The notes under the pieces are model-generated. The model saw nothing but the letters and a program-made list of their open reading frames with translations. It ran no database searches and was not told the DNA's origin. Made by a program: the position numbers and the translations under genes. Shown here piece by piece: positions 1-64,000 of a DNA stretch of 64,000 nucleotides. Every line of letters starts with the position of its first letter. Positions within the stretch are counted from its first letter, which is position 1. This DNA is from an uncultured Polaribacter sp. (lineage in GTDB: Bacteria > Bacteroidota > Bacteroidia > Flavobacteriales > Flavobacteriaceae), in NCBI RefSeq assembly GCF_947497125.1, contig NZ_CANMFI010000001.1:124001-188000 (forward strand), written 5' to 3'.

Positions 1-178
1 TGATTTAAAAGCAGACAAAGTAAGTATAAATATAGCGGGTTCTGGTAGCGTTAAAACCACTGCTATCACAAAATTAAAATCTAAATTAGTGGGTTCTGGG
101 AATGTTTATTATAAAGGAAAACCAAATAAAATAGATACAAAATCGGTAGGTTCTGGTAGTGCATTTAATCGAAATTAA
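1..178 (+). CDS. Head-GIN-domain (DUF2807) adhesin-like protein, C-terminal fragment
   Basis: Only the last 58 codons lie in the window; the frame is open from the first base to the TAA at 176-178. The fragment repeats the motif GSG three times (SGSGSVK, VGSGNVYYKG, VGSGSAFN) separated by about 20 residues, the pattern of the beta-helical repeats at the end of DUF2807 'putative auto-transporter adhesin, head GIN domain' proteins, which usually end in a SGSG-N-YYKG-P turn just before the C terminus. These proteins are about 220-250 residues long with a signal peptide and are presumed cell-surface or periplasmic. The function is not established. The next gene is convergent, 20 bp away. Confidence 0.75.
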   Translation, partial: DLKADKVSINIAGSGSVKTTAITKLKSKLVGSGNVYYKGKPNKIDTKSVGSGSAFNRN

Positions 179-197
179 TATGTAACAGCTTCTTTAT

Positions 198-1013
198 TTA
201 AGGCCACCAGATTAGAAAGAATTTTTCAATCTCTCCATTTTTCTTTTTTAACCAACAAAGCGGTGTAGTTTGTTTTGTTAAATATCCATCAGTTTTGGTA
301 ACAAAATCGTTATAATTTAGCCAGTTTACGGTTTTATGAGGAATGGTAATCCAATCTTTTTTTACAGGAATAAAAAACTTACAATTTTCGAACTGTTTTA
401 GTTCTTTTCTATTTATATAAAAACCAGCAATGCAATTCTCGTCTAAATGATTTAAAGTAATATCTTTACTTGCAAAGGGCATAAATAATTGCCCCATAAA
501 ATAAACTTGTTGTTGTATGTTTTTAGCATTTAGGTTGATGTTTTTTAAATATGAATCACTTTCTTTAGAGTAGAGAAGTGGCAGTTGTTTTTCTTTTAGT
601 TTCTTAATTTTTTCTAACAAAGAATCTTTTCTGTTAGGGCCAATAAAATGAGCTATTTCAGAATTGCCAACACTAGCATCGTACAAATAAAATTTATAGA
701 CAATTTCTAAATGAATGGGTTGTTTTTCTTTTAAAAGAATGCAATCTAACTCACCTAAAGTAATTTTTTCTTTTTGAATTTGAATGTTCTCGCTAATTAT
801 TTGGATGCTTTTGTTCTGCTTCAATTCAAAAGAAACAAAACGTTCGATGTATTTACCCAATCTTAATTTTTCATCGATATCAATTGATATTTTTGATGCT
901 TTTTTTTCAATTTCAAATTGATGAAGCTCACAAACAGCATTCTTTTTCCACAAAGTATTTGTTTGTAGAAAACCTTCATATCTTTTTTGAATTATTTTTT
1001 CTTTTTGATGCAT
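198..1013 (-). CDS. DUF1853 family protein
   Basis: A 271-residue cytosolic-looking protein with no signal peptide or membrane segment. Around residues 85-115 it has the family hallmark GELD-(I)LL...HLE-(x3)-KFYL followed by a GPNRKDSLLEKI segment, as in DUF1853 proteins. The spacing of the acidic residues and lysine (ELD, then E-x3-K) resembles a PD-(D/E)XK nuclease core, but that is my inference and no activity is known to me. The C-terminal half is rich in Trp and Lys and ends in IWWP. It is divergent from the DUF2461 operon with 56 bp between starts. Confidence 0.75.
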   Translation of the reverse strand: MHQKEKIIQKRYEGFLQTNTLWKKNAVCELHQFEIEKKASKISIDIDEKLRLGKYIERFVSFELKQNKSIQIISENIQIQKEKITLGELDCILLKEKQPIHLEIVYKFYLYDASVGNSEIAHFIGPNRKDSLLEKIKKLKEKQLPLLYSKESDSYLKNINLNAKNIQQQVYFMGQLFMPFASKDITLNHLDENCIAGFYINRKELKQFENCKFFIPVKKDWITIPHKTVNWLNYNDFVTKTDGYLTKQTTPLCWLKKKNGEIEKFFLIWWP

Positions 1014-1069
1014 ATAAAAACGAAGTTACAATTCTATTTTGTAAATTTAAACTTTCAAAATTCAATAAA

Positions 1070-1741
1070 ATGCCCTTCCAAGAAACAAGTTTACAATTTT
1101 TAAAAACCTTACAAAAAAATAACAATAGAGATTGGTTTACTGCCAATAAACCATCTTTTGTAAAAATTCAAAAAGAAGTAAAAGAGGTTTTTTTAGAAAT
1201 ACAATCAGATCTAGAAAAACATGATGAAATAGAAAAAATGAAAATTTATAGAATCTATAGAGATGTTCGTTTTTCTAATGATAAAACACCTTATAATCCA
1301 AGGTTAGCAGCATCTTATACAAGATTAGGCAAAGCTTTAAGAGGCGGTTATTTTTTACAAATAAAACCAGGAGAAACAATGTTGGCTGGAGGTTTTTGGC
1401 AGCCAGAAAAAGACGATTTATTAAGAATTAGAAAAGAAATTGCACAAGATGCAAGTGAATTTCGTGAAATATTAAACGATAAAAACTTTAAGAAGTATTT
1501 TGGAGGTGTTTTTAAAGGAGACGAATTAAAATCTGCACCAAGAGGTTTCGATAAAGACCATAAAGACATCGATTTATTAAGAAAGAAAGGTTTTATTGCT
1601 ATAAGAAGTTTTACAGATGCAGAAGTTTTAGCACCCAATTTTTTAAAAGAAATAGCAGATAGTTATAAGGCTTTACGACCTTTTTTTAATTTATTTAGCG
1701 ATGTTTTAACAACTAATTTAAACGGAGAATCTATCTTATAA
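1070..1741 (+). CDS. DUF2461 domain-containing protein
   Basis: A 223-residue protein of the DUF2461 (TIGR02453) family, recognised by LxFLxxLxxNNxRDWF near the N terminus, the central YRDVRFSxDKTPYxP segment, GGYFLQIxPG, and GGFWQPEKDDLLRIR. The frame is open upstream to 884, but the ATG at 1070 places the conserved start of the family (PFQETSLQFLK) at the N terminus and avoids overlap with the divergent gene that starts at 1013. Its stop overlaps the next start (TAATG at 1739-1743), so it heads a translationally coupled operon with the thioesterase. The molecular function of the family is unknown. Confidence 0.85.
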   Translation: MPFQETSLQFLKTLQKNNNRDWFTANKPSFVKIQKEVKEVFLEIQSDLEKHDEIEKMKIYRIYRDVRFSNDKTPYNPRLAASYTRLGKALRGGYFLQIKPGETMLAGGFWQPEKDDLLRIRKEIAQDASEFREILNDKNFKKYFGGVFKGDELKSAPRGFDKDHKDIDLLRKKGFIAIRSFTDAEVLAPNFLKEIADSYKALRPFFNLFSDVLTTNLNGESIL

Positions 1742-2136
1742 TGAATACTGTGTTTTCTTTAACCATCAAAGTTTCATCCGAAGATATAGATACGCTACAA
1801 CATGTAAATAATTTAGTTTATGTGAAGTGGATGGATGATATTGCTACAACCCATTGGTCTTATTTAACTAAAAATAATCCATTGCCACAATACGTTTGGG
1901 TAGTAACTAGGCATGAAATAGACTATAAAAACCAGGCAACTTTAGGAGATGAAATTCTTGTAAAAACATGGGTTGGAGAAACTAAAGGCATTACTTCTAT
2001 AAGGTTTATGGAGTTTTATAAGAACGATATTTTGTTAGTAGCCGCAAAAACTACATGGGCAATGTTAGATGCCAAAACTTTTAAGCCTACAAGAATTAGA
2101 GAAAATGTTTTAAAAGTACTACAGCCTCTTAAATAA
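1741..2136 (+). CDS. Acyl-CoA thioesterase, hotdog fold (4HBT/YbgC type)
   Basis: A 131-residue single-domain hotdog protein. The DIDTLQHVNNLVYVKWM motif at residues 16-32 matches the 4HBT/FadM signature (aromatic or Asp, then HVNN-x-Y), with the Asp and Asn-Asn near the expected catalytic position. The family hydrolyses acyl-CoA thioesters, substrates ranging from short aromatic to long-chain acyl-CoA; the chain specificity cannot be read from sequence. The start codon overlaps the stop of the DUF2461 gene. A MaoC-type hotdog gene lies three genes downstream in the same operon, so both hotdog enzymes may act on acyl-CoA pools, which is inference. Confidence 0.88.
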   Translation: MNTVFSLTIKVSSEDIDTLQHVNNLVYVKWMDDIATTHWSYLTKNNPLPQYVWVVTRHEIDYKNQATLGDEILVKTWVGETKGITSIRFMEFYKNDILLVAAKTTWAMLDAKTFKPTRIRENVLKVLQPLK

Positions 2137-2139
2137 AAG

Positions 2140-2147
2140 TATCTTTG
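2140..2147 (+). promoter_or_regulatory. Candidate -7 promoter element for the DEAD-box helicase gene
   Basis: TATCTTTG matches the Bacteroidota primary-sigma -7 consensus TAnnTTTG and lies 20 bp before the ATG at 2168, just after the thioesterase stop. No clear TTTG -33 element is seen. It suggests the helicase and the genes after it can also be transcribed independently of the first two genes. Confidence 0.5.
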
Positions 2148-2167
2148 CATAAAAATTAAACTACAAA

Positions 2168-3289
2168 ATGTCAACTTTTTCTTCATTAGGTATTCAAACA
2201 GATTATATAAAAGCACTTCAAGAATTAGGGATTACAAAACCCTCTGAAATTCAAGAAAAAGCAATTCCTATTTTAATAAATTCGAAAACAGATTTTATTG
2301 GTTTGGCGCAAACTGGTACTGGTAAAACAGCCGCTTTTGGATTGCCTGTTTTACATCATATAGATGCTAGTTCTAACAACATTCAAACCTTAATTTTATC
2401 TCCTACAAGAGAGTTGGTTCAGCAAATAAAAAAGCAATTATTTAAGTTTACTAAATTTAGTAATGATAAAATTTTTGTTGAAGCTGTTTTTGGTGGCGAA
2501 AAGATAGATCGACAAATGAATAATCTAAAAAGAACGACTCACGTAGTTGTGGCAACACCAGGTAGATTAATCGATTTAATAGAAAGAGGTAGCATTGATA
2601 TTAGTCACGTTAAAACAGTTGTTTTAGATGAAGCTGATGAAATGCTAAGCATGGGTTTTAAGCAAGATTTAAATAGAATTTTAAAATTTACAACCAAATT
2701 AGATAGAAAAACATGGTTGTTTTCTGCCACAATGCCAGAAGAAATTAAGCGAATTGTTAAAACGTATATGGATGCGAATGCACCAAGAGTAGAAATTAAT
2801 AGAAGTGCTTTGGTAAATGCAAATATTCGTCATCATTTTGTTAAAACAACTCTAAAAGAAAAACCTTTAGATATTATTTCTTTTCTAGAAAAAAGACAAG
2901 ATCAAAGAGGTATTATTTTCTGTAGAACAAAAGCAGGAGCTCAAAATTTAGCAGCTTTACTAATAGAAGAAGGCTTTTCTGCGGCCGCATTAGAAGGAGA
3001 TATGCAGCAAAAAGAACGCGATAAAGTAATGAGAGCCTTTAAAAAAGAAAATATTCAGTACTTAGTTTCGACAGATGTTTCTGCTCGTGGTATTGATGTT
3101 AGTGGATTAGAGTTTGTAATACATCATCAATTACCAGAACAATTAGAATACTATACACATAGAAGTGGTAGAACAGCAAGAGCAGGTAAAACCGGAGTTT
3201 CAATAGCTTTTATACTGCCATCAGAATTAGAGAGAATTCATCAAATTCAGAAAGAATTAAATATTAAATTCTCTGAAGTTACTGTATAA
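2168..3289 (+). CDS. DEAD-box ATP-dependent RNA helicase
   Basis: A 373-residue minimal DEAD-box helicase. All core motifs are visible: Q motif near residues 22-30, Walker A AQTGTGKT (47-54), PTRELV, TPGRLID, DEAD (154-157), SAT (186-188), and in the second RecA domain the FCRTK, STDVSARGID and HRSGRTARAG motifs. It lacks the long basic C-terminal tail of RhlE and the RNA-binding domain of DbpA, ending about 15 residues after motif VI, so it is near the lower length limit of the family. It probably remodels structured RNA during ribosome assembly or mRNA turnover. The next gene starts on the base after its stop. Confidence 0.93.
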   Translation: MSTFSSLGIQTDYIKALQELGITKPSEIQEKAIPILINSKTDFIGLAQTGTGKTAAFGLPVLHHIDASSNNIQTLILSPTRELVQQIKKQLFKFTKFSNDKIFVEAVFGGEKIDRQMNNLKRTTHVVVATPGRLIDLIERGSIDISHVKTVVLDEADEMLSMGFKQDLNRILKFTTKLDRKTWLFSATMPEEIKRIVKTYMDANAPRVEINRSALVNANIRHHFVKTTLKEKPLDIISFLEKRQDQRGIIFCRTKAGAQNLAALLIEEGFSAAALEGDMQQKERDKVMRAFKKENIQYLVSTDVSARGIDVSGLEFVIHHQLPEQLEYYTHRSGRTARAGKTGVSIAFILPSELERIHQIQKELNIKFSEVTV

Positions 3290-3916
3290 ATGAATCTTAT
3301 CTATTTTTTAGACATATCAGGAACCTTTGCCTTTGCTATTAGTGGTGCCTTGGTGGCTTCTGATAAAAAGTTCGATTTATTTGGTGTAGCAATAATTGCT
3401 TTTGTTACCGCCGTTGGTGGTGGTATGCTTCGAGATATCTTAATTGATGCACATCCAATCAATTGGATTGGAGATCTTAATTATTTATGGACTATCTTTT
3501 TAGCAGTGATTCTAACTTTTTTGTTTAAAAGTAAAATAGCACCTTTAAGTAAAACACTTTTTTTGTTTGATACCATTGGTTTAGGTGTTTTTACGTTACT
3601 GGGTTTGCAAAAAGGATTGTCTTTTAATTTGCATCCTATCATTGCTTTGATAATGGGAATGATTTCTGCTGTTTTTGGCGGCGTTTTAAGAGATGTGCTA
3701 ACAAATAAAGTACCTTTAATTTTCGAAAAAGAAATTTATGCCTCTGCTTGTTTAGCCGGTGGTTTTACTTATTTAATTTTAAGTTATTTTAAACTGTCAG
3801 AAAATTTAATTTTTATTGTTTCTGCAACTATTATTGTTGTTATAAGAGTTATTGCTGTAAAATTTCAACTACAGTTACCAAAAATTAAAGACGATTTATT
3901 TACTAAAACGAAATAA
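3290..3916 (+). CDS. Trimeric intracellular cation channel (TRIC/UPF0126) family protein
   Basis: A 208-residue inner-membrane protein with six or seven hydrophobic segments. Two internally repeated halves each carry the family signature: GGGMLRDIL near residue 44 and GGVLRDVLT near residue 125. This duplicated glycine-rich motif defines the prokaryotic TRIC (UPF0126, YadS-like) channels, which form trimers and conduct monovalent cations. The gene abuts the helicase (stop then ATG with no spacing) and is abutted by the MaoC gene, so expression is coupled, though no shared function is evident. Confidence 0.9.
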   Translation: MNLIYFLDISGTFAFAISGALVASDKKFDLFGVAIIAFVTAVGGGMLRDILIDAHPINWIGDLNYLWTIFLAVILTFLFKSKIAPLSKTLFLFDTIGLGVFTLLGLQKGLSFNLHPIIALIMGMISAVFGGVLRDVLTNKVPLIFEKEIYASACLAGGFTYLILSYFKLSENLIFIVSATIIVVIRVIAVKFQLQLPKIKDDLFTKTK

Positions 3917-4381
3917 ATGAGTAGTGTAATATTTAATAATTTTGAAGATTTTAAACAGTGTAAAGGGCAACAGTTACCTTTAGGGGAATGGTTTCTTATA
4001 ACACAAGAAATGATCAACAATTTTGCAAATGCTACTTTAGATAAACAGTGGATTCATGTTGATGAAAAAAGAGCTTTAAAAGAGAGTCCGTTTAAAAGTA
4101 CAATAGCACATGGTTTTATGTCTGTTGCTATGATTTCTAAATTATTAGGAGAAATTTTTACTATTAAAAGCTTAAAAATTGGCTTAAATTATGGTTTAAA
4201 CAAAGTTCGTTTTCCTAATCCGGTACCCGTTAACAGTCAGTTAAGAATGATTGCTAGTGTAATTGATGTTACAGAGATTAATAACAACGGTATTAGGGTT
4301 ACTTTTTCTTGTATAGTAGCGATAAAAGGGCAAGAGAAACCTGCTTGTGCTGCAGAGTTTATTGCAGCCTTTTTTGAATAA
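3917..4381 (+). CDS. MaoC family dehydratase (R-specific enoyl-CoA hydratase-like)
   Basis: A 154-residue hotdog protein of the MaoC-like type. The motif FANATLDKQWIHVD (residues 35-48) carries the Asp and His used as the hydratase dyad in R-specific enoyl-CoA hydratases, followed by the S-x-IAHGFMSVAM segment. The reaction is hydration of trans-2-enoyl-CoA to (R)-3-hydroxyacyl-CoA or the reverse; the actual chain length is unknown. It is the last gene of the operon starting at 1070 and is convergent with the TolC gene, 24 bp away, with no obvious terminator hairpin between them. Confidence 0.88.
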   Translation: MSSVIFNNFEDFKQCKGQQLPLGEWFLITQEMINNFANATLDKQWIHVDEKRALKESPFKSTIAHGFMSVAMISKLLGEIFTIKSLKIGLNYGLNKVRFPNPVPVNSQLRMIASVIDVTEINNNGIRVTFSCIVAIKGQEKPACAAEFIAAFFE

Positions 4382-4405
4382 AATAGATTGATAAAGTAGC
4401 CTTTC

Positions 4406-5803
4406 TTAGTCTGTTAAATTGATGACAGCAACCTTAAATAAATTAGCTTTAGTTTTAAAGAATGAGTTTTCTAAATCGATCGCTTTTAGTTTCGCTTCAA
4501 TTAATTTTACTTCTCGATAGTTTACAAGAAATAGAGAGCTTTCTCCTAAAAAAAACTTACGATCTTCTGCATTAAGTAAGGTGTGGTAATCTTTTACAAT
4601 ACTGCTAGTTAGGTTGTTTTGGTATCGAAAAGAATTGAGTTCTTGTTGTATTGCGTTTACTTTGTTTTTTATTGTAATTTTTGCAATCTCATTTTCTAAT
4701 TTTTGGTCTTGTAGTTTTATGTTTGCTAACTTTAAATCTCCTCTTTCTTTTCTTAAAAATATAGGTACTTTAAAGTTAATTCTAGCTTTATAATCTTGAT
4801 TATTAAAAGAGTTTATTTGGTTTCTATTTTCAGTTAAAAAATTATATTCTACATCTAATTTAGGTAATAAATTATTTAGCTTTAATTTTCTATCAATGTT
4901 TAAACCATTAATTTTAAAGTTTAAAGATCTTATTTTTGGGTGATTATTAATGTCAAAATTTTCATCGTTAAACAATGCGATATTAAATGTTACATCTACA
5001 TTATTTATAGTGTTTGTATCGGGAATAATATTTTCTTGTAGCTCTACAGGTGTATTATTGTTTAGCCATAAAAAATTAGACAATTCTAAAGAAGATTTTA
5101 TCAGTTTTATTCTTGCTTTTTCGAAGTTTAACTTTCTTGTATTTAATGTAATTTTAGCTTCTGTAGTATCTATTGCCGGTTTTTGACCTTCAAAAAAAGC
5201 TCTCTTTGTTGCTTTAAATCGTGTATCTGCATTTATTAAAAAACTTTCATATACTTTTTTCTCGTTGTAAGTTTTAAGCCAGTTAAAGTAGGTTGTAGCA
5301 GCATTGTATAAAATTTCATTTACCAATATTTGTTGGTCTTCTTTTGCCTGATTTAAGAATAGCTTGGCTTGTTTTAAAGAAGCCATTCTTTTATTAATTA
5401 AAAGACCATTTAATAAAGAAGCAGAAATACCTGCACTATACAAACCATCATTTGGGGTATTTAGATCGTTACTTAAAAATTGACCACTATTATTTTCAAA
5501 ATTAGCTTTCAACTCTAATCCGTAATACGTTGGTATTTTAAAAGTAGAATTTAATTCTGTGTAATAGTTTTTGTCTTTAAATTGTTTTTTATCAAAATCA
5601 ACTTCTATTTTTGGATCAAAAGCACCTCTAGATTTTAAAAGTTTTGCTTCACTTTCATTAATAATAAGGTTTGCCTGTTTTACAATTGGATGGTAATTTT
5701 TTACATACCCTAAGTACTCAGACAATGTCATTACAGAAGTAACATTTTGAGATAGAATACACGTTGTAAAAAAGAATAAAAATACTGTTATAGATGCTTT
5801 CAT
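4406..5803 (-). CDS. TolC family outer-membrane efflux protein
   Basis: A 465-residue outer-membrane factor with an N-terminal signal peptide (hydrophobic stretch to about residue 18, ending CILSQ) and two OEP repeats of long amphipathic helices. Typical landmarks are LSEYLGYVKNYHPIVKQA at the start of the mature chain, the paired phrases ESEAKLLKSRGAFDP and QAKLFLNQAKEDQ, and the second repeat near residues 340-440. It would form the trimeric exit duct for the adjacent HlyD and ABC proteins. It is the last gene of a leftward four-gene unit (TetR, ABC, HlyD, TolC), 29 bp downstream of the HlyD gene. Confidence 0.93.
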   Translation of the reverse strand: MKASITVFLFFFTTCILSQNVTSVMTLSEYLGYVKNYHPIVKQANLIINESEAKLLKSRGAFDPKIEVDFDKKQFKDKNYYTELNSTFKIPTYYGLELKANFENNSGQFLSNDLNTPNDGLYSAGISASLLNGLLINKRMASLKQAKLFLNQAKEDQQILVNEILYNAATTYFNWLKTYNEKKVYESFLINADTRFKATKRAFFEGQKPAIDTTEAKITLNTRKLNFEKARIKLIKSSLELSNFLWLNNNTPVELQENIIPDTNTINNVDVTFNIALFNDENFDINNHPKIRSLNFKINGLNIDRKLKLNNLLPKLDVEYNFLTENRNQINSFNNQDYKARINFKVPIFLRKERGDLKLANIKLQDQKLENEIAKITIKNKVNAIQQELNSFRYQNNLTSSIVKDYHTLLNAEDRKFFLGESSLFLVNYREVKLIEAKLKAIDLENSFFKTKANLFKVAVINLTD

Positions 5804-5832
5804 GTGCTATTTTTAAAAGTAAGCAATTGAAT

Positions 5833-7188
5833 TTATGATTTCTTTTTTTTGTCTTTTTTGTCTGTTTCTGGTTGATAGTAATTAGGAGGGAAACTATTTA
5901 ATTGTCTCCAAAGTTCAAACCAAATAGGTACATCTTCTAGTAATGCAATTGTTTTAGCGCCAGACCCAACTCTAATGGCTTCTGGCCAGGTATGATCTTT
6001 TTCATCTGGGGCAAGTAACACTCTATATTTTCCGTTTTCACTAATAAAACGTTCAATGGCAACTACTTCTGCACCATAGGTACCGTAAGAAACATTTGGC
6101 CAACCAGAAAATACAATAGCAGGCCAACCATCAAATTGCACACGTACTTTTTCTCCGATATGAAGTAGTGGTAAATCTATAGGTCTTACAAAAGTTTCTA
6201 CAGCCAAATCATAACTTGCGGGCATTATACCAACCAAATCATCACCTTCTTTAAAAGTACCTCCAATACCGCCTTTAACAGCTTTATTTATGTAACCATC
6301 ATGTGGTGCCGTTATGTATAATAAACTGTTTCTAATTTTGTAGTTGCTGTTGCTATTTTCTAGTTTAGATACCTGTACTTCTGCATCAAAACCACTAGAC
6401 ATTGCAGTAGACATATCACTCTGTGCTTTAGAGATTTTATTTGTATACTCTGCTTTAATTCTTGTAATTTCTATTTTTGCATTTAAGATGTTATTCTTAC
6501 TTTCTAATAGTTTATTTTCTTTATTGATTAATTCGGCTTGCGTTTTTTGTAGTTTTAAATTCTTTTCTTCTACGTCTTTCTTTGCAGCAATGCCTTCTTT
6601 TTCTAAAGTTTCTGCTCTGGTAAATTGCCTTTTTGCAATTTTAATATTTGTTTTTGCAGCTTCAAATTCAATACTATCGCTTTGTACTTTTAATTTAGAT
6701 TGTATCAATTTATTTTCTGCCATTTCTAACTTAAAACCTTGTTCATTTTTAAGCGAAGAAATTTGTCTTTGCAGTGCACTTACTTTTTCTTTATAGGCAC
6801 CTACAGAAGAAATTTTTGCATTAATTTGTTGATTGGTTCTTTCAATAAGTCTACTGTCAAAATATTCGCTTTTTACTTCGGATATTCTAAGGATAGTATC
6901 ACCTTTTTTTACAAAATTACCTTCCCTAACAAACCATTGTTCTATTCTGCCCGGAATTTGTGATTGTATTGTTTGTGGTCTCTGTCCTGGTGTTAAAGTT
7001 GTAACCAATCCGTTACCAGAGATGTTTTGTGTCCAAGGTAAAAAGAGAGCAATAAAACCTACAATGGCAAAAACTAAAAGAAACTTATTTAAAGCTTTGT
7101 AATAGTCTTTGTTAAAAATAGTTTTACCTGATTTGTATTGCTGTATATCAAATGATTTGTGTAGTTGGTTTTTAGAGATATTTAACAT
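5833..7188 (-). CDS. HlyD family periplasmic adaptor of an ABC exporter
   Basis: A 451-residue membrane fusion protein: cytosolic N terminus, one membrane helix at about residues 33-50, a lipoyl half-motif around PGRIEQWFVREGNFVKKGDTIL, a long alpha-hairpin of charged heptads from about 100 to 290, a second lipoyl half-motif (ITAPHDGYINKAVKGGIGGTF) and a C-terminal beta domain ending in a very lysine-rich tail. It should connect the ABC permease to TolC, as in type I-like export. It is only 6 bp after the ABC gene. The substrate is not indicated; no bacteriocin-type precursor or C39 peptidase gene is seen nearby. Confidence 0.92.
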   Translation of the reverse strand: MLNISKNQLHKSFDIQQYKSGKTIFNKDYYKALNKFLLVFAIVGFIALFLPWTQNISGNGLVTTLTPGQRPQTIQSQIPGRIEQWFVREGNFVKKGDTILRISEVKSEYFDSRLIERTNQQINAKISSVGAYKEKVSALQRQISSLKNEQGFKLEMAENKLIQSKLKVQSDSIEFEAAKTNIKIAKRQFTRAETLEKEGIAAKKDVEEKNLKLQKTQAELINKENKLLESKNNILNAKIEITRIKAEYTNKISKAQSDMSTAMSSGFDAEVQVSKLENSNSNYKIRNSLLYITAPHDGYINKAVKGGIGGTFKEGDDLVGIMPASYDLAVETFVRPIDLPLLHIGEKVRVQFDGWPAIVFSGWPNVSYGTYGAEVVAIERFISENGKYRVLLAPDEKDHTWPEAIRVGSGAKTIALLEDVPIWFELWRQLNSFPPNYYQPETDKKDKKKKS

Positions 7189-7194
7189 AACAAA

Positions 7195-8859
7195 TTATTT
7201 TATAGATTTAACTTCACCTTTTTCTAAGGTAATTATTTGACCGCATTGGGTGCTCCAACTTTTTTTACTACTAACAACAATTAAAGACCACGGTCTATTA
7301 AAATCTGTCAAATAGTTGATAATTCTTTCAGATTCTTCAACATTAAATTGATCTAATGGATCTTCTAAAATCATTACTTTTGGCTGTTTTATAATTGCTC
7401 TTGCAAGAAGGATTTTTTTAGCAATTGTAAAAGACATTTGTTTTCCCTCTGGATATAAAACAGTTTCAAGACCATTTGGTTGTTCTTTTAAAAATTGTGT
7501 TAAACCAACAATATCAAGTGCTTCATACATAATTGTATCTGCAATTTTATGATTGCCAAAAACTAAATTTTCTTTTATAGTACCTTCAAAAGGAGTTTCA
7601 TCTGCTAAAGATAGTCCTAGTTGAGATCTGTAGTGGTTTAATTGCAAGCTATTTAATGATAAATTATTTACGTAAATATTACCACTTGTAGGTTCTACAA
7701 TACCAGATATTAAACGTAATAAACTAGATTTTCCTGAACCACTTTCTCCAATTACTAAAATTCTACTTTTAGGTTCTAATTTAAGTGATATGTTTTCTAA
7801 AATGTGTTTTTTTCTATTTTCTACTCGGTAAGATGCTTCATCTAATTCGATAGTTAATCCCTCTTTAAATACTGGCATTTCTCCTTCTTGAGGTTCTAGC
7901 TCTTTGTCAACAACCTGACCAATTTTTTCAATTGATGTTAGTACATCGTAAAAAGATTCTAAGCCAATAATTAATTTTTCTACAGACTGAATAACTAAAA
8001 GAATAATGATTTCTGCAGCAACAAACTGACCAATATTCATTTCTTGATTTAAAACCAATGCACCCCCAATAAGAAGTAAGCTAGCAGTTACAATTACTTT
8101 AAAACCAATCATTTGGCTAAATTGTAGTATAAGTATTTTAAAGTGATTTTCTCTAGCTTTTAAGTATTTATCTACTAAATAATCGTTTTTAGTTAATGCC
8201 AAGTTGGTGTTTCCAGAAAGTTTAAAACTAACAACAGTTCTTGCTATTTCTTGAATCCAATGCGCTACTTTATATTTAATTTTAGACTCAGCTAAACTTG
8301 TTTCTAGTCCTTTTTGGGCGGTGAATTTAAAAACTATATATATTAATAGTAAAAGTAAAATTCCAAAAATAATAAAAAATGGGTGGTAAAAAGACAAGAG
8401 TATTAGCGCAAAAATAATTTGCAATAGTGCTGTTGGTACATCAATTAAAATTTTAGACAATCCTTTCTGTATGGTTAAAGTATCAAAAAAACGATTGGCT
8501 AATTCTGGTGGATACACATTTCTAAGCTGATTCATTTTTATTTTAGGAAATCGATAGCTTAACTCAAAAGAAGACCTTGTAAATATTCTTTGTTGTATGG
8601 TTTCTATAATTCTTAATTGCATTAATTGTAACAAGCCAGAAAAAATTACACCCATTGTTACTACAATCACTAAAACTACCCATGAAGTAGAAATTTGTGC
8701 ACCTTGTATTAGGTTAATAATTGCTTGTATACCTAACGGTAATGAAAGTGCAACTACACCACCAAAAATGGCATAATAAAATATCTGAAAAATATCTTTT
8801 TTTTCAAGTTTTACTAAACCAACAAAACGTTGCCAAGGAGTTAATTGTTTATTTTTCAT
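7195..8859 (-). CDS. ABC exporter: permease fused to a degenerate ATP-binding domain
   Basis: A 554-residue half transporter: six membrane helices in residues 25-300 and a nucleotide-binding domain at about 335-554. Walker A is intact (GESGSGKSS, 371-379). The other ATPase motifs are not: the Q-loop position reads SLAD (417-420) with no Gln, the LSGGQ signature is replaced by MSFTI (475-479), Walker B reads MILED (496-500) with Asp and Glu exchanged, and the H-switch position reads VVSSKK (528-533) with no His. There is no N-terminal C39 peptidase. The gene is in frame and intact, flanked by HlyD (6 bp) and TetR (2 bp), so the change looks like a family trait and not decay; that is inference. 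Confidence 0.9.
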   Translation of the reverse strand: MKNKQLTPWQRFVGLVKLEKKDIFQIFYYAIFGGVVALSLPLGIQAIINLIQGAQISTSWVVLVIVVTMGVIFSGLLQLMQLRIIETIQQRIFTRSSFELSYRFPKIKMNQLRNVYPPELANRFFDTLTIQKGLSKILIDVPTALLQIIFALILLSFYHPFFIIFGILLLLLIYIVFKFTAQKGLETSLAESKIKYKVAHWIQEIARTVVSFKLSGNTNLALTKNDYLVDKYLKARENHFKILILQFSQMIGFKVIVTASLLLIGGALVLNQEMNIGQFVAAEIIILLVIQSVEKLIIGLESFYDVLTSIEKIGQVVDKELEPQEGEMPVFKEGLTIELDEASYRVENRKKHILENISLKLEPKSRILVIGESGSGKSSLLRLISGIVEPTSGNIYVNNLSLNSLQLNHYRSQLGLSLADETPFEGTIKENLVFGNHKIADTIMYEALDIVGLTQFLKEQPNGLETVLYPEGKQMSFTIAKKILLARAIIKQPKVMILEDPLDQFNVEESERIINYLTDFNRPWSLIVVSSKKSWSTQCGQIITLEKGEVKSIK

Positions 8860-8861
8860 AT

Positions 8862-9533
8862 TTATTTGATAGTATTTTTAACTAAATGAATAAAAAAACT
8901 AGTAGGTGTTTTTTCTTTGTCACAATTAGTAATTGAAGGAAAATGTTCTGTAAGGTAGTGTTGGTGTAGGCCACCTTCAATAATGCTACTTGCTAAACTT
9001 AATGCAAAAGGATACTCTTTTTTTACTCCTAAAATCATTTCACTAATACGTGTAATAATTCTTTTATAAATTTCAAAATACCCTTCTTTATTTTCGGTAT
9101 CTACAGCTTTTGTTAAAAATGATTTAGAACTTTCTTTAACAATTATTTTATATAAAACTGTTTCGTTAATATGAGAATAATTACTGTCTTCTATAACCGT
9201 TCTGGTTACTATATCTATTGCTTTGTCTAGTTTTTCATTAGCGTCAGAAATACTAAATGTTTCTATTACTAGTTGGTATTCTAGCCATGCCCAATACCAA
9301 GAGGTTAAATAAAGAAGTAATTTGTGTTTACTTTCAAAGTACCTGTAAATAGAACTTTCATTAGAATTAATTTTTGCTCCTAATTTCTTAAAAGTAAAAC
9401 TTTCAAAACCTATTTCTTCTATTAGAGAAATAGCATGTTCTATAATTCTTTTTCCTAATTCTGAAGTTTCAGGATCTTTGATAAATATTTTATCAGGTAC
9501 AGATATTTTTAATACAGATAATAAATTTTTCAT
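8862..9533 (-). CDS. TetR/AcrR family transcriptional regulator
   Basis: A 223-residue regulator. Residues 28-75 form the TetR DNA-binding domain: RIIEHAISLIEEIGFESFTF, then KKLGAKINSNESSIYRYFESKHKLL, the usual helix-turn-helix with the YRYF recognition-helix ending. The C-terminal ligand domain is helical and unlike a named subgroup. It is the first gene of the leftward exporter operon, with its stop 2 bp before the ABC start, so it probably represses its own operon and responds to the transported compound or to membrane stress (inference from gene order). Its 5' region (9534-9655) is very AT-rich and shared with the divergent cold-shock gene. Confidence 0.9.
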   Translation of the reverse strand: MKNLLSVLKISVPDKIFIKDPETSELGKRIIEHAISLIEEIGFESFTFKKLGAKINSNESSIYRYFESKHKLLLYLTSWYWAWLEYQLVIETFSISDANEKLDKAIDIVTRTVIEDSNYSHINETVLYKIIVKESSKSFLTKAVDTENKEGYFEIYKRIITRISEMILGVKKEYPFALSLASSIIEGGLHQHYLTEHFPSITNCDKEKTPTSFFIHLVKNTIK

Positions 9534-9654
9534 AATATTTGATTGCTGCGCAAATATAATAGTATTACTATTATAATATTGTGTTTTATCTGTTTTTTTA
9601 ATATTTTTTTAACATCTTGTATTAAGAGGTAAAGAATAGTTACGCAATTAATAG

Positions 9655-9662
9655 TATATTTG
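9655..9662 (+). promoter_or_regulatory. Candidate -7 promoter element for the cold-shock gene
   Basis: TATATTTG followed by CATC matches TAnnTTTG. It lies 118 bp before the ATG at 9780, so the transcript would have an approximately 110-nt untranslated leader, a length often seen before cold-shock genes. Confidence 0.5.
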
Positions 9663-9779
9663 CATCGTAAGAAAAAATACAAATCATTAATTACACTAGT
9701 TAGCTATAGTTTAATCTTTAGTTTTCTGTTAAGTATTTTATCTTATCAGATACAATAATTTAAAACTCTAATATTTTTA

Positions 9780-10232
9780 ATGGCAAAATCGCAACAAACT
9801 TTTAGTAAAAGTGAAAAAGAAAAAAAACGTCTAAAAAAACGTTTAGATAAGCAAAAGAAAATGGAAGCCAGAAAGGCTGAAAAAGAAGAAAACGGTACAG
9901 CAGGTATTCAGTTTGCTTATGTAGATCATAATGGTAATTTAACAGATACTCCACCAGATCCAGAATTAAAGGTAGAGTATGAGTTAGAGGATATTCAAAT
10001 TTCAGTTACTAAAAAAGAAGATTTACCAGAAGAAGATCCAGTAAGAAAAGGTAAAGTATCTTTCTTTGACTCATCTAAAGGATTTGGTTTTATTATAGAT
10101 GCTGTAAATAGCGAAAAATATTTTACACACGTAAGTGGTTTAATTGATGAAATTGCAGAAAATGACAAAGTTTCTTTTGAGTTAGAAAGAGGTATGCGTG
10201 GTATGAATGCAGTAAAAGTTAAGAAAGTTTAA
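9780..10232 (+). CDS. Cold-shock-domain protein with a basic N-terminal extension
   Basis: A 150-residue protein. The C-terminal 65 residues (about 85-150) are a cold-shock domain: KGKVSFFDSSKGFGFI carries the RNP1-like aromatic patch and YFTHVSGL corresponds to the RNP2 motif (usually VFVHxS). The N-terminal 40 residues are almost entirely Lys, Arg, Glu and Gln and likely form a charged helix, followed by an acidic linker. It should bind single-stranded RNA or DNA as a chaperone. It is longer than the classical 65-70-residue CspA. The approximately 110-nt leader and the hairpin terminator just downstream suggest a single-gene transcript. Confidence 0.9.
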   Translation: MAKSQQTFSKSEKEKKRLKKRLDKQKKMEARKAEKEENGTAGIQFAYVDHNGNLTDTPPDPELKVEYELEDIQISVTKKEDLPEEDPVRKGKVSFFDSSKGFGFIIDAVNSEKYFTHVSGLIDEIAENDKVSFELERGMRGMNAVKVKKV

Positions 10233-10254
10233 TTTTTATATTATCAAAATATAT

Positions 10255-10288
10255 AAAGTCTTTTTAGAAATAAAAAGGCTTTTTTTAG
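10255..10288 (+). terminator. Intrinsic terminator after the cold-shock gene
   Basis: A stem AAAGTCTTTTT / AAAAAGGCTTT (11 pairs, one G-U) with a 6-nt loop is followed by a run of T. It begins 22 bp after the stop codon. Confidence 0.75.
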
Positions 10289-10329
10289 TTTAAAATTCAC
10301 TATTAATTAAATTAATTTTTACTGTTGTA

Positions 10330-12849
10330 ATGAAAACACTGATACATAAATTATATGTTATATTTAGTATGCTTTTTATCTCACAAATTGTTTGTGCACA
10401 GATCACAGGTAAGGTCGTAGATGCAGAAGACAACTATCCTTTAGAATATGCTTCTATTGCCTTGTTTAATGCTAGTTCAAAAATAATAGTAAGCGGAGTT
10501 GTAACTAATAAAAAAGGTGTTTTTGCTATAGAGAATATAAAACCAGGTGCGTATTATGCAGAAATTTCTTTTTTAGGATACCAGCTAAATATACAAGAGA
10601 ATATAACCGTTTTAAAGACTGGAGAATCAATTTCTTTAGGAGTTATAAAACTTGTTTTAGGTTCTAGAAATGAATTGAATGAAGTTATAGTAACATCAGA
10701 AAAACAAGTGTTGTCTCATAAAATAGACAGACAAGTTTTTAGTACAAAAAAATTCTTGAATACCGTTGGCGGAAATGCTATAGACGTTATAAAAAACTTA
10801 CCCTCAGTAACCACAAATGGATTAGGAGAAATTACGGTGAGAGGTAGTACTGGTTTTACAGTATTGATAAATGGCAAACCTACGCAAGGAGATCCAACAA
10901 CTATTTTAAATCAATTGCCTGCCAATGCATTAGAAACGGTAGAGTTAATTACAGCACCTTCAGCAAAATATGACCCTGAAGGAAAAGGTGGTATTTTAAA
11001 TATTATAACTAAAAAAGGTGCTACAAATGGCACATTTGCTCAAGTAAATATACGAGGAGGTTTTCCATCTATTGAAAACTACAATACACAAGTAGCTGCA
11101 AAAAGGTACGGAATAGATGCAACTGTAAATAAAAGAACCAAAGATTTTAATTTTTCTTTTGGTACAAGTTACCAAAGAAATGACAGAACGGGTAGAAGAG
11201 AAGGAGAATTATTTATAGTAAATACTCCTGAAAATAAAACAACGTTTTTACCCTCTGATGGCGAACGTAGTTTTGATGAAATTAGCTATAATGGACGTTT
11301 TAATGTAGATTATACACCCAATGAGTCTGATGTTTTTTCAGTGGGCTTCTTTGCAGGAAAACAAACTAAAGATAGACTGGCAGATATTGTGTATTCTAAT
11401 TACGCGGTATCACCTATAAATAGCAATAACAGACTGTATAATTTCACCTATTTCAATCATAATTTAAGAACGAGAAAAGGAGATTTTGCTCTAGGAAGTA
11501 TAGATTATGCTCACAAATTTGTTGACAATTCTAAAATTAGTGCCTCATTCTTATATGAATACACATTTTTAGGCGGTCCTACAGAAAATGATAATTTAGG
11601 TTATCCAGACAATACTATTGTTTATCAAAGAGAATTTAATACCAATAACAACCCTTTATACGGGAGTCGATTCAATCTAGATTACCAGTTAAAACCTTTA
11701 AAAATTGGTCTCGTAGAAATGGGATATCAATACAGAAATTTAGAACATTCTGGTACATTTATTTATGAAAGAGATGGTGTGTTGGTTCCAGAGTTTTCAA
11801 GTGAAATTAATTTAACACGTAAAATTCATTCGGGATACACTCAAGTTTCTGGTGCTAAAAATAAGTTGTCTTACAATGCAGGTGTTCGTTTAGAAGCAAT
11901 GGATAGAGTTTATGTAGAAGCATTAAAGAGTGCTGCAACAAACAATACGTATTCGTATAATTTTTTAAAATTGTTTCCAACGGCATCACTTCAATATAAA
12001 ATTGATGCGCAAACAAGTTTAAAAACAGCCTACAGTAAAAGAGTAGAAAGAACAACTACTTTTAAGATGAATAGTTTTGCTGAAAGAGAACACTCTGAAG
12101 TTTTTGAACAAGGAGATAACACTTTGCTTCCTGAATTTATAGATTTGGTAGAACTAGGGATCACTAAAAACTTTAAAAAAGGAAATACAGCGTATGCAAC
12201 TCTTTATTATAGACATGTAGACAATGTAATAAATCGTGTAAATACTTTAGCATACGAAGAAAACGGAATGGTAATAGATAGCGTTTTAAACAGAGTATAC
12301 TCTAATGTTGGCAAAAGCAATACGGTAGGTATAGAGCTTGGGGCAACTTTAAAACCTTCTAAAAACTGGACAAACTTTATAGGCGCTAATATTTACAACA
12401 CAAATATAGAAGGCGTTTTAAACTTTAAGCACAGAGACGGCATAGAAAGAGCTTATGCCATCCAAACAAATGCTACAATGTATAGTATTAATTTAAATAC
12501 AACGTATCGTTTCTGGGAAAATGCCTCTTTACAATTTACCTTCAATTACCTGTCAGATAGAACTACAGCTATGGGGCAAGACTCTCGTTTTTATTCTCCA
12601 AACTTAACTTTTGTAAAAAGCTTTTTCGATAACAAACTACTAGCTACATTACAATGGCAAAATATGGATGCCGGTTTGTTAAAAACAAACGAACAACGTA
12701 TTACTACAGCCAGAGCAAATCAGTTTTATACAACAACTAATTATAGGTATGAGGTAGATATGATTTCTTTGAATTTGTCTTACACGTTTAATAAAAGTAA
12801 AAATAAATCAAAATTCATAAAAAGTGAATTCGGAAAAAGAGAATTTTAA
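10330..12849 (+). CDS. TonB-dependent receptor, outer-membrane beta-barrel family
   Basis: An 839-residue outer-membrane protein. A signal peptide ends near residue 23 (FISQIVCAQ). Residues 24-110 are a carboxypeptidase-regulatory-like beta-sandwich (ITGKVVDAEDNYPLEYASIAL). The plug follows at about 120-230, with DVIKNLPSVTTN, VLINGKPT and ITAPSAKYDPEGKGGILNIITKK. The rest is a beta-barrel of alternating aromatic and polar strands, ending with the hydrophobic strand MISLNLSYTFN. This is the outer-membrane-beta-barrel (OMP_b-brl_3) type, not the larger SusC type, and no SusD gene is adjacent. The ligand is unknown. It is convergent with a hypothetical gene, 12 bp apart. Confidence 0.93.
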   Translation: MKTLIHKLYVIFSMLFISQIVCAQITGKVVDAEDNYPLEYASIALFNASSKIIVSGVVTNKKGVFAIENIKPGAYYAEISFLGYQLNIQENITVLKTGESISLGVIKLVLGSRNELNEVIVTSEKQVLSHKIDRQVFSTKKFLNTVGGNAIDVIKNLPSVTTNGLGEITVRGSTGFTVLINGKPTQGDPTTILNQLPANALETVELITAPSAKYDPEGKGGILNIITKKGATNGTFAQVNIRGGFPSIENYNTQVAAKRYGIDATVNKRTKDFNFSFGTSYQRNDRTGRREGELFIVNTPENKTTFLPSDGERSFDEISYNGRFNVDYTPNESDVFSVGFFAGKQTKDRLADIVYSNYAVSPINSNNRLYNFTYFNHNLRTRKGDFALGSIDYAHKFVDNSKISASFLYEYTFLGGPTENDNLGYPDNTIVYQREFNTNNNPLYGSRFNLDYQLKPLKIGLVEMGYQYRNLEHSGTFIYERDGVLVPEFSSEINLTRKIHSGYTQVSGAKNKLSYNAGVRLEAMDRVYVEALKSAATNNTYSYNFLKLFPTASLQYKIDAQTSLKTAYSKRVERTTTFKMNSFAEREHSEVFEQGDNTLLPEFIDLVELGITKNFKKGNTAYATLYYRHVDNVINRVNTLAYEENGMVIDSVLNRVYSNVGKSNTVGIELGATLKPSKNWTNFIGANIYNTNIEGVLNFKHRDGIERAYAIQTNATMYSINLNTTYRFWENASLQFTFNYLSDRTTAMGQDSRFYSPNLTFVKSFFDNKLLATLQWQNMDAGLLKTNEQRITTARANQFYTTTNYRYEVDMISLNLSYTFNKSKNKSKFIKSEFGKREF

Positions 12850-12861
12850 ATTGGCTTATTT

Positions 12862-13635
12862 TTAAAGAGAGAAGTAGCTTTTTTTAGCTCTAAAACCATT
12901 GTCTTTAAGAAATAACATGCCATTTTTATACATATTAAATTGCACTAGCTCATTTTCTAAAGAATCATTTAAAAAGCGACAAACATAAGAGAAGTTACCT
13001 GCTGTAAAAGTATAGCTAACTGAACCCTCTAAATAATTTGTAGTTTTAATACCCTTTAAAATTATTTTTTTTGGCTTTGAAGTGCTAACTGTATTTACAG
13101 GCCAGTATGCTAATCGATAAGAGTTATTCTCAAACAAATCTATTCTTATAAAAAACCGATTGGTATGTATAAAAGCTTCAAATGCTTGGTTTTCTCTTAA
13201 ACTTTCATGGATGTTCTCTTTGTCTAAAGCTAAGAGTCGTTTTTTCTTTGCAATACTTTCTTTAGAATTGTAATTAACAGCAATTAATTTGCCATTAAAA
13301 TCCAACCAAAGCAATCCGTTCTCTAGCATAATTCCTTTGAGACCAACAACAGACCATTTGCCAAGATTGTAAGAGTTTGTAATTAGATTTCTAAAACCTT
13401 CATCAAAAAGTACTTCATACTCATTTACAAAATCTACGGTATCTAAAATAGAGTTGAAAGGTTTCTTTCTATGTAACGGATATTGTACTTGATTTTTTAG
13501 GGAATCTATGTTATGATTGTTAATGAGTTGTATAAAGTTTAAAACTACTTTTTCTTCATCAGTATTTAATTTTTGGGCATTGCTATGATTCAAACAAAAG
13601 AACAATAAGAGAAAAAAACAACTTTTTTTAACCAT
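12862..13635 (-). CDS. Secreted hypothetical protein
   Basis: A 257-residue protein with a clear signal peptide (FFLLLFFCLNHSNAQ, cleavage near residue 20). I do not recognise a family. The mature chain begins with a helical NTF2-like-looking segment (EEKVVLNFIQLINNHNIDSLKNQVQYPL) and continues as mostly beta strand with many aromatic residues (residues 150-257). It lies 11 bp downstream of aroB on the same strand and is probably co-transcribed with it, but no shared function is apparent. Periplasmic or exported location is inferred from the signal peptide only. Confidence 0.7.
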   Translation of the reverse strand: MVKKSCFFLLLFFCLNHSNAQKLNTDEEKVVLNFIQLINNHNIDSLKNQVQYPLHRKKPFNSILDTVDFVNEYEVLFDEGFRNLITNSYNLGKWSVVGLKGIMLENGLLWLDFNGKLIAVNYNSKESIAKKKRLLALDKENIHESLRENQAFEAFIHTNRFFIRIDLFENNSYRLAYWPVNTVSTSKPKKIILKGIKTTNYLEGSVSYTFTAGNFSYVCRFLNDSLENELVQFNMYKNGMLFLKDNGFRAKKSYFSL

Positions 13636-13646
13636 TGAAATACTGT

Positions 13647-14705
13647 TTACGCATTGTAAAAATCCATACTTTCTATAAGTAGTTCTTCAGTTACTTTACA
13701 ATCTAGTTTGCATTTCTCAAAAGCTTCTAACAAAACAAAGTTCACTTGTCCGTTTATGTTTTTCTTGTCATGCTTAAGCAGTTCTATAATGTCAGAAAAA
13801 TCTTCTTTTAAAAGCCTTGTTTTGTCATAAATAGATAAAATCACCTCTTTTATTTCGTTTACATTTAGCATGTTAAAACCTAATAATTTAGAAGAAATAT
13901 AGCTTTCGCAAACCATACCAATGGCAATAGCCTCGCCATGAGTAAGGTTTTCTTTGTCATTAGACTCTAGATAAAAAGATTCTATTGCATGCCCTAAAGT
14001 ATGTCCGAAATTTAAAATTTTACGTAAGTTTTGTTCCTTAGGATCTTGTAAAACTACTTCGTTTTTAATTTCTATAGATCGGTAAATTAAATCTGTTATA
14101 CCAAGACCTTTGTCTTTCTTAATCTGGTTAAAAAGATTGGTATCATAGGTAATACCATATTTAATAATTTCTGCAGTACCAGAGTTTATTTCTCTTTGTG
14201 TAACCGTTGCTAGATAATTGGTATCTACAAGTACCATTTCTGGATTTGCAAATAACCCAATCTGATTTTTTAATACGCCTAAATCTACTCCTGTTTTTCC
14301 GCCTACAGATGCATCAACCATAGAGAGTAGTGTAGTTGGTATGTTTACAAAATCAATCCCTCTTTTAAAGCAAGAAGCAACAAAGCCACCTAAATCTGTA
14401 ATTACGCCACCACCTAAAGTAATTAGTAAACTTTTTCTATCGCCACCTAACTCAGTAATAGCGTTCCAAACGCCCATACATGTTTCTAAGTTTTTATGAA
14501 TTTCACCAGAGCTTATCTCAATAACTTCAATTCTTTTAGTTGTAGATAAGTTGCTTATAAACTTTGGGTAGCAATGCTCAAAAGTATTTTCATCAACTAA
14601 AATAAAAAGGGTAGAGTACTTATTATCGTCAATTAATTTAGATAAATTTGTATACGCTTCTTCATTAAAATGGATAGGATAAGTAGCTGCTTTAATAGTT
14701 TTCAT
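13647..14705 (-). CDS. aroB: 3-dehydroquinate synthase
   Basis: A 352-residue cytosolic enzyme of full family length. It converts DAHP to 3-dehydroquinate, the second step of the shikimate pathway, using NAD and a divalent metal. Visible signatures are the NAD-binding GGGVITDLGGFVASCFKRG segment near residues 98-116, PTTLLSMVDASVGGKTGVD, and the metal-binding HGEAIAIGM and FGHTLGHAIE stretches with the expected His and Glu residues. It is divergent from the proline dehydrogenase gene (86 bp). A second shikimate-pathway gene, aroK, is 22 kb away and not linked in an operon. Confidence 0.96.
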   Translation of the reverse strand: MKTIKAATYPIHFNEEAYTNLSKLIDDNKYSTLFILVDENTFEHCYPKFISNLSTTKRIEVIEISSGEIHKNLETCMGVWNAITELGGDRKSLLITLGGGVITDLGGFVASCFKRGIDFVNIPTTLLSMVDASVGGKTGVDLGVLKNQIGLFANPEMVLVDTNYLATVTQREINSGTAEIIKYGITYDTNLFNQIKKDKGLGITDLIYRSIEIKNEVVLQDPKEQNLRKILNFGHTLGHAIESFYLESNDKENLTHGEAIAIGMVCESYISSKLLGFNMLNVNEIKEVILSIYDKTRLLKEDFSDIIELLKHDKKNINGQVNFVLLEAFEKCKLDCKVTEELLIESMDFYNA

Positions 14706-14765
14706 TTGTAATTTATTAAGTATGCAAATTAAAAATAAATTAATTAAATATTACTATTCTATGTC

Positions 14766-14773
14766 TATATTTG
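14766..14773 (+). promoter_or_regulatory. Candidate -7 promoter element for proline dehydrogenase
   Basis: TATATTTG fits TAnnTTTG exactly and is 18 bp before the ATG at 14792, giving a leader of roughly 10 nt. This is the spacing seen at several other genes in the window. Confidence 0.55.
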
Positions 14774-14791
14774 TTATATAAAATTTAATAC

Positions 14792-15955
14792 ATGAAACTT
14801 TTTGAAAACACAGAAGTAGCTTTCGCTTTAAAATCAGATTCACAATTAGAGCGCGCTTACTTTTTATTTAAAATGATACAAAACCAACCAATGGTTCGTA
14901 TTGGTAGTGCGGTAACTAATTTTGCATTAAAAGTGCACTTGCCTATAGAGGGTTTGATTAGATCTACTGTTTTCGATCATTTTTGTGGTGGTGTAACAGA
15001 AGAAGATTGTATGCCTATTATAGATAATATGCATCAAAATGGTAATGTGCATAGTGTGTTAGATTATTCGGTAGAGGGTAAAGATCAAGAAATAAGTTTC
15101 GATGATGCGTTGTCTAAAATTATAAGAATTATTAATTTTTGCGAAGAAAAAAAATCGATTCCCTTTGCAGTTTTCAAACCTACTGGTTTTGGGCGTTTTG
15201 CCCTATATCAAAAATTATCAGAAGGTAAAACCTTAACTCCTGTAGAAGAAGAAGAGTGGCAAAGAGTAGTAGCAAGGTTTCATACTGTTTGTAAATTAGC
15301 ACAAGAAAAAGACGTGCCGGTTTTAATTGATGCCGAAGAAAGCTGGATGCAAAAAGCAGCCGATGCGTTAATTGAAGAACTGATGCAGCTTTATAATAAA
15401 GACAAAGCCATTGTTTTTAACACCTTGCAAATGTATCGTCATGATCGATTAGAATATTTAAAAAATTTGCATCAAAAAGCCATCGATCATAATTTTCATA
15501 TCGGTATGAAAGTGGTTCGTGGTGCTTATATGGAAAAAGAAAGAGAAAGAGCCGAAGAAAAAGGTTATCCGTCTCCGATCTGTAAAGACAAACAAGCAAC
15601 AGATATTAATTACGATGCCGCTATAAATTATATGATGGAGCATTCTAAAATGGCCTTATTTGCAGGCACACACAACGAAGAAAGTTCTTATTTGTTAATG
15701 TCTTTAGCAGAAAAACACGCCATTAATAACAATGATAAGCGTTTGTGGTTTGGTCAGTTATTTGGCATGAGCGATCATATTAGTTACAATTTAGCAAACA
15801 AAGGATACAATGTTGCCAAATACTTGCCATTTGGCCCAGTTAGAGATGTAATGCCTTATTTAATAAGACGTGCAGAAGAAAATACTTCGGTAGCCGGACA
15901 AACAAGTAGAGAACTAAATTTGTTAAAAATAGAACGTAAACGAAGAAAACTGTAA
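14792..15955 (+). CDS. Proline dehydrogenase family protein
   Basis: A 387-residue FAD-dependent proline dehydrogenase (PRODH) with the TIM-barrel fold, a stand-alone enzyme without the P5C dehydrogenase half found in PutA. Motifs include FAVFKPTGFGRFALYQKLS, VPVLIDAEESWMQ, FNTLQMYR, MKVVRGAYMEKER, FAGTHNEES, FGQLFGMSDHISY, and the C-terminal YLPFGPVRDVMPYLIRRAEEN that forms the substrate-binding helix with paired arginines. It oxidises proline to pyrroline-5-carboxylate and feeds electrons to the quinone pool. Its stop overlaps the next start (TAATG), so it is coupled to the small LETM1-like gene. Confidence 0.95.
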   Translation: MKLFENTEVAFALKSDSQLERAYFLFKMIQNQPMVRIGSAVTNFALKVHLPIEGLIRSTVFDHFCGGVTEEDCMPIIDNMHQNGNVHSVLDYSVEGKDQEISFDDALSKIIRIINFCEEKKSIPFAVFKPTGFGRFALYQKLSEGKTLTPVEEEEWQRVVARFHTVCKLAQEKDVPVLIDAEESWMQKAADALIEELMQLYNKDKAIVFNTLQMYRHDRLEYLKNLHQKAIDHNFHIGMKVVRGAYMEKERERAEEKGYPSPICKDKQATDINYDAAINYMMEHSKMALFAGTHNEESSYLLMSLAEKHAINNNDKRLWFGQLFGMSDHISYNLANKGYNVAKYLPFGPVRDVMPYLIRRAEENTSVAGQTSRELNLLKIERKRRKL

Positions 15956-16236
15956 TGAAAACAGTAGAAGAGTTTAAAGAAATTTTACAGAAAAATAAAT
16001 TAAGGCTTTTGCAAGAGTTATCTCAAAGCAAAGAAGCCATGCAGTTAATAAAAAAATCTACTCGCACGAAGTTATCTTCCGAAGAAAAAGAAAAAATTAA
16101 AATTCAATTAATAGATATTTGCAAATCCATCCCAGCGTTAGCCGTTTTTTTATTGCCAGGCGGCGCTTTGTTGCTGCCCCTTTTAATAAAACTAATTCCA
16201 GATATACTGCCTTCTGCTTTTAGAGACGATACTTAA
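15955..16236 (+). CDS. Small LETM1-like domain protein
   Basis: A 93-residue protein. The last 45 residues, CKSIPALAVFLLPGGALLLP followed by LLIKLIPDILPSAFRDD, match the start of the LETM1 ribosome-binding-like domain, where a hydrophobic helix with two prolines and PGG is followed by LLP-x-(L/A)F. The N-terminal half is a charged helix. It overlaps the proline dehydrogenase stop by one base, so it is translationally coupled. A role at the membrane next to the proline dehydrogenase is a guess; mitochondrial LETM1 acts in cation exchange, which cannot be transferred to so short a protein. Confidence 0.7.
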   Translation: MKTVEEFKEILQKNKLRLLQELSQSKEAMQLIKKSTRTKLSSEEKEKIKIQLIDICKSIPALAVFLLPGGALLLPLLIKLIPDILPSAFRDDT

Positions 16237-16340
16237 AATACTATTTTTTTTGGGCATTACTTACCCTAAAAGCATTTAGGGTTTAAGTCACGCTTTACAC
16301 TAAATCTTTTTTTTAAAACAAAAAAAAGGATACCGTTTCA
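16237..16340 (+). repeat. Decayed intergenic repeat resembling a flavobacterial palindromic element
   Basis: The stretch begins GGGCATTACTTACCCTAAAA, contains GTCACGCTTTACAC and then an A/T-rich centre flanked by TCTTTTTTTT and AAAAAAAAGGAT, and ends CGTTTCAATCGTTAATGC. I recall similar intergenic elements in flavobacterial genomes with GGGC...CGCT ends around a TCTTTT/AAAAGGA core. No ORF is present. The assignment rests on memory of the pattern and is tentative. Confidence 0.35.
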
Positions 16341-16458
16341 ATCGTTAATGCAACAATTTATTGCCAATTTTAAATAGTAAAAGATGTAAAAGTTGTCAGT
16401 AAACAAAAGCTAACAAAAAATAAATAGTTAGAATAGGTTTAAATTGCTAAGAAACAAC

Positions 16459-16466
16459 TATTTTTG
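16459..16466 (+). promoter_or_regulatory. -7 promoter element of typA; decides the start codon
   Basis: TATTTTTG matches TAnnTTTG and is followed by CACG. It lies 22 bp before the ATG at 16489. The upstream in-frame start at 16444 precedes this box and would not be on the transcript, so 16489 is the true start. Confidence 0.7.
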
Positions 16467-16488
16467 CACGAAATTTAAGAAATTACAA

Positions 16489-18261
16489 ATGCAAGAAATA
16501 AGAAACATTGCAATTATTGCCCACGTAGATCATGGTAAGACTACATTAGTAGATAAGATTATAGATCAAGCTAAAATCTTAGACGAACGTAAAGAACGTA
16601 CAGATTTGTTATTAGATAATAACGATTTAGAACGCGAAAGAGGAATTACAATTCTTTCTAAAAACGTTTCTGTAAATTATAAGAACACAAAAATTAATGT
16701 AATTGATACACCTGGTCACGCCGATTTTGGAGGAGAAGTAGAGCGTGTATTAAAAATGGCAGATGGTGTTTTATTATTAGTAGATGCATTTGAAGGGCCA
16801 ATGCCACAAACTCGTTTTGTATTAGGTAAGGCACTAGAATTGGGATTAACACCTATTGTTGTTGTTAACAAAGTAGACAAAGAAAACTGTACACCAGACA
16901 TCGTTCACGAAAAAGTATTCGATTTAATGTTTGCTTTAGAGGCAACAGAAGAGCAGTTAGATTTTACAACCATCTATGGTTCTGCAAAGAACAATTGGAT
17001 GTCTACAGATTGGAAAAACCAAACAGAAGACATTGTACCATTATTAGATGCGGTACTAGAATCGATTCCTGCAACAAAATACAACGAAGGAACACCACAA
17101 ATGCAAATTACTTCTTTAGATTTTTCTAAATTTACAGGAAGAATAGCAATCGGACGTGTTTTTAGAGGAGATTTAGAAGTTGGTAAAGATTACATGTTGT
17201 GCAAAGCAGACGGTACTACCAATAAAGTAAGAATTAAAGAATTACACGTTTTTGAAGGAATGGGTAAGGTGCAAGTAGATAAAGTACCTTGTGGAGATAT
17301 TTGTGCTATTACTGGTGTAGATGGTTTTGAAATTGGCGATACAATTGCAGATTTAGAAAACCCAGAAGCATTGCCAAGAACAGAGATAGATCAGCCAACA
17401 ATGAGTATGTTGTTTACAATTAACAACTCTCCTTTCTTTGGTAAAGAAGGTAAATTTGTAACCTCTCGTCACTTAAGAGATCGTTTATTTAAAGAATTAG
17501 AAAAAAACTTAGCCTTAAAAGTAGAAACTACAGATAGCGAAGATAAATTTAATGTTTTCGGTCGTGGAGTTTTACACTTATCTGTATTGATAGAAACAAT
17601 GCGTAGAGAAGGGTATGAGTTACAAGTGGGAAGACCACAAGTAATTATTAAAGAAATAGACGGTAAAAAACACGAGCCAATGGAAACATTGTCTATCGAT
17701 GTGCCAGAAGATATGGCTTCTAAAGCAATTAACTTAGTATCTCTTAGAAAAGGAGATATGTTGGTTATGGAACCAAAAGGAGACTTACAACATTTAGAGT
17801 TTTCAATTCCTTCTAGAGGTTTAATTGGTTTAAGAAACAAGATATTAACTGCAACAGGTGGTACTGCAATTATCAATCACCGTTTTAGTGAATATGGTCC
17901 TTATAAAGGAGACTTTACAGAAGAGGTAAAAGGAGCAATCGTTTCTTCTGCAGCTGGTAAAGCTACTGCATATGCTTTAAACCGTTTGCAAGATAGAGGT
18001 GTTTTCTTTATAGACATTAACCAAGAAATTTATGTTGGTCAGGTTATCGGAGAAAACAGTAAATCAGACGATATGGCTGTAAACTTAATTAAAGGTAAGC
18101 AATTGACAAACATGCGTAAATCTGGAACAGATGATGCAATGAAAATTGCTCCGAAAGTAGATTTCTCTTTAGAGGAAAATATGGAGTATATTAAAGCTGA
18201 TGAGTACTTAGAAGTTACTCCAGAAAGCTTACGTATGCGTAAAATTACTTTTAAAGCATAA
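16489..18261 (+). CDS. typA: Translational GTPase TypA/BipA
   Basis: A 590-residue ribosome-associated GTPase. G1 is AHVDHGKTT (residues 11-19), switch I contains RERGITI, G3 is DTPGHAD, G4 is NKVDK and G5 is GSAKN. The EF-Tu-like domain II, the EF-G-like domains III and V (RRKGD-type segment [21 protein letters not shown] and [18 protein letters not shown]), and the unique C-terminal domain ([18 protein letters not shown]) all follow in order. TypA binds the 70S ribosome and acts in 50S assembly, especially at low temperature or under stress. The start was chosen because the promoter box lies at 16459. A strong bidirectional terminator follows. Confidence 0.97.
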
Positions 18262-18269
18262 CAAATTGT

Positions 18270-18326
18270 CACCTTCAGTGCAGTCTAAAGGTCTTTAATA
18301 GTTCTTGACTGCGCCAGAACAGACAT
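18270..18326. repeat. Degenerate copy of a GTCGAG-type palindromic repeat
   Basis: TCAGTGCAGTC and GACTGCGCCAGAA lie about 24 bp apart in inverted orientation and resemble the arms of the perfect palindrome at 31644-31686 and the half element at 41491-41506. Several arm positions have changed, so this looks like an old copy. Confidence 0.45.
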
Positions 18327-18337
18327 TTATAATAAAT

Positions 18338-18370
18338 AAAAAAGCTCAAGTTTTTAACTTGAGCTTTTTT
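18338..18370. terminator. Bidirectional intrinsic terminator between typA and the SIMPL gene
   Basis: A perfect 12-bp stem AAAGCTCAAGTT / AACTTGAGCTTT with a TTT loop is flanked by A and T runs on the two sides, so it can stop transcription from typA and from the convergent SIMPL gene. Confidence 0.85.
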
Positions 18371-18391
18371 TGTGTCTTAGAACCAACTATT

Positions 18392-19123
18392 TTAATTTGC
18401 TTTATAAATTAATTTCATTGTTATCGATGCTGTTTTTTCTCTAGAGCTCGTGTTAAAAGTGCCTCCCCAAGAATAATCTTCTTTAGAGTTTTGTCCCGTA
18501 ATTTGAAAAATTCCCATTTTAGCAGATTTTAATTGTCCAAGTTTTCCGCCAGAGAATTTAGAAATATTTTCTGCTCTTACTTTTGCATCTTCTGTGGCTT
18601 TAGAAATCATTTCAATTTTTAGATCGGCAAGTTTTGTGTAGTAATATCTAGGTGATTCTGAATAAAATTCTACACCCTGATTTAATAATTCTGTTACTTC
18701 TCTTGATACTTTTTCAACCCTATCAACATCTCTAGATTCTATCTGAATAGATTGGCTAAGTTCATAGCCAACAAATTCAGAGCCCATGTATTTGCCACTA
18801 TCAGAATATAAAGATTTACTTAGTTTATTGGTTTTAACAGCGCTAAAAACCAATTGTTCGGTTTTAATACCTTTGTTAGATAAGTATTTTTTTATGGTAT
18901 TTTTCTTTACTTCTAAAGTGAGGTATGCCTTTTTTAAATCAACATTTTTAGCATTAAATTTTCCTTCCCAGACTATTAAATCAGAAGAAAAATCTGCTTT
19001 ACCTAAACCAGTTACTCTAATTTCTCCATCGGTTTTATTTCTGTCTGTAAATGCTTTCCCTAGAAATATAGATGATACTACTATCGCGATTCCGAATACG
19101 ATTGAACTTGTGTGTTGTTTCAT
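18392..19123 (-). CDS. SIMPL domain-containing protein
   Basis: A 243-residue protein of the SIMPL (DUF541) family with an N-terminal hydrophobic anchor or signal (IVFGIAIVVSSIFLGKAF, about residues 8-25). Family features are IRVTGLGKADFSSDLIVWEG at the start of the domain, the central YSESPRYYYTKLADLKIEMISKATEDAK and the KVRAENISKFSGGKLGQL segment. SIMPL proteins are periplasmic or envelope proteins; the E. coli homologue YggE is associated with oxidative-stress phenotypes. The precise biochemical role is unknown. It is upstream of the small membrane-protein gene's neighbour region but not evidently in an operon. Confidence 0.88.
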   Translation of the reverse strand: MKQHTSSIVFGIAIVVSSIFLGKAFTDRNKTDGEIRVTGLGKADFSSDLIVWEGKFNAKNVDLKKAYLTLEVKKNTIKKYLSNKGIKTEQLVFSAVKTNKLSKSLYSDSGKYMGSEFVGYELSQSIQIESRDVDRVEKVSREVTELLNQGVEFYSESPRYYYTKLADLKIEMISKATEDAKVRAENISKFSGGKLGQLKSAKMGIFQITGQNSKEDYSWGGTFNTSSREKTASITMKLIYKAN

Positions 19124-19178
19124 TTTTTTTGATTTTTGGTTATAGTTTATAATTTTATTTTTAGTTAAAAACGAAATG

Positions 19179-19352
19179 CTATTTTGTTGTTTCCTTTTTC
19201 TCTATTTGTTTTTTACGAGAGAAGTTGAAGATACCTTCAATCCAAAAAAAGAAGAAAAATAATTTAAAATATTTTATATAATATGGGCAATCTATAAAGT
19301 AGGGTAGAAACCCAATAATTCCTAAGAACCCTATATAACTTAGTTTTTTCAT
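19179..19352 (-). CDS. Small hydrophobic membrane protein (57 aa)
   Basis: An ATG at 19352 opens a 57-codon frame ending with TAG at 19179. The product starts MKKLSYIGFLGIIGFLPYF, continues with a second hydrophobic stretch (YFKLFFFFFWIEGIFNF) and ends in a charged tail SRKKQIEKKETTK. Two short membrane helices with a positively charged C terminus give a coherent topology, and the frame fills the gap between the carbonic anhydrase and SIMPL genes on the same strand. The general pattern resembles short DUF3796-like proteins, but I do not claim membership. Its stop is 56 bp upstream of the SIMPL start and its start is 21 bp downstream of the carbonic anhydrase stop. Confidence 0.6.
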   Translation of the reverse strand: MKKLSYIGFLGIIGFLPYFIDCPYYIKYFKLFFFFFWIEGIFNFSRKKQIEKKETTK

Positions 19353-19373
19353 TTTAACAATTTTATAGATGGC

Positions 19374-20132
19374 TTATTTTAAGAAATCTACACTTCCGTT
19401 ATCCATATCGTAAACTGCACCTATAATTTTAATCTCCCCATTATCTTCCATTTCTTTAAGAATACTAATGTTTTTTCTTATTTCTAGAATTGTATTTTTC
19501 ACGTTACTCTCACAAGCCATATGTACAAATTCTAGGTTTTTTGATGTTCTGTCACCCTCATACTTTATGTTTTCTACTGCAGGACGAATTTTTGACAACA
19601 TTGGTGTTATGTTTCCTAGTTTTACATTATCTACAGCAGCTTTAACAGCGCCACAATGTTCGTGTCCCATAACTAAAACAAGTTTAGAGCCCGAAACTTT
19701 ACAAGCAAACTCCATACTACCCAATATATCTTCATTTACAAAATTACCTGCCACTCTAGCTACAAAAATATCGCCTATTCCTCTATCAAAAACATCTTCT
19801 ACAGGCACTCTACTATCTACACAAGAAAGTACAATAGCTTTAGGAAACTGTGCATTTGTACTTTTACGTACTTGCTCAGAGTGGTCTCTTGCAGTTAGTT
19901 CATTATTCATAAATCGTTTATTACCGTCTTTAAATAACTGTATTACCGTATCTGGTGTTAACGCATCTTGTTCTTCTTTTGTTAAAACATTTTCTACTAA
20001 ACCTACAATACGTTCACTCTGTATTTCTTTAGTTTGTTCATTATTAGTTTGTTTTTTGGTTTCATTTTTACAAGCTGTCAAGCTTAAGCTAATACATAAT
20101 ATTGCAATTCCTGTTTTTCTTATTGTATTCAT
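19374..20132 (-). CDS. Beta-class carbonic anhydrase, predicted lipoprotein
   Basis: A 252-residue enzyme that interconverts CO2 and bicarbonate. An N-terminal lipoprotein signal with lipobox SLTAC (Cys21) places it in the periplasm, unusual for the cytosolic housekeeping beta-CA but common among Bacteroidota. The zinc ligands Cys104, His157 and Cys160 lie in SCVDSRVPVEDVF and GHEHCGAVKAA, and the Asp106-Arg108 dyad is present. Full family length after the signal. The coding strand has an uninterrupted run of A directly before the ATG (see the homopolymer entry). Confidence 0.93.
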   Translation of the reverse strand: MNTIRKTGIAILCISLSLTACKNETKKQTNNEQTKEIQSERIVGLVENVLTKEEQDALTPDTVIQLFKDGNKRFMNNELTARDHSEQVRKSTNAQFPKAIVLSCVDSRVPVEDVFDRGIGDIFVARVAGNFVNEDILGSMEFACKVSGSKLVLVMGHEHCGAVKAAVDNVKLGNITPMLSKIRPAVENIKYEGDRTSKNLEFVHMACESNVKNTILEIRKNISILKEMEDNGEIKIIGAVYDMDNGSVDFLK

Positions 20133-20153
20133 TTTTTTTTTTTTTTTTTTTTT
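20132..20153. repeat. 22-bp T homopolymer abutting the carbonic anhydrase start codon
   Basis: Twenty-two consecutive T on the plus strand equal A22 on the coding strand, running directly into the ATG. Such tracts are prone to slippage and A-rich leaders can replace a Shine-Dalgarno sequence in this phylum. Confidence 0.85.
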
Positions 20154-20182
20154 GATTTTTGTTAAATAATTATAATTTTTTA

Positions 20183-20632
20183 TTACTCCTGTTTTTCTTC
20201 TACAACTAAAGTCTTGGTAATTTTATCATATAAGTTCTGGTTTTTATCATCCCATAATATCCAAATAATCGGAATTATTAAATAACTTAATATATGTTTT
20301 AAACTTTCTCTAATAGCGCCTTTTTCTGGTTTTTTATAATCGTCTCCGTTTTCTTCTGAAATCACTTTCAATTTAAATATTTTATGGCCTAAATTACCTG
20401 TGAATAATGGGTAAAATATGCTTCCAATAAGTATGCCTGTTGCTAAAGAGTAGGCTAAATCTATTAATTGTAAGTCACTATTTAATGCATCCCAAAATTC
20501 AGAAGTTGTTTTTCCTAATATTAGATAAATTAGCAACATTAAAATTCCAAAAATAATTTCTTCAGTTAAAGCTGCAAGTAATCTTTTTCCTTTTGATGCT
20601 AATTTGTAACCGTGTGTTTGTGTTTCTTTCAT
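20183..20632 (-). CDS. RDD family membrane protein
   Basis: A 149-residue membrane protein of the RDD family, with three hydrophobic segments (residues about 22-42, 60-80, 118-135). The N-terminal ASKGKRLLAALTEEIIFGILM has the family layout in which the first helix normally begins R(F/L)-x-A-x-x-(I/L)-D; here the Asp position is Glu. The segment NLGHKIFKLKVISEENG is the usual GxTxGK-x-xxLxVV loop. Role unknown, perhaps transport of small solutes. The first 19 codons are duplicated at 21413-21487. Confidence 0.85.
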   Translation of the reverse strand: MKETQTHGYKLASKGKRLLAALTEEIIFGILMLLIYLILGKTTSEFWDALNSDLQLIDLAYSLATGILIGSIFYPLFTGNLGHKIFKLKVISEENGDDYKKPEKGAIRESLKHILSYLIIPIIWILWDDKNQNLYDKITKTLVVEEKQE

Positions 20633-20681
20633 AGTTTTTATTGTTTATAGTGGTACATTAGAATATCTAATTATACCTAGG

Positions 20682-21356
20682 TTAGTTATTTAATTCTTCC
20701 TGAATAATTTTAATTAAAGTATCTACCCTTTCAAGATCTATATGACCACTAATAAGGTTATATTTTGTTATTTGAAAATTGATTAAATTCATTAAAATTG
20801 GATCTTTTAATTTTTCTCTAACAATACTTTCATCAATCATTTTATTAAGATGTATAGGCAATTCTTTTAAAATGTAAGGTCTAAGAATGTTATAAGAAAA
20901 TGCAGTATGCGATATGGTTAGTGCCTCATGACCGCTATAATAGGCCTCATAAAATGAAATCAATTCATTTTTGAGTTCATCATTATCTATAATGTTTAGC
21001 TTGCCTTCATATTTTAAATTCAAATAGGCCGAATTCATTTTTTGATGAACATATTCGTTTTCTAAATTTATAAGTATAGAATCTAGTGAAATATCATCTA
21101 TTTTACCTTCAGATATTTTGGTTAAATACTTACTTGAGTTTTTCAATTTTTGTTTTGAATAACTCATTATGTATCTATCCATTTTCAACTCATTCACCAA
21201 TAGTTTAAGTGCTTTTTCTTCTTCGGTTTTTAAGTGCACACCCTCATTCCAATTGTTTAATTGTAAGGCAAATAGAATACCTAAAACAACAATTAGAACC
21301 TCTATTAAAAAGTACTTTACATTTTTATTAATAGTTGGTTTGTTTAAAAAAGCCAT
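20682..21356 (-). CDS. DUF6090 family protein
   Basis: A 224-residue protein with one N-terminal membrane helix (YFLIEVLIVVLGILFALQLNN, residues 15-35), the hallmark of DUF6090: a short basic N terminus, then a helix of the form (I/L)GE-(x)n-(V)VLGILIALQINNWNE. The remaining 185 residues are helical and charged, probably periplasmic. These proteins are frequent in marine Flavobacteriaceae, often in arrays, and have no known function. It lies between the RDD gene and the remnant of a second RDD gene, so it was enclosed by the duplication. Confidence 0.85.
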   Translation of the reverse strand: MAFLNKPTINKNVKYFLIEVLIVVLGILFALQLNNWNEGVHLKTEEEKALKLLVNELKMDRYIMSYSKQKLKNSSKYLTKISEGKIDDISLDSILINLENEYVHQKMNSAYLNLKYEGKLNIIDNDELKNELISFYEAYYSGHEALTISHTAFSYNILRPYILKELPIHLNKMIDESIVREKLKDPILMNLINFQITKYNLISGHIDLERVDTLIKIIQEELNN

Positions 21357-21412
21357 TAGCGAGTATATTTTTAGATTGTTTCTGTTAGATATTTTTTAAA
21401 GTAAAAAATAAT

Positions 21413-21487
21413 TTATCCAATCAAACTTACAAGTAATCTTTTTCCTTTTGATGCTGATTTGTAACCCTGTGTTTGTGTTTCTTTCAT
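21413..21487 (-). pseudogene. Truncated duplicate of the RDD gene 5' end
   Basis: An ATG at 21487 starts MKETQTQGYKSASKGKRLL, which matches the N terminus of the RDD protein at 20632 with three changes in 19 residues, and then ends at TAA (21413) after 24 codons. The DNA match covers about 60 bp, including the shared upstream sequence TTTCATAGTTTTTATT. The rest of the gene is absent. It is the stub of a second RDD gene. Confidence 0.8.
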
Positions 21488-21548
21488 AGTTTTTATTAAT
21501 TTATTTTACCGATAAGCCAAATTTTTAAATTTTGCAGACTTTGTAAAA

Positions 21549-21609
21549 ATATACACACACCTTAAAAGTTTTAATAGCTAGGTTTTGAATATATTTTTGT
21601 GTGTATTTT
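21549..21609 (-). terminator. Possible terminator after the PLD-like gene
   Basis: Inverted repeats ATACACACA (21551-21559) and TGTGTGTAT (21598-21606) enclose an AT-rich loop of 38 nt. On the minus strand the structure is followed by ATTTTTAC. It could end the leftward accessory transcript; the large loop keeps confidence low. Confidence 0.35.
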
Positions 21610-22332
21610 TTATTCCGCTATTTGTTTTCCAATCTCTTCTGGCCAAATTATAAATTGTCCATATTGACCACTTTTTTCAATTCCTCCAATTTCTTTTCCG
21701 CGTTTTGTGGTAAGCCAATCATCTTCTTTCTTATACATAAGTTTATTATCCGTCAACCAACTATTAACTTTTCGACTACTTAATCCTGTAGTTTGAGCTA
21801 ATTCTTTTGTTGTTAGAAGTTTCGAACTTGAAGAATTTATAATCTTTTGTTGTGTTTCTTTCTTTTCCGTTTTAACTACTTCAGAAATGGACGTGAATTC
21901 AAACCTTTCGCTTGTTTCGTCAATAAAATCTATTTCTTTATATGCGTCTTCAAATAATTCTTTGTCAGATTCGACATTCAAGTCTACTAAAACACCCATT
22001 TCTTTATTGTTGTTAATTGAGAATTCATAAAGATTTAGGGAAGTAATAATCATTTTATCATCATTCAGATAACATTTTGCGTGTAAATCTTGATTATATT
22101 TTAAAATTACAAATCTCAATCCTTGAAGAAATTTCATTTCATTCGGATTCAGTTCTTGTTTTCCGAAAATTACTGTTGTTATTTTATCCTTGCTGTTTCT
22201 GTATGTAAGTAATTCTTTAAAATCTTTTGATAATTTTAGATATGGTGAAATTAAAATCAGTCTGGTTTCAGCATTTCGTATTAAGTCTTCTATTTCAGAT
22301 ACTGCTTTTCTCGTGTTTAAAAATTTTGCCAT
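21610..22332 (-). CDS. Phospholipase D-like domain protein with a C-terminal helix-turn-helix-like module
   Basis: A 240-residue protein. Residues 1-135 form one PLD half-domain: NTRKAVSEIEDLIRNAETRLILISPYLKL, then the HKD motif LHAKCYLNDDKMIITSLNL near residues 83-101 (His and Lys spaced by two, Asp at the usual position). One HKD needs a dimer for activity. Residues 165-240 contain LLTTKELAQTTGLSSRKVNSWL, a helix-turn-helix-like stretch followed by a compact domain ending YGQFIIWPEEIGKQI that resembles modules of phage-type antirepressors. Single-HKD plus DNA-binding layouts fit a nuclease, as in some restriction or defence enzymes. It is the leftmost gene of the accessory island; the function is an inference. 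Confidence 0.75.
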   Translation of the reverse strand: MAKFLNTRKAVSEIEDLIRNAETRLILISPYLKLSKDFKELLTYRNSKDKITTVIFGKQELNPNEMKFLQGLRFVILKYNQDLHAKCYLNDDKMIITSLNLYEFSINNNKEMGVLVDLNVESDKELFEDAYKEIDFIDETSERFEFTSISEVVKTEKKETQQKIINSSSSKLLTTKELAQTTGLSSRKVNSWLTDNKLMYKKEDDWLTTKRGKEIGGIEKSGQYGQFIIWPEEIGKQIAE

Positions 22333-22404
22333 TTATCTTTTAGTTTATTTTATTTTTTTTTTGTGAATTTTTTACAAAGTGATTGTATATGATTAGATAC
22401 TAAA

Positions 22405-22490
22405 TTCAGCGAATAAAACCGAATAGAAAGTCCCCGAGGACTTTCGTAAGTAGGTTATAACAAGTAATTAATTTTATACGTTGTTGGGCA
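22405..22490 (-). repeat. Accessory-island repeat, copy A
   Basis: Lies 3 bp after the stop of the 22494-23414 gene (reading the minus strand). It aligns over its full length with copy B at 23482-23568. The centre is a hairpin GAAAGTCC-CCGA-GGACTTTC (22436-22455). On the minus strand it starts TGCCCAACAACG. Confidence 0.8.
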
Positions 22491-22493
22491 CAG

Positions 22494-23414
22494 TTATTTT
22501 TTTTCTATTATTTCTAATTTAACATGAAGACTACTTGATAAAACATTTACAGAGTAAAGATTATCTTTTTCAGATTTAAAGTAAAACCTATCTCCTTTAA
22601 ATACCTCAATAATTTGACTGTCAAATGTACCGCTAGCAGTTTTTGATACACCTTTAATTCCTTTAAATTCAATTAAAGCCTTTTCTCCTATTTCGTCTTT
22701 TACAGTTATTAAAATTTCTCCCTCAAAAATCGATGTTGGTGATAAAAATGAAATGTCAATTTTTAATGGAAATAAACTTTGATTTGTCAAGTTCTCAGGA
22801 ATTAGTTTGGTTAAGTTTTGAATTTTATTATTCGCAGAATCAAGCTCTTTAGTTAAACTGTCATTTTTCTTTTCAAGCAACCTGTTATTTTCAAATATCT
22901 CAAGTTTCTCAGTATCAAACTTTGCGTTTCCAATTATATTACCAAGGAAAAAAGCACCACCTAATGCCGTTAAAATACTTGGAATAAATATTCCCCAATT
23001 TATTTTATTCCAAAGACTTTTGCTCTTTCGAAGTTCACTGTTCTCTTGCGTTAATTCATCAATTCGAGAATTATCCTGAACTGTCACAATTTTCTCTATA
23101 ATTCTTGGTTCAGATTTTGTCTTTGGTTTAGAAGTTAATTCAAGATTCTTTTCTTCAATTCTTGTGTCAAGAAAATTTATAAGCTTTTGCTTTCCATTTG
23201 TCCAAGAATCACGGTAAGGTTGGTCTCCCATTCCAGTCACATAAAAAGATGGTTTAAATTTTATTGCTACTATATCAGACTCATATGTTGGTTTCATGGG
23301 AAAAAGCTTCTCAACATACATTTTTGTTTTTCTGATTATGTCATCGAGTTCTTTTTCGTCCTTATAATTTAGGCTTTCAGCCCGAGATTTTAATTCTTCT
23401 ATTTTTTCAATCAT
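22494..23414 (-). CDS. Hypothetical single-pass membrane protein with coiled coils
   Basis: A 306-residue protein of no family I recognise. From the chosen ATG it has a helical charged N-terminal region, a segment PSFYVTGMGDQPYRDSWTNGKQKLINFLDTRI, a coiled coil with heptads (VQDNSRIDELTQENSELRK), one membrane helix (WGIFIPSILTALGGAFFLGNII, about residues 140-162), a second coiled coil (NNRLLEKKNDSLTKELDSANN) and a C-terminal beta domain of about 90 residues. The frame is open to 23546, but the first 44 codons would be read from repeat copy B, so the ATG at 23414 is preferred. It is 154 bp from the next gene on the same strand and 1 repeat apart. Confidence 0.65.
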   Translation of the reverse strand: MIEKIEELKSRAESLNYKDEKELDDIIRKTKMYVEKLFPMKPTYESDIVAIKFKPSFYVTGMGDQPYRDSWTNGKQKLINFLDTRIEEKNLELTSKPKTKSEPRIIEKIVTVQDNSRIDELTQENSELRKSKSLWNKINWGIFIPSILTALGGAFFLGNIIGNAKFDTEKLEIFENNRLLEKKNDSLTKELDSANNKIQNLTKLIPENLTNQSLFPLKIDISFLSPTSIFEGEILITVKDEIGEKALIEFKGIKGVSKTASGTFDSQIIEVFKGDRFYFKSEKDNLYSVNVLSSSLHVKLEIIEKK

Positions 23415-23481
23415 TTTCTGTGTATATTCTAATGGTATAGAACGTGTTTGTATATCGTTTGTTGCGTGGTTTAGCACATGA

Positions 23482-23568
23482 TTTAGCAAATAAAAACCGA
23501 ATAGAAAATCCGCGAGAATTTTCGCAAGTAAGCTAGAACCAAGCAATAAATTATATGCGGTGTTGGCA
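23482..23568 (-). repeat. Accessory-island repeat, copy B
   Basis: Begins directly at the stop codon of the 23569-24651 gene on the minus strand. Shared blocks with copy A are CCGAATAGAAA, CGAG, TTTTCG or CTTTCG, AAGTA, and the ends TTAGC/TCAGC and GTTGG. Its hairpin GAAAATCC...GAATTTTC differs from copy A by paired changes, so the stem is kept. Confidence 0.8.
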
Positions 23569-24651
23569 TTAGTTTTTTCCGACTTTGACAGAGTTAGTTA
23601 TTGAGTTGACCAAATCTTTAAGGTCTGTTTTATTTATTCTTGCTTTTTCTAATTCAACAGTTGTTTCTCCTTTTTTTAGAATAAAGTTCCTTTCAGTTTT
23701 TGAAAGCTCTAACGTAATTGCACTAATATCAATGTCTTTCCCAAAATTAATAGCTGTAGTAATTGATGCAAGTTTTAGTTCAACCGTTGTTAATTCATTC
23801 TGGAAGTATTTCATATCGTTAAGATTCAACTTGTATAATTTTAAAAAGAAATAAGCGAAGACTTCTATAAATATAATTAAAGAAATTCGTGGTATATAAT
23901 GATATAGAATTTCAGTATAAGTTGTTAGAGTTACTCCACTTTGAAACACTAAAAAACTCAAAGTAATTAAAGCTACAATTGTTGTAAGTGAACCAATAAC
24001 CAAATTGACATTGGCTTTTCTACTTAATTTTTCTATTTCTCCACTTAATCTACGCTTTATAGATTCAAAATCGTTTAAAAGTAAATCTAATCTGCTTCTT
24101 TTTTCTTTAGTTAGTTCAATTGATATGTTTTCATTTAACTTTTCAAAAAAATCATCATTCACGTTTATAGTAAATGATTCTTTTAATGAATTAAATAATT
24201 CGTCCTTTTGATTTTTATTTAGTTGTAATTCATTCTGTTTTTCAAATTGTTCTTCAAATCGTTTTAAAATTTCTCTTGTTTCATAGCGACTTCTATCTTG
24301 ATTGTGTCTTGTTTCTTCAAGAAATCGTTTAAGTTCGAAATTGAGTTTTGTATTATCATGATTGTTAATAATATTTGGTTCATTAGGTTTAGAAACTTTA
24401 TTACCTTCTAAATAACCAAACATTAAATATCCTATTCCAAGAACCATTAGAATTATTGGACTAAACCGTAAAATAGTTTTAAGAATTTGTTCAGAGTTAT
24501 ATAATTCTAAATTATAAACATTATCAAAGACAAATAGAATTGCTCCAAGATAAACTAGAATTATACCGATTCTAGATTGTCTTTTTTTCAGAATCGCAAC
24601 CATTTTCCTTATTGGCGAATTATTTTTATCTCTCTTGTATTCTTCTTCCAT
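23569..24651 (-). CDS. Hypothetical multi-pass membrane protein with a long cytosolic coiled coil
   Basis: A 360-residue protein of no family I recognise. Two membrane helices lie at about residues 28-46 and 62-82, then a charged helical domain (about 95-215) rich in Glu, Lys and Asn that includes KRFLEETRHNQDRSRYETRE and LDLLLNDFESIKRRLSGEIEKL, two more helices (about 218-240 and 255-275) and a C-terminal helical tail ending KVGKN. The layout (two helices, coiled coil, two helices) suggests a sensor or scaffold anchored in the inner membrane. It is the first gene of the leftward accessory unit; a (TA)22 tract begins 32 bp before its start. Base use is more AT-rich than in the neighbours, in line with an acquired gene. 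Confidence 0.65.
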   Translation of the reverse strand: MEEEYKRDKNNSPIRKMVAILKKRQSRIGIILVYLGAILFVFDNVYNLELYNSEQILKTILRFSPIILMVLGIGYLMFGYLEGNKVSKPNEPNIINNHDNTKLNFELKRFLEETRHNQDRSRYETREILKRFEEQFEKQNELQLNKNQKDELFNSLKESFTINVNDDFFEKLNENISIELTKEKRSRLDLLLNDFESIKRRLSGEIEKLSRKANVNLVIGSLTTIVALITLSFLVFQSGVTLTTYTEILYHYIPRISLIIFIEVFAYFFLKLYKLNLNDMKYFQNELTTVELKLASITTAINFGKDIDISAITLELSKTERNFILKKGETTVELEKARINKTDLKDLVNSITNSVKVGKN

Positions 24652-24678
24652 TTCTGTTTTTTTTTAATGAATGATAAC

Positions 24679-24733
<55 letters not shown>

Positions 24734-24845
24734 AACGTTATCAAGTCCAAAAACAAAGACAACAGTTCTATTCTATACCAATTGCATAGATGATTTTCAA
24801 TAATATATGGGGGAAGTTTTAAAAGCGATAGATGAACTAATGTGC

Positions 24846-24869
24846 TTTTACTATACAAGTATAGTAAAA
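24846..24869. promoter_or_regulatory. Perfect 24-bp palindrome, operator-like
   Basis: TTTTACTATAC-AA-GTATAGTAAAA: 11-bp arms with a 2-nt centre. The centre is too small for a stable RNA loop without opening pairs and there is no T run, so a DNA-binding dimer site is more likely than a terminator. It lies 195 bp upstream of the divergent membrane-protein start and 174 bp before the his leader ORF. Confidence 0.45.
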
Positions 24870-25017
24870 ATATTTAGCATTTAATACTTATAAAACTTAT
24901 TTAAGCAGTTGTTTTTTAGATGTTATGAAATAATTAAACAAAAATTAATAAAATGATAAATTTTTATATTTTAAAATTATTTTGTGGGTTTTTTATGCAT
25001 ACCTAAAATATATTTTA

Positions 25018-25025
25018 GATATTTG
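25018..25025 (+). promoter_or_regulatory. Candidate his operon promoter, -7 element
   Basis: GATATTTG followed by CATC is one base off TAnnTTTG. It would start transcription near 25032, some 12 nt before the leader ORF. The same GATATTTGCAT sequence precedes aroK. Confidence 0.5.
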
Positions 25026-25043
25026 CATCATAATAAAAAGAAC

Positions 25044-25100
25044 ATGAAATTTATTCAATCACATCATCATCATTTTTTCAATTGCAATCAAGCGATTTAA
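25044..25100 (+). CDS. hisL: Histidine operon leader peptide
   Basis: An 18-codon ORF encoding MKFIQSHHHHFFNCNQAI, with four consecutive CAT codons at 25062-25073. It sits between the promoter and a strong terminator, upstream of hisG. Codons 15-17 (AAT CAA GCG, 25086-25094) can pair with CGTTTGATT (25136-25144), the 5' arm of the terminator (nine pairs, one G-U). A ribosome stalled at the His codons leaves this stretch free to form the antiterminator; a ribosome that reaches the stop covers it and the terminator forms. This is the logic of enterobacterial his attenuation, seen here directly in the sequence; operation in the cell is inferred. Confidence 0.85.
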   Translation: MKFIQSHHHHFFNCNQAI

Positions 25101-25130
25101 ATGTGTATTGAATAAAATCAAGATATTTAT

Positions 25131-25166
25131 AAACCCGTTTGATTAAATCAAACGGGTTTTTATTTT
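25131..25166 (+). terminator. his attenuator terminator hairpin
   Basis: A stem AAACCCGTTTGAT / ATCAAACGGGTTT of 13 pairs with a 3-nt loop is followed by TTATTTTT. A second dyad, CTCGTTTGATCAAACAAG (25170-25187), lies just after it and shares the GTTTGAT/ATCAAAC core, so it could compete for the same arms. Confidence 0.9.
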
Positions 25167-25228
25167 TACTCGTTTGATCAAACAAGTAAAAACATTCTAA
25201 CAAAGGTTAGAATCTAAAAAAAAAGAAT

Positions 25229-26086
25229 ATGAGTAATTTAAGAATTGCAGTACAAAAGTCAGGTAGATTAAATGAAGATTCTATGCGTCTTTTAAAAGAC
25301 ATCGGAATCTCTATCGACAATGGTAAAGATCAATTAAAAGCATCGGCAACAGATTTTCCGGTTGAAGTTTTTTATTTACGAAACGGAGACATTCCGCAAT
25401 ATTTAAGAGATGGCGTAGTAGATGCAGCCATTATTGGCGAAAATGTATTGATAGAAAAAGGGAACGATTTAGAATTTGTAGAGCGTTTAGGATTCTCTAA
25501 ATGCAAGGTTTCTATTGCGGTGCCTAAAGATTCTAATGCAAACTCGTTAAAAGATTTAAACGGCAAACGCATAGCAACTTCGTATCCAGAAACGGTAAAA
25601 AAATATTTAAAAGAATACAATATTGATGCGCAACTGCACATTATTAACGGTTCTGTAGAAATTGCACCAAATATTGGTTTGGCAGACGGAATTTGTGATA
25701 TTGTTTCTAGTGGTTCTACCTTGTTTAAAAATGGTTTAAAAGAGATTGAAGTCCTGCTAAAATCTGAAGCTGTGTTGGCTGTTTCTCCTGAAATTACTGA
25801 CGAAAGAAAAGCGATTTTAAATAAAATTCAGTTTAGAATTCAGTCGGTTTTAAAAGGAAGAGCCTCTAAATATGTGTTGTTAAATGCACCAAATGATAAA
25901 TTAGAAAATATTTTAAAATTATTACCAGGTATGCGTAGTCCTACAGTTTTGCCTTTGGCAGAAGCCGGTTGGAGCTCTGTACACACTGTAATTACTAAAA
26001 ATGATTTCTGGGATATTATAGAAGATTTAAAGAAACAAGGAGCAGAAGGAATTTTAGTTTGCCAAATAGAAAAAATGGTGCTTTAG
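25229..26086 (+). CDS. hisG: ATP phosphoribosyltransferase, long form
   Basis: A 285-residue enzyme catalysing the first step of histidine synthesis: ATP plus PRPP to phosphoribosyl-ATP. The catalytic half has LRIAVQKSGRLNEDSMRLLK, YLRNGDIPQYLRDGVVDAAIIG and the PRPP-binding DGICDIVSSGSTLFKNG. The last 75 residues (about 210-285), including LPGMRSPTVLPLAEAGWSSVHTVI, form the ACT-like regulatory domain for histidine feedback inhibition, so no HisZ partner is needed. It is the first structural gene after the attenuator. Confidence 0.97.
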   Translation: MSNLRIAVQKSGRLNEDSMRLLKDIGISIDNGKDQLKASATDFPVEVFYLRNGDIPQYLRDGVVDAAIIGENVLIEKGNDLEFVERLGFSKCKVSIAVPKDSNANSLKDLNGKRIATSYPETVKKYLKEYNIDAQLHIINGSVEIAPNIGLADGICDIVSSGSTLFKNGLKEIEVLLKSEAVLAVSPEITDERKAILNKIQFRIQSVLKGRASKYVLLNAPNDKLENILKLLPGMRSPTVLPLAEAGWSSVHTVITKNDFWDIIEDLKKQGAEGILVCQIEKMVL

Positions 26087-26236
26087 ATTTTTTTTAAATC
26101 TAAAGTATGCTGAATAAGTTTCAGCATCTTATAAAACAGGCAAGGAAAATAAAAAGATACTGAAATAAATAGTAAGACCCTGAAACATACTGAAACAAGT
26201 TCAGCATAAAAGTTTAGGGTGATTAACAAGTTAATC
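26087..26236 (+). repeat. hisG-hisD spacer with palindromic elements
   Basis: Contains an inverted repeat ATGCTGAA / TTCAGCAT (26107-26114 and 26120-26127) and, at 26176-26243, the first copy of a 68-bp element repeated before hisB. Inside that element are an outer stem ACCCT...AGGGT, an inner CTGAA/TTCAG and a final GATTAAC-AA-GTTAATC hairpin that touches the hisD ATG. Confidence 0.8.
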
Positions 26237-26243
26237 ATGAAAA
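26176..26243 (+). repeat. 68-bp duplicated element, copy 1 (spans the hisD start)
   Basis: Identical to 28997-29064 except for two bases (positions 7 and 21 of the element). It ends GTTAATCATGAAAA, so the hisD start codon is the last part of the repeat. Confidence 0.9.
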
Positions 26244-27520
26244 TTATAAATAATCCATCAAAAAAAGATTGGAACAAAATCTTAGAGAGACCCACAAAAA
26301 CAGTTGGTGATATAGAAAATACTGTGAACGCTATTTTTGATGATATCAAAGGAAATGGTGATGTTGCTATTAAAAAATACACTCAACAATTTGATGGTGT
26401 CGCTGTAGAAAACATCTTAGTTTCTGAGCAAGAAATACAAGAGGCGATTGCATTTGTTTCTGGTGATTTAAAAAATGCCATTGCAATTGCAAAAGAAAAC
26501 ATTACAAAATTTCATGCGGCGCAAAAAACCGAAAAAGTATTTGTAGAAACTGCTGTAGGTGTAAACTGTTGGCAAGAAAAAAGACCTATTACTAAAGTTG
26601 GTTTGTACATTCCTGGCGGAACGGCACCTTTATTTTCAACAGTGTTAATGTTGGCAATTCCTGCACAAATTGCAGGTTGTAAAGAAATTGTATTGTGTTC
26701 TCCACCAAATTCTGAAGGTAAAATTCACCCAGCAATTTTATATGCTGCAAATTTGTGTGGTGTTACAAAAATTATAAAAGTAGGTGGTATTCAGGCCATT
26801 GCCGGAATGACATTTGGTACAGCAACCATACCGCAAGTATATAAAATATTCGGACCAGGAAATCAGTTTGTAACCGTTGCCAAACAAATAGCTACCAAAT
26901 TTGGAGTTGCTATTGATATGCCTGCTGGGCCAAGTGAATTGTTGGTAGTTGCAGACGATGCTGCCAAGGCAAGTTATGTGGCTTCAGATTTATTAAGTCA
27001 AGCAGAACATGGTGTAGATTCTCAAGTAATTTTAGTGTCTACTTCTAAAACATTGATTGATAGCGTATTGATTGAGTTGCAGAAGCAGGTTTTAGCACTT
27101 TCAAGAAAAGAAATTGCTGTAAAAGCAATTGAAAATTCTAAAATGATTTATGTAGAAAATGATGCTATCGCGTTAAATTTAATTAACGAATACGGTCCAG
27201 AACATTTTATTGTTTGTACAAAAGATAACAATTACTATATAGACAATATCGAAAATGCGGGTTCTGTTTTTATTGGCAACTATACACCAGAAAGTGCAGG
27301 AGACTATGCTTCAGGCACCAACCATACATTGCCAACAAACGGATTTTCAAAATCGTATTCAGGTGTAAATTTAGATGCATTTACAAAGAGCATTACGTTT
27401 CAAGAAATCTCTAAAAAAGGATTGCAAAACATTGGCAATGCAATAGAAATTATGGCGGCTGCAGAAGGGTTAGACGCTCATAAAAATGCGGTTACTTTAA
27501 GATTGAAAGATTTAGAATAA
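26237..27520 (+). CDS. hisD: Histidinol dehydrogenase
   Basis: A 427-residue zinc enzyme for the last two steps, L-histidinol to L-histidine with two NAD. Motifs are VGLYIPGGTAPLFSTVLMLA, KVGGIQAIAGMTFGT, FGPGNQFVTVAKQ, DMPAGPSELLVVAD, DLLSQAEHG (zinc His), NEYGPEHFIV and the C-terminal SGTNHTLPTNGF with the catalytic Glu-His pair region preserved. A longer frame opens at 26219, but those codons are read from the duplicated repeat; the ATG at 26237 matches the family start. A GATTAAC/GTTAATC hairpin ends one base before the ATG and could limit initiation. Confidence 0.97.
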   Translation: MKIINNPSKKDWNKILERPTKTVGDIENTVNAIFDDIKGNGDVAIKKYTQQFDGVAVENILVSEQEIQEAIAFVSGDLKNAIAIAKENITKFHAAQKTEKVFVETAVGVNCWQEKRPITKVGLYIPGGTAPLFSTVLMLAIPAQIAGCKEIVLCSPPNSEGKIHPAILYAANLCGVTKIIKVGGIQAIAGMTFGTATIPQVYKIFGPGNQFVTVAKQIATKFGVAIDMPAGPSELLVVADDAAKASYVASDLLSQAEHGVDSQVILVSTSKTLIDSVLIELQKQVLALSRKEIAVKAIENSKMIYVENDAIALNLINEYGPEHFIVCTKDNNYYIDNIENAGSVFIGNYTPESAGDYASGTNHTLPTNGFSKSYSGVNLDAFTKSITFQEISKKGLQNIGNAIEIMAAAEGLDAHKNAVTLRLKDLE

Positions 27521-27526
27521 ATATTG

Positions 27527-27605
27527 TGTCATTCCGAACCAAGAATGAGTAGGAATCTCGTAATAAGATTTCTCAATCGCCTAAAAATGCTCATTTCGAA
27601 ATGAC
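27527..27605. repeat. Intergenic repeat with inverted TGTCATT ends, hisD-hisC spacer
   Basis: Starts TGTCATTCCGAA and ends TTTCGAAATGACA in inverted orientation, with a GGAATCTCG...AGATTTCTC centre. This TGTCATTCCGAAC...GAATCTC type is a common dispersed element in flavobacterial genomes as far as I recall. The first possible ATG of the hisC frame (27601) belongs to the repeat end and is not the true start. Confidence 0.65.
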
Positions 27606-27621
27606 AACAGAAACATATAAA

Positions 27622-28677
27622 ATGAAAAATTTCAACATAAACAATATCATCAGAGAAAACATAAAATCTTTAAAACCATATTCTTCTGCAAGAGATGAGT
27701 ATAAAGATGTTTCTATAGATGAAATGGTGTTTTTAGACGCCAATGAGAATCCGTTTGAAAATGGAGTGAATCGTTATCCAGATCCGCAACAACACTCGGT
27801 TAAAGAATTGTTGTCAACGATAAAAGGTGTTGCCACCAAAAATATGTTGTTAGGCAACGGAAGCGATGAAGTGTTGGATTTAATTTTTAGGGCTTTTTGC
27901 GAACCTAACAAAGACAACATTATTACATTACCGCCAACATATGGCATGTACGATGTTTTGGCAAATGTAAATGCCATTAGCAATACAGCGGTTTTATTAA
28001 CTGAAGACTTTCAACCAAAAGTATCTCATATTTTAGAAGCAGTTACTAAAAACACCAAAGTTTTGTTTTTATGTTCGCCCAACAATCCTTCTGGAAATAG
28101 TTTTTCTGAAGCAAGTGTGCAAGAACTGTTAGAACAATTTAACGGTTTGGTGGTTATTGATGAAGCGTATATCGATTTTTCTGAGCAAAAAAGTTGGTTA
28201 GAAAAGTTAAACGAGTATCCGAATTTAATCATTACACAAACCTTGTCTAAAGCCTATGGTTTGGCAGGTATTCGCTTAGGTATTTGTTATGCATCCGAAG
28301 AAATTATAGCGGTTTTAAATCGTATAAAACCACCTTATAATGTAAACGAATTAACGCAACAAAAAGCAATAGAACGTTTGTTAAAAAGAGCTGAAGTTGC
28401 GCAAGAAGTTGCTGCAATTATAGCGCAAAGAACAAAAGTTATAGCTGTTTTAAAAGAAGTTTCTTTTATTACAGAAATATATCCAACAGATTGTAATTTT
28501 GTTTTGGTAAAAGTTGATGATGCAACCATGCGTTACCAACAATTAATCAAAAATGGAATTGTTATTAGAAATAGAACCACGCAACCATTGTGCGAAAACT
28601 GTTTGCGTTTTACAATCGGAACTGAAAAGGAGAATGAGAAATTATTGAAAGCACTTTCAATAATTTCGAAATCCTGA
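27622..28677 (+). CDS. hisC: Histidinol-phosphate aminotransferase
   Basis: A 351-residue PLP fold-type I aminotransferase converting imidazole-acetol phosphate and glutamate to histidinol phosphate. Features are LDANENPFENG at the N terminus, LLGNGSDEVLDLIFRAFCEP, PPTYGMYDVLA, LCSPNNPSGN, VIDEAYIDF and the PLP lysine in TLSKAYGLAGIRLG, then VRNRTTQ-type IRNRTTQPLCENCLRFTIGT. The start at 27622 is preferred because the ATG at 27601 lies in a repeat. It matches family length. Its stop is followed by a TCCTGAA/TTCAGGA dyad. Confidence 0.96.
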   Translation: MKNFNINNIIRENIKSLKPYSSARDEYKDVSIDEMVFLDANENPFENGVNRYPDPQQHSVKELLSTIKGVATKNMLLGNGSDEVLDLIFRAFCEPNKDNIITLPPTYGMYDVLANVNAISNTAVLLTEDFQPKVSHILEAVTKNTKVLFLCSPNNPSGNSFSEASVQELLEQFNGLVVIDEAYIDFSEQKSWLEKLNEYPNLIITQTLSKAYGLAGIRLGICYASEEIIAVLNRIKPPYNVNELTQQKAIERLLKRAEVAQEVAAIIAQRTKVIAVLKEVSFITEIYPTDCNFVLVKVDDATMRYQQLIKNGIVIRNRTTQPLCENCLRFTIGTEKENEKLLKALSIISKS

Positions 28678-28690
28678 ACTTGATTCAGGA
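28672..28690. repeat. Short CCTGAA/TTCAGG dyad at the hisC end
   Basis: TCCTGAACTTGATTCAGGA is a 7-bp arm palindrome overlapping the hisC stop codon. Its arm is the same CTGAA/TTCAG core as in the elements before hisD and hisB. Confidence 0.6.
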
Positions 28691-28711
28691 ACATTTAAAA
28701 GGTAAAAAATA

Positions 28712-28993
28712 ATGGATCAATATTATTGTTATACACTAACAAATAAAAATAGAATGGTTTTATATATTGGTTACACAGATAATTTAAAAAGAAGAATAAC
28801 TTAACATAGAAAAGGAACTGGCGCTTTATTTACAAAAAAGTATAACGCTAACGAATTAATTTATTTTGAAATATTTGGAAGTAAAAAAGAAGCAAAGAAT
28901 AGAGAAAAACAGCTTAAAAATTGGCATAAAAAGGGGAAATGGGATTTAGTGAAAACTAAAAATCCAAATTTAAATACAGTAGAAATTAATTAG
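28712..28993 (+). pseudogene. GIY-YIG endonuclease-like gene broken by one stop codon
   Basis: Reading from ATG at 28712 gives MDQYYCYTLTNKNRMVLYIGYTDNLKRRIT, a stop (TAA, 28802-28804), then HRKGTGALFTKKYNANELIY continuing to TAG at 28991. The whole is 93 codons, the usual length of the small UPF0213-type GIY-YIG proteins, with YxYxLT-(x)n-VLYIGYTDNLKRRI and the later Glu in KEAKNREKQLKNW. In relatives the codon after RIT encodes a polar residue before HR, so TAA can derive from CAA or GAA by one change. The first 30 codons alone would not fold as a domain. It lies between hisC and hisB. Confidence 0.85.
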
Positions 28994-28996
28994 AGA

Positions 28997-29064
28997 GACC
29001 CTAAAACATACTGAAAGAAGTTCAGCATAAAAGTTTAGGGTGATTAACAAGTTAATCATGAAAA
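28997..29064 (+). repeat. 68-bp duplicated element, copy 2 (spans the hisB start)
   Basis: Matches 26176-26243 with two mismatches. It carries the same nested stems and the GATTAAC-AA-GTTAATC hairpin immediately before the hisB ATG. Confidence 0.9.
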
Positions 29065-30194
29065 AAGTATTATTTATAGATAGAGACGGTACGTTGGTTT
29101 TAGAACCACCAGTAGATTACCAATTGGATAGTTTAGAGAAGTTAGAATTTTATCCAAAAGTGTTTCAATACATGGCAAAAATTGCCTCAGAATTGGACTA
29201 CGAATTGGTAATGGTAACCAACCAAGACGGATTGGGAACAGACTCTTTTCCGGAGGAAACTTTTTGGCCTGCACAAAACAAAATTATTACTGCTTTTGAA
29301 AAAGAAGGCGTTGTGTTTTCTGAAATTTTAATCGATAAAACGTTTCCGCATGAAAATGCCGAAACACGCAAACCTAGAACAGGCTTGTTAACCAAGTATT
29401 TATCTGAGTCTTATGATTTAGAAAATTCTTTTGTGTTGGGTGATCGAATTACAGACATGGAATTGGCAAAGAATTTAGGTGCAAAAGGAATCTTTGTAGC
29501 TGAAAATTCTGAGTTAGGTGTTGATGAGATAGCCGCATCAAAACAAGAGATTTTAGACTGTATTGTATTAACTTCTACCGATTGGAAAACCATTTACGAG
29601 TTTTTAAAGTTAGAAGATCGTGTATCAGAAATAACAAGAAACACCAATGAAACTCAAATTTATATCAAATTAAATTTAGACGGTTCTGGTAAAAATGAAA
29701 TTAATACTGGGTTAAAGTTTTTTGATCACATGTTAGATCAGATTGGTAGACATGGTAATATGGATTTAACAGTGCAAGTTAATGGCGATTTAGAGGTTGA
29801 TGAGCATCATACAATAGAAGATACCATGATTGCTTTGGGCGAGTTATTTAACAAAGCATTGGGCAATAAATTAGGCATTGAAAGATACGGTTTCTGTTTG
29901 CCAATGGACGATTGTTTGGCACAAGTAGCGGTAGATTTTGGTGGTAGAAATTGGCTGGAATGGGATGCCGAATTTAAAAGAGAAAAAATTGGAGATTTGC
30001 CTACAGAAATGTTTTTTCACTTGTTTAAATCGTTTACAGACGGTGCAAAGTGTAATTTAAACATTAAAGCTGAAGGGGTAAACGAACATCATAAAATTGA
30101 AGGTATTTTTAAAGCTTTTGCAAAAGCAATGAAAATGGCGGTAAAAAGAGACCCAAATAAGATGTTTTTGCCATCAACAAAAGGAGTATTGTAA
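29058..30194 (+). CDS. hisB: Bifunctional histidinol-phosphatase / imidazoleglycerol-phosphate dehydratase
   Basis: A 378-residue fusion. Residues 1-165 are a HAD phosphatase with nucleophile motif LFIDRDGTL (residues 5-13), [19 protein letters not shown] and LGDRITDME. Residues 190-378 are the dehydratase: [34 protein letters not shown] and later [18 protein letters not shown], the two HHxxE metal sites that bind manganese. It catalyses the sixth and eighth steps of the pathway. The gene starts at the end of repeat copy 2, as hisD does at copy 1. The codons upstream to 29040 belong to the repeat. Confidence 0.97.
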
Positions 30195-30210
30195 ATCGTT
30201 TTTGATTTCT

Positions 30211-30267
30211 GTTGATGGTTGCTAATATTAACCATTAACTAAAAACCAATAACCAACAACCAAAAAA
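30211..30267. repeat. AACCA-type inverted repeat, hisB-hisH spacer
   Basis: GTTGATGGTT (30211-30220) pairs with AACCATTAAC (30230-30239), ten pairs with one G-U, and is followed by AAAAACCAATAACCAACAACC up to the hisH start. Related AACCAACAAC strings occur at 30847-30872 and 32474-32520. Confidence 0.6.
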
Positions 30268-30861
30268 ATGAAACTCATAATTATAGATTACGGAGCAGGA
30301 AACATAAAAAGCATTCAGTTTGCCTTTAAAAGACTAGGTGTAGATGCTGTTTTATCAAATAATATTGAAGAAATAAAAGCTGCCGATAAAGTAATTTTTC
30401 CTGGCGTTGGAGAAGCAAGTTCTGCTATGAAAATGTTGCGAGAAAGTGGTTTAGATTCAGTTATTCCTGAGTTAAAACAACCGGTGTTAGGTATTTGTTT
30501 GGGCATGCAGTTAATGTGTAATTCATCCGAAGAAGGTAACACCAAAGGATTGGGTATTTTTAACGTAGCCATAAAAAAGTTTTCGAGTGCTGTAAAAGTT
30601 CCACAAATGGGTTGGAATGTAATTACTGATTTAAAATCGGATTTATTTACTGGAGTAAAAGAGGAAGAATTCATGTATTTGGTGCATAGTTTTTATGCAG
30701 AAAATTGCAAAGAGGCCATTGCAACAACTTCTTATGAAATTGAGTACGCTTCTGCATTGCAAAAAGATAATTTTTATGGCGTGCAATTTCATCCAGAGAA
30801 ATCATCAAAAGCAGGAGAACAAATTTTAAAGAATTTTTTGGAACTAAAAACCAATAACTAA
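30268..30861 (+). CDS. hisH: Imidazole glycerol phosphate synthase, glutamine amidotransferase subunit
   Basis: A 197-residue class I glutamine amidotransferase. The oxyanion strand is PGVGEASSAM, the nucleophile Cys is in VLGICLGMQLM (near residue 77), and the His-Glu pair is in YGVQFHPEKSS (near residue 175). It releases ammonia from glutamine and passes it through the HisF barrel. The partner hisF lies two genes downstream with hisA between, the usual H-A-F order. Confidence 0.97.
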   Translation: MKLIIIDYGAGNIKSIQFAFKRLGVDAVLSNNIEEIKAADKVIFPGVGEASSAMKMLRESGLDSVIPELKQPVLGICLGMQLMCNSSEEGNTKGLGIFNVAIKKFSSAVKVPQMGWNVITDLKSDLFTGVKEEEFMYLVHSFYAENCKEAIATTSYEIEYASALQKDNFYGVQFHPEKSSKAGEQILKNFLELKTNN

Positions 30862-30876
30862 AAACCAACAACTATT

Positions 30877-31635
30877 TTGAGAATAATACCAGCAATAGAC
30901 ATCATAGACGGCAAATGTGTTCGTTTGACAAAAGGCGATTACAATACTAAAAAAATATACAATGAAAATCCGTTAGAAGTAGCCAAAGAATTTGAAGCTG
31001 CCGGCATTGAATATTTGCATGTTGTTGATTTAGATGGCGCAAAAGCAAGTGAAATAATCAATTACAAAGTGTTAGAGCAAATTGCTTCTAAAACCAATTT
31101 AAAGATTGATTTTGGAGGTGGTTTAAAGTCTGATAAAGATTTAGAAATCGCTTTTAACTCGGGTGCAAACCAGATTACAGGCGGAAGTATTGCGGTAAAG
31201 AATCGTGCTGTTTTTGAAGGTTGGATATCAACTTATGGTGCACAGAAAATTATTTTAGGTGCCGATTTTTATCCTGACACTTCTGGAGGAAAAATTGCAA
31301 CCAATGGTTGGCAAGAAGAAAGTAGTTTAGAATTGATTCCGTTTATTAAAGATTATCAGCAAAAAGGAATTCAGTATGTAATTTGTACAGATATCTCTAA
31401 AGACGGCATGTTACAAGGACCAAGTTTTGAGGTTTATAAACAAATTTTAAAAGAGTCTGCCATTTCGAGCGGAGTAGAGAACGCTTTAAAATTAATAGCT
31501 TCAGGAGGAATTTCTTCTTTTGAAGAACTGCCAAGACTTGCCGAGAATGGCTGTGAAGGCGTTATTATTGGTAAAGCAATTTATGAGAATAAAATTAGCT
31601 TAAAACAATTGACAAATTTCATTTTAAATAATTAA
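30877..31635 (+). CDS. hisA: Phosphoribosylformimino-5-aminoimidazole carboxamide ribotide isomerase
   Basis: A 252-residue TIM barrel that isomerises ProFAR to [25 protein letters not shown] at the N terminus carries the first catalytic Asp, and [16 protein letters not shown] carries the second; phosphate is held by the [11 protein letters not shown] and [12 protein letters not shown] loops. The start codon is TTG at 30877, since no ATG lies at the conserved start and an internal start would delete the first catalytic Asp. The spacer to hisH is only 15 bp. Confidence 0.96.
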
Positions 31636-31641
31636 ATGTCC

Positions 31642-31688
31642 GTTCGAGCGCAGTCGAGAACTCATTAACCTCTCGACTGCGCTCGAGG
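31642..31688. repeat. GTCGAG-type perfect palindromic repeat, hisA-hisF spacer
   Basis: TCGAGCGCAGTCGAGA (31644-31659) and TCTCGACTGCGCTCGA (31671-31686) form a perfect 16-bp inverted repeat with an 11-bp loop. It is far more GC-rich than its surroundings. Related copies are at 18270-18326 and 41491-41506. Confidence 0.9.
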
Positions 31689-31709
31689 AGACACATTAAA
31701 AAAGAAAAA

Positions 31710-32465
31710 ATGTTAACAAAAAGAATTATACCTTGTTTAGATATTAAAAACGGACGCACCGTAAAAGGGGTGAATTTTGTGAATTTAATTGATGCTGGAG
31801 ATCCTGTGATATTGGCAAAACAGTATGCTGAATTGGGTGCAGACGAATTGGTGTTTTTAGATATTTCTGCAACATTAGAAGGAAGAAAAACCATGTTAGA
31901 AATGGTATTAAAAGTTGCAGAACAAGTAAACATACCGTTTACAGTTGGTGGCGGAATTTCTTCTGTTGAAGATGTTGATGCATTGTTAAAGTGTGGTGCA
32001 GATAAGATTTCGATCAATTCATCTGCAGTAAAAAGACCCGATTTGGTAAATGAATTGTCTAATAAATTCGGAAGTCAGTGTGTAGTGGTTGCTATTGATG
32101 CCAAACAGATAAATGGCGAATGGATGGTGCATTTGGCAGGTGGTACAATACCTACAGCACTTAATTTATTTGACTGGGCAAAAGAAGTAGAGAGTAGAGG
32201 AGCAGGAGAAATTTTATTTACTTCTATGAATAATGATGGCACAAAAGCTGGTTTTGCAAATGAAGCCTTGGCAAAACTATCAACAGAATTAAATATACCA
32301 ATTATTGCTTCTGGTGGCGCAGGAACCGTACAACATTTTACAGATACTTTTACCATCGGAAAAGCAGATGCAGCTTTGGCAGCAAGTGTTTTTCATTTCG
32401 GGGAAATAGCCATTTCAGCATTAAAAAAAGAGTTAAAAGAACAAAAAATTCCAGTAAGACTTTAA
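31710..32465 (+). CDS. hisF: Imidazole glycerol phosphate synthase cyclase subunit
   Basis: A 251-residue TIM barrel. It joins PRFAR with ammonia from HisH to give imidazole glycerol phosphate and [25 protein letters not shown] holds the first catalytic Asp, [13 protein letters not shown] follows, [14 protein letters not shown] and [12 protein letters not shown] bind phosphate, and [13 protein letters not shown] carries the second catalytic Asp. Full length with no odd features. The gene follows the palindromic repeat by 21 bp. Confidence 0.97.
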
Positions 32466-32473
32466 AAATAGTT

Positions 32474-32520
32474 GTTGGTTTATAGTTGCTGGTTATTAGA
32501 ACTAACAACAATAAACCAAC
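32474..32520. repeat. AACCA-type inverted repeat, hisF-hisIE spacer
   Basis: GTTGGTTTAT (32474-32483) and ATAAACCAAC (32511-32520) form a perfect 10-bp inverted repeat. The interior has TAGTT...AACTA as a second dyad. Confidence 0.65.
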
Positions 32521-32538
32521 CATCAACAAACAACAATT

Positions 32539-33138
32539 ATGAATATAGATTTCAATAAAAATAACGACGGATTAGTGCCAGCAATCATTCAAGATGCAAC
32601 TACAAAAAATGTATTGATGTTGGGATATATGAATGAGGAAGCGTTTAATAAAACCAACGAAACGAAATTGGTTACTTTTTTTAGCAGAACTAAAAATCGT
32701 TTATGGACCAAAGGCGAAGAAAGTGGCAATACATTACAGTTGGTTGATCTTAAATTAGATTGTGATAATGATACGTTGTTGATTTTTGTAAATCCGAATG
32801 GGCCAACCTGTCACAAAGGTTCTGATACCTGTTGGAATGAAGAAAACAATCAGAATTATGGATTCTTTTCTACTTTAGAAAATGTGATTTCTGAACGTGT
32901 TTCAAACAAAGACACTCAAAAATCTTATGTGGCAAGTTTGTTTGATAAAGGCATTAATAAAGTAGCGCAAAAAGTAGGAGAGGAAGCTGTAGAAGTTGTA
33001 ATCGAAGCCATGGATACCAATGACGAATTATTTTTATACGAATCTGCAGATTTGTTGTTTCACTATTTAATGTTGTTGCAAGCAAAAGGATTTACCTTAA
33101 AAGACATTGAATTAGAATTGAAAAAAAGGCAGAAATAA
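32539..33138 (+). CDS. hisIE: Bifunctional phosphoribosyl-AMP cyclohydrolase / phosphoribosyl-ATP pyrophosphatase
   Basis: A 199-residue fusion for steps two and three. The HisI half (1-105) has MLGYMNEEAFNKT, FFSRTKNRLWTKGEESGN and the zinc and magnesium ligands in LDCDNDTLLIFV and GPTCHKGSDTCW. The HisE half (110-199) has YVASLFDKGINKVAQKVGEEAVEVVIEAM with the EExxE metal site and ESADLLFHYLMLL. Last gene of the his operon. No terminator hairpin is evident in the next 72 bp before the EamA gene. Confidence 0.97.
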   Translation: MNIDFNKNNDGLVPAIIQDATTKNVLMLGYMNEEAFNKTNETKLVTFFSRTKNRLWTKGEESGNTLQLVDLKLDCDNDTLLIFVNPNGPTCHKGSDTCWNEENNQNYGFFSTLENVISERVSNKDTQKSYVASLFDKGINKVAQKVGEEAVEVVIEAMDTNDELFLYESADLLFHYLMLLQAKGFTLKDIELELKKRQK

Positions 33139-33210
33139 GTATTTTTAAAATCAATTTAAGTAAAAGTTTGCAAAATATTAGTGGTAATATTGCAGCTTAA
33201 TTTTTAAAAA

Positions 33211-34104
33211 ATGAAAGGTAATAGGTCTCAAGTATTAGTAGTTATTGCATTTTTATCAATATACATTATTTGGGGTTCTACCTACTTATTCAATAAAGTT
33301 GCGGTAACAGAGTTGCCTCCGTTTTTTTTGGCTTCCATTCGTTTTTCTACAGCGGGTATTTTAATGTTAGTAATAGCCAAAATTCTTAAATTCAATTTTA
33401 GCATCACCAAAAAGCAGTTTAAAAATACTACAATAGCTTCTTTTTTCTTTTTACTATTAGGAAACAGCGTGTTTGTCTGGGCATTGCAATATGTAGACAG
33501 TGGTTTTGCCGCATTAATAGCAGCCACTCAACCTTTATTTGTTTTATTAATTTTACGATTCCTTGATAAAAAACCATTTCAAAAAAAATCAATTATAGGT
33601 GTTTGCTTAGGTATTTTTGGCATGTATTTGTTAATCAGCCAGCAAGAATTAGTAACCTCTAAAGAAACCTTATTAGGCATTTTAGTCATGTTAGGCTGCG
33701 TTATGGGGTGGAGTTATGGCGGTGTTTTTGTATCAAAAGCAGATTTACCTAAAAACTTTTTTGTAAGTACGGGTATTCAAATGGTATTTGCGGGTGTTGT
33801 ACTTGCTTTTATCAGCTTGATAGCAAATGAAAGTTGGACTTCGCCACTGAGTTGGTCTTCTAATGTTCAGTTATCGATGCTTTTGCTAATTATTTTAGGT
33901 GGAGTAGTAGCTTTTACAGCTTTTAATTACTTGTTAAAAGTTGTTTCTACAGAAAAAGTAGCTACGTCTGCTTATGTAAATCCTGTAATTGCACTTTTTA
34001 TGGGTTGGTATTTTTTAGATGAAAAAATATCCAATCAATCTATGATTGCCTCTGCTGTTCTTTTAACAGGGGTTTATTTTATTACTTCTAGAAAAAGAAG
34101 GTAA
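33211..34104 (+). CDS. EamA family (DMT superfamily) transporter
   Basis: A 297-residue inner-membrane protein with ten predicted helices in two homologous EamA halves. Signatures are IIWGSTYLFNKVAV at the start of half one, GFAALIAATQPLFVLLI, and ALGWSYG-like MLGCVMGWSYGGVFV at the start of half two, then VATSAYVNPVIALFMGWYFLDE near the C terminus. Such permeases export amino acids, nucleosides or other metabolites; the substrate is unknown. It follows hisIE by 72 bp and may or may not share the his transcript. Confidence 0.9.
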   Translation: MKGNRSQVLVVIAFLSIYIIWGSTYLFNKVAVTELPPFFLASIRFSTAGILMLVIAKILKFNFSITKKQFKNTTIASFFFLLLGNSVFVWALQYVDSGFAALIAATQPLFVLLILRFLDKKPFQKKSIIGVCLGIFGMYLLISQQELVTSKETLLGILVMLGCVMGWSYGGVFVSKADLPKNFFVSTGIQMVFAGVVLAFISLIANESWTSPLSWSSNVQLSMLLLIILGGVVAFTAFNYLLKVVSTEKVATSAYVNPVIALFMGWYFLDEKISNQSMIASAVLLTGVYFITSRKRR

Positions 34105-34401
34105 ATGGTATTTTACTGATTTTTAAAAAGATACAAGATATATCTTTGATAAAAAAGATACAATTCTGTATTGTAGCTCTTCACAATCATCACAGCAACT
34201 ACAACATTACCCATACATTTATGTTTTTTTATGATTTTGATGATTGAAAAAGAGTAAATTAAAACTGCTACAACGGTTACTCTCACTCAAAATAGAGTTT
34301 TTTATTTTACGATGTATGTTTTTTATATGGGTGTTTATTATTAAAAACACATAAAATACTATTTAAATTTACGATATTATTAATTTATAAATTAAATAGG
34401 T
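34105..34401 (+). other. Spacer before the T9SS protein gene with a promoter box and a Thr/Ile-rich stretch
   Basis: A -7 box TATCTTTG lies at 34141-34148, far upstream of the next ATG (34402). Downstream, TACAAT/ATTGTA forms a small hairpin, a stretch ACAATCATCACAGCAACTAC would read as Thr and Ile codons but has no start codon in frame, and ACTCAAAATAGAGTTTTTTA near 34286 looks like a weak terminator. No ORF can be supported. Confidence 0.4.
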
Positions 34402-36195
34402 ATGAAAAAAATTACTTTATTATTAACCTTATTGACTTTTTCAATTGGGTATTCTCAAACTTACGATCTATTAGAATCGTTTAATGGCTCTGGATTAGAA
34501 GGCACCTTTGGTAGTACCACTGCCCAATATGCAACCGATCCTGTTGGTACTGATCAAGTAGTTCAAATAACCAGTAATACTAATGGTGATGTTTGGCAAG
34601 GAGTAGACGTTGATTTAGCGAGCAACTATAAATTGACTTCTGATACTCAGCTTACAATGCAGTTAGATGTATACTCAACCACAGCAATAACAATTGCACC
34701 AAAAGCACAAGGAGGTGTATCAGGAGCACCAGATTCAGTTACCTCTGTTGATCATACTGGATCGGGATGGGAAAATTTAACATTAACTTTCGATAAAAGT
34801 TTAGATGGTAAAGTGCCTGCAAATGGAATTTATGCTGATTTTGCTTTACACATAAATTGGGATACAACGAACAACAATTTTGGAGCTTCAGATGGTAGGG
34901 TTTTTTATATAAAGAATCTTAAAGGTTTGCTCTCTGCACCGGTTGTAAATTCGCAAACGTATGATTTATTAGAATCGTTTAATGGCTCTGGATTAGAAGG
35001 CACCTTTGGTGATACAGCTGCCCAATATGCAACCGATCCTGTTGGTACTGATCAAGTACTTCAAATAACCAGTAATTCTAATGGTGCAATTTGGCAAGGT
35101 GTAAATTTCGATTTTGCTAGTAACTATAAATTGACATCCGATACACAGCTTACAATGCAGTTAGATGTATATTCAACCACAGCAATAACAATTGCACCAA
35201 AAGCACAAGGTGGTGAATCAGGAGCACCAGATTCAGTTACTTCTGTTGATCATACTGGATCGGGATGGGAAAATTTAACATTAACTTTCGATAAAAGTTT
35301 AGATGGTAAAGTGCCTGCAAATGGAATTTATGCTGATTTTGCGTTACACATAAATTGGGATACTGCGAACAATAATTTTGGAGCTTCAGATGGTAGGGTT
35401 TTTTATATAAGGAATCTTAAAGGTTTGCTCTCTGCTTCAACTGTAGAAATAGCTCCAACGAATACACCACCAACACCACCAAGTTTTGACGCACAAAATG
35501 TAATGTCTTTATATAGCGAGGCGTATACAGCTTCAACATCAATACTAAATTCAGATTGGGATGATTCTTCTATGGAAGAAGTTACCATTGCAGGTAATAA
35601 AGTTTTAAAGGTTTCTGGAAATAATTTTTTAGGAATAATTTTAGGTGATTATTTAGATGCGACAACTATGACTCATTTACATATGGATTATTGGTTAGCT
35701 GTAGATCATACTCAAGGTCAGGTTCTTAATCCTAAATTATCTAACCATGCTGCACAATCTGGTGAAACTAGTGCAATTGATATTACAAACACTATTAACA
35801 GTCAAAATGAGGTTAAAAAATGGCAATCTAAAGAATTTGCTTTAAACGGTGATAGAAATTCAGTTAAAGAATTTTTAATTACGCAAGCAGGTAAAACAGG
35901 ATTGTATTATTTAGATAATGTATATTTATATGTTGCAGGAACTGCAAGCCTAGAAAACAATAAATTATTAGGTTTGTCTATGTTTCCAAACCCAGCATCT
36001 GATAAATTAAATATTTCTGTTAAAGAAGCTATTAGCAACCTAGAGATATTTAATATTTTAGGTAAAAAAGTAATGAGTGTAAATGTAAATGACACAAGAG
36101 CTTCAATAAATATTTCTAGTTTAACTTCTGGTGTTTATTTAATTAAATACAATGTTGGTAACACAATTGGTACTTCTAAATTTATCAAGCAATAA
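34402..36195 (+). CDS. Secreted protein with two tandem carbohydrate-binding-like repeats and a T9SS sorting domain
   Basis: A 597-residue exported protein. The signal peptide ends near residue 18 (IGYSQ). Two repeats of about 160 residues follow, starting QTYDLLESFNGSGLEGTFG at residues 19 and 185, almost identical at protein and DNA level. A third, different module (about 355-515) begins after a Thr/Pro linker and resembles the beta-sandwich modules of flavobacterial polysaccharide-active proteins. The last 75 residues (GLSMFPNPASDKLNISV to SGVYLIKYNVGN and TSKFIKQ) are a type A C-terminal sorting domain for type IX secretion. It has no catalytic module, so it is likely an extracellular or surface glycan-binding protein. 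Confidence 0.85.
   Translation: MKKITLLLTLLTFSIGYSQTYDLLESFNGSGLEGTFGSTTAQYATDPVGTDQVVQITSNTNGDVWQGVDVDLASNYKLTSDTQLTMQLDVYSTTAITIAPKAQGGVSGAPDSVTSVDHTGSGWENLTLTFDKSLDGKVPANGIYADFALHINWDTTNNNFGASDGRVFYIKNLKGLLSAPVVNSQTYDLLESFNGSGLEGTFGDTAAQYATDPVGTDQVLQITSNSNGAIWQGVNFDFASNYKLTSDTQLTMQLDVYSTTAITIAPKAQGGESGAPDSVTSVDHTGSGWENLTLTFDKSLDGKVPANGIYADFALHINWDTANNNFGASDGRVFYIRNLKGLLSASTVEIAPTNTPPTPPSFDAQNVMSLYSEAYTASTSILNSDWDDSSMEEVTIAGNKVLKVSGNNFLGIILGDYLDATTMTHLHMDYWLAVDHTQGQVLNPKLSNHAAQSGETSAIDITNTINSQNEVKKWQSKEFALNGDRNSVKEFLITQAGKTGLYYLDNVYLYVAGTASLENNKLLGLSMFPNPASDKLNISVKEAISNLEIFNILGKKVMSVNVNDTRASINISSLTSGVYLIKYNVGNTIGTSKFIKQ
34456..35435 (+). repeat. Internal tandem duplication, 498-bp period
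   Basis: Unit 1 starts at 34456 and unit 2 at 34954; each covers about 480 bp. They differ at scattered, mostly synonymous positions and a few codons (for example GSTT versus GDTA). The near identity points to a recent duplication or gene conversion. Confidence 0.9.
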
Positions 36196-36237
36196 ATTAA
36201 TGTAACATTATTTTTAGAATGCGATATTGTATTGCAT

Positions 36238-36271
36238 AAAAAAACCTTACTAAAATTAGTAAGGTTTTTTT
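36238..36271. terminator. Terminator after the T9SS protein gene
   Basis: AAAACCTTACTAA / TTAGTAAGGTTTT, 13 pairs with a 2-nt loop, flanked by A and T runs. It can serve the T9SS gene and the tRNA gene on the opposite strand. Confidence 0.85.
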
Positions 36272-36272
36272 G

Positions 36273-36345
36273 TGACCGGGCTGGGGCTCGAACCCAGGAC
36301 CCTCTCCTTAAAAGGGAGATGCTCTACCAACTGAGCTACCAGGTC
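36273..36345 (-). tRNA. tRNA-Lys (anticodon TTT)
   Basis: A 73-nt cloverleaf: acceptor GACCTGG / CCCGGTC, D stem GCTC/GAGC with the AGTTGGTA loop, anticodon stem TCTCC/GGAGA with loop CTTTTAA (anticodon TTT), T stem CTGGG/CCCAG with TTCGAGC loop, discriminator A, and no encoded CCA. The acceptor stem has one mismatch at pair 5-68 (U against C). Confidence 0.95.
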
Positions 36346-36438
36346 TTTTTTAATTGAGTGCAAATATACTATCAATGATTGGAATTATTGGCATTAATTT
36401 GAAAAAATTTTATAGATATTTGCATAAAACATAGATTG

Positions 36439-36954
36439 ATGAAAATAGTATTATTAGGTTACATGACTTCTGGAAAATCGAGTATTGGTAAACAACTCTC
36501 TAAAAATTTGTCTATGAAGTTTTTAGACCTAGATGATTATATTGTTGAAAAAGAAAAAATGCCAATTACAGAAATTTTTTCTTCAAAGGGAGAAATATAT
36601 TTTCGATTAATTGAAAACACCTATTTAAAAGAAGTATTGGCAAAAGAAGAAGATTTTATACTTTCTCTTGGCGGTGGTACTCCTTGTTATGCCAATAACA
36701 TGGAGGCAATAAATAAAGGGAAAACCAAATCTGTTTACTTAAAGGCCACCAATCAAACCTTAATAGATCGATTAATTCTTAAAAAAAGCACTCGCCCAAT
36801 AATAGCGAATTTAAGTGATGATCAAATTCCAGAATTTGTGGCAAAACATCTTTTTGAAAGACGCTTTTATTATGAACAAGCAAAGTATACTTTAAATGTT
36901 GATGATAAAACAATCAAAAAGGTTTCCGAAGAAATAGAAATGTTATTATATTAA
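36439..36954 (+). CDS. aroK: Shikimate kinase
   Basis: A 171-residue kinase that phosphorylates shikimate at the 3-hydroxyl with ATP. Walker A is GYMTSGKSS (residues 7-15), the shikimate-binding DLDDYIVEKE carries the DxD pair, FRLIEN contains the RxxE arginine, LGGGTPCY is the GGG loop and STRPI is in the lid. The ATG at 36439 is preferred over a TTG one codon upstream. A GATATTTGCAT box lies 20 bp before it. The 3' end overlaps the convergent PRTase gene by 9 bp. Confidence 0.95.
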   Translation: MKIVLLGYMTSGKSSIGKQLSKNLSMKFLDLDDYIVEKEKMPITEIFSSKGEIYFRLIENTYLKEVLAKEEDFILSLGGGTPCYANNMEAINKGKTKSVYLKATNQTLIDRLILKKSTRPIIANLSDDQIPEFVAKHLFERRFYYEQAKYTLNVDDKTIKKVSEEIEMLLY

Positions 36955-37449
36955 ATAAGCAACAGCCTTGTTTTTATGAAACTCTACCTGAATGTGTTCT
37001 TTGATAGAGGTTGATAAAGAAATGCCTTTAAAATCTGCTTTTACCGGATATTTTTTATGATTTCTATTTACTAAAACAGCTGTTTTAAATTTCTTTAACG
37101 GAACTTCTAAAAAATGTTTAATTCCGTATATTAAAGTTGTACCAGAATTTAAAACATCATCTACTAAAACCAACGATTTATTCTTATAATCTTCAACTTC
37201 TAGAGAGGTTTTAATAGGTTTTAAAGGCTTTTTTTTGTCTATATCAACCTTACAAAGGGTTACTTTTAAAGTAGATATTTCTTGTAATACATCTACAATT
37301 TTTTCAGCAAAAATAAAACCATTACCAACAATTCCTGCAAGTACAACTTCTTTTTCAGTATTATTTGTTTCGTAGATTTGATATGCAATTCTTCTAATTT
37401 TTTGTGAGATTTGCAATTCGTTTAATATAACGTTTTTAGTTGTTTTCAT
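36946..37449 (-). CDS. Phosphoribosyltransferase family protein (PyrR-like)
   Basis: A 167-residue type I PRTase fold. The PRPP loop is VLVDDVLNSGTTL (near residues 94-106), the family's acidic pair followed by the (N/T)SGTT turn; the PP loop is in AGIVGNGF near residue 39. The overall arrangement is like PyrR, the pyrimidine-operon attenuator protein and uracil PRTase, but no pyrimidine genes are near and the RNA-binding surface cannot be judged. Its start overlaps the stop of the upstream S4 gene by 4 bp, so the two are translationally coupled. Confidence 0.88.
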   Translation of the reverse strand: MKTTKNVILNELQISQKIRRIAYQIYETNNTEKEVVLAGIVGNGFIFAEKIVDVLQEISTLKVTLCKVDIDKKKPLKPIKTSLEVEDYKNKSLVLVDDVLNSGTTLIYGIKHFLEVPLKKFKTAVLVNRNHKKYPVKADFKGISLSTSIKEHIQVEFHKNKAVAYLI

Positions 37450-37826
37450 ATATCTAGTGTTGTATCTTCTTGATAGTCATCAATATCACGTCTATCTTTT
37501 TTTGTTGGTCTGCCTGTACCTTTTTTTCTGTAATAATCTTTTGCATATTTTAAAAGCTCAGTTTTTTCAAAAGCTTCTTTGGGTGTAACATCTTTTCTGT
37601 AAAGATCTACAATTTTGGCACCAACTCTACTTTCTGGTAAATCTAAAACTTTTATTTGATAATTTATTTGATTTTTTCTTACTATAATCAATTCATCACC
37701 AAATATTTCTTTAGAAGGTTTTACGCTTTTATTTTCTAGTTTTACTTGTCCTTTTTTACAAGCTGTTGTTGCAATACTTCTTGTTTTAAAAATACGAATG
37801 CACCACAAATATTTATCAATTCTCAT
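37446..37826 (-). CDS. S4-domain RNA-binding protein (Hsp15 type)
   Basis: A 126-residue protein. Residues 1-65 are the S4 domain: MRIDKYLWCIRIFKTRSIATTACKKGQVKLE, with the RxDKxLxxxRxFKTRs signature of Hsp15/YrfH-like proteins. The tail is strongly basic (KYAKDYYRKKGTGRPTKKDRRD) and ends acidic. Hsp15 binds 50S subunits carrying nascent peptide-tRNA and aids recycling of stalled ribosomes. It overlaps the PRTase gene by 4 bp. Confidence 0.92.
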   Translation of the reverse strand: MRIDKYLWCIRIFKTRSIATTACKKGQVKLENKSVKPSKEIFGDELIIVRKNQINYQIKVLDLPESRVGAKIVDLYRKDVTPKEAFEKTELLKYAKDYYRKKGTGRPTKKDRRDIDDYQEDTTLDI

Positions 37827-37905
37827 AAAAATAGTTAAAATGTAACGTTTGTCTTTTTACAAAGGTATAAAATTGGTAAATTGCGCGCTTAAAAATTATT
37901 GTTAA

Positions 37906-38739
37906 ATGAATAAAATAAAATATAGTATTGTACTTTTCGTATTGTCAATTGTTATTTACTCTTGTGGAGACGATAATTTTAGAGGTATAAACAACCCATT
38001 TTTAGACATCGACCACGAGGCACTTGCTTTGTCTGATAATGACACATTAGTTAATTTTTTAAAGAATCATTATTACGATGATACTGTTGGGGTAGATTCT
38101 GTTAAAACATTAGTTGCTGGTAAAACACCATTGTTTGATAATATTATTACAATGAATGTAAAAAGAAACGATATTGACTATAAATTGTATGTATATAAAA
38201 TTAAAGATGGAAATCCGATAGATCCTGTTTACGGTTCTCCTTCAGATGATAAAGGATATCCATCAGTTTCAGATTCTATTTATGCAAATTATTCTGGCCA
38301 AGCAATACTTTCTACAAACGAATTAGGTGTAAATTTTGATCGTAATACAACAGGATCGTGGTTTAGCTATACTAGTTTAGCGGTTAGAGGTTGGTCTTTT
38401 GGATTTACTAATTTTAAAGGGGGATATTTAAAGAAAGAAGCAGATGGTAGTGTTTTTAATGGGCCTATTACTTATTTAGATGGTGCTAAAGGAATACTAT
38501 TTATTCCGTCTGGATTGTCTTATACTTCTATAGATACAAGAAACTATACGAGTAGTTTAGTAAATCAAAATTTACTTTTTTATGTAGAATTACTAGATTT
38601 TGTAAAAGATACTGACCATGATAACGATGGAACACCTTCAGATGAAGAAGATGCTAATAATGACGGAGATTTAACAAACGATTTTAGTGATGCTGATAAT
38701 CCTACATTTGCAGATTACTTGAATCCGAATGTAAATTAG
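37906..38739 (+). CDS. FKBP-like peptidyl-prolyl isomerase domain lipoprotein
   Basis: A 277-residue lipoprotein (signal with lipobox VIYSC, Cys20). The central part has the FKBP pattern: SIYANYSGQ, VNFDRNTTGSWFSYTSLAVRGWSFGFTNFKGG, DGAKGILFIPSGLSY, corresponding to V-x-YxG, F-x-S, VIxGWxEGL and I(P)xxLAYG of FKBPs. The C terminus is acidic with repeats of D-x-D-x-D-G (DTDHDNDGTPSDEEDANNDG), a likely calcium-binding tail. Periplasmic, perhaps a folding helper for outer-membrane or secreted proteins. Several FKBP active-site aromatics are not obvious, so catalysis is uncertain. Confidence 0.75.
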   Translation: MNKIKYSIVLFVLSIVIYSCGDDNFRGINNPFLDIDHEALALSDNDTLVNFLKNHYYDDTVGVDSVKTLVAGKTPLFDNIITMNVKRNDIDYKLYVYKIKDGNPIDPVYGSPSDDKGYPSVSDSIYANYSGQAILSTNELGVNFDRNTTGSWFSYTSLAVRGWSFGFTNFKGGYLKKEADGSVFNGPITYLDGAKGILFIPSGLSYTSIDTRNYTSSLVNQNLLFYVELLDFVKDTDHDNDGTPSDEEDANNDGDLTNDFSDADNPTFADYLNPNVN

Positions 38740-38756
38740 CCACATTTTAAAACATA

Positions 38757-38791
38757 AAAAAAAACTCTTGAATTTTTCAAGAGCTTTTTTT
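38757..38791. terminator. Bidirectional terminator between FKBP-like and beta-barrel genes
   Basis: CTCTTGAA-TTT-TTCAAGAG (38765-38783) flanked by runs of A and T on either side. It serves the two convergent genes. Confidence 0.8.
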
Positions 38792-38812
38792 TGTACGTAA
38801 AATTTTTAAAAC

Positions 38813-39421
38813 TTATAGCTTATAAGATAAACCAATTATAACTTGATTTACTCTCGTATCAAATTTTACATTAGTTGTATCGTCTAAAAAGGTAGATTCT
38901 ATCCCGTTAAAGCCTCTTTCTACTCTAATGTCTAAACCAAGGTTTCCTATTTCTATACCACCACCAAACTGAAGTCCAACGGTAAATCCATCACCTTTAA
39001 CATCTCCAATATCATTTAAGCTAAAATCTGAGCTTAATAGGTACTGAAAAGAAGGCCCTACAAATACGTTACCAATTCCAAAAACCTTTTTACCTAATAA
39101 AACCGGAATGTCTATTTTTTGAAAGTTGTAAGAAGTAGAAGTAGTACTTCCCGTTTTTTTATATAAAACTTCGTTTTCTAGATTTGTATAAACCAATTCT
39201 GGTCTAACATATAAACCAACAACAGGTATTTTAAGACGTAACCAAATACCAGCATGATATCCAGTTTTACTTTTTTCACCCTCAAATACTTTTTCTCCTG
39301 TTTCTTTGATAGAGTTAGAGTTGTAGTTGATACCACCTTTTACACCAAAATCTAATTGGGCATTTGATAGTTGACTAAATCCGAATGTTAAACACAATAC
39401 TAAAATTATTTTTTTCATCAT
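38813..39421 (-). CDS. Outer-membrane beta-barrel (porin family, PorT-like) protein
   Basis: A 202-residue protein with a signal peptide (IILVLCLTFGFSQLSNAQ) and a small beta-barrel: FGVKGGINYNSN at the mature N terminus, GYHAGIWLRLKI, LYVRPELVYTN, QKIDIPVLLGKK, FVGPSFQYLL and the final QVIIGLSYKL strand. This is the outer-membrane-protein beta-barrel family (PF13568) common in Bacteroidota. It is 34 bp downstream of the transketolase subunit gene. Function unknown. Confidence 0.9.
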   Translation of the reverse strand: MMKKIILVLCLTFGFSQLSNAQLDFGVKGGINYNSNSIKETGEKVFEGEKSKTGYHAGIWLRLKIPVVGLYVRPELVYTNLENEVLYKKTGSTTSTSYNFQKIDIPVLLGKKVFGIGNVFVGPSFQYLLSSDFSLNDIGDVKGDGFTVGLQFGGGIEIGNLGLDIRVERGFNGIESTFLDDTTNVKFDTRVNQVIIGLSYKL

Positions 39422-39455
39422 TTTTCTTTTTTAAGTTCTTTTAATAAAAACGTTT

Positions 39456-40409
39456 TTATTTTCTAGTTAGTACTTTTTTAACAGCTTTTACTACTGCATT
39501 TGCATCTAAACCATATTTTTCCATTAATTGTTCTGGTGTACCAGATTCTCCAAAAGTATCGTCTGTTGCCACAAATTCTTGAGGTGTTGGATTATTTAAA
39601 GCCAACGCTCTTGCAACACTTTCTCCTAAACCACCAAGTTTATTATGCTCTTCTGCAGTAACAATACATCCTGTTTTTGCTACAGATTTTAAGATAATAT
39701 CTTCATCTAAAGGCTTAATGGTATGAATGTTAATTACTTCAACAGAAATACCTTCTGCTTCTAATTTTTCTGCGGCTTGTAAAGATTCCCAAACCAAATG
39801 ACCAGTAGCTACAATAGTTACATCTGTCCCTTCAGTTAATTGAATCCCTTTTCCGATTTCAAAAGCATCTTCAGTAGGCATAAAAACCGGTACTTTTGGT
39901 CTACCAAAACGCAAGTATACTGGCCCATCAAAATCTGCAATAGCAATAGTTGCTGCTTTTGTTTGGTTATAATCACAAGTGTTGATAACTGTCATGCCAG
40001 GTAACATTTTCATCAAACCGATGTCTTCTAATATTTGATGAGTTGCGCCATCTTCTCCTAAAGTTACACCTGCATGAGAAGCACATATTTTTACATTTTT
40101 ACCAGAATAAGCCACAGATTGGCGAATTTGGTCATACACTCTACCTGTAGAAAAGTTAGCAAATGTACCAGTAAATGGTATTTTTCCACCAATAGTTAAA
40201 CCCGCTGCAATACCAATCATATTTGCTTCGGCTATACCAATTTGGAAAAATCTTTCTGGATTTTCTTTAATAAATTGATCCATTTTTAGAGAACCAATTA
40301 AATCTGCACATAAAGCAACTACATTAGGGTTTGTTCTACCTAATTCTGTCAATCCGTCTCCAAAGCCAGAACGTGTATCTTTTTTTTCTGTGTACGTGTA
40401 TTTTTTCAT
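39456..40409 (-). CDS. Transketolase, C-terminal subunit
   Basis: A 317-residue protein equal to the pyrimidine-binding and C-terminal domains of transketolase. It has RSGFGDGLTELGRTNPNVVALCADLIGS, the Glu in GIAEANMIGIAAGLTIGG that activates the thiamine diphosphate, and CASHAGVTLGEDGATHQ. In Bacteroidota transketolase is often split in two genes; the pyrophosphate-binding N-terminal subunit should be the partner, but no such gene is in this window. Together they exchange two-carbon units in the pentose phosphate pathway. Confidence 0.93.
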   Translation of the reverse strand: MKKYTYTEKKDTRSGFGDGLTELGRTNPNVVALCADLIGSLKMDQFIKENPERFFQIGIAEANMIGIAAGLTIGGKIPFTGTFANFSTGRVYDQIRQSVAYSGKNVKICASHAGVTLGEDGATHQILEDIGLMKMLPGMTVINTCDYNQTKAATIAIADFDGPVYLRFGRPKVPVFMPTEDAFEIGKGIQLTEGTDVTIVATGHLVWESLQAAEKLEAEGISVEVINIHTIKPLDEDIILKSVAKTGCIVTAEEHNKLGGLGESVARALALNNPTPQEFVATDDTFGESGTPEQLMEKYGLDANAVVKAVKKVLTRK

Positions 40410-40560
40410 TATAGTTTGTTGTGTTGTATAATTTGCGTAAAAATAAACTTTTATTTTACTTTACAGAAAATAAATGAAGTTTAAGATAAAAGACTTTTTA
40501 ACATGCTTTTCATTTTATGAATATTATCAATATTTTTTATTGATTTTTAAATATCTGGTA

Positions 40561-40600
40561 AAAAAAATAAGCTCTTTTTTTACAAAGAGCTTATTTTATA
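40561..40600 (-). terminator. Terminator of the 36-aa gene
   Basis: AAAATAAGCTCTTT / AAAGAGCTTATTTT, 14 pairs with a 6-nt loop. On the minus strand it is followed by a T run. It lies 18 bp after the stop of the small ORF. Confidence 0.85.
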
Positions 40601-40617
40601 TTGAAAAGAATAGTTGT

Positions 40618-40728
40618 TTATCTGTAACGTCTTTTTAAATTCCAAATGATAGAATTTGTATTACTAAAGTTTCTTATTAGTAAGGTAACTTTACTTTCTT
40701 TTGTTGTTTTTTGATTTCTTGTTTTCAT
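40618..40728 (-). CDS. Small basic protein, 36 aa
   Basis: An ATG at 40728 opens a 36-codon frame ending TAA at 40618. The product starts MKTRNQKTTKESKVTLLIRN and ends IIWNLKRRYR, strongly basic with one short hydrophobic patch. The support is context: a -7 box TAAATTTG on the minus strand at 40747-40754, an 18-nt gap to the ATG, and a strong terminator 18 bp after the stop, so the ORF fills a complete short transcription unit. I do not recognise the family. Its composition suggests binding to RNA or to membrane lipid. It could instead be a small RNA that happens to hold an ORF. Confidence 0.6.
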   Translation of the reverse strand: MKTRNQKTTKESKVTLLIRNFSNTNSIIWNLKRRYR

Positions 40729-40746
40729 AATTTTTATTTAATACTG

Positions 40747-40754
40747 CAAATTTA
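40747..40754 (-). promoter_or_regulatory. Promoter -7 element of the 36-aa gene
   Basis: On the minus strand the box reads TAAATTTG followed by CAG. A TTG with a suitable distance (about 23 bp) lies upstream in CACTTGTTTTTC. Confidence 0.65.
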
Positions 40755-40857
40755 GAGCATTTTAAAGTGTTGAAAAACAAGTGTTTAATATGTGTATACT
40801 ATATTAACCCTACATTTTTTAATTTACATGAAATAGGGTTAATATTATTTCTAGCAC

Positions 40858-41436
40858 TTATATATTCATTAATTCTTGGTATAATTTATGAACCGGCAAA
40901 CCAACAACATTGTAAAAACTACCTTCTAAATGATCGATGGCAATATGGCCAATCCATTCTTGAATTCCGTATGCTCCTGCTTTGTCAAAAGGTTTGTAAT
41001 TTGTAATGTAGTAGTTTATTTCATCATCAGAAATTTCTTTAAAAGAAACAACAGTAATATCATTAATAATTTTCTGAAAATTTTTGCTTTTTATACTTAC
41101 AGAGGTAATAACTTCATGACGCTTACCAGATAATGCACGTAACATTTTAAAGGCATCTTCACTGTCTTTTGGTTTTCCTAATGCTTGGTTGTCTAACCAA
41201 ACAATAGTATCAGAAGTAATTACAATATCATTTTTAGATAAATTGGCAAACGGCTTCGATTTTAAATCTGCTAAGAAATCTGTTATTTCTATACCTTTTA
41301 AATTTGTAGGATAAATTTCTTCTACCTCTTTTAATGCAATTGTAAAATCGATGTTTAGGTCTTTAAAAAATTGCTGTCTTCTTGGCGATTTAGATGCTAG
41401 AATAACGTTGTAGTCTTTTAGTTTTTCTTTTAACAT
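40858..41436 (-). CDS. maf: Maf family nucleotide pyrophosphatase
   Basis: A 192-residue enzyme of the Maf/YhdE family that hydrolyses canonical and modified nucleoside triphosphates (dTTP, UTP or m5-modified) to monophosphates. Signatures are VILASKSPRRQQFF (the SxSPRR loop), ITSDTIVWLDNQALGKP with the catalytic Asp, and GAYGIQEWIGHIAIDHLEGSFYNVVGLP near the C terminus. It is 79 bp downstream of a UbiA-type gene on the same strand, with a GTCGAG-type repeat in the gap. Confidence 0.93.
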   Translation of the reverse strand: MLKEKLKDYNVILASKSPRRQQFFKDLNIDFTIALKEVEEIYPTNLKGIEITDFLADLKSKPFANLSKNDIVITSDTIVWLDNQALGKPKDSEDAFKMLRALSGKRHEVITSVSIKSKNFQKIINDITVVSFKEISDDEINYYITNYKPFDKAGAYGIQEWIGHIAIDHLEGSFYNVVGLPVHKLYQELMNI

Positions 41437-41490
41437 TTCTTTGTTAGGTAGCGTGCAGTCTTAACCTATTAAATAATTTATACAAACCCT

Positions 41491-41506
41491 CTCGACTGCA
41501 CTCGAG
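41491..41506. repeat. Half copy of the GTCGAG-type repeat
   Basis: CTCGACTGCACTCGAG matches one arm of the palindrome at 31671-31686 with one changed base. Confidence 0.6.
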
Positions 41507-41515
41507 GAGTTAATT

Positions 41516-42427
41516 TTAATTTATGTTAAACAATAACATTGATAAAATTCCGAAGAACATTATCGTCTTTAAAAGCTTACTTACTGTAGCATACTCTTTT
41601 TTAGTTTTAGCTATTAATAACAAATACATAAAGTAGACTAGTGGTACTATTATAAAAATGCTACTGTAGGTTAAAAAAAAAGTGCTTTTTTTAACTTCTT
41701 TAATAATAAGTGTCAAAAATAGTAAAAGGAAACAAGAAAAAAAGAAAGCTACTTTTGCGGCTCTTTTTTTACCTATAAAAATTGGCAACGTATTGGCGGT
41801 TATTTTTAAATCGCCATTTACATCTTCTATATCTTTAATTATTTCTCTAATTAATGTTGTTATAAATGCAAACAAAGCATAGTAAAATATTACGTTATAA
41901 AGATTTGTGTGTAACATTGAATGACCACTTATAAGCATAGGGGCAGATAAAAAATGATACCAATACACTATAAAAATGACAAGACTTATAAAGCTAGAAA
42001 TAAGCAAATTACCAACTAAAGGGATTTTTTTTAATATTTTTGAGTAGTAATACAAACCAACAATAGTACCAATAAAAATGAAGCTATAAAAAGGCATTTC
42101 TTTGTAAAAAGAGAGAATTATTGCTAAAAATAATCCTATAAAATTAAAAAGATAATAAAAGAAGTAGGCCTTTTTTTTTGAAATTGATACAGTAATAAAA
42201 ACCTTGTCTGGCTTGTTTATTTTATCCGTTTCAATATCAAAAATATCATTTATAATATACCCCGATGCTGTTATTAGTAAGATGCTAAAGGTTAAAATAA
42301 AGAATTCTAAATGTGTTAAATGTGCTACAGATATAAAAGAATTTATTAAAGCATATTTAGTTAAAACCATGGTTAATAAAACCATCAATAGGTTTTTGTA
42401 ACGAATTAGTTTTAAAAAAGAAATCAT
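41516..42427 (-). CDS. UbiA family prenyltransferase (geranylgeranylglycerol-phosphate geranylgeranyltransferase-like)
   Basis: A 303-residue inner-membrane enzyme with eight or nine helices. The two Asp-rich motifs are NDIFDIETDKINKPDKV (near residues 60-77) and DIEDVNGDLKITANTLPI (near 183-200), which bind the prenyl diphosphate through magnesium. Flavobacterial members are usually annotated as geranylgeranylglycerol-phosphate geranylgeranyltransferase, but true acceptors in bacteria are not known to me; quinone or other lipid acceptors are possible. It lies 9 bp downstream of smpB. Confidence 0.85.
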   Translation of the reverse strand: MISFLKLIRYKNLLMVLLTMVLTKYALINSFISVAHLTHLEFFILTFSILLITASGYIINDIFDIETDKINKPDKVFITVSISKKKAYFFYYLFNFIGLFLAIILSFYKEMPFYSFIFIGTIVGLYYYSKILKKIPLVGNLLISSFISLVIFIVYWYHFLSAPMLISGHSMLHTNLYNVIFYYALFAFITTLIREIIKDIEDVNGDLKITANTLPIFIGKKRAAKVAFFFSCFLLLFLTLIIKEVKKSTFFLTYSSIFIIVPLVYFMYLLLIAKTKKEYATVSKLLKTIMFFGILSMLLFNIN

Positions 42428-42436
42428 AGTAATTTA

Positions 42437-42904
42437 TTAAGAATTAAAACTCTTTTTAATTCTTGCCAAATCTCGCTTATTATCTCTATCTTTTATCACC
42501 TCACGCTTATCATGGGTTTGTTTTCCTTTTGCCAGCGCAATTTCTAGTTTGGCAAACCCTCTATCATTTATAAATAAACGAAGTGGTACAATCGTGTTTC
42601 CTTTTGCTTCTACATCTCTTTTTAGGCTTCTTAATTCACGTTTGTTCATTAACAATCTACGTTCACTTTTAGGTTTGTGATTAAAGTGATGCCCAAACAA
42701 ATACTCTTCAATGTACATATTTACTATAAACAATTCTCCTCGATCATTAAACTCGCAAAAACTTTCTGTAATTCTAGCTTTACTTAATCGAATCGATTTT
42801 ATTTCTGTTCCAGTAAGTTGAATACCAGCAACAAAATTGTCTAGTATTTCGAACTCGAAACGTGCTTTTTTGTTTTTTATGTTAATGTTTTTCTGTACCG
42901 CCAT
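42437..42904 (-). CDS. smpB: SsrA-binding protein SmpB
   Basis: A 155-residue tmRNA partner for ribosome rescue. Typical stretches are INIKNKKARFEFEILDNFVAGIQLTGTEIKSIR, ESFCEFNDRGELFIVNMYIEEY, HHFNHKPKSERRLLMNKRELRSL, and the C-terminal KGKQTHDKREVIKDRDNKRD tail that enters the mRNA path. Full length. A -7 box TATCTTTG on the minus strand lies 30 bp before its start. The tmRNA itself is not in the window. Confidence 0.97.
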   Translation of the reverse strand: MAVQKNINIKNKKARFEFEILDNFVAGIQLTGTEIKSIRLSKARITESFCEFNDRGELFIVNMYIEEYLFGHHFNHKPKSERRLLMNKRELRSLKRDVEAKGNTIVPLRLFINDRGFAKLEIALAKGKQTHDKREVIKDRDNKRDLARIKKSFNS

Positions 42905-42933
42905 TGACAGATATAAGTTTTATATAATTTTAA

Positions 42934-42941
42934 CAAAGATA
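42934..42941 (-). promoter_or_regulatory. Candidate smpB promoter, -7 element
   Basis: On the minus strand TATCTTTG matches TAnnTTTG, with TTTG 15 bp upstream of the box. Confidence 0.55.
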
Positions 42942-43002
42942 CATTTTATCTTCGGTCAAAGAAATGTAATTTTGAAAACTATTAGAATCAAAAAACAATT
43001 TA

Positions 43003-43731
43003 ATGAAATATTTATCGCTCTCTTTTTTACTCTTTTTAGTTGCCTGTACAAATTCTAAAAAAGAGCTAACAGCACAGCAAATTATAGATAAAACAATCCT
43101 TTTTTCAGGTGCAGAAAAAGTAGCAAACTCAGAGATTAACTTTACTTTTAGAGACAAAGCTTATTTTGCCTACAGACAAAAAGGGCAATTTAAGTTAATT
43201 AGAGAGTTCGATTCTATTATTGATGGTTTAACCAATACTGGATTTAGCCGTTTCGTAAATTTTAAAGAACAAATCTTATCAGACAAGCAAATCTCATCTT
43301 ATTCTAATGCTGTAAATTCTGTCCATTATTTTTCGGTGTTGCCTTTCGGGTTAAATGATGCTGCTGTTCATAAATTAAAACTACCCAACAGCTTTATTAA
43401 CGGAAAAGAATATTACAAAGTTCAAATCTCTTTTTCTGAAGATGGTGGCGGAGAAGATCATGAAGACATTTTTGTTTATTGGATTGGCAAAGATGATTTT
43501 TTAGTAGATTTTTTGGCTTATTCTTATAATACAAACGGAGGTGGTAAACGCTTTAGAGTTTTAAAAGAACAATGTGTAAAAGAGGGGATTCGTTTTGTAG
43601 ATTATCATAATTACAAACCCTCATCAAAAGATATTTTATTGACTAATTTAGACAAAGCTTTCGAAAACGATAAACTAGAAAAAGTGTCAGAAATTATTTT
43701 AAAAAATATAGAAGTAACACTTTTACAATAA
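43003..43731 (+). CDS. DUF6503 family lipoprotein
   Basis: A 242-residue protein. The signal has a lipobox FLVAC (Cys15). The mature chain begins KELTAQQIIDKTILFSGAEKV, then FTFRDKAYFAYRQKGQFKL and FSVLPFGLNDAAVHKLKL, with a C-terminal beta-rich part (DIFVYWIGKDDFLVDFLAYSYN, GGKRFRVLKEQC). This fits DUF6503, a Bacteroidota family of outer-membrane-associated lipoproteins distantly like LolA/LolB folds. Function unknown. Divergent from smpB with 98 bp between. Confidence 0.8.
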   Translation: MKYLSLSFLLFLVACTNSKKELTAQQIIDKTILFSGAEKVANSEINFTFRDKAYFAYRQKGQFKLIREFDSIIDGLTNTGFSRFVNFKEQILSDKQISSYSNAVNSVHYFSVLPFGLNDAAVHKLKLPNSFINGKEYYKVQISFSEDGGGEDHEDIFVYWIGKDDFLVDFLAYSYNTNGGGKRFRVLKEQCVKEGIRFVDYHNYKPSSKDILLTNLDKAFENDKLEKVSEIILKNIEVTLLQ

Positions 43732-43739
43732 TTTTTTTT

Positions 43740-43818
43740 GAAGCTATTTCCCGCTTTTCGCACTCGCTTCACGCTAAAAAGCGTGAGAGCTTAAGCAATT
43801 GCTACAATCGGGGCTATT
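43740..43818. repeat. Intergenic GC-rich repeat-like stretch
   Basis: GAAGCTATTTCCCGCTTTTCGC...TCACGCTAAAAAGCGTGAGAGC...CAATCGGGGCTATTT. Inner dyad TCACGCTaaaaAGCGTGA is perfect and the ends GCTATTTCCCG / CGGGGCTATTT are partly repeated. It stands out by GC content from its neighbours. Likely a mobile palindromic element copy. Confidence 0.5.
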
Positions 43819-43841
43819 TTAGTGTTTAAAAAAACACTAAT
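43819..43841. terminator. Bidirectional terminator, DUF6503 / SixA-like
   Basis: TTAGTGTTT-AAAA-AAACACTAA, nine pairs. It overlaps the stop codon of the convergent SixA-like gene. Confidence 0.6.
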
Positions 43842-44334
43842 TCACAGTAATAACCTTGCTCGTTTTTTTATCACCAGAGACAGTAACAACATACAAACTT
43901 GTGTTGTTGTTTTCAGTCATATTTTGAAACTTTTTTTCTCCTAAAATTTTATTAGCAAAAGCAGGTGTTGTATTACTATGACCAATAATTAATACATTTT
44001 TACCTTTGGATTCTGCTCTAAAAGTTTCGTCATACAATTTTCTAGGATCATATTTTATAATCTCTAAATTTTTACTTTCTGCAGTTGGTTGTGCGGTTTG
44101 TGTTGTTCTGTGGTAATTTGTCGAATAAACCGCATCTATTTTAATGTTTTTAAAATATTTTGCCCAATTGTCAGCTCTTTTTAACCCTTTTTCATTTAAA
44201 TATGGATTTCTATTATTAGCGTCAGTTTTTATTTTTTCTGCATGACGAATTAAGTAATACGTACTCGTTTCTGTTTTTTTACAGCTGTAAAAAACAAAAA
44301 GCATAAAAATAAAAAGCAAGAATATTTTTTTCAT
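43837..44334 (-). CDS. Histidine phosphatase family lipoprotein (SixA-like)
   Basis: A 165-residue protein of the phosphoglycerate-mutase-like histidine phosphatase superfamily. LIRHAEK (28-34) holds the phospho-accepting His31; the second conserved His is in LIIGHSNTTPAF, and the Arg in YSTNYHRTTQTA. A signal with lipobox FYSC (Cys18) targets it to the periplasm as a lipoprotein, so it cannot act on cytosolic HPt domains as SixA does; a periplasmic phosphoester is more likely. Single gene. Confidence 0.9.
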   Translation of the reverse strand: MKKIFLLFIFMLFVFYSCKKTETSTYYLIRHAEKIKTDANNRNPYLNEKGLKRADNWAKYFKNIKIDAVYSTNYHRTTQTAQPTAESKNLEIIKYDPRKLYDETFRAESKGKNVLIIGHSNTTPAFANKILGEKKFQNMTENNNTSLYVVTVSGDKKTSKVITVN

Positions 44335-44399
44335 ATCAAAAATTTATGACTCAAATATAGATAAAAATGAGGCAGAAGAACAATTCGTGTAAGCATAAA

Positions 44400-44437
44400 A
44401 AAAAAGCAATCTCTTTATTAAGTGAGATTGCTTTTAA
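44400..44437 (-). terminator. clpB terminator
   Basis: AAAAGCAATCTC / GAGATTGCTTTT (12 pairs) with a 10-nt loop. On the minus strand a long T run follows. It lies 17 bp after the clpB stop. Confidence 0.85.
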
Positions 44438-44453
44438 AACTATTTTGTTCTTT

Positions 44454-47060
44454 CTAATTAGTGACTAAGTCTGATTGGTTTCTAAAAACCAGTTGTTCAT
44501 CAAAAGCATCAATTAAAATAATACTATCTGTACTAATTTTTCCGGCCAAAATCTGTTTAGACAGTTCGTTTAAAACTTCTTTTTGTAATACTCTTTTTAC
44601 AGGTCTTGCGCCAAACTCTGGTTGATATCCTTTTTTAGCCAAGTATTTAATTGCTTCGTCAGTTGCATCAACAGTAATCTCTTGTTTGCCAATCATTTTT
44701 TTAATACCCTCTAATTGAATTTTAACAATTTTAAAAATATCTTTTTCATTTAAAGGAGCAAACATAATTATATCATCAATTCTGTTTAAAAACTCTGGTC
44801 TAACCGTGTTTTTTAACAAAGCAAGTACTTCATTTTTAGCTGTTGTAGTAATGCTTTCTAAATCTGCTTTTTTATCTGCAAATTTTTCTTGAATAATATG
44901 GCTTCCCATGTTAGAAGTCATAATAATAATTGTGTTTTTAAAATCGGCAATTCTCCCTTTATTATCAGTCAACCTTCCTTCGTCTAATACTTGTAGCAAT
45001 AGATTAAAAGTATCTGGATGCGCTTTTTCAATCTCATCTAAAAGAATAACAGAGTAAGGTCTTCTTCTGACTGCTTCTGTTAACTGACCACCTTCATCAT
45101 AACCAACATAGCCAGGAGGCGCACCAACCAATCTACTAACCGAATGACGTTCTTGGTATTCGCTCATGTCAATTCTTGTCATGGCATTTTCATCATCAAA
45201 AAGATAGGCGGCTAATGCTTTTGCCAAGGCAGTTTTACCAACACCAGTAGTTCCTAAAAACAGAAAGCTTCCAATGGGTTTATCTGGGTTTTGAAGTCCT
45301 GCTTTAGATCTTCTTACTGCATCAGATACAGCTACAATAGCCTCTTCTTGACCAACAATACTTTTGTGTAATTGTAGTTCTAGCTTTAATAGTTTGTCTT
45401 TTTCAGATTGAATCATTTTAGATACTGGTACACCAGTCCATTTTGCAACAACTTCCGCAACATCATCATAGGTAACTTCTTCTTTAATTAAAGAGCTCTC
45501 AGATTGATTTTCTTGTAATATTTTCTGATTTTTTTCTAATTCTTCTTGAGCTTCTTTTATCTTTCCATAGCGAATTTCTGCTACTTTACCGTAATTGCCT
45601 TCCCTTTCTGCTTTTTCTGCTTCAATTTTAAAATTTTCTATCGCAGCTTTTGCGTTCTGTATATTGTCTACAATTTTTTTCTCAGATTTCCATTTTGCAT
45701 TAATATCTGTGCGTGTTTCTTTAAGGTTGGCTAAATCTGCTCTTAAAATTTTTAATTTAGTTTCATCTTTTTCTCTTTTAATTGCTTCAATTTCAATTTC
45801 TAACTGCATTACCTTTCTATCTAAAATGTCTAACTCTTCTGGTTTAGAGTTTATTTCCATTCGTAGTTTTGCCATAGCCTCGTCTATTAAATCGATGGCT
45901 TTGTCTGGTAAAAAACGATTGGTAATATAGCGTTGCGATAATTCTACCGCACCAATAATAGCTTCGTCTTTAATACGTACTTTATGGTGTGTTTCATATT
46001 TTTCTTTAATACCTCTTAAAATAGAAATGGCGCTTTCTATGTCTGGTTCATCGACTAAAACCTTCTGAAAACGTCTTTCTAGAGCTTTGTCTTTTTCAAA
46101 ATATTTTTGATATTCGTCTAAAGTAGTTGCTCCAATCGCTCTTAACTCTCCTCTAGCCAAAGCAGGCTTTAAAATATTTGCAGCATCCATTGCACCTTGG
46201 CCACCACCAGCGCCAATTAAGGTATGTATTTCATCAATAAAAAGTACAATATCTCCGTTAGATGTAGTTACTTCTTTAATCACTGCTTTTAATCGCTCTT
46301 CAAATTCTCCTTTATACTTTGCTCCGGCAATTAAAGCACCCATATCTAAAGAAAAAATAAGTTTATCTTTTAGGTTTTCGGGTACATCTTTAGCCACAAT
46401 TCTATGTGCTAAACCTTCTGCTATTGCTGTTTTTCCGGTTCCTGGTTCACCTACTAAAATAGGGTTGTTTTTAGTTCTACGAGATAAAATTTGAAGTAGT
46501 CTTCTAATTTCTTCATCTCTACCAATTACAGGGTCTAGTTTGTTTTCTTGTGCTAATTTATTTAAGTTTTTAGCAAATTTATTTAATGAATTATACGTTT
46601 CTTCTGCACTTTTAGAGGTTACTCTTTCTCCTTTTCTAAGCTCGTTAATGGTAGTTTTTAAATCTTTTTCTGTAACACCTTGGTCTTTTAAAAGTTGTGC
46701 TACAGTACTTTTAGATTTGTAAATGGCTAGAATTAAATGTTCGATCGAAACATAGTCATCTTGCATATTTTTAGCAATTATGCTAGCCTCGTTTAAGGTT
46801 TTACCAGTTTCTCTAGAAAACATTAGTTCGGCGCCAGAAACTTTAGAAAAGCGATCTAGTTCTTTTTCTAAAACTTGTTTAATAATCGCTATATTAATGT
46901 TTAGTTTTTTTAAAATAAAAGGTAAAACATTTGTATCTATTTCTAATAAACTTTTAAATAGATGTTCGTTTTCTATTTGTTGATGCCCCAATTCTTGTGC
47001 TAATTGATTTGCATACTGAAGCGTTTCTTGTGATTTTGTTGTATAGTTGTTCAAATTCAT
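44454..47060 (-). CDS. clpB: ATP-dependent disaggregase ClpB
   Basis: An 868-residue Hsp100. The N domain (1-145) is followed by AAA1 with Walker A GEPGTGKT (204-211), the middle coiled-coil domain (about 400-525) and AAA2 with GTTGVGKT near residue 608 and VILLDEIEKAHPD. Arginine fingers and the YVGYDEGGQLTEAVRR pore-loop region are present. There is no IGL/IGF loop for ClpP, as expected for ClpB. It works with DnaK to dissolve aggregates. No CIRCE-like inverted repeat is evident in the 173-bp upstream region, which is shared with ytxJ. Confidence 0.97.
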   Translation of the reverse strand: MNLNNYTTKSQETLQYANQLAQELGHQQIENEHLFKSLLEIDTNVLPFILKKLNINIAIIKQVLEKELDRFSKVSGAELMFSRETGKTLNEASIIAKNMQDDYVSIEHLILAIYKSKSTVAQLLKDQGVTEKDLKTTINELRKGERVTSKSAEETYNSLNKFAKNLNKLAQENKLDPVIGRDEEIRRLLQILSRRTKNNPILVGEPGTGKTAIAEGLAHRIVAKDVPENLKDKLIFSLDMGALIAGAKYKGEFEERLKAVIKEVTTSNGDIVLFIDEIHTLIGAGGGQGAMDAANILKPALARGELRAIGATTLDEYQKYFEKDKALERRFQKVLVDEPDIESAISILRGIKEKYETHHKVRIKDEAIIGAVELSQRYITNRFLPDKAIDLIDEAMAKLRMEINSKPEELDILDRKVMQLEIEIEAIKREKDETKLKILRADLANLKETRTDINAKWKSEKKIVDNIQNAKAAIENFKIEAEKAEREGNYGKVAEIRYGKIKEAQEELEKNQKILQENQSESSLIKEEVTYDDVAEVVAKWTGVPVSKMIQSEKDKLLKLELQLHKSIVGQEEAIVAVSDAVRRSKAGLQNPDKPIGSFLFLGTTGVGKTALAKALAAYLFDDENAMTRIDMSEYQERHSVSRLVGAPPGYVGYDEGGQLTEAVRRRPYSVILLDEIEKAHPDTFNLLLQVLDEGRLTDNKGRIADFKNTIIIMTSNMGSHIIQEKFADKKADLESITTTAKNEVLALLKNTVRPEFLNRIDDIIMFAPLNEKDIFKIVKIQLEGIKKMIGKQEITVDATDEAIKYLAKKGYQPEFGARPVKRVLQKEVLNELSKQILAGKISTDSIILIDAFDEQLVFRNQSDLVTN

Positions 47061-47208
47061 GCTATTATTATTTTAAGCAAGGTTGTTAATTTTGCTGTTT
47101 GTTAAAAGATTTATCAATAATAATACCATCAGTATTTAGTAATTATTAAAAGACATATTGTCTTAAAAACCCTTGTTAATACTGACTTTTTGTCTGAGTA
47201 AAGTTTCT

Positions 47209-47216
47209 TATATTTG
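47209..47216 (+). promoter_or_regulatory. ytxJ promoter, -7 element
   Basis: TATATTTG followed by CAAA, 17 bp before the ATG, with TTTTTG at 47187-47192 at a plausible -33 distance. Confidence 0.65.
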
Positions 47217-47233
47217 CAAATAAAAATCATATA

Positions 47234-47635
47234 ATGGGCTTACTTAATAATATTTTTGGCAATAAAGAAACAGATGCAACAAAAGAAGAGAAGACCTCTT
47301 TTTTAAATTTTATACCCCTAACTTCATCAGAAGAGTTACAAAATATTAAAGAATTGTCTGCAACTACAACTGTTTTAATTTTTAAACACTCTACACGTTG
47401 TGGTATTAGCAATATGGTTATTAAGCAGTTCGAGAAACTTTTTAAAGAAGAGCACAAACAATTAAAGGTCTATTATTTAGATTTATTAAATTACAGAAAC
47501 GTTTCAGATGAGATTGCAGAAATGTTTCAGGTAATGCATCAATCGCCTCAATTATTGGTTATAAAAAATGGTGTTTCTGTCTACAATGCTTCTCATTCAG
47601 ACATCAACTCTGTAAATTTAACAACATTTATATAG
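47234..47635 (+). CDS. ytxJ: Bacillithiol system redox-active protein YtxJ-like
   Basis: A 133-residue thioredoxin-fold protein of the YtxJ (DUF2847) family, proposed to act as a monothiol bacilliredoxin. The active-site motif is FKHSTRCGIS (50-59) with one Cys (Cys56), followed by the cis-Pro segment HQSPQLLVIKNGVSVYNASHSDI. The N-terminal 25 residues are polar and short. Function in bacillithiol removal from proteins is known by family proposal only. It is read from its own promoter. Confidence 0.9.
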   Translation: MGLLNNIFGNKETDATKEEKTSFLNFIPLTSSEELQNIKELSATTTVLIFKHSTRCGISNMVIKQFEKLFKEEHKQLKVYYLDLLNYRNVSDEIAEMFQVMHQSPQLLVIKNGVSVYNASHSDINSVNLTTFI

Positions 47636-47666
47636 CATAAAGTTGCATTAAACCTTATTTAAGTCT

Positions 47667-47674
47667 TATTTTTG
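47667..47674 (+). promoter_or_regulatory. Promoter -7 element of the DEAH helicase gene
   Basis: TATTTTTG followed by CTGC, 20 bp before the TTG start at 47695. The same TATTTTTG box precedes typA and the ferredoxin gene. Confidence 0.65.
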
Positions 47675-47694
47675 CTGCTTAAATTTATATTCCT

Positions 47695-49245
47695 TTGGCA
47701 GAAATAAACACTTCAGTAAACACATCAGGTAAAGAATTATACGGATATCAAAAAGATGCACTTCAAGAAATTTTTAGAAGATTTAAAGATGCACCTAAAG
47801 ATTATCATTTATTATATCAATTACCAACAGGTGGTGGAAAAACTGTAATTTTTTCTGAAATTGTTAGGCGTTATTTAGAAACCTTTAAAAAGAAAGTATT
47901 AGTACTTACCCATAGAATTGAATTGAGTAAGCAAACCTCTAAAATGTTAAAAGAGTTTGGGGTTGCCAATAAAATTATTAATTCTACCGCAAAATTAGAC
48001 GATCAGGAAGATTTTAGCTGTTTTGTTGCCATGGTAGAAACCTTAAAAAATAGGTTAAACGATGATAAATTAGATATTTCTGATATCGGTTTGGTTATTG
48101 TAGATGAGGCTCACTATAATTCTTTTACCAAGATTTTTAAGTTTTTTGATGAAGCATTTGTTTTAGGAGTTACTGCAACACCTTTAAGCTCGAACATTAA
48201 ATTACCAATGTATGAAAATTATCAAGAGTTATTTGTTGGTGAATCTATACAGCATTTAATTGATAATGAATACTTAGCAAGTGCTAATTTATATTCTTAC
48301 AACGTAGGGTTAACCTCTTTAGAAGTTGGTGCCAACGGAGATTATACCGTTAAATCATCAGAAGACTTATATACCAATTCAGACATGCTTTCTAAGTTAG
48401 TTTCTGCTTATGAAGAAACTGCAAAAGGTAAAAAAACATTGATTTTTAACAATGGTATTAATACCTCTATTCAAGTATTTCATGCTTTTAAGAAAGCAGG
48501 TTATCCAATTGCACATTTAGATAATACCAATACAAAAAGTGAGCGAGAGCTTATTTTAAAGTGGTTTAAAAAAACACCCAATGCAATTATTACTTCTGTA
48601 AGTATTTTAACTACAGGTTTTGATGAGCCCACAATAGAAGCAATTATTTTAAACAGAGCTACAAAATCTTTAACACTTTATTACCAAATGATTGGTCGTG
48701 GTTCTAGGGTATTAAACAATAAGAGTACTTTTGATGTAATTGACTTAGGAAATAATTTTCACAGATTTGGTCCTTGGGGTGCAGATTTAGACTGGCAAAA
48801 AATGTTTAGAGCGCCAGACTATTATTTAAATGCTATTTTATCTGATGAAGATATAGAAAGTACATTTAGGTATGAATTAACTGCGGATGTTAAAAAAGAG
48901 TTTGCTAAATCTACCGATACTTATTTCGATATGAAAAAAGTATATATAGATACTGTAAGACAAGGAGAATCTTCTAAAAGAGTTTTAGAAAAATCGATTG
49001 TACATCATGCTAAAATGTGTATCGAAAATAGCGAAGATGTTTTTGATGCTTTAATTTTAGCTAAATTATTAGGCGAAGAAATAGATGACAGAATTAACAG
49101 GTATGCAAAATGTATTTCTAAAAGCACACATAATTTTGTTACTTGGCTTAAAGACGATTATAGAAAAAAATTAAACGCCTATTTACGTGCAAACTTTGAT
49201 GAAGATTTTGAAGAAATTCATGGTCATCCACCTATTGAAGAGTAA
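47695..49245 (+). CDS. DEAD/DEAH-box superfamily II helicase
   Basis: A 516-residue SF2 helicase of the COG1061 (SSL2-like) kind. It has YGYQKDALQEI (Q-like motif), Walker A LPTGGGKT (43-50), LTHRIEL, DEAH (137-140), GVTATP, and in the second RecA domain IFNNGINTS, SVSILTTGFDEPTIEAIILNRAT and YYQMIGRGSRVL (arginine finger). The C-terminal 150 residues are helical and ungrouped. The start is TTG, chosen because the promoter box is 20 bp upstream and the next Met would remove the Q-like motif. It may act on DNA or RNA. No nuclease partner is adjacent. Confidence 0.9.
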   Translation: MAEINTSVNTSGKELYGYQKDALQEIFRRFKDAPKDYHLLYQLPTGGGKTVIFSEIVRRYLETFKKKVLVLTHRIELSKQTSKMLKEFGVANKIINSTAKLDDQEDFSCFVAMVETLKNRLNDDKLDISDIGLVIVDEAHYNSFTKIFKFFDEAFVLGVTATPLSSNIKLPMYENYQELFVGESIQHLIDNEYLASANLYSYNVGLTSLEVGANGDYTVKSSEDLYTNSDMLSKLVSAYEETAKGKKTLIFNNGINTSIQVFHAFKKAGYPIAHLDNTNTKSERELILKWFKKTPNAIITSVSILTTGFDEPTIEAIILNRATKSLTLYYQMIGRGSRVLNNKSTFDVIDLGNNFHRFGPWGADLDWQKMFRAPDYYLNAILSDEDIESTFRYELTADVKKEFAKSTDTYFDMKKVYIDTVRQGESSKRVLEKSIVHHAKMCIENSEDVFDALILAKLLGEEIDDRINRYAKCISKSTHNFVTWLKDDYRKKLNAYLRANFDEDFEEIHGHPPIEE

Positions 49246-49452
49246 AATAAGTTTTATTAAATTAGCATGTATTATTTAACTTTATAATGTGTTTTTTTGA
49301 TTTTTAAAAACACTTTTTTCATCAATTTTAGAACCTATAGTTTATTTTAAACTCTTTTTGTAGTTTGTAACCCTTTGTTTTAAAGGAGTTTGAAATTTTT
49401 TAAAATATTTTCATTTTTTTTTCATTTTTGTTTTTTGTATTTAAAAAAAAGA

Positions 49453-49460
49453 TACATTTG
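49453..49460 (+). promoter_or_regulatory. Promoter -7 element of the polyamine operon
   Basis: TACATTTG followed by CTTA fits TAnnTTTG, with TTTTTTG at about 49432 as a -33 candidate. It would start RNA near 49467, about 270 nt before the decarboxylase start. Confidence 0.65.
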
Positions 49461-49509
49461 CTTAACTTATTTAAGTAAAATGTTTAGTTTTTCTTATTTC
49501 GGGAATAAC

Positions 49510-49660
49510 ACTCAGTCGGAGAATGATTGTTATATCGCATTTTGGAAATGCAACGAAAAAATTAAGGTATCTCCATTTTCTACACTTCAAAATTTGCAGC
49601 TTTTCTCAAAGTTGCACGTCGTTTACTTACAAATATTACAGTGATAACAATCTTTTTATA
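49510..49660 (+). ncRNA. Candidate structured leader RNA upstream of arginine decarboxylase
   Basis: Stems visible by eye: P1 GATTGTTAT (49525-49533) with ATAACAATC (49644-49652), nine pairs, followed by TTTTTAT; P2 GCATTT-TGG-AAATGC (49537-49551); P3 TGCAGCTTT-TCTC-AAAGTTGCA (49595-49616), nine pairs with one G-U. GGAGA (49518-49522) can pair with TCTCC (49570-49574), which is incompatible with P1 and gives an alternative fold. The closing stem plus T run resembles a terminator. This fits a cis-acting switch or attenuator; no Rfam family is recognised. Confidence 0.5.
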
Positions 49661-49739
49661 GGGTTACTATTTCTATTCTAAAATGTTGATAATATTTTAG
49701 CTTAGACAGATTTATCATATAATTAATATAAAAAATAAA

Positions 49740-51131
49740 GTGAACACAAAATATATAGATTTAGTCGATCAAACATTCGACTTTCCTCAAGAAGAGTTTA
49801 AAACAGAAAATAATAAATTGTTTTGGCATGGCATCAATTTAATGCAATTAATAGAAGAATATGGCGCTCCGCTTAAATTTACCTATTTGCCAAAAATATC
49901 AGAAAATATAAATAGAGCCAAAGGTTGGTTTCAAAATAGTATTGATAAACATCAATACAAAGGCAAGTATTTTTATAGTTATTGCACTAAAAGTTCTCAT
50001 TTTAAACACGTGTTACATGAGGCTTTAAAAAATGAAATTCATATAGAAACATCTTCTGCTTTTGACATTGATATAGTAAACAACCTAAAGAAAGAAGGTA
50101 AAATAAAGGATAACACTTTTGTTATTTGCAATGGCTTTAAAAGAGACCAATACATTAAAAATATAGGTGCTTTAATTAACTCGGGACATAAGAATGTAAT
50201 TCCAATAATAGATAATTATGAAGAAATTAATCTATTGTTAGATGAAACAGATAAAAAGTTAAATGTAGGTATTAGAATAGCCTCTGAAGAAGAGCCTAAA
50301 TTTGAATTTTATACCTCTCGATTAGGAATTGGTTATAAAAATATTGTTTCGTTTTACGAACGTGAAATTTCGAATAATAAACAAGTAGATTTAAAAATGT
50401 TGCATTTTTTCATCAATACAGGTATTAAAGACAATGCCTATTATTGGAACGAATTAATGAAGTGTTTAAATGTCTATATAAATCTAAAAAAGGTTTGCCC
50501 TACACTAGATAGTTTAAATATTGGTGGTGGTTTTCCTATAAAAAATTCTTTAGGTTTTGAGTATGATTATCAATACATGATTGATGAAATTATCAATCAA
50601 ATTAACGAGGCTTGTAAAGAGGCAGATGTAGATGTACCTAATATTTTTACAGAGTTTGGAAGTTTTACTGTTGGCGAGTCTGGTGCTACAATTTATGAAA
50701 TTTTATATCAGAAAAAGCAAAATGATAGAGAGCGATGGAACATGATAAACTCTTCGTTTATAACCACACTACCAGATGCTTGGGCTATTAATAAGCGTTT
50801 TATTATGTTGCCAATTAATAAATGGAACAGACAATATGAGCGTGTTTTATTAGGTGGTTTAACCTGCGATAGCGACGATTATTATAACTCTGAACAACAT
50901 ATAAATGGTATTTATTTACCTGTTTATGAGAAAGATAGTCCTTTGTATATCGGTTTTTTTAACACTGGTGCATATCAAGAATCTATCGGTGGCTTTGGTG
51001 GTTTACAGCACTGTTTAATTCCGCATCCAAAGCATTTAATATTAGACAGAGATGTAGACGGAAAATTAACCATTAAGGTATTTAAAGAACAACAAAAAAG
51101 TAGCGAACTATTATCAATTTTAGGATATTAA
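49740..51131 (+). CDS. speA: Arginine decarboxylase (biosynthetic, fold-type III PLP)
   Basis: A 463-residue PLP enzyme that makes agmatine from arginine. The PLP lysine is in YFYSYCTKSSHFKHV (the YAxKAN position of the alanine-racemase fold); SLNIGGGFPIKNS is the glycine loop for the phosphate; LLGGLTCDSDD carries the conserved Cys of the dimer active site. It is shorter than E. coli SpeA (658 residues) and lacks that insert, in keeping with the Bacteroidota form. The start codon is GTG at 49740. Agmatinase follows after 10 bp, so agmatine is turned to putrescine. Confidence 0.9.
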   Translation: MNTKYIDLVDQTFDFPQEEFKTENNKLFWHGINLMQLIEEYGAPLKFTYLPKISENINRAKGWFQNSIDKHQYKGKYFYSYCTKSSHFKHVLHEALKNEIHIETSSAFDIDIVNNLKKEGKIKDNTFVICNGFKRDQYIKNIGALINSGHKNVIPIIDNYEEINLLLDETDKKLNVGIRIASEEEPKFEFYTSRLGIGYKNIVSFYEREISNNKQVDLKMLHFFINTGIKDNAYYWNELMKCLNVYINLKKVCPTLDSLNIGGGFPIKNSLGFEYDYQYMIDEIINQINEACKEADVDVPNIFTEFGSFTVGESGATIYEILYQKKQNDRERWNMINSSFITTLPDAWAINKRFIMLPINKWNRQYERVLLGGLTCDSDDYYNSEQHINGIYLPVYEKDSPLYIGFFNTGAYQESIGGFGGLQHCLIPHPKHLILDRDVDGKLTIKVFKEQQKSSELLSILGY

Positions 51132-51141
51132 AAAAATCAAA

Positions 51142-52083
51142 ATGAAAACAAACAAAACATACGCAGGCATACCAGAAGAGTTTGGCAACCTGTCAACATC
51201 AAAAATAGTAGTAATACCGGTTCCTTATGATGGAACAAGTACTTGGCAAAAAGGTGCAGATAAAGGGCCACAAGCTTTTTTAGATGCTTCAGAAAATATG
51301 GAGTTGTATGACATAGAAACCGATTCTGAAGTATACAAAGAAGGTGTTTTTTTAGCAGATGCAATTACAGAAAACTCTTCTCCAGAGGCTGTTGTAGAAG
51401 CCGTACATCAAGAAACAAAAAAGTACATCAATAGAAATAAATTTGTAACTATTTTTGGTGGCGAACATTCAATTTCTATTGGTACTATTAGGGCTTTTAA
51501 TGAATGCTTTAATAATTTAACAGTTTTACATATTGATGCTCATGCCGATTTAAGAAAAGAATACGAAGGTTCTTCTTGCAATCATGCTTGTGCCGTTTAT
51601 GAGGCTAATTCTACTACTAATTTAGTACAAGTTGGTATTAGAAGTATGGATATTTCTGAGAAAAGAAATATGAACTTAGATAAAGTTTTCTTTGCACATG
51701 ATATGGCTGTTAATGAAGATTGGATGGTAGATGTTATCGATCAATTAACAGACAATGTATTTATTACCTTCGATTTAGATGCCTTAGATCCTTCTATCAT
51801 GCCATCTACCGGAACACCAGAACCTGGCGGATTGTTCTATTATGAAACACTAGATTTCTTAAAACAAGTTTTTGATCAAAAGAATGTAGTTGGTTTTGAT
51901 ATGGTAGAATTACGACCTAATGAAAATGAAAAGTCATCAGATTTTTTAGCGGCAAAGTTATTTTATAAGATGTTAAGCTATAAGTTTTTAGATAAAGATG
52001 ATACGTATGAAAACGGAGATGAAAATGATTCTAATCCTTTTAGTAAGTTGTCTAAATTTAAAGATCTTGAAGATAATTTCTAA
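51142..52083 (+). CDS. speB: Agmatinase
   Basis: A 313-residue ureohydrolase. The manganese ligands are in FGGEHSISIG, LHIDAHADLR and FITFDLDALDPSIMPSTGTPEPGG, all intact. It hydrolyses agmatine to putrescine and urea. Adjacent to speA (10 bp) and followed by the DUF155 gene (12 bp). The C-terminal tail is acidic (KDDTYENGDENDSNPF) and longer than usual. Confidence 0.95.
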   Translation: MKTNKTYAGIPEEFGNLSTSKIVVIPVPYDGTSTWQKGADKGPQAFLDASENMELYDIETDSEVYKEGVFLADAITENSSPEAVVEAVHQETKKYINRNKFVTIFGGEHSISIGTIRAFNECFNNLTVLHIDAHADLRKEYEGSSCNHACAVYEANSTTNLVQVGIRSMDISEKRNMNLDKVFFAHDMAVNEDWMVDVIDQLTDNVFITFDLDALDPSIMPSTGTPEPGGLFYYETLDFLKQVFDQKNVVGFDMVELRPNENEKSSDFLAAKLFYKMLSYKFLDKDDTYENGDENDSNPFSKLSKFKDLEDNF

Positions 52084-52095
52084 TCATTTACTATA

Positions 52096-52857
52096 ATGGA
52101 AACTACTGTTACTGCATATCATTTAGAAAAATTAATCGATTTAAAAGAGTTTAGAAATCAGTTTAACTTTCATCTAATTAAAAGAGAGCACTCCTTTTTA
52201 TTGTATAAATCTGATAATGATGCTTATGTTTATGTAAAAAACTACGGAAGTGTTGTTTTCTTAAACTGTTCTAAAGAGATTGTTAGCAATGTTTTTGGCA
52301 TTATTAATCCTAAACACAAAAAGGTTAACGAGTATCCGAAAGAAACTTTTATAATTGCTCAAGGAGAGAATATTGAAGTAGATTTTGGTAAAATTACCAT
52401 GCCAGAGCTTACAGTAGATATTGCTCATATTTTAATGTTAAACCTTGCACAATCGGTTGCTTTAAACAACTATGTAAATAAAACGTCTGACCTGCACGAG
52501 CGTACCTTTAAATATGTAAAACAATTAGAAGAAACAGGTAACATTAAAATGTCTAAAAAGAATATGCGCATTTTTATAGGGAAAACAATGAACCTAAAAA
52601 ATAGCATTTCAGAGAATTTATTCATTTTAGATTCTTCAGATTTGGCATGGTCTAAAGAGCATTTATCAAAATTAGATTATCAATTAAAAGATGAGTTAGA
52701 TATTGTTAAAAGACACCAAGGACTTCAATTTAGTATCGATGTTATTAAAGAAAATTTAGAGTTATTTAAAGATATTTTACAGCATAGATATAGCAGTATG
52801 TTAGAGTGGATTATTATTATTTTAATTCTTTTTGAAGTAGTACAAATTTTTATTTAA
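52096..52857 (+). CDS. RMD1/DUF155 family membrane protein
   Basis: A 253-residue protein of the RMD1/YagE/DUF155 family. The signature is at the C terminus: QHRYSSMLEWIIIILILFEVVQIF, a short membrane helix preceded by (L)QHRxS-x-LEW, and EIVKRH-x-LxFSID upstream. Yeast RMD1 is a cytosolic protein of sporulation and the mitochondrial homologue RMND1 supports translation; no bacterial function is established. It sits between agmatinase and the DHS-like gene in one tight operon, which hints at a link to polyamines (inference). Confidence 0.85.
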   Translation: METTVTAYHLEKLIDLKEFRNQFNFHLIKREHSFLLYKSDNDAYVYVKNYGSVVFLNCSKEIVSNVFGIINPKHKKVNEYPKETFIIAQGENIEVDFGKITMPELTVDIAHILMLNLAQSVALNNYVNKTSDLHERTFKYVKQLEETGNIKMSKKNMRIFIGKTMNLKNSISENLFILDSSDLAWSKEHLSKLDYQLKDELDIVKRHQGLQFSIDVIKENLELFKDILQHRYSSMLEWIIIILILFEVVQIFI

Positions 52858-52892
52858 ATATTAAAAAGCTATCAAAAATAGCAACAAAAACA

Positions 52893-53861
52893 ATGAAAAA
52901 ACCAATTACAAATTTTATAGAAAAATATTTTTTACACTTTAATGCAGCTGCTTTAGTAGATGCAGCAAAAGGATATGAAGCACAATTAAAGCAAGGTTCT
53001 AAGATGTTAGTTTCTTTGGCAGGCGCAATGAGTACTGCAGAATTAGGTAAAATTTTTGCAGAAATGATTCGTAAAGATAAAGTGCAAATTATTTCTTGTA
53101 CAGGGGCAAATTTAGAAGAAGATATTATGAATTTAGTTGCGCATTCTCATTACAAACGTGTGCCCAATTATAGAGATTTAACACCTGAAGATGAATGGGC
53201 ATTGTTAGAAAAAGGTTTAAACAGAGTAACAGATACTTGCATACCAGAAGAAGAAGCGTTTAGAAGAATACAAGAACATATTGTAAAAATTTGGAAAGAT
53301 GCAGAAGCTGAAGGGAAACGTTATTTACCACATGAATACATGTACCAATTATTGTTATCGGGTGTTTTAGAGCAGTATTATGAAATTGACATAAAAAACT
53401 CTTGGATGTATGCTGCAGCAGAAAAAAACTTGCCTATTATTTGTCCTGGATGGGAAGATTCTACAATGGGTAATATTTTTGCTTCTTATGTAATGAAAGG
53501 AGAATTAAAAGCAAGTACCATGAAATCGGGGATCGAATACATGACTTTCTTGGCAGATTGGTATACAGAGAACTCTAACAATGGTATAGGATTCTTTCAA
53601 ATAGGAGGAGGTATCGCAGGAGATTTTCCTATCTGTGTGGTTCCAATGTTGTACCAAGATATGGAAAGAACAGAAACACCTTTTTGGAGTTACTTTTGTC
53701 AAATTTCTGATTCTACAACTAGTTACGGATCTTATTCTGGCGCTGTACCGAACGAAAAAATTACATGGGGTAAGTTAGATATTAATACACCTAAGTTTAT
53801 TATAGAAAGTGATGCAACCATTGTAGCACCTTTAATATTTGCTTACTTGTTAGAAATGTAA
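52893..53861 (+). CDS. Deoxyhypusine synthase-like protein (possible homospermidine or spermidine synthase)
   Basis: A 322-residue NAD-dependent aminobutyl transferase of the DHS family. LVSLAGAMSTAELGKIFAEMI and IISCTGANLEEDIMNLVAHSHYKRVPNYRD match the NAD and spermidine-binding loops, and the catalytic Lys is kept in ITWGKL (Lys294, equal to Lys329 of human DHS in SWGKI). The GGG loop reads IGGGIAGDFPICVV, without the KHH of eukaryotic DHS, so the base is missing or replaced. Bacteria have no eIF5A, so the substrate must be a polyamine rather than a protein lysine. The operon with speA and speB makes homospermidine-type synthesis from putrescine the best guess. Confidence 0.85.
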   Translation: MKKPITNFIEKYFLHFNAAALVDAAKGYEAQLKQGSKMLVSLAGAMSTAELGKIFAEMIRKDKVQIISCTGANLEEDIMNLVAHSHYKRVPNYRDLTPEDEWALLEKGLNRVTDTCIPEEEAFRRIQEHIVKIWKDAEAEGKRYLPHEYMYQLLLSGVLEQYYEIDIKNSWMYAAAEKNLPIICPGWEDSTMGNIFASYVMKGELKASTMKSGIEYMTFLADWYTENSNNGIGFFQIGGGIAGDFPICVVPMLYQDMERTETPFWSYFCQISDSTTSYGSYSGAVPNEKITWGKLDINTPKFIIESDATIVAPLIFAYLLEM

Positions 53862-53928
53862 ACTTAATATTTACAGAGGTCTTTGTGGCAATTAATAAGT
53901 TTGAATAAGAATTTTTAAAACTATAAAA

Positions 53929-54195
53929 ATGAAAAGAGTAATCGTAGAATATTCTAAATTAACTAGAGATTTATTAGATCTGTTAATTGAAAAATATCCT
54001 GAGGGATATGATTATGATGATATCATTTCTTTCAAAAATGCAAAAGGTTTAACAGTTAAGGCAGTAGAAGTAAAAACCGTTGATACTGTTTATTTGGTAA
54101 AAATTAGCGACCGTTTAGAGCAAACAATGGAAGATTATGCAGATGACGAAACTTCTTTTGAGGAAGATTTAGACCAAGAAGAGCTAGATATATAA
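53929..54195 (+). CDS. Small acidic conserved hypothetical protein
   Basis: An 88-residue protein. The first 60 residues are a compact alpha/beta unit (VIVEYSKLTRDLLDLLIEKY, GYDYDDIISFKNAKGLTVKAVEVKTVDTVYLVKI) and the last 25 are mostly Asp and Glu. Bacteroidota relatives are known to me as hypothetical proteins only. It is 67 bp downstream of the DHS-like gene and is closed by a very strong terminator, so it appears to be the last gene of the polyamine operon. Confidence 0.75.
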   Translation: MKRVIVEYSKLTRDLLDLLIEKYPEGYDYDDIISFKNAKGLTVKAVEVKTVDTVYLVKISDRLEQTMEDYADDETSFEEDLDQEELDI

Positions 54196-54196
54196 A

Positions 54197-54232
54197 CATA
54201 AAAACACCTTACAATTGTAAGGTGTTTTTATG
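54197..54232. terminator. Bidirectional terminator, perfect 36-bp palindrome
   Basis: CATAAAAACACCTTACAA / TTGTAAGGTGTTTTTATG, 18-bp arms with no spacer and flanking A/T runs. Shared by the polyamine operon and the convergent OmpH gene. Confidence 0.85.
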
Positions 54233-54250
54233 TTTTAAACTCGGTTAAAA

Positions 54251-54769
54251 TTATTCTGTAGCTTTTGGAATTTCGATTCCTAAATTTTTTAAGACCAATT
54301 CTGTAATATCAAAGTCGTTATCTATATATGCAAATTCGTTACCAGTTATTGTTAAAATTTGAGTATAACCTGCATTTTTAGCAACCAATGCAATTGCATC
54401 ACTCAGTTTTTTGTACAAAGGACGCATTAATTCTTCTCTTTTTAGCTGCATTAATTTGTTACCGTTTTCTTGATATTTTTTTATATCATTTTCCATTTCA
54501 GTAATTTCTTTAATTTCTGCTTGCTTTGTTAAAGGCCCTAAGGTATCCTCATTTTTCTTAAAAGTTTCTACTTTTGTTTTGTATTCTTCTACTTTTATTG
54601 AAAAAGAAGAATCTAACTTTGCACCATAAGATTGAGATCTTTCTAAAACAATGGTTGTTTCTGGCATTAAATTCATAATATACTCACTATCTACAGTACC
54701 AACTTTACTTTGTGCCACTGAAATTGTACTTAATAAAACAGCACAAATACCTATAATTTTTAATTTCAT
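54251..54769 (-). CDS. OmpH/Skp family periplasmic chaperone
   Basis: A 172-residue protein with a signal peptide (IIGICAVLLSTISVAQS) starting at the ATG at 54769; the longer frame to 54805 would give an atypical N-terminal extension. The mature chain is KVGTVDSEYIMNLMPE, then a long helical arm of alternating charges and a C-terminal EFAYIDNDFDITELVLKNLG strand, as in Skp trimers that hold outer-membrane proteins. A single gene on the left end of the leftward unit after miaA. Confidence 0.9.
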   Translation of the reverse strand: MKLKIIGICAVLLSTISVAQSKVGTVDSEYIMNLMPETTIVLERSQSYGAKLDSSFSIKVEEYKTKVETFKKNEDTLGPLTKQAEIKEITEMENDIKKYQENGNKLMQLKREELMRPLYKKLSDAIALVAKNAGYTQILTITGNEFAYIDNDFDITELVLKNLGIEIPKATE

Positions 54770-54837
54770 TTTTTTAATTTTAATAGTTGATGTCAAAGTT
54801 TCCAAAGAAAGGAAATTACAAATGTTTTTAAGTTATT

Positions 54838-55752
54838 TTAAAAGTTAATTTTATCAGAAATTTTAGCAGTTATTTCTTTAATATCTGTGTTAAAATCAAA
54901 CCAAAGGGTGTTTATATCTTTTTTAAACCAAGTTATTTGCCTTTTTGCAAACCTACGAGTATTTTTTTTAATTTCAGAAATGGCAAATTCTTTAGTAAAT
55001 TCACCCTCAAAATATGAGAATAATTCTCTGTAACCAACGGTTTGCAGTGCATTTAGTTTTTTATGTGTGTGCAGGTTTTTCGCTTCTTCTAACAATCCGT
55101 TTTTTACCATAATATCTACACGCTCATTAATTCTATCGTAAATTACTTTACGTTCTGCAGTTAAGCCTATTTTTAGTGCTGTAAAATTTCTTGGTGCTTT
55201 TGGTTTATTTTTAAAAGTTGAATAGGGTATGCCAGAACCGATGCAAACTTCTAAAGCTCTCAATACTCTTTTAGGGTTTTTTAGCTCGATGTTATTGTAC
55301 GTTTCTAGGTCTAATTTTTTTAACTGCTCTTGTAGCACTTCTAAACCTTCGTTTTCTAGTTGAAAAGTTAGTTGTTCTCTTATTTTTAAATCTACTTTAG
55401 GAAAGTAATCTAATCCTTTTAATACAGCATCTACATACAAACCAGAGCCACCAACCATTATTTGAACTCTATTTTTTTTGAAAAGTTGCTCTAATTTAGC
55501 CAAGGTATCTCTTTCAAAAGAACCCACATTATAATCATCAAAAATACTTCTGTCTTGAATAAAATGGTGTTTTACAGCTGCTAATTCATTTGCATCAGGT
55601 ACAGCCGTTCCAATAGTCATTTCTTTATAAAACTGCCTAGAATCGCAAGAAATAATTTCTGCATTAAAATGTTTTGCAAGTGCTATGCTTAGTGCTGTTT
55701 TTCCTATTGCTGTTGGCCCAACAATTGTAATTAATAAATTAGTAGAACTCAT
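54838..55752 (-). CDS. miaA: tRNA dimethylallyltransferase
   Basis: A 304-residue enzyme that adds dimethylallyl to N6 of A37 in tRNAs reading UNN codons. Walker A-like GPTAIGKT (12-19), DSRQFYKEMTIGTA (the DSxQ-Y motif), HHFIQDRSIFDDYNVG, VGGSGLYVDAVLKGL, PKRVLRALEV and QTVGYRELFSYFEGE are present, and the C-terminal KKNTRRFAKRQITWFK arm is intact. It is immediately downstream of the channel gene (no gap). Confidence 0.97.
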   Translation of the reverse strand: MSSTNLLITIVGPTAIGKTALSIALAKHFNAEIISCDSRQFYKEMTIGTAVPDANELAAVKHHFIQDRSIFDDYNVGSFERDTLAKLEQLFKKNRVQIMVGGSGLYVDAVLKGLDYFPKVDLKIREQLTFQLENEGLEVLQEQLKKLDLETYNNIELKNPKRVLRALEVCIGSGIPYSTFKNKPKAPRNFTALKIGLTAERKVIYDRINERVDIMVKNGLLEEAKNLHTHKKLNALQTVGYRELFSYFEGEFTKEFAISEIKKNTRRFAKRQITWFKKDINTLWFDFNTDIKEITAKISDKINF

Positions 55753-56586
55753 TTATTTTAATTTATGACCACAGTTATAGCAATATTCTGCATCATCTTT
55801 ATGCTTTTCTTTTGCACAATTAGAGCAAGATTGTGTGTTTGTATCGATAGCGTTTAGGTTTGTTTTTGTCATTTCTGATGTTACAATTCCTGTAGGTATT
55901 GCAATGATACCATATCCTAAAATCATGATAATACTTGCAATAAATTGCCCAAAAGGGGTATGAGGCGCAATGTCTCCATAACCAACAGTAGTAAGGGTTA
56001 CAATTGCCCAATAAACACTTGTTGGTATGCTTGTAAATCCATTTTCTTCTCCTTCTACCATGTACATGATAGTGCCTAAAATGATACACAAAATCATCAC
56101 AAAAAATAAAAAAACCGCAATTTTTGCTTTACTAGCTTTTAAAGCAACAGATAGTCTGTTTGCAGCACCAACATATCTTGCTAATTTTAAAATTCTAAAC
56201 ACTCTTAGTAATCGCAATGCTCTTAATGCTGCTAAATGATGAGAACCAATAAATAATAATGATAAATATTTCGGAATGGTAGATAGCAAGTCTATGATGC
56301 CATAAAAGCTAAAGATGTATTTTAATGGTTTTTTTATCGATATGATTCTCAGAATATATTCTATTGAAAAAAGAATAGTAATAATCCATTCAGAAATATC
56401 TAAAAAAGTGTGATATTTTACATCAAAACTTTCAACACTTTCTAGCATAACAAGTAATATACTAGCAAGTATGGCTATTAATAAAATAACATCGAAAATT
56501 TTACCAGCATTGGTATCTGCTTCATATATTATTTCATAAAGTCGGTATTTCCAAGAATTATTTTTTGATTGTTTTTGGTCTTTCAT
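55753..56586 (-). CDS. Voltage-gated potassium channel-like ion transporter with a C-terminal zinc ribbon
   Basis: A 277-residue six-helix channel. The voltage-sensor S4 is LAALRALRLLRVFRILKLARY (positively charged every third residue, near residues 115-135), the pore is YWAIVTLTTVGYGDIAPHTPFG with the TVGYGD filter, and S6 follows. The C-terminal 30 residues hold two Cys pairs, CSNCAKEKHKDDAEYCYNCGHKLK, a zinc-ribbon-like module. It is 1 bp from miaA and 1 bp from the exonuclease gene. The zinc ribbon on a prokaryotic channel is seen in several bacterial families; its ligand is unknown. Confidence 0.93.
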   Translation of the reverse strand: MKDQKQSKNNSWKYRLYEIIYEADTNAGKIFDVILLIAILASILLVMLESVESFDVKYHTFLDISEWIITILFSIEYILRIISIKKPLKYIFSFYGIIDLLSTIPKYLSLLFIGSHHLAALRALRLLRVFRILKLARYVGAANRLSVALKASKAKIAVFLFFVMILCIILGTIMYMVEGEENGFTSIPTSVYWAIVTLTTVGYGDIAPHTPFGQFIASIIMILGYGIIAIPTGIVTSEMTKTNLNAIDTNTQSCSNCAKEKHKDDAEYCYNCGHKLK

Positions 56587-57666
56587 TTACAATCTTATTA
56601 TTTTTTGAATTTTATTTCTATTGATATAATTTTTTATGATGTTTTTAGCTTGTATTTTATTGTCAATTTTAGTTAGTACAGCTTTTAAAATGTCTATTTG
56701 ATTTTCTTGATAGCTTAACGAGGTATATCCATATCCGTAAACTTCACTCTTTTCAACCAAAATAATAGCATTTTCGCCGGTATTTCTTCCTTTTTCAATA
56801 ATTAAAAAGTCATCGTTATTAAAATAAGATATTTTTGTTTTTGGTTTCTTTTTAATATTTAATTTTGGCGATAAAATTTCGAGTTCAATAGCATATTTTA
56901 ACTGTGTAAATAATTCATTACCGGTTTCGTTGTATGTAATTGAATCTGCTCTTTCTTGAATTTTAATTGCTCTTTTTGTTTCTTTTAAAAAGAGTTTATT
57001 TATTTCAGATTTTATGTCTTTTCCTTTTCCAATATAAACAACTTTTCCAGAGCTATCATGAATGTAAAATACAGCTTGTACATTTGGTATTTCGTCAATT
57101 AAAGTACGTAGTTTTTGTTTTTCTCTTCTTCTATCATAATATTTTACGGCACTTTGAATGATGGTTTTTTTATTGTCTTTATCTAAAAGTAGTTTAAATA
57201 ATTGAACTGTAGCTAAAGCATCACCAGAGGCTCTATGTCTGTCTGTCATAGGGATTCCTAAAGACTTTGTTAATTTACCCAAACTATACGAAGGTTGGTC
57301 TAAAATTAATTTCTGACTCAGTTCTACCGTACACAATGTGTTTCTATTAAAATCATATCCTAAACGTTCAAATTCTGTACTTAAAATGCGATAATCAAAA
57401 ACCGTATTATGTGCAACCAATGTACAATCAGAAGTTATTTCTATAATTCTTTTTGCAACTTCGTAAAACTTTGGGGCATTGCGCAACATTTTATTATTAA
57501 TACCGGTTAGTTTAACAACAAATGCTTGTATTTCCCTTTCAGGATTAACTAAGGTAATAAATTGATCTACAATGTTATGACCATCAAATTTATAGATGGC
57601 AATTTCTGTAATGCCTTCTTCATTAAATTTACCACCCGTAGTTTCGATGTCTAAAATTGCGTACAA
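56587..57666 (-). CDS. DnaQ-like 3'-5' exonuclease fused to a GIY-YIG domain
   Basis: A 359-residue fusion. Residues 1-165 are a DEDDh exonuclease: LDIETTGG (5-12), AHNTVFDYRILSTEF and the HRASGDALATVQLF exo III block. Residues 195-285 are a GIY-YIG domain: AVFYIHDSSGKVVYIGKGKDI with Glu in the LEILSPKLN segment. The pairing equals the N-terminal exonuclease plus UvrC-like nuclease proteins related to Cho. It may process damaged or structured DNA (inference). It directly abuts the channel gene. Confidence 0.9.
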   Translation of the reverse strand: MYAILDIETTGGKFNEEGITEIAIYKFDGHNIVDQFITLVNPEREIQAFVVKLTGINNKMLRNAPKFYEVAKRIIEITSDCTLVAHNTVFDYRILSTEFERLGYDFNRNTLCTVELSQKLILDQPSYSLGKLTKSLGIPMTDRHRASGDALATVQLFKLLLDKDNKKTIIQSAVKYYDRRREKQKLRTLIDEIPNVQAVFYIHDSSGKVVYIGKGKDIKSEINKLFLKETKRAIKIQERADSITYNETGNELFTQLKYAIELEILSPKLNIKKKPKTKISYFNNDDFLIIEKGRNTGENAIILVEKSEVYGYGYTSLSYQENQIDILKAVLTKIDNKIQAKNIIKNYINRNKIQKIIRL

Positions 57667-57677
57667 ATTATTTAATT

Positions 57678-58346
57678 TTAATTGTAGTTTCTATTTCCAA
57701 AGATAGAACTTCCTACACGAACCATATTACTGCCTTCTTTGATTGCCAAATTAAAGTCACCGCTCATTCCCATAGACAATGTTTCTAAATGACAATTTAT
57801 TGGTAACTCTACCTTTTGCTGCTTCTTATAAAACTTCTGTAAAGAAGAAAACTCTCCTTTTAATTGCTCTTGGTTATCTGTAAATGAGGCCATGCCCATA
57901 AACCCTACAATTTTTATATTCTCTAAATTTTTTAACTCTTGAGATTGTAAGATATTTTCAATTTCATCAAAAGACAAACCAAACTTAGTTGCTTCTTCTG
58001 CAATTTTAGCCTGTAAAAGACAGTTAATTACTCTGTTGTTTTTTTTAGCCTGCTTATTTATTTCTTTTAAGGTAGAAAATTTATCGATTCCATGAATTAA
58101 ATCTACAAAAGGAGCCATATATTTTACCTTATTACTTTGTAAATGACCGATCATATGCCATTTAATATCTTTAGGCAAAACCTCATACTTGTCTGCCATT
58201 TCCTGAATTTTATTTTCACCAAAAATTCGTTGTCCAGCATTATAAGCTTCTTGCAAATCTGCAATGGGTTTTGTTTTTGATACAGCAACCAATGTTACAT
58301 GATCAGGTATTTGTTGTTGTATTTCTTTTAAGTTTTCTTGTATCAT
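57678..58346 (-). CDS. YggS family PLP-binding protein
   Basis: A 222-residue single-domain PLP protein (TIM barrel of the alanine-racemase type). The PLP lysine is Lys24 in LVAVSKTKP; FGENKIQE, WHMIGHLQSNKV and GMSGDFNLAIKEGSNMVRVGSSIFG are conserved. YggS/PLPBP homologues balance PLP and amino-acid pools and are not catalytic. It is 11 bp downstream of the exonuclease gene on the opposite side of serA. Confidence 0.95.
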   Translation of the reverse strand: MIQENLKEIQQQIPDHVTLVAVSKTKPIADLQEAYNAGQRIFGENKIQEMADKYEVLPKDIKWHMIGHLQSNKVKYMAPFVDLIHGIDKFSTLKEINKQAKKNNRVINCLLQAKIAEEATKFGLSFDEIENILQSQELKNLENIKIVGFMGMASFTDNQEQLKGEFSSLQKFYKKQQKVELPINCHLETLSMGMSGDFNLAIKEGSNMVRVGSSIFGNRNYN

Positions 58347-58406
58347 TGTAAAAGTTTAAAATTTTAATTTTTAATAGTTTTTTCTATTTCAAACTAAAAT
58401 TAAATA

Positions 58407-59360
58407 CTAGTTTTTCATTAAAGCAATTATCTGATTTGCCAATTCCAACCCAATTCTATCTTGCGCTTCTATGGTTGCAGCACCAATGTGAGGAGTAAGA
58501 GAAATTTCTGGGTTCATTAATAGTTGAACAGCAGGTGTTGGTTCTGTTTCAAAAACATCTAAACCAGCAAATTGAACCTTACCTTCTTCAATAGCATTTA
58601 CTAAATCTACCTCATTTAAAATTCCTCCTCTTGCAGCATTAACAATACCCACACCTTGTTTCATTTTAGCAAATTCTGTTTTTGTGATGATGTAATTTTC
58701 TTGAGCAGGTACATGAAGCGAAATAAAATCAGCTTCTTTTAATACTTCTTCTTTGTCTATGGTATCTATGGTAAACGTAATTTTTTGTCCGTTAAAGAAA
58801 TCTAAGGTAATAGGAGCAGAAGTTATTAATTGGTCTGTAGCCAAAACGGTCATTCCTAAACCTAATGCAATTTTAGCAACTTGCTGACCTATTTTTCCAA
58901 AGCCAATAATTCCGATTGTTTTACCTCTTAACTCTGTTCCGTTGGCATATGCTTTTTTTAATTCTTTAAACCTTGTGTCTCCTTCTAAAGGCATTTCTCT
59001 GTTAGAGGAATGTAAAAAACGAACCATGCCAAATAAATGTGCAAAAACCAACTCTGCAACAGAGCTAGAAGAAGCAGCCGGAGTATTTATTACATGCAAA
59101 CCGTTATCTTCTGCAAATTCTACATCAATATTGTCCATGCCAACACCACCACGACCAATCAATTTTAAACTTGGGCAAGCTTCAATTAATTCTTGTCTTA
59201 CTTGTGTTGCACTTCTTACTAAAATTGCATCAATAGTATGTTCATTAATATAGTTTTCTAATTGATTTTGTGCTACTTTAGTAGTTATTACTTCAAAACC
59301 TCCATTTTCTAAAGCTTCAATTCCGCTCTTAGAAATTCCGTCATTTGCTAATATTTTCAT
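58407..59360 (-). CDS. serA: D-3-phosphoglycerate dehydrogenase
   Basis: A 317-residue D-2-hydroxyacid dehydrogenase. GIIGFGKIGQQVAKIALGLGM is the NAD-binding GxGxxG fold, GRGGVGMDNIDV and VNAARGGILNEVDLV hold the catalytic Arg, and PHIGAATIEAQDRIG the catalytic His. There is no C-terminal ACT domain, so it is the short form, not feedback-controlled by serine in the E. coli way. With serC, 56 bp upstream, it makes phosphoserine, hence the assignment over other hydroxyacid dehydrogenases. Confidence 0.92.
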   Translation of the reverse strand: MKILANDGISKSGIEALENGGFEVITTKVAQNQLENYINEHTIDAILVRSATQVRQELIEACPSLKLIGRGGVGMDNIDVEFAEDNGLHVINTPAASSSSVAELVFAHLFGMVRFLHSSNREMPLEGDTRFKELKKAYANGTELRGKTIGIIGFGKIGQQVAKIALGLGMTVLATDQLITSAPITLDFFNGQKITFTIDTIDKEEVLKEADFISLHVPAQENYIITKTEFAKMKQGVGIVNAARGGILNEVDLVNAIEEGKVQFAGLDVFETEPTPAVQLLMNPEISLTPHIGAATIEAQDRIGLELANQIIALMKN

Positions 59361-59416
59361 TCTCTATTTTTAAAGATGGGTACTTTGCTTATTGCATTTA
59401 CCCTTACACTTAATTC

Positions 59417-60481
59417 TTATTTGTTTTTTTCTAAGGCTTGCATTACATCCACTAAAACCTGAACACTATAAAGTGGTAAAGCATTGTACATACTTGCTCT
59501 ATATCCGCCAACACTTCGGTGTCCTTTAAGTCCATTAATTCCGGCTTCCGCACACATTGTATCGAATTTTGCAGTCATTTCTTCATCTGTTAAAACAAAT
59601 GTAGCATTCATAACACTTCTATCTTCTTTAGCTACAATTCCTTTAAATAAAGGGTTTCTATCTATTTCAGCATATAAAAGAGCAGCTTTTTTATTGTTTA
59701 CATCTTCAATAAATTGAATGCCGCCTAAGTCTTTTAACCATTGTAAAGTTAACATAGACACATATACGGCAAAAACAGAAGGTGTGTTAAACATGCTGTC
59801 TTTGTCTATATGAGTTTGATAATCTAGCATTGCAGGAATTTGTCTTTCTACTTCTCCTAAAATTTCATCTTTTACAATAACCAGAGTGGTTCCTGCAGGG
59901 CCCATATTTTTTTGTGCACCCGCATAAATTAAATCGAATTTTTCAAAATCTAGCTGACGCGAAAATATATCTGAACTCATATCACAAACCAAAGGGATTT
60001 TAGTATCAGGAAAAGATTTCATCTGAGTACCAGCAACGGTATTGTTACTTGTGCAATGAAAATAATCTGCATCTTCTGGTATGGTGTAATTTTTAGGGAT
60101 GTAGTTAAAATGATTGTCTTTAGAAGAACCAACTTCTACCACTTCTCCGAATGCTTTGGCCTCTTTAATCGCTTTATCAGACCACGTACCCGTGTTTAAA
60201 TAAGCTGCCTTTTTATTTAATAAATTGTAGGCTACCATTAAAAATTCTAAGCTTGCGCCACCTTGTAAAAATAGAGCGGTATAGCCTTTGTTTTCTAATC
60301 CTAATAATTCTAAAGCCAAAGATCTAGCTTTCTCCATAACTGCAACAAAAGGTTTGCTTCTGTGAGAAATTTCGATCAAAGATAAATTGTCATCATTAAA
60401 ATTTAAAATCGCTTCAGATGCTTTTTGTAACACTTCTTGTGGTAAAATACAAGGACCAGCACTAAAATTATGTTTTTTCAT
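59417..60481 (-). CDS. serC: Phosphoserine aminotransferase
   Basis: A 354-residue fold-type I PLP enzyme of family length. MKKHNFSAGPCILPQEVL, FLQGGASLEFLMVAYNLL, CTSNNTVAGTQM and the PLP Lys in YAGAQKNMGPAGTTLVIV are all present, as is GLKGHRSVGGYRASMYNALP near the C terminus. It converts 3-phosphohydroxypyruvate to phosphoserine. Paired with serA downstream. Confidence 0.97.
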   Translation of the reverse strand: MKKHNFSAGPCILPQEVLQKASEAILNFNDDNLSLIEISHRSKPFVAVMEKARSLALELLGLENKGYTALFLQGGASLEFLMVAYNLLNKKAAYLNTGTWSDKAIKEAKAFGEVVEVGSSKDNHFNYIPKNYTIPEDADYFHCTSNNTVAGTQMKSFPDTKIPLVCDMSSDIFSRQLDFEKFDLIYAGAQKNMGPAGTTLVIVKDEILGEVERQIPAMLDYQTHIDKDSMFNTPSVFAVYVSMLTLQWLKDLGGIQFIEDVNNKKAALLYAEIDRNPLFKGIVAKEDRSVMNATFVLTDEEMTAKFDTMCAEAGINGLKGHRSVGGYRASMYNALPLYSVQVLVDVMQALEKNK

Positions 60482-60588
60482 TATGGATTTTTTTAAATAT
60501 TCATCAATTTAATAATTCATGAATTTATTAGTATCTGTTTATTTATTCTGAGAGTTATAACGTTCTATTTTAAACGGCTATAACTTTT

Positions 60589-61650
60589 TTATATTTCTGA
60601 TAAAAATTCTAATGTGTTTATGCCATCTGCATAATCATTTAATTTAGGATGTTGTGTTTGCCCAAAAGCAATTTCATTTTCTACAAATCCTTTAGCAACT
60701 ACACATTGTATTTTTTCTTTATCCTGTTCTATTTTTAACTTTAAATCGTCTAAATGGTCGTAATATTCATAAAAAACGGTTGCAATAGGAGAGGCGTAGC
60801 TCTTATCTTCTTTGATCATTAAAAAACCATTTTCTAATAAATCGAATAGGCTCATTAAATATACCGCTTTGTTATAATCGTAGTTATTGGCATATTTTGC
60901 GTTGTTAATCATCTCTTTTTTAGAATACATTCCATTAAAAAAAGCATCAAAATTATAATTTTTAGGGACATATAATTTAGAAACGGATCTACAACCCAAG
61001 CCAAAGTACTGAAAGATATCATCAGATAAATTTATAAAATCTTCTTCCGTTTCATTACCGGTTAAAACTGCAACGGAATTTCTGCTTTTTCTTATAATAC
61101 TGGGTTTATTTTTAAAATAATACTCAAAATAACGAGCAGTATTGTTGCTTCCTGTGGCAATAACCGCATCAAAGTTTTCTAATTTTTCTGTTGTAAAAGT
61201 TATTGTTCCTTTAAAACTTTCTTCTACATACTCTAAATACTTTGCCAAAAAAGGTAATAAATACTTATCGTTAGAAGACTGTTTTACCAAAACATGATGC
61301 CCAGAAAGTAGTACCGATAAAAAATCATGAAAGCCCACCAAAGGAATGTTTCCTGCCATAATTATAGCAACTTTTTTTGTGTCTTTTTGAGGTGTTTTTA
61401 CACTTTCTATAAAATCTGTAATGTTTTTTTGAGTTAACGCTTTGCTCCAAGATTCTAGAGCAAACAAGATATTCTCTTTGGTAAACCAAGAGTTTTTTTC
61501 TTGTGCTATTTTTAATTGATGCAAAAAACCATCAAAAAATAATTCATTATGTTCAATGTTTTTACTTTTTTTTATTCCATTAACTGAAAATTGACCTAAA
61601 AAGGCACCTAATTTAGCGAAAGCAGCAATTCTATTTTGAATACTAATCAT
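60589..61650 (-). CDS. Acyl-CoA reductase (LuxC-like)
   Basis: A 353-residue protein of the LuxC family (PF05893). [25 protein letters not shown] is the NAD(P)-binding segment, [34 protein letters not shown] follows, and the catalytic Cys is in [20 protein letters not shown]. LuxC reduces fatty acyl groups to aldehydes, but the Bacteroidota enzyme next to a ferredoxin gene is of uncertain substrate. Its start lies 29 bp from the promoter of the divergent ferredoxin gene. Confidence 0.85.
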
Positions 61651-61652
61651 TT

Positions 61653-61686
61653 ATTTTGGTTGTCTATAATTTTGGCTTTATTTTTG
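61653..61686 (+). promoter_or_regulatory. Ferredoxin promoter
   Basis: -7 box TATTTTTG (61679-61686) with TTTTG at 61654-61658, a spacing of 20 bp, which fits the Bacteroidota primary sigma factor. It fixes the ferredoxin start at 61720 rather than an upstream ATG. Confidence 0.7.
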
Positions 61687-61719
61687 CAAACACAAAGGTA
61701 CAAAAACAGAACAAAAATT

Positions 61720-62070
61720 ATGGCAATTATAATAACAGATGAATGTATAAATTGTGGGGCATGTGAACCAGAATGTCCTAATACTGCAATATATGAAGGT
61801 GCAGACGATTGGAAGTATGCAGATGGTACAGATTTAAAGGGCAATGCTGTGTTACCAAATGGTAAGCAAGTAAATGCAGACGAAGACCAAGAGCCAATAT
61901 CAGATGAAATTTATTACATTGTTGCAGATAAATGTACAGAGTGTAAAGGTTTTCATGAAGAGCCACAATGTGCTGCGGTTTGTCCTGTAGATTGTTGTGT
62001 GCCAGATGATGACAATGTTGAAACTGAAGAAGAATTGTTGGCAAAACAAAAATTTATGCACAATGATTAA
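61720..62070 (+). CDS. 4Fe-4S dicluster ferredoxin
   Basis: A 116-residue ferredoxin. The first cluster motif is [16 protein letters not shown], the second [22 protein letters not shown] with an insertion between the second and third Cys as in YfhL-type and Allochromatium-type ferredoxins. Acidic C terminus. The ATG at 61720 follows the promoter box; the longer frame from 61636 would overlap the divergent gene. It may donate electrons to the LuxC-like reductase or elsewhere. Confidence 0.93.
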
Positions 62071-62114
62071 GTGATATTGATTTAAAAATCAATAAATACC
62101 TTACAAAATAACAC

Positions 62115-62147
62115 AAAAATTCCCGAAGTAAATTCGGATTTTTTTGT
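62115..62147 (+). terminator. Ferredoxin terminator
   Basis: CCGAA-GTAAA-TTCGG core (62123-62137) with flanking A and T runs forms a stem followed by TTTTTTTG. Confidence 0.6.
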
Positions 62148-62218
62148 TTTTAAAACACATATAACAGTAAATTATCAACCGTTGGTTCTTTTGTCTGTTA
62201 TTTAAATATCTTAAAAGA

Positions 62219-63310
62219 ATGAAAGCCGGAATTGTAGGATTACCAAACGTAGGAAAATCGACCTTATTTAATTGTTTATCAAATGCAAAAGCACAAAGTG
62301 CAAATTTTCCTTTTTGTACTATAGAACCAAACTTAGGTGTGGTAAATGTACCAGATAAAAGAATTGAAAAATTAGAAGAATTGGTTAATCCAGAGCGCGT
62401 TTTACCTGCTACTGTAGAGATAGTAGATATTGCTGGACTGGTAAAAGGAGCTAGTAAAGGTGAAGGTTTAGGAAATCAGTTTTTAGCAAATATTAGAGAA
62501 ACAGATGCTATCTTGCATGTAGTTCGTTGTTTTGATAACGACAATATTATTCATGTAGACAATTCGATAGATCCGGTAAGAGACAAAGAAACGATAGATA
62601 TAGAGTTGCAGTTAAAAGATTTAGAAACGGTTCAGAAAAGATTAGAACGTGTTAAAAGAACTGCAAAAACAGGTAATAAAGAAGCGCAAGCAGAATTAGT
62701 TGTTTTGTTAAAAATTGAAGAAACTTTATTGCAAGGTGTTTCTGTTAGAGCCTTAGATTTTAACGAAAAAGAGTTAGAGTTTGTACAATCGTTACAGTTT
62801 ATAACAGCTAAACCAGTATTGTATGTTTGTAATGTAGATGAAGGATCTGCAGTGTCTGGAAATGCGTATGTAGATAAAGTTAAAGAAGCAGTAAAAGATG
62901 AAGGTGCAGAAGTTATTGTTTTAGCTGTTGGTACAGAAGCAGATATTACTGAATTAGATGATTATGAAGAGCGTCAGATGTTTTTAGCTGATATTGGTTT
63001 AGAAGAAGCTGGTGTTTCTAGATTGGTAAGATCTGCATATAAATTATTAAACTTACAGACCTATTTTACAGCGGGTGTTAAAGAAGTAAGAGCTTGGACA
63101 ATACCGATTGGATCTACTGCACCACAAGCAGCTGGTGTAATTCATACCGATTTTGAAAAAGGTTTTATTAGAGCCGAAACAATTGGTTATGAAGATTATG
63201 TTGCCTTTGGTTCTGAAGCGAAAGTTAAAGAAGCTGGTAAAATGAGAGTAGAAGGTAAAGACTACATTGTTAAAGATGGCGATGTAATGCACTTTAGATT
63301 TAACGTCTAA
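62219..63310 (+). CDS. ychF: Redox-regulated ATPase YchF
   Basis: A 363-residue Obg-family ATPase. G1 is GLPNVGKST (7-15), G3 [24 protein letters not shown], the noncanonical G4 is NVDE in YVCNVDEGS, giving ATP preference, and the C-terminal TGS domain includes [35 protein letters not shown]. It binds the ribosome and is linked to oxidative stress control. A single gene with its own terminator. Confidence 0.97.
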
Positions 63311-63330
63311 GAAGTCTTAAAATTTATAAT

Positions 63331-63368
63331 AAAAAAAAAGCTGACTTTAATTAGTCAGCTTTTTTTTG
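63331..63368. terminator. Bidirectional terminator, ychF / gcvT
   Basis: AAAAAGCTGACT / AGTCAGCTTTTT, 12 pairs with a 6-nt loop, flanked by A and T runs. Confidence 0.85.
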
Positions 63369-63370
63369 TC

Positions 63371-64000
63371 TTATTTTTTGTAAAACGGTAGTTTTACAAT
63401 TGTTGCAGGTAGCGCTTTTTTACGAACCTGAATGTAAATTTTTGTATCTGCTTTAGCGAAGCTAGTTGGTACATAACCCATTCCAATTCCTTTACTAATA
63501 GACGGACTCATTGTGCCAGATGTTACCTTACCTATAATTACACCATTATCATCTACAATATCATAGCCTTGTCTTGGTACACCTTTTGTATCTAACATAA
63601 AACCAACTAATTTACGTGTTGGTTTTTGTTCTTTTTCTTTTAACAAGGCATCACAATTAATAAATTCTTTGTTAAATTTTGTAATCCAACTTAAACCAGC
63701 TTCAATAGGCGAGGTATTGTCATCAATATCATTGCCATATAAACAATAACCCATTTCTAATCGTAAAGTATCTCTTGCAGCCAATCCAATTGGTTTAATT
63801 CCATACTTTTCTCCAGCTTCAAATACCGCTTTCCATATCTGAGAAACTTCAGTATTTTTACAGTAAATTTCAAAACCACCAGCACCTGTATATCCTGTTG
63901 CAGAAATGATAACATTATCTATTCCTGCAAAATCACCAATTTTAAAAGTATAAAAAGGGATTTCGGCTAAATCTAAAGAAGTTAAATTTTGCATTGCTTT
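63371..64000 (-). CDS. gcvT: Aminomethyltransferase (glycine cleavage T protein), C-terminal part
   Basis: The frame enters at the right window edge (AAA GCA ATG ...), so the N-terminal part of the protein lies outside; about 210 of some 360 residues are present. The Met at 63994 is internal. [17 protein letters not shown]-type segment ([18 protein letters not shown]), [20 protein letters not shown], and the C-terminal domain ([35 protein letters not shown]) are typical. The T protein moves the methylene group of glycine to tetrahydrofolate. No other gcv gene is in the window. Confidence 0.95.

Follow-up and report, generated by a model that had tools for sequence, protein, structure and literature searches.

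Hydrolysis of ATP is the defining trait of ABC exporters, and CFTR/ABCC7 is an ABC exporter that has turned into something other than an ATP-driven pump. A C39 or C39-like N-terminal domain is common in the ABC exporters of type I secretion and is lacking in those of the PrtD type. According to an excerpt of PMC7756269, an ABC exporter site is composed of Walker A, Walker B, the Q-loop and the H-loop of one half and the signature of the other half, the known asymmetric exporters retain one complete site, and CFTR retains one hydrolytic site. SbmA/BacA (SLiPT) is described in an excerpt of PMC13316013 as having an ABC-exporter-type transmembrane domain (TMD) that is proton-driven, its nucleotide-binding domain (NBD) and coupling helices having been lost in evolution.

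In the window, by which we mean the whole 64,000-nucleotide stretch of Polaribacter DNA that was analysed, a 554-aa ABC half-exporter homologue with a type IV ABC exporter fold and a pseudo-NBD is encoded at 7195..8859 on the minus strand, the strand of all features given below. Its reading frame is intact and, as the earlier note had described, the uninterrupted gene lies in a TetR-ABC-HlyD-TolC operon, together with genes for a TetR-type regulator (223 aa, 8862..9533), an HlyD-type periplasmic adaptor (451 aa, 5833..7188) and a TolC-like outer-membrane efflux protein (OEP, 465 aa, 4406..5803). Among 80 diverse loci, hlyD adjoins the family gene at 77 and tolC at 76, three of the exceptions being contig ends, and of the 147 loci that were clustered, 90 have a TetR homologue. 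Among named sequences, those that match the window protein most closely over its full length come from Polaribacter, with at most 87% identity. Searches of the open-access literature showed no description of its family.

A structure prediction for the protein as a monomer returned the full type IV exporter fold (AF2 with 49 sequences, pLDDT 80.4, pTM 0.58). Over the full length, the model matched, among others, TmrAB (6rai_B, Z 28.6, rmsd 3.4, 540 aligned residues), HlyB (8dck_B, Z 28.3, rmsd 3.5, 546 aligned) and PrtD (5l22_B, Z 27.1, rmsd 3.8, 526 aligned), and the NBD alone matched the ComA NBD (3vx4_A, Z 27.6, rmsd 1.8, 221 aligned), while a query with only the TMD gave weak matches to solved structures. 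Judged from this model, the exporter fold is retained and the predicted ATPase chemistry is lost. The best NCBIfam model was TIGR03375 (type I secretion, LssB), which scored 194.6 bits, below its cut-off of 693.1; the match begins at model position 136, and the window protein does not have the region that precedes it. A C39-type N-terminal domain is absent from the window protein.

The protein is divided into a conserved TMD (residues 1-325, 7885..8859), which is the sole part retained in nine relatives, and a degenerate NBD (residues 331-554, 7198..7869). In the NBD, Walker A is standard (GESGSGKSS, residues 371-379, 7723..7749). In the Q-loop region (SLADETPF, residues 417-424, 7588..7611), Ala419 replaces Gln; MSFTI stands at the position of the LSGGQ signature (residues 475-479, 7423..7437); Walker B reads VMILED (residues 495-500, 7360..7377), with Glu499-Asp500 in place of Asp-Glu; and in the H-loop region (LIVVSSKKSW, residues 526-535, 7255..7284), Ser531 replaces His. 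Phmmer alignments to solved exporters, among the alignments shown, run ungapped through the signature, Walker B and the H-loop, ruling out a misaligned signature region and bearing out the claim of the earlier note that four of five catalytic motifs are changed and Walker A alone is standard. Its expectation that ordinary ATP hydrolysis would be beyond a homodimer also appears right. Around the former H-loop, Trp524, Trp535 and Cys539 are invariant in 49 close sequences and perhaps mark a new interface.

Sampling 397 Flavobacteriaceae genomes turned up an orthologue (E <= 1e-60) in 232, with one match per genome among the matches listed, and 67 of 70 named-genome loci belong to the family of the window protein. 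Profile searches (E <= 1e-70) found a match in 184 of 395 genomes sampled from the class and in 97 of 395 sampled from the phylum; partial matches in three genomes (G983, G926, G1087) are contig ends and were excluded. Q-loop position 419 is never Gln in a set of 93 close sequences that contains the window protein, and in 13 of them the Walker A Lys is replaced by Arg. Of 76 diverse NBD-bearing members, none has signature Gly477 or Gln479, five have the Q-loop Gln, three His531, 17 Walker B Asp499 and 11 Glu500; the Walker A Lys is found in at most 66, an upper bound given that L196 and L197 have a lysine without a P-loop. Walker A is also lost in L159, L204, L206 and L256. The A-loop Tyr and Walker A are mostly retained, Walker B is often two acidic residues in swapped order, and the replacement residues at the signature, H-loop and Walker B differ widely among members. 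Seven outer relatives (L183-L189) all retain the Lys, Asp, Glu and His; the signature Gln is present in one of them and the Q-loop Gln in none. Six of the 80 loci (L193, L195, L207, L211, L228, L229), truncated or of doubtful frame, did not enter the alignment, the phylogeny or the tally of motifs. On this alignment, the loss of catalytic motifs is fixed family-wide, and the check on close homologues thus shows changes that are not particular to one genome. In L196 (4365-6395 of that locus), Pfam finds neither ABC_membrane nor ABC_tran at E <= 0.001, and the tetR-abc-hlyD-tolC operon is still present.

The two domains differ in how they are constrained. On average, 91 orthologues are 84% identical to the window protein over the TMD and 62% over the NBD, and in none of them is the NBD the more conserved half; for the canonical paralogue L002 of the same genome, the NBD is the more conserved half in 18 of 19 orthologues, self excluded. 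The median dN/dS (NG86) over 22 close pairs, which share sequences and are not independent, is 0.042 for the TMD and 0.098 for the NBD, with the NBD higher in 21. Read from these rates, the NBD is released from catalytic constraint yet remains under purifying selection. The proposal that selection keeps the gene is borne out by a dN/dS well below 1 and by the spread of its orthologues. Polar and charged residues of TM6 and of TM3-TM5 are conserved in the TMD. The TM6 family motif IGQFVAAEIIILLVIQSVEKLI (7969..8034), with Glu283, Glu294 and Lys295, is absent from four canonical exporters of the window genome and is retained in the TMD-only relatives too, with Asp for Glu294 in two of nine. Its glutamates are also present in the relatives with Asp, Glu and His intact and are thus no specific sign of a proton mechanism, and their use as a unique marker of proton carriers was dropped. 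We propose Glu283 in TM6 and Glu294-Lys295 as candidates for ion coupling.

At nine of the 80 loci (L150-L155 and L190-L192, in genomes G749, G631, G552, G742, G643, G472, G1064, G1080 and G1101), the gene encodes the TMD alone, with 332-339 aa. The hlyD gene overlaps the stop codon in seven of these and starts within 67 bp downstream in the other two, and tolC follows. Five of the proteins were scanned; each gave an ABC_membrane match that exceeded the model's cut-off, and none matched an NBD model. Within the sequence retrieved around the genes (about 5-6 kb on each side), no NBD-like frame was found at eight of the nine loci; L150 has a single NBD-like gene nearby, which sits in another gene pair. 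Coupling helix 2 of the TMD-only relatives is diverged from that of the NBD-bearing members; in the window protein it is not. TM6 of the TMD-only proteins retains GQFVAAE or GQFVASE. For most pairs of TMD-only genes synonymous change is saturated; the seven computable pairs have a dN/dS of 0.05-0.24. In a FastTree LG phylogeny of the TMD, these members form one clade (support 0.999) that is sister to L161, a full-length degenerate protein (0.995), indicating that the domain loss came after the degeneration. By this tree, the ancestor from which the TMD-only lineage lost its NBD was itself degenerate, and the loss took place once in the sample.

The deeper branches are weakly supported (0.207-0.882) and place two degenerate groups, L201/L202 and L208/L209/L215, outside the relatives with Asp, Glu and His intact. 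The motifs may thus have been lost repeatedly, or the tree may be misrooted, and a neat stepwise order of losses finds no support in these branches. In genus g254, the full-length degenerate L160 and the TMD-only L153, L154 and L191 come from different species, as do the full-length degenerate L194 and the TMD-only L155 and L190 in genus g252, and this mix of full-length and TMD-only genes suggests replacement or transfer. Many relatives of 692-832 aa have an N-terminal extension (L161-L166, L183-L187, L189, L208-L210, L212-L215); in the four that were scanned (L161, L184, L187 and L208; 702-832 aa), the extension was unrecognised by Pfam. The extension may be a degenerate form of the N-terminal domain of type I secretion exporters, lost in the window's lineage.

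Thirteen of the 80 loci hold genes linked to inorganic carbon, namely SbtA (Sbt_1), SulP, a beta-carbonic anhydrase (CA) and DabAB; at one of the 13, L224, the linked gene is a DUF6671 relative alone, which elsewhere accompanies SbtA or Dab. Same-strand clusters include SulP-CA-abc-hlyD-tolC (L167, L169, L184), SulP-abc-hlyD-tolC (L216), SbtA-tetR-abc-hlyD-tolC (L222), SbtA-abc-hlyD-tolC (L255) and abc-hlyD-tolC-SbtA (L227). By genome-wide positions, SbtA, SulP or CA lies within 10 kb of the family gene at no fewer than 14 of the 80 loci (three of which belong to family f4 and two to f8), against 1.59 expected at random under a null model that treats the genomes as independent. Because the 10-kb limit and the inorganic-carbon families had been chosen after the first loci were seen, SbtA was retested class-wide on 53 further genomes with both genes; it lies within 10 kb in eight (G881, G1100, G816, G931, G941, G1052, G1088 and G847, two of them from f58), against 0.35 expected (P 2.6e-9, which assumes independent genomes, as these not fully are). 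The 14 and the eight loci were picked by eye from position lists, and one SbtA match (G1050) is a 68-residue fragment. All eight proteins of the retest are without the signature and the H-loop His, and their gene orders were read. Furthermore, the family is present in 81 of 95 SbtA-bearing genomes versus 103 of 300 without SbtA (Fisher test, relatedness not removed), a comparison that assumes both class samples to be the same draw.

None of the TMD-only loci is among the inorganic-carbon-linked ones. In the window genome, SbtA is on another contig, and the link to inorganic carbon is thus drawn from the relatives. From the family names, bicarbonate is the putative cargo of the Sbt_1 and SulP neighbours. 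The recurrence of bicarbonate transporters and carbonic anhydrase as neighbours suggests that the function of the transporter is connected with the balance of inorganic carbon or of pH. The DUF6671 protein recurs beside SbtA or DabA at seven loci (L250, L251, L254, L256, L257, L206, L160) and stands alone in L224; it is PF20376 in L160 and was recognised at the other loci by similarity to the L160 protein. In L251 and L256, an amidohydrolase gene, a dihydroorotase in L251, joins DUF6671 and SbtA/DabA. DUF6671 and SbtA/DabA form a possible inorganic-carbon gene module of their own.

The absence of catalytic motifs might be taken to mean a dying gene in the window strain, but the frame is intact, orthologues with the same losses are spread over the relatives and dN/dS is far under 1, which refutes decay in a single strain and leaves that reading practically no chance. 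The earlier note had offered two ways out, an unusual export engine, which stands as possible, or a canonical half-exporter encoded elsewhere that pairs with the window protein and supplies hydrolysis, which lacks support, as no complete site would be expected to result and none of the operon genes is such a partner. Known heterodimers do have one degenerate site (PMC7756269, as excerpted), and the window genome has at least four canonical homologues of half-exporter size (L002-L005). In a heterodimer, however, each subunit keeps the catalytic residues or the signature, and the window protein has lost both; with the Walker/H-loop side and the signature side defective in one subunit, a canonical partner would leave two incomplete sites, and the TMD-only members cannot form a site at all. 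A dedicated co-occurring partner, which the earlier note had suggested looking for, did not emerge either from the three homologues compared, L002, L003 and L005: among 41 genomes, L002 is present in 20, 13 with the family and seven without, and 12 genomes have the family alone, which is no pattern, and L003 (41) and L005 (40) are near universal and therefore uninformative. In 155 loci searched with canonical NBDs, the only second exporter gene by the family gene was at L195, where an MsbA-like gene (2961-4781 of that locus) lies directly upstream; the other NBD matches were long frames with weak scores in L189 (27.6 bits) and L226 (16.7 bits) and four short frames. We thus regard such a heterodimer as quite unlikely. 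It is very unlikely that another gene supplies the NBD for the TMD-only relatives, or perhaps for the whole family: TMD and NBD genes of the YddA family can be split (excerpt of PMC13316013), but of the nine TMD-only genes L150 alone has an NBD gene within about 5-6 kb, and that one belongs to another pair, and coupling helix 2 is diverged.

A rearranged site might still hydrolyse ATP by means of the shifted Glu-Asp and the replaced signature. The mostly retained Walker A and A-loop Tyr, the two acidic residues that Walker B often has in swapped order and the purifying selection on the NBD would fit an unusual but real ATPase, but it is improbable in view of the replacing residues, which vary at the signature, H-loop and Walker B, unlike a new active site, and of the four members in which Walker A is lost too. 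Alternatively, the ABC protein may no longer transport and may anchor or gate HlyD-TolC, as catalysis was lost while the co-operonic HlyD and TolC were conserved, and SUR1/SUR2 are ABC proteins that became regulators. The TMD is nevertheless very conserved, including the polar and charged residues of TM6 and TM3-TM5, which a mere anchor would not need, and we consider a scaffold unlikely. The drop-out of the NBD, the motif loss and the conservation of the TMD instead make a transporter without ATP hydrolysis the best reading. Against it, binding of ATP may yet play a part, given that most members keep the Walker A Lys and that the NBD evolves under constraint, and the TMD-only state is one clade and one evolutionary event in the sample.

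Taken as a whole, the family is thus probably the core of an HlyD-TolC trans-envelope transporter that does not hydrolyse ATP. In such a transporter, the window protein would be the inner-membrane part, an ABC-type TMD dimer joined by the HlyD adaptor and the TolC channel, in which the two TMDs would form the usual cavity and pass the substrate to HlyD-TolC. The pseudo-NBD may serve folding, assembly or gating, and most members, with Walker A retained, may still bind ATP as a ligand rather than a fuel, possibly as a gate. The drive would be an ion gradient, most likely of protons as in SbmA/BacA, SbmA being the nearest precedent, or the protein may be a downhill gated channel; as for the substrate, the neighbouring genes hint at inorganic carbon or pH. 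A more specific version is tentative and, in our judgement, rather doubtful as a package: an ATP-independent transporter or gated channel, derived from a type I secretion exporter, that, together with carbonic anhydrase and with bicarbonate uptake by SbtA, SulP or Dab, helps to balance inorganic carbon or pH in Bacteroidota, and that would be the first ABC exporter core to serve HlyD-TolC without an ATPase. These proteins are likely annotated as ABC transporter ATP-binding proteins, a label that would mislead. Their natural stages, partly degenerate, with a pseudo-NBD and without an NBD, allow a lone ABC transmembrane core to be tested, the family offers a test of how a primary transporter becomes a secondary one or a channel, and the gene neighbourhood makes a role in the inorganic-carbon handling of heterotrophic Bacteroidota directly testable.

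Among described systems, the degenerate sites of TM287/288, TmrAB, BmrCD and TAP likewise have a replaced signature and Asp for the Walker B Glu (excerpt of PMC7756269). Different from the window family, in which all the losses are in one gene, these heterodimeric exporters retain one complete site. CFTR was compared with the window family at the level of the superfamily. SbmA is not known to need HlyD-TolC. SbmA/BacA and, as predicted from its motifs, the window family are alike in an ABC-exporter TMD that works without ATP use; SbmA/BacA has no NBD, whereas the window protein has a pseudo-NBD, which is absent in nine relatives only. According to the excerpt of PMC13316013, SbmA imports peptides, has an extra TM0 and has lost its coupling helices; the operon of the window family is exporter-like, and coupling helix 2 of its TMD-only relatives is diverged in sequence. 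In SLiPT transporters a glutamate ladder carries the protons; Glu283, Glu294 and other residues are conserved in the window family and occur as well in its relatives with Asp, Glu and His intact. The type I secretion exporters (LssB/LapB, HlyB and PrtD) have in common with the window family the fold, the HlyD and TolC partners and the best profile match, TIGR03375. Different from these exporters, the members of the window family have lost the ATPase motifs or have no NBD.
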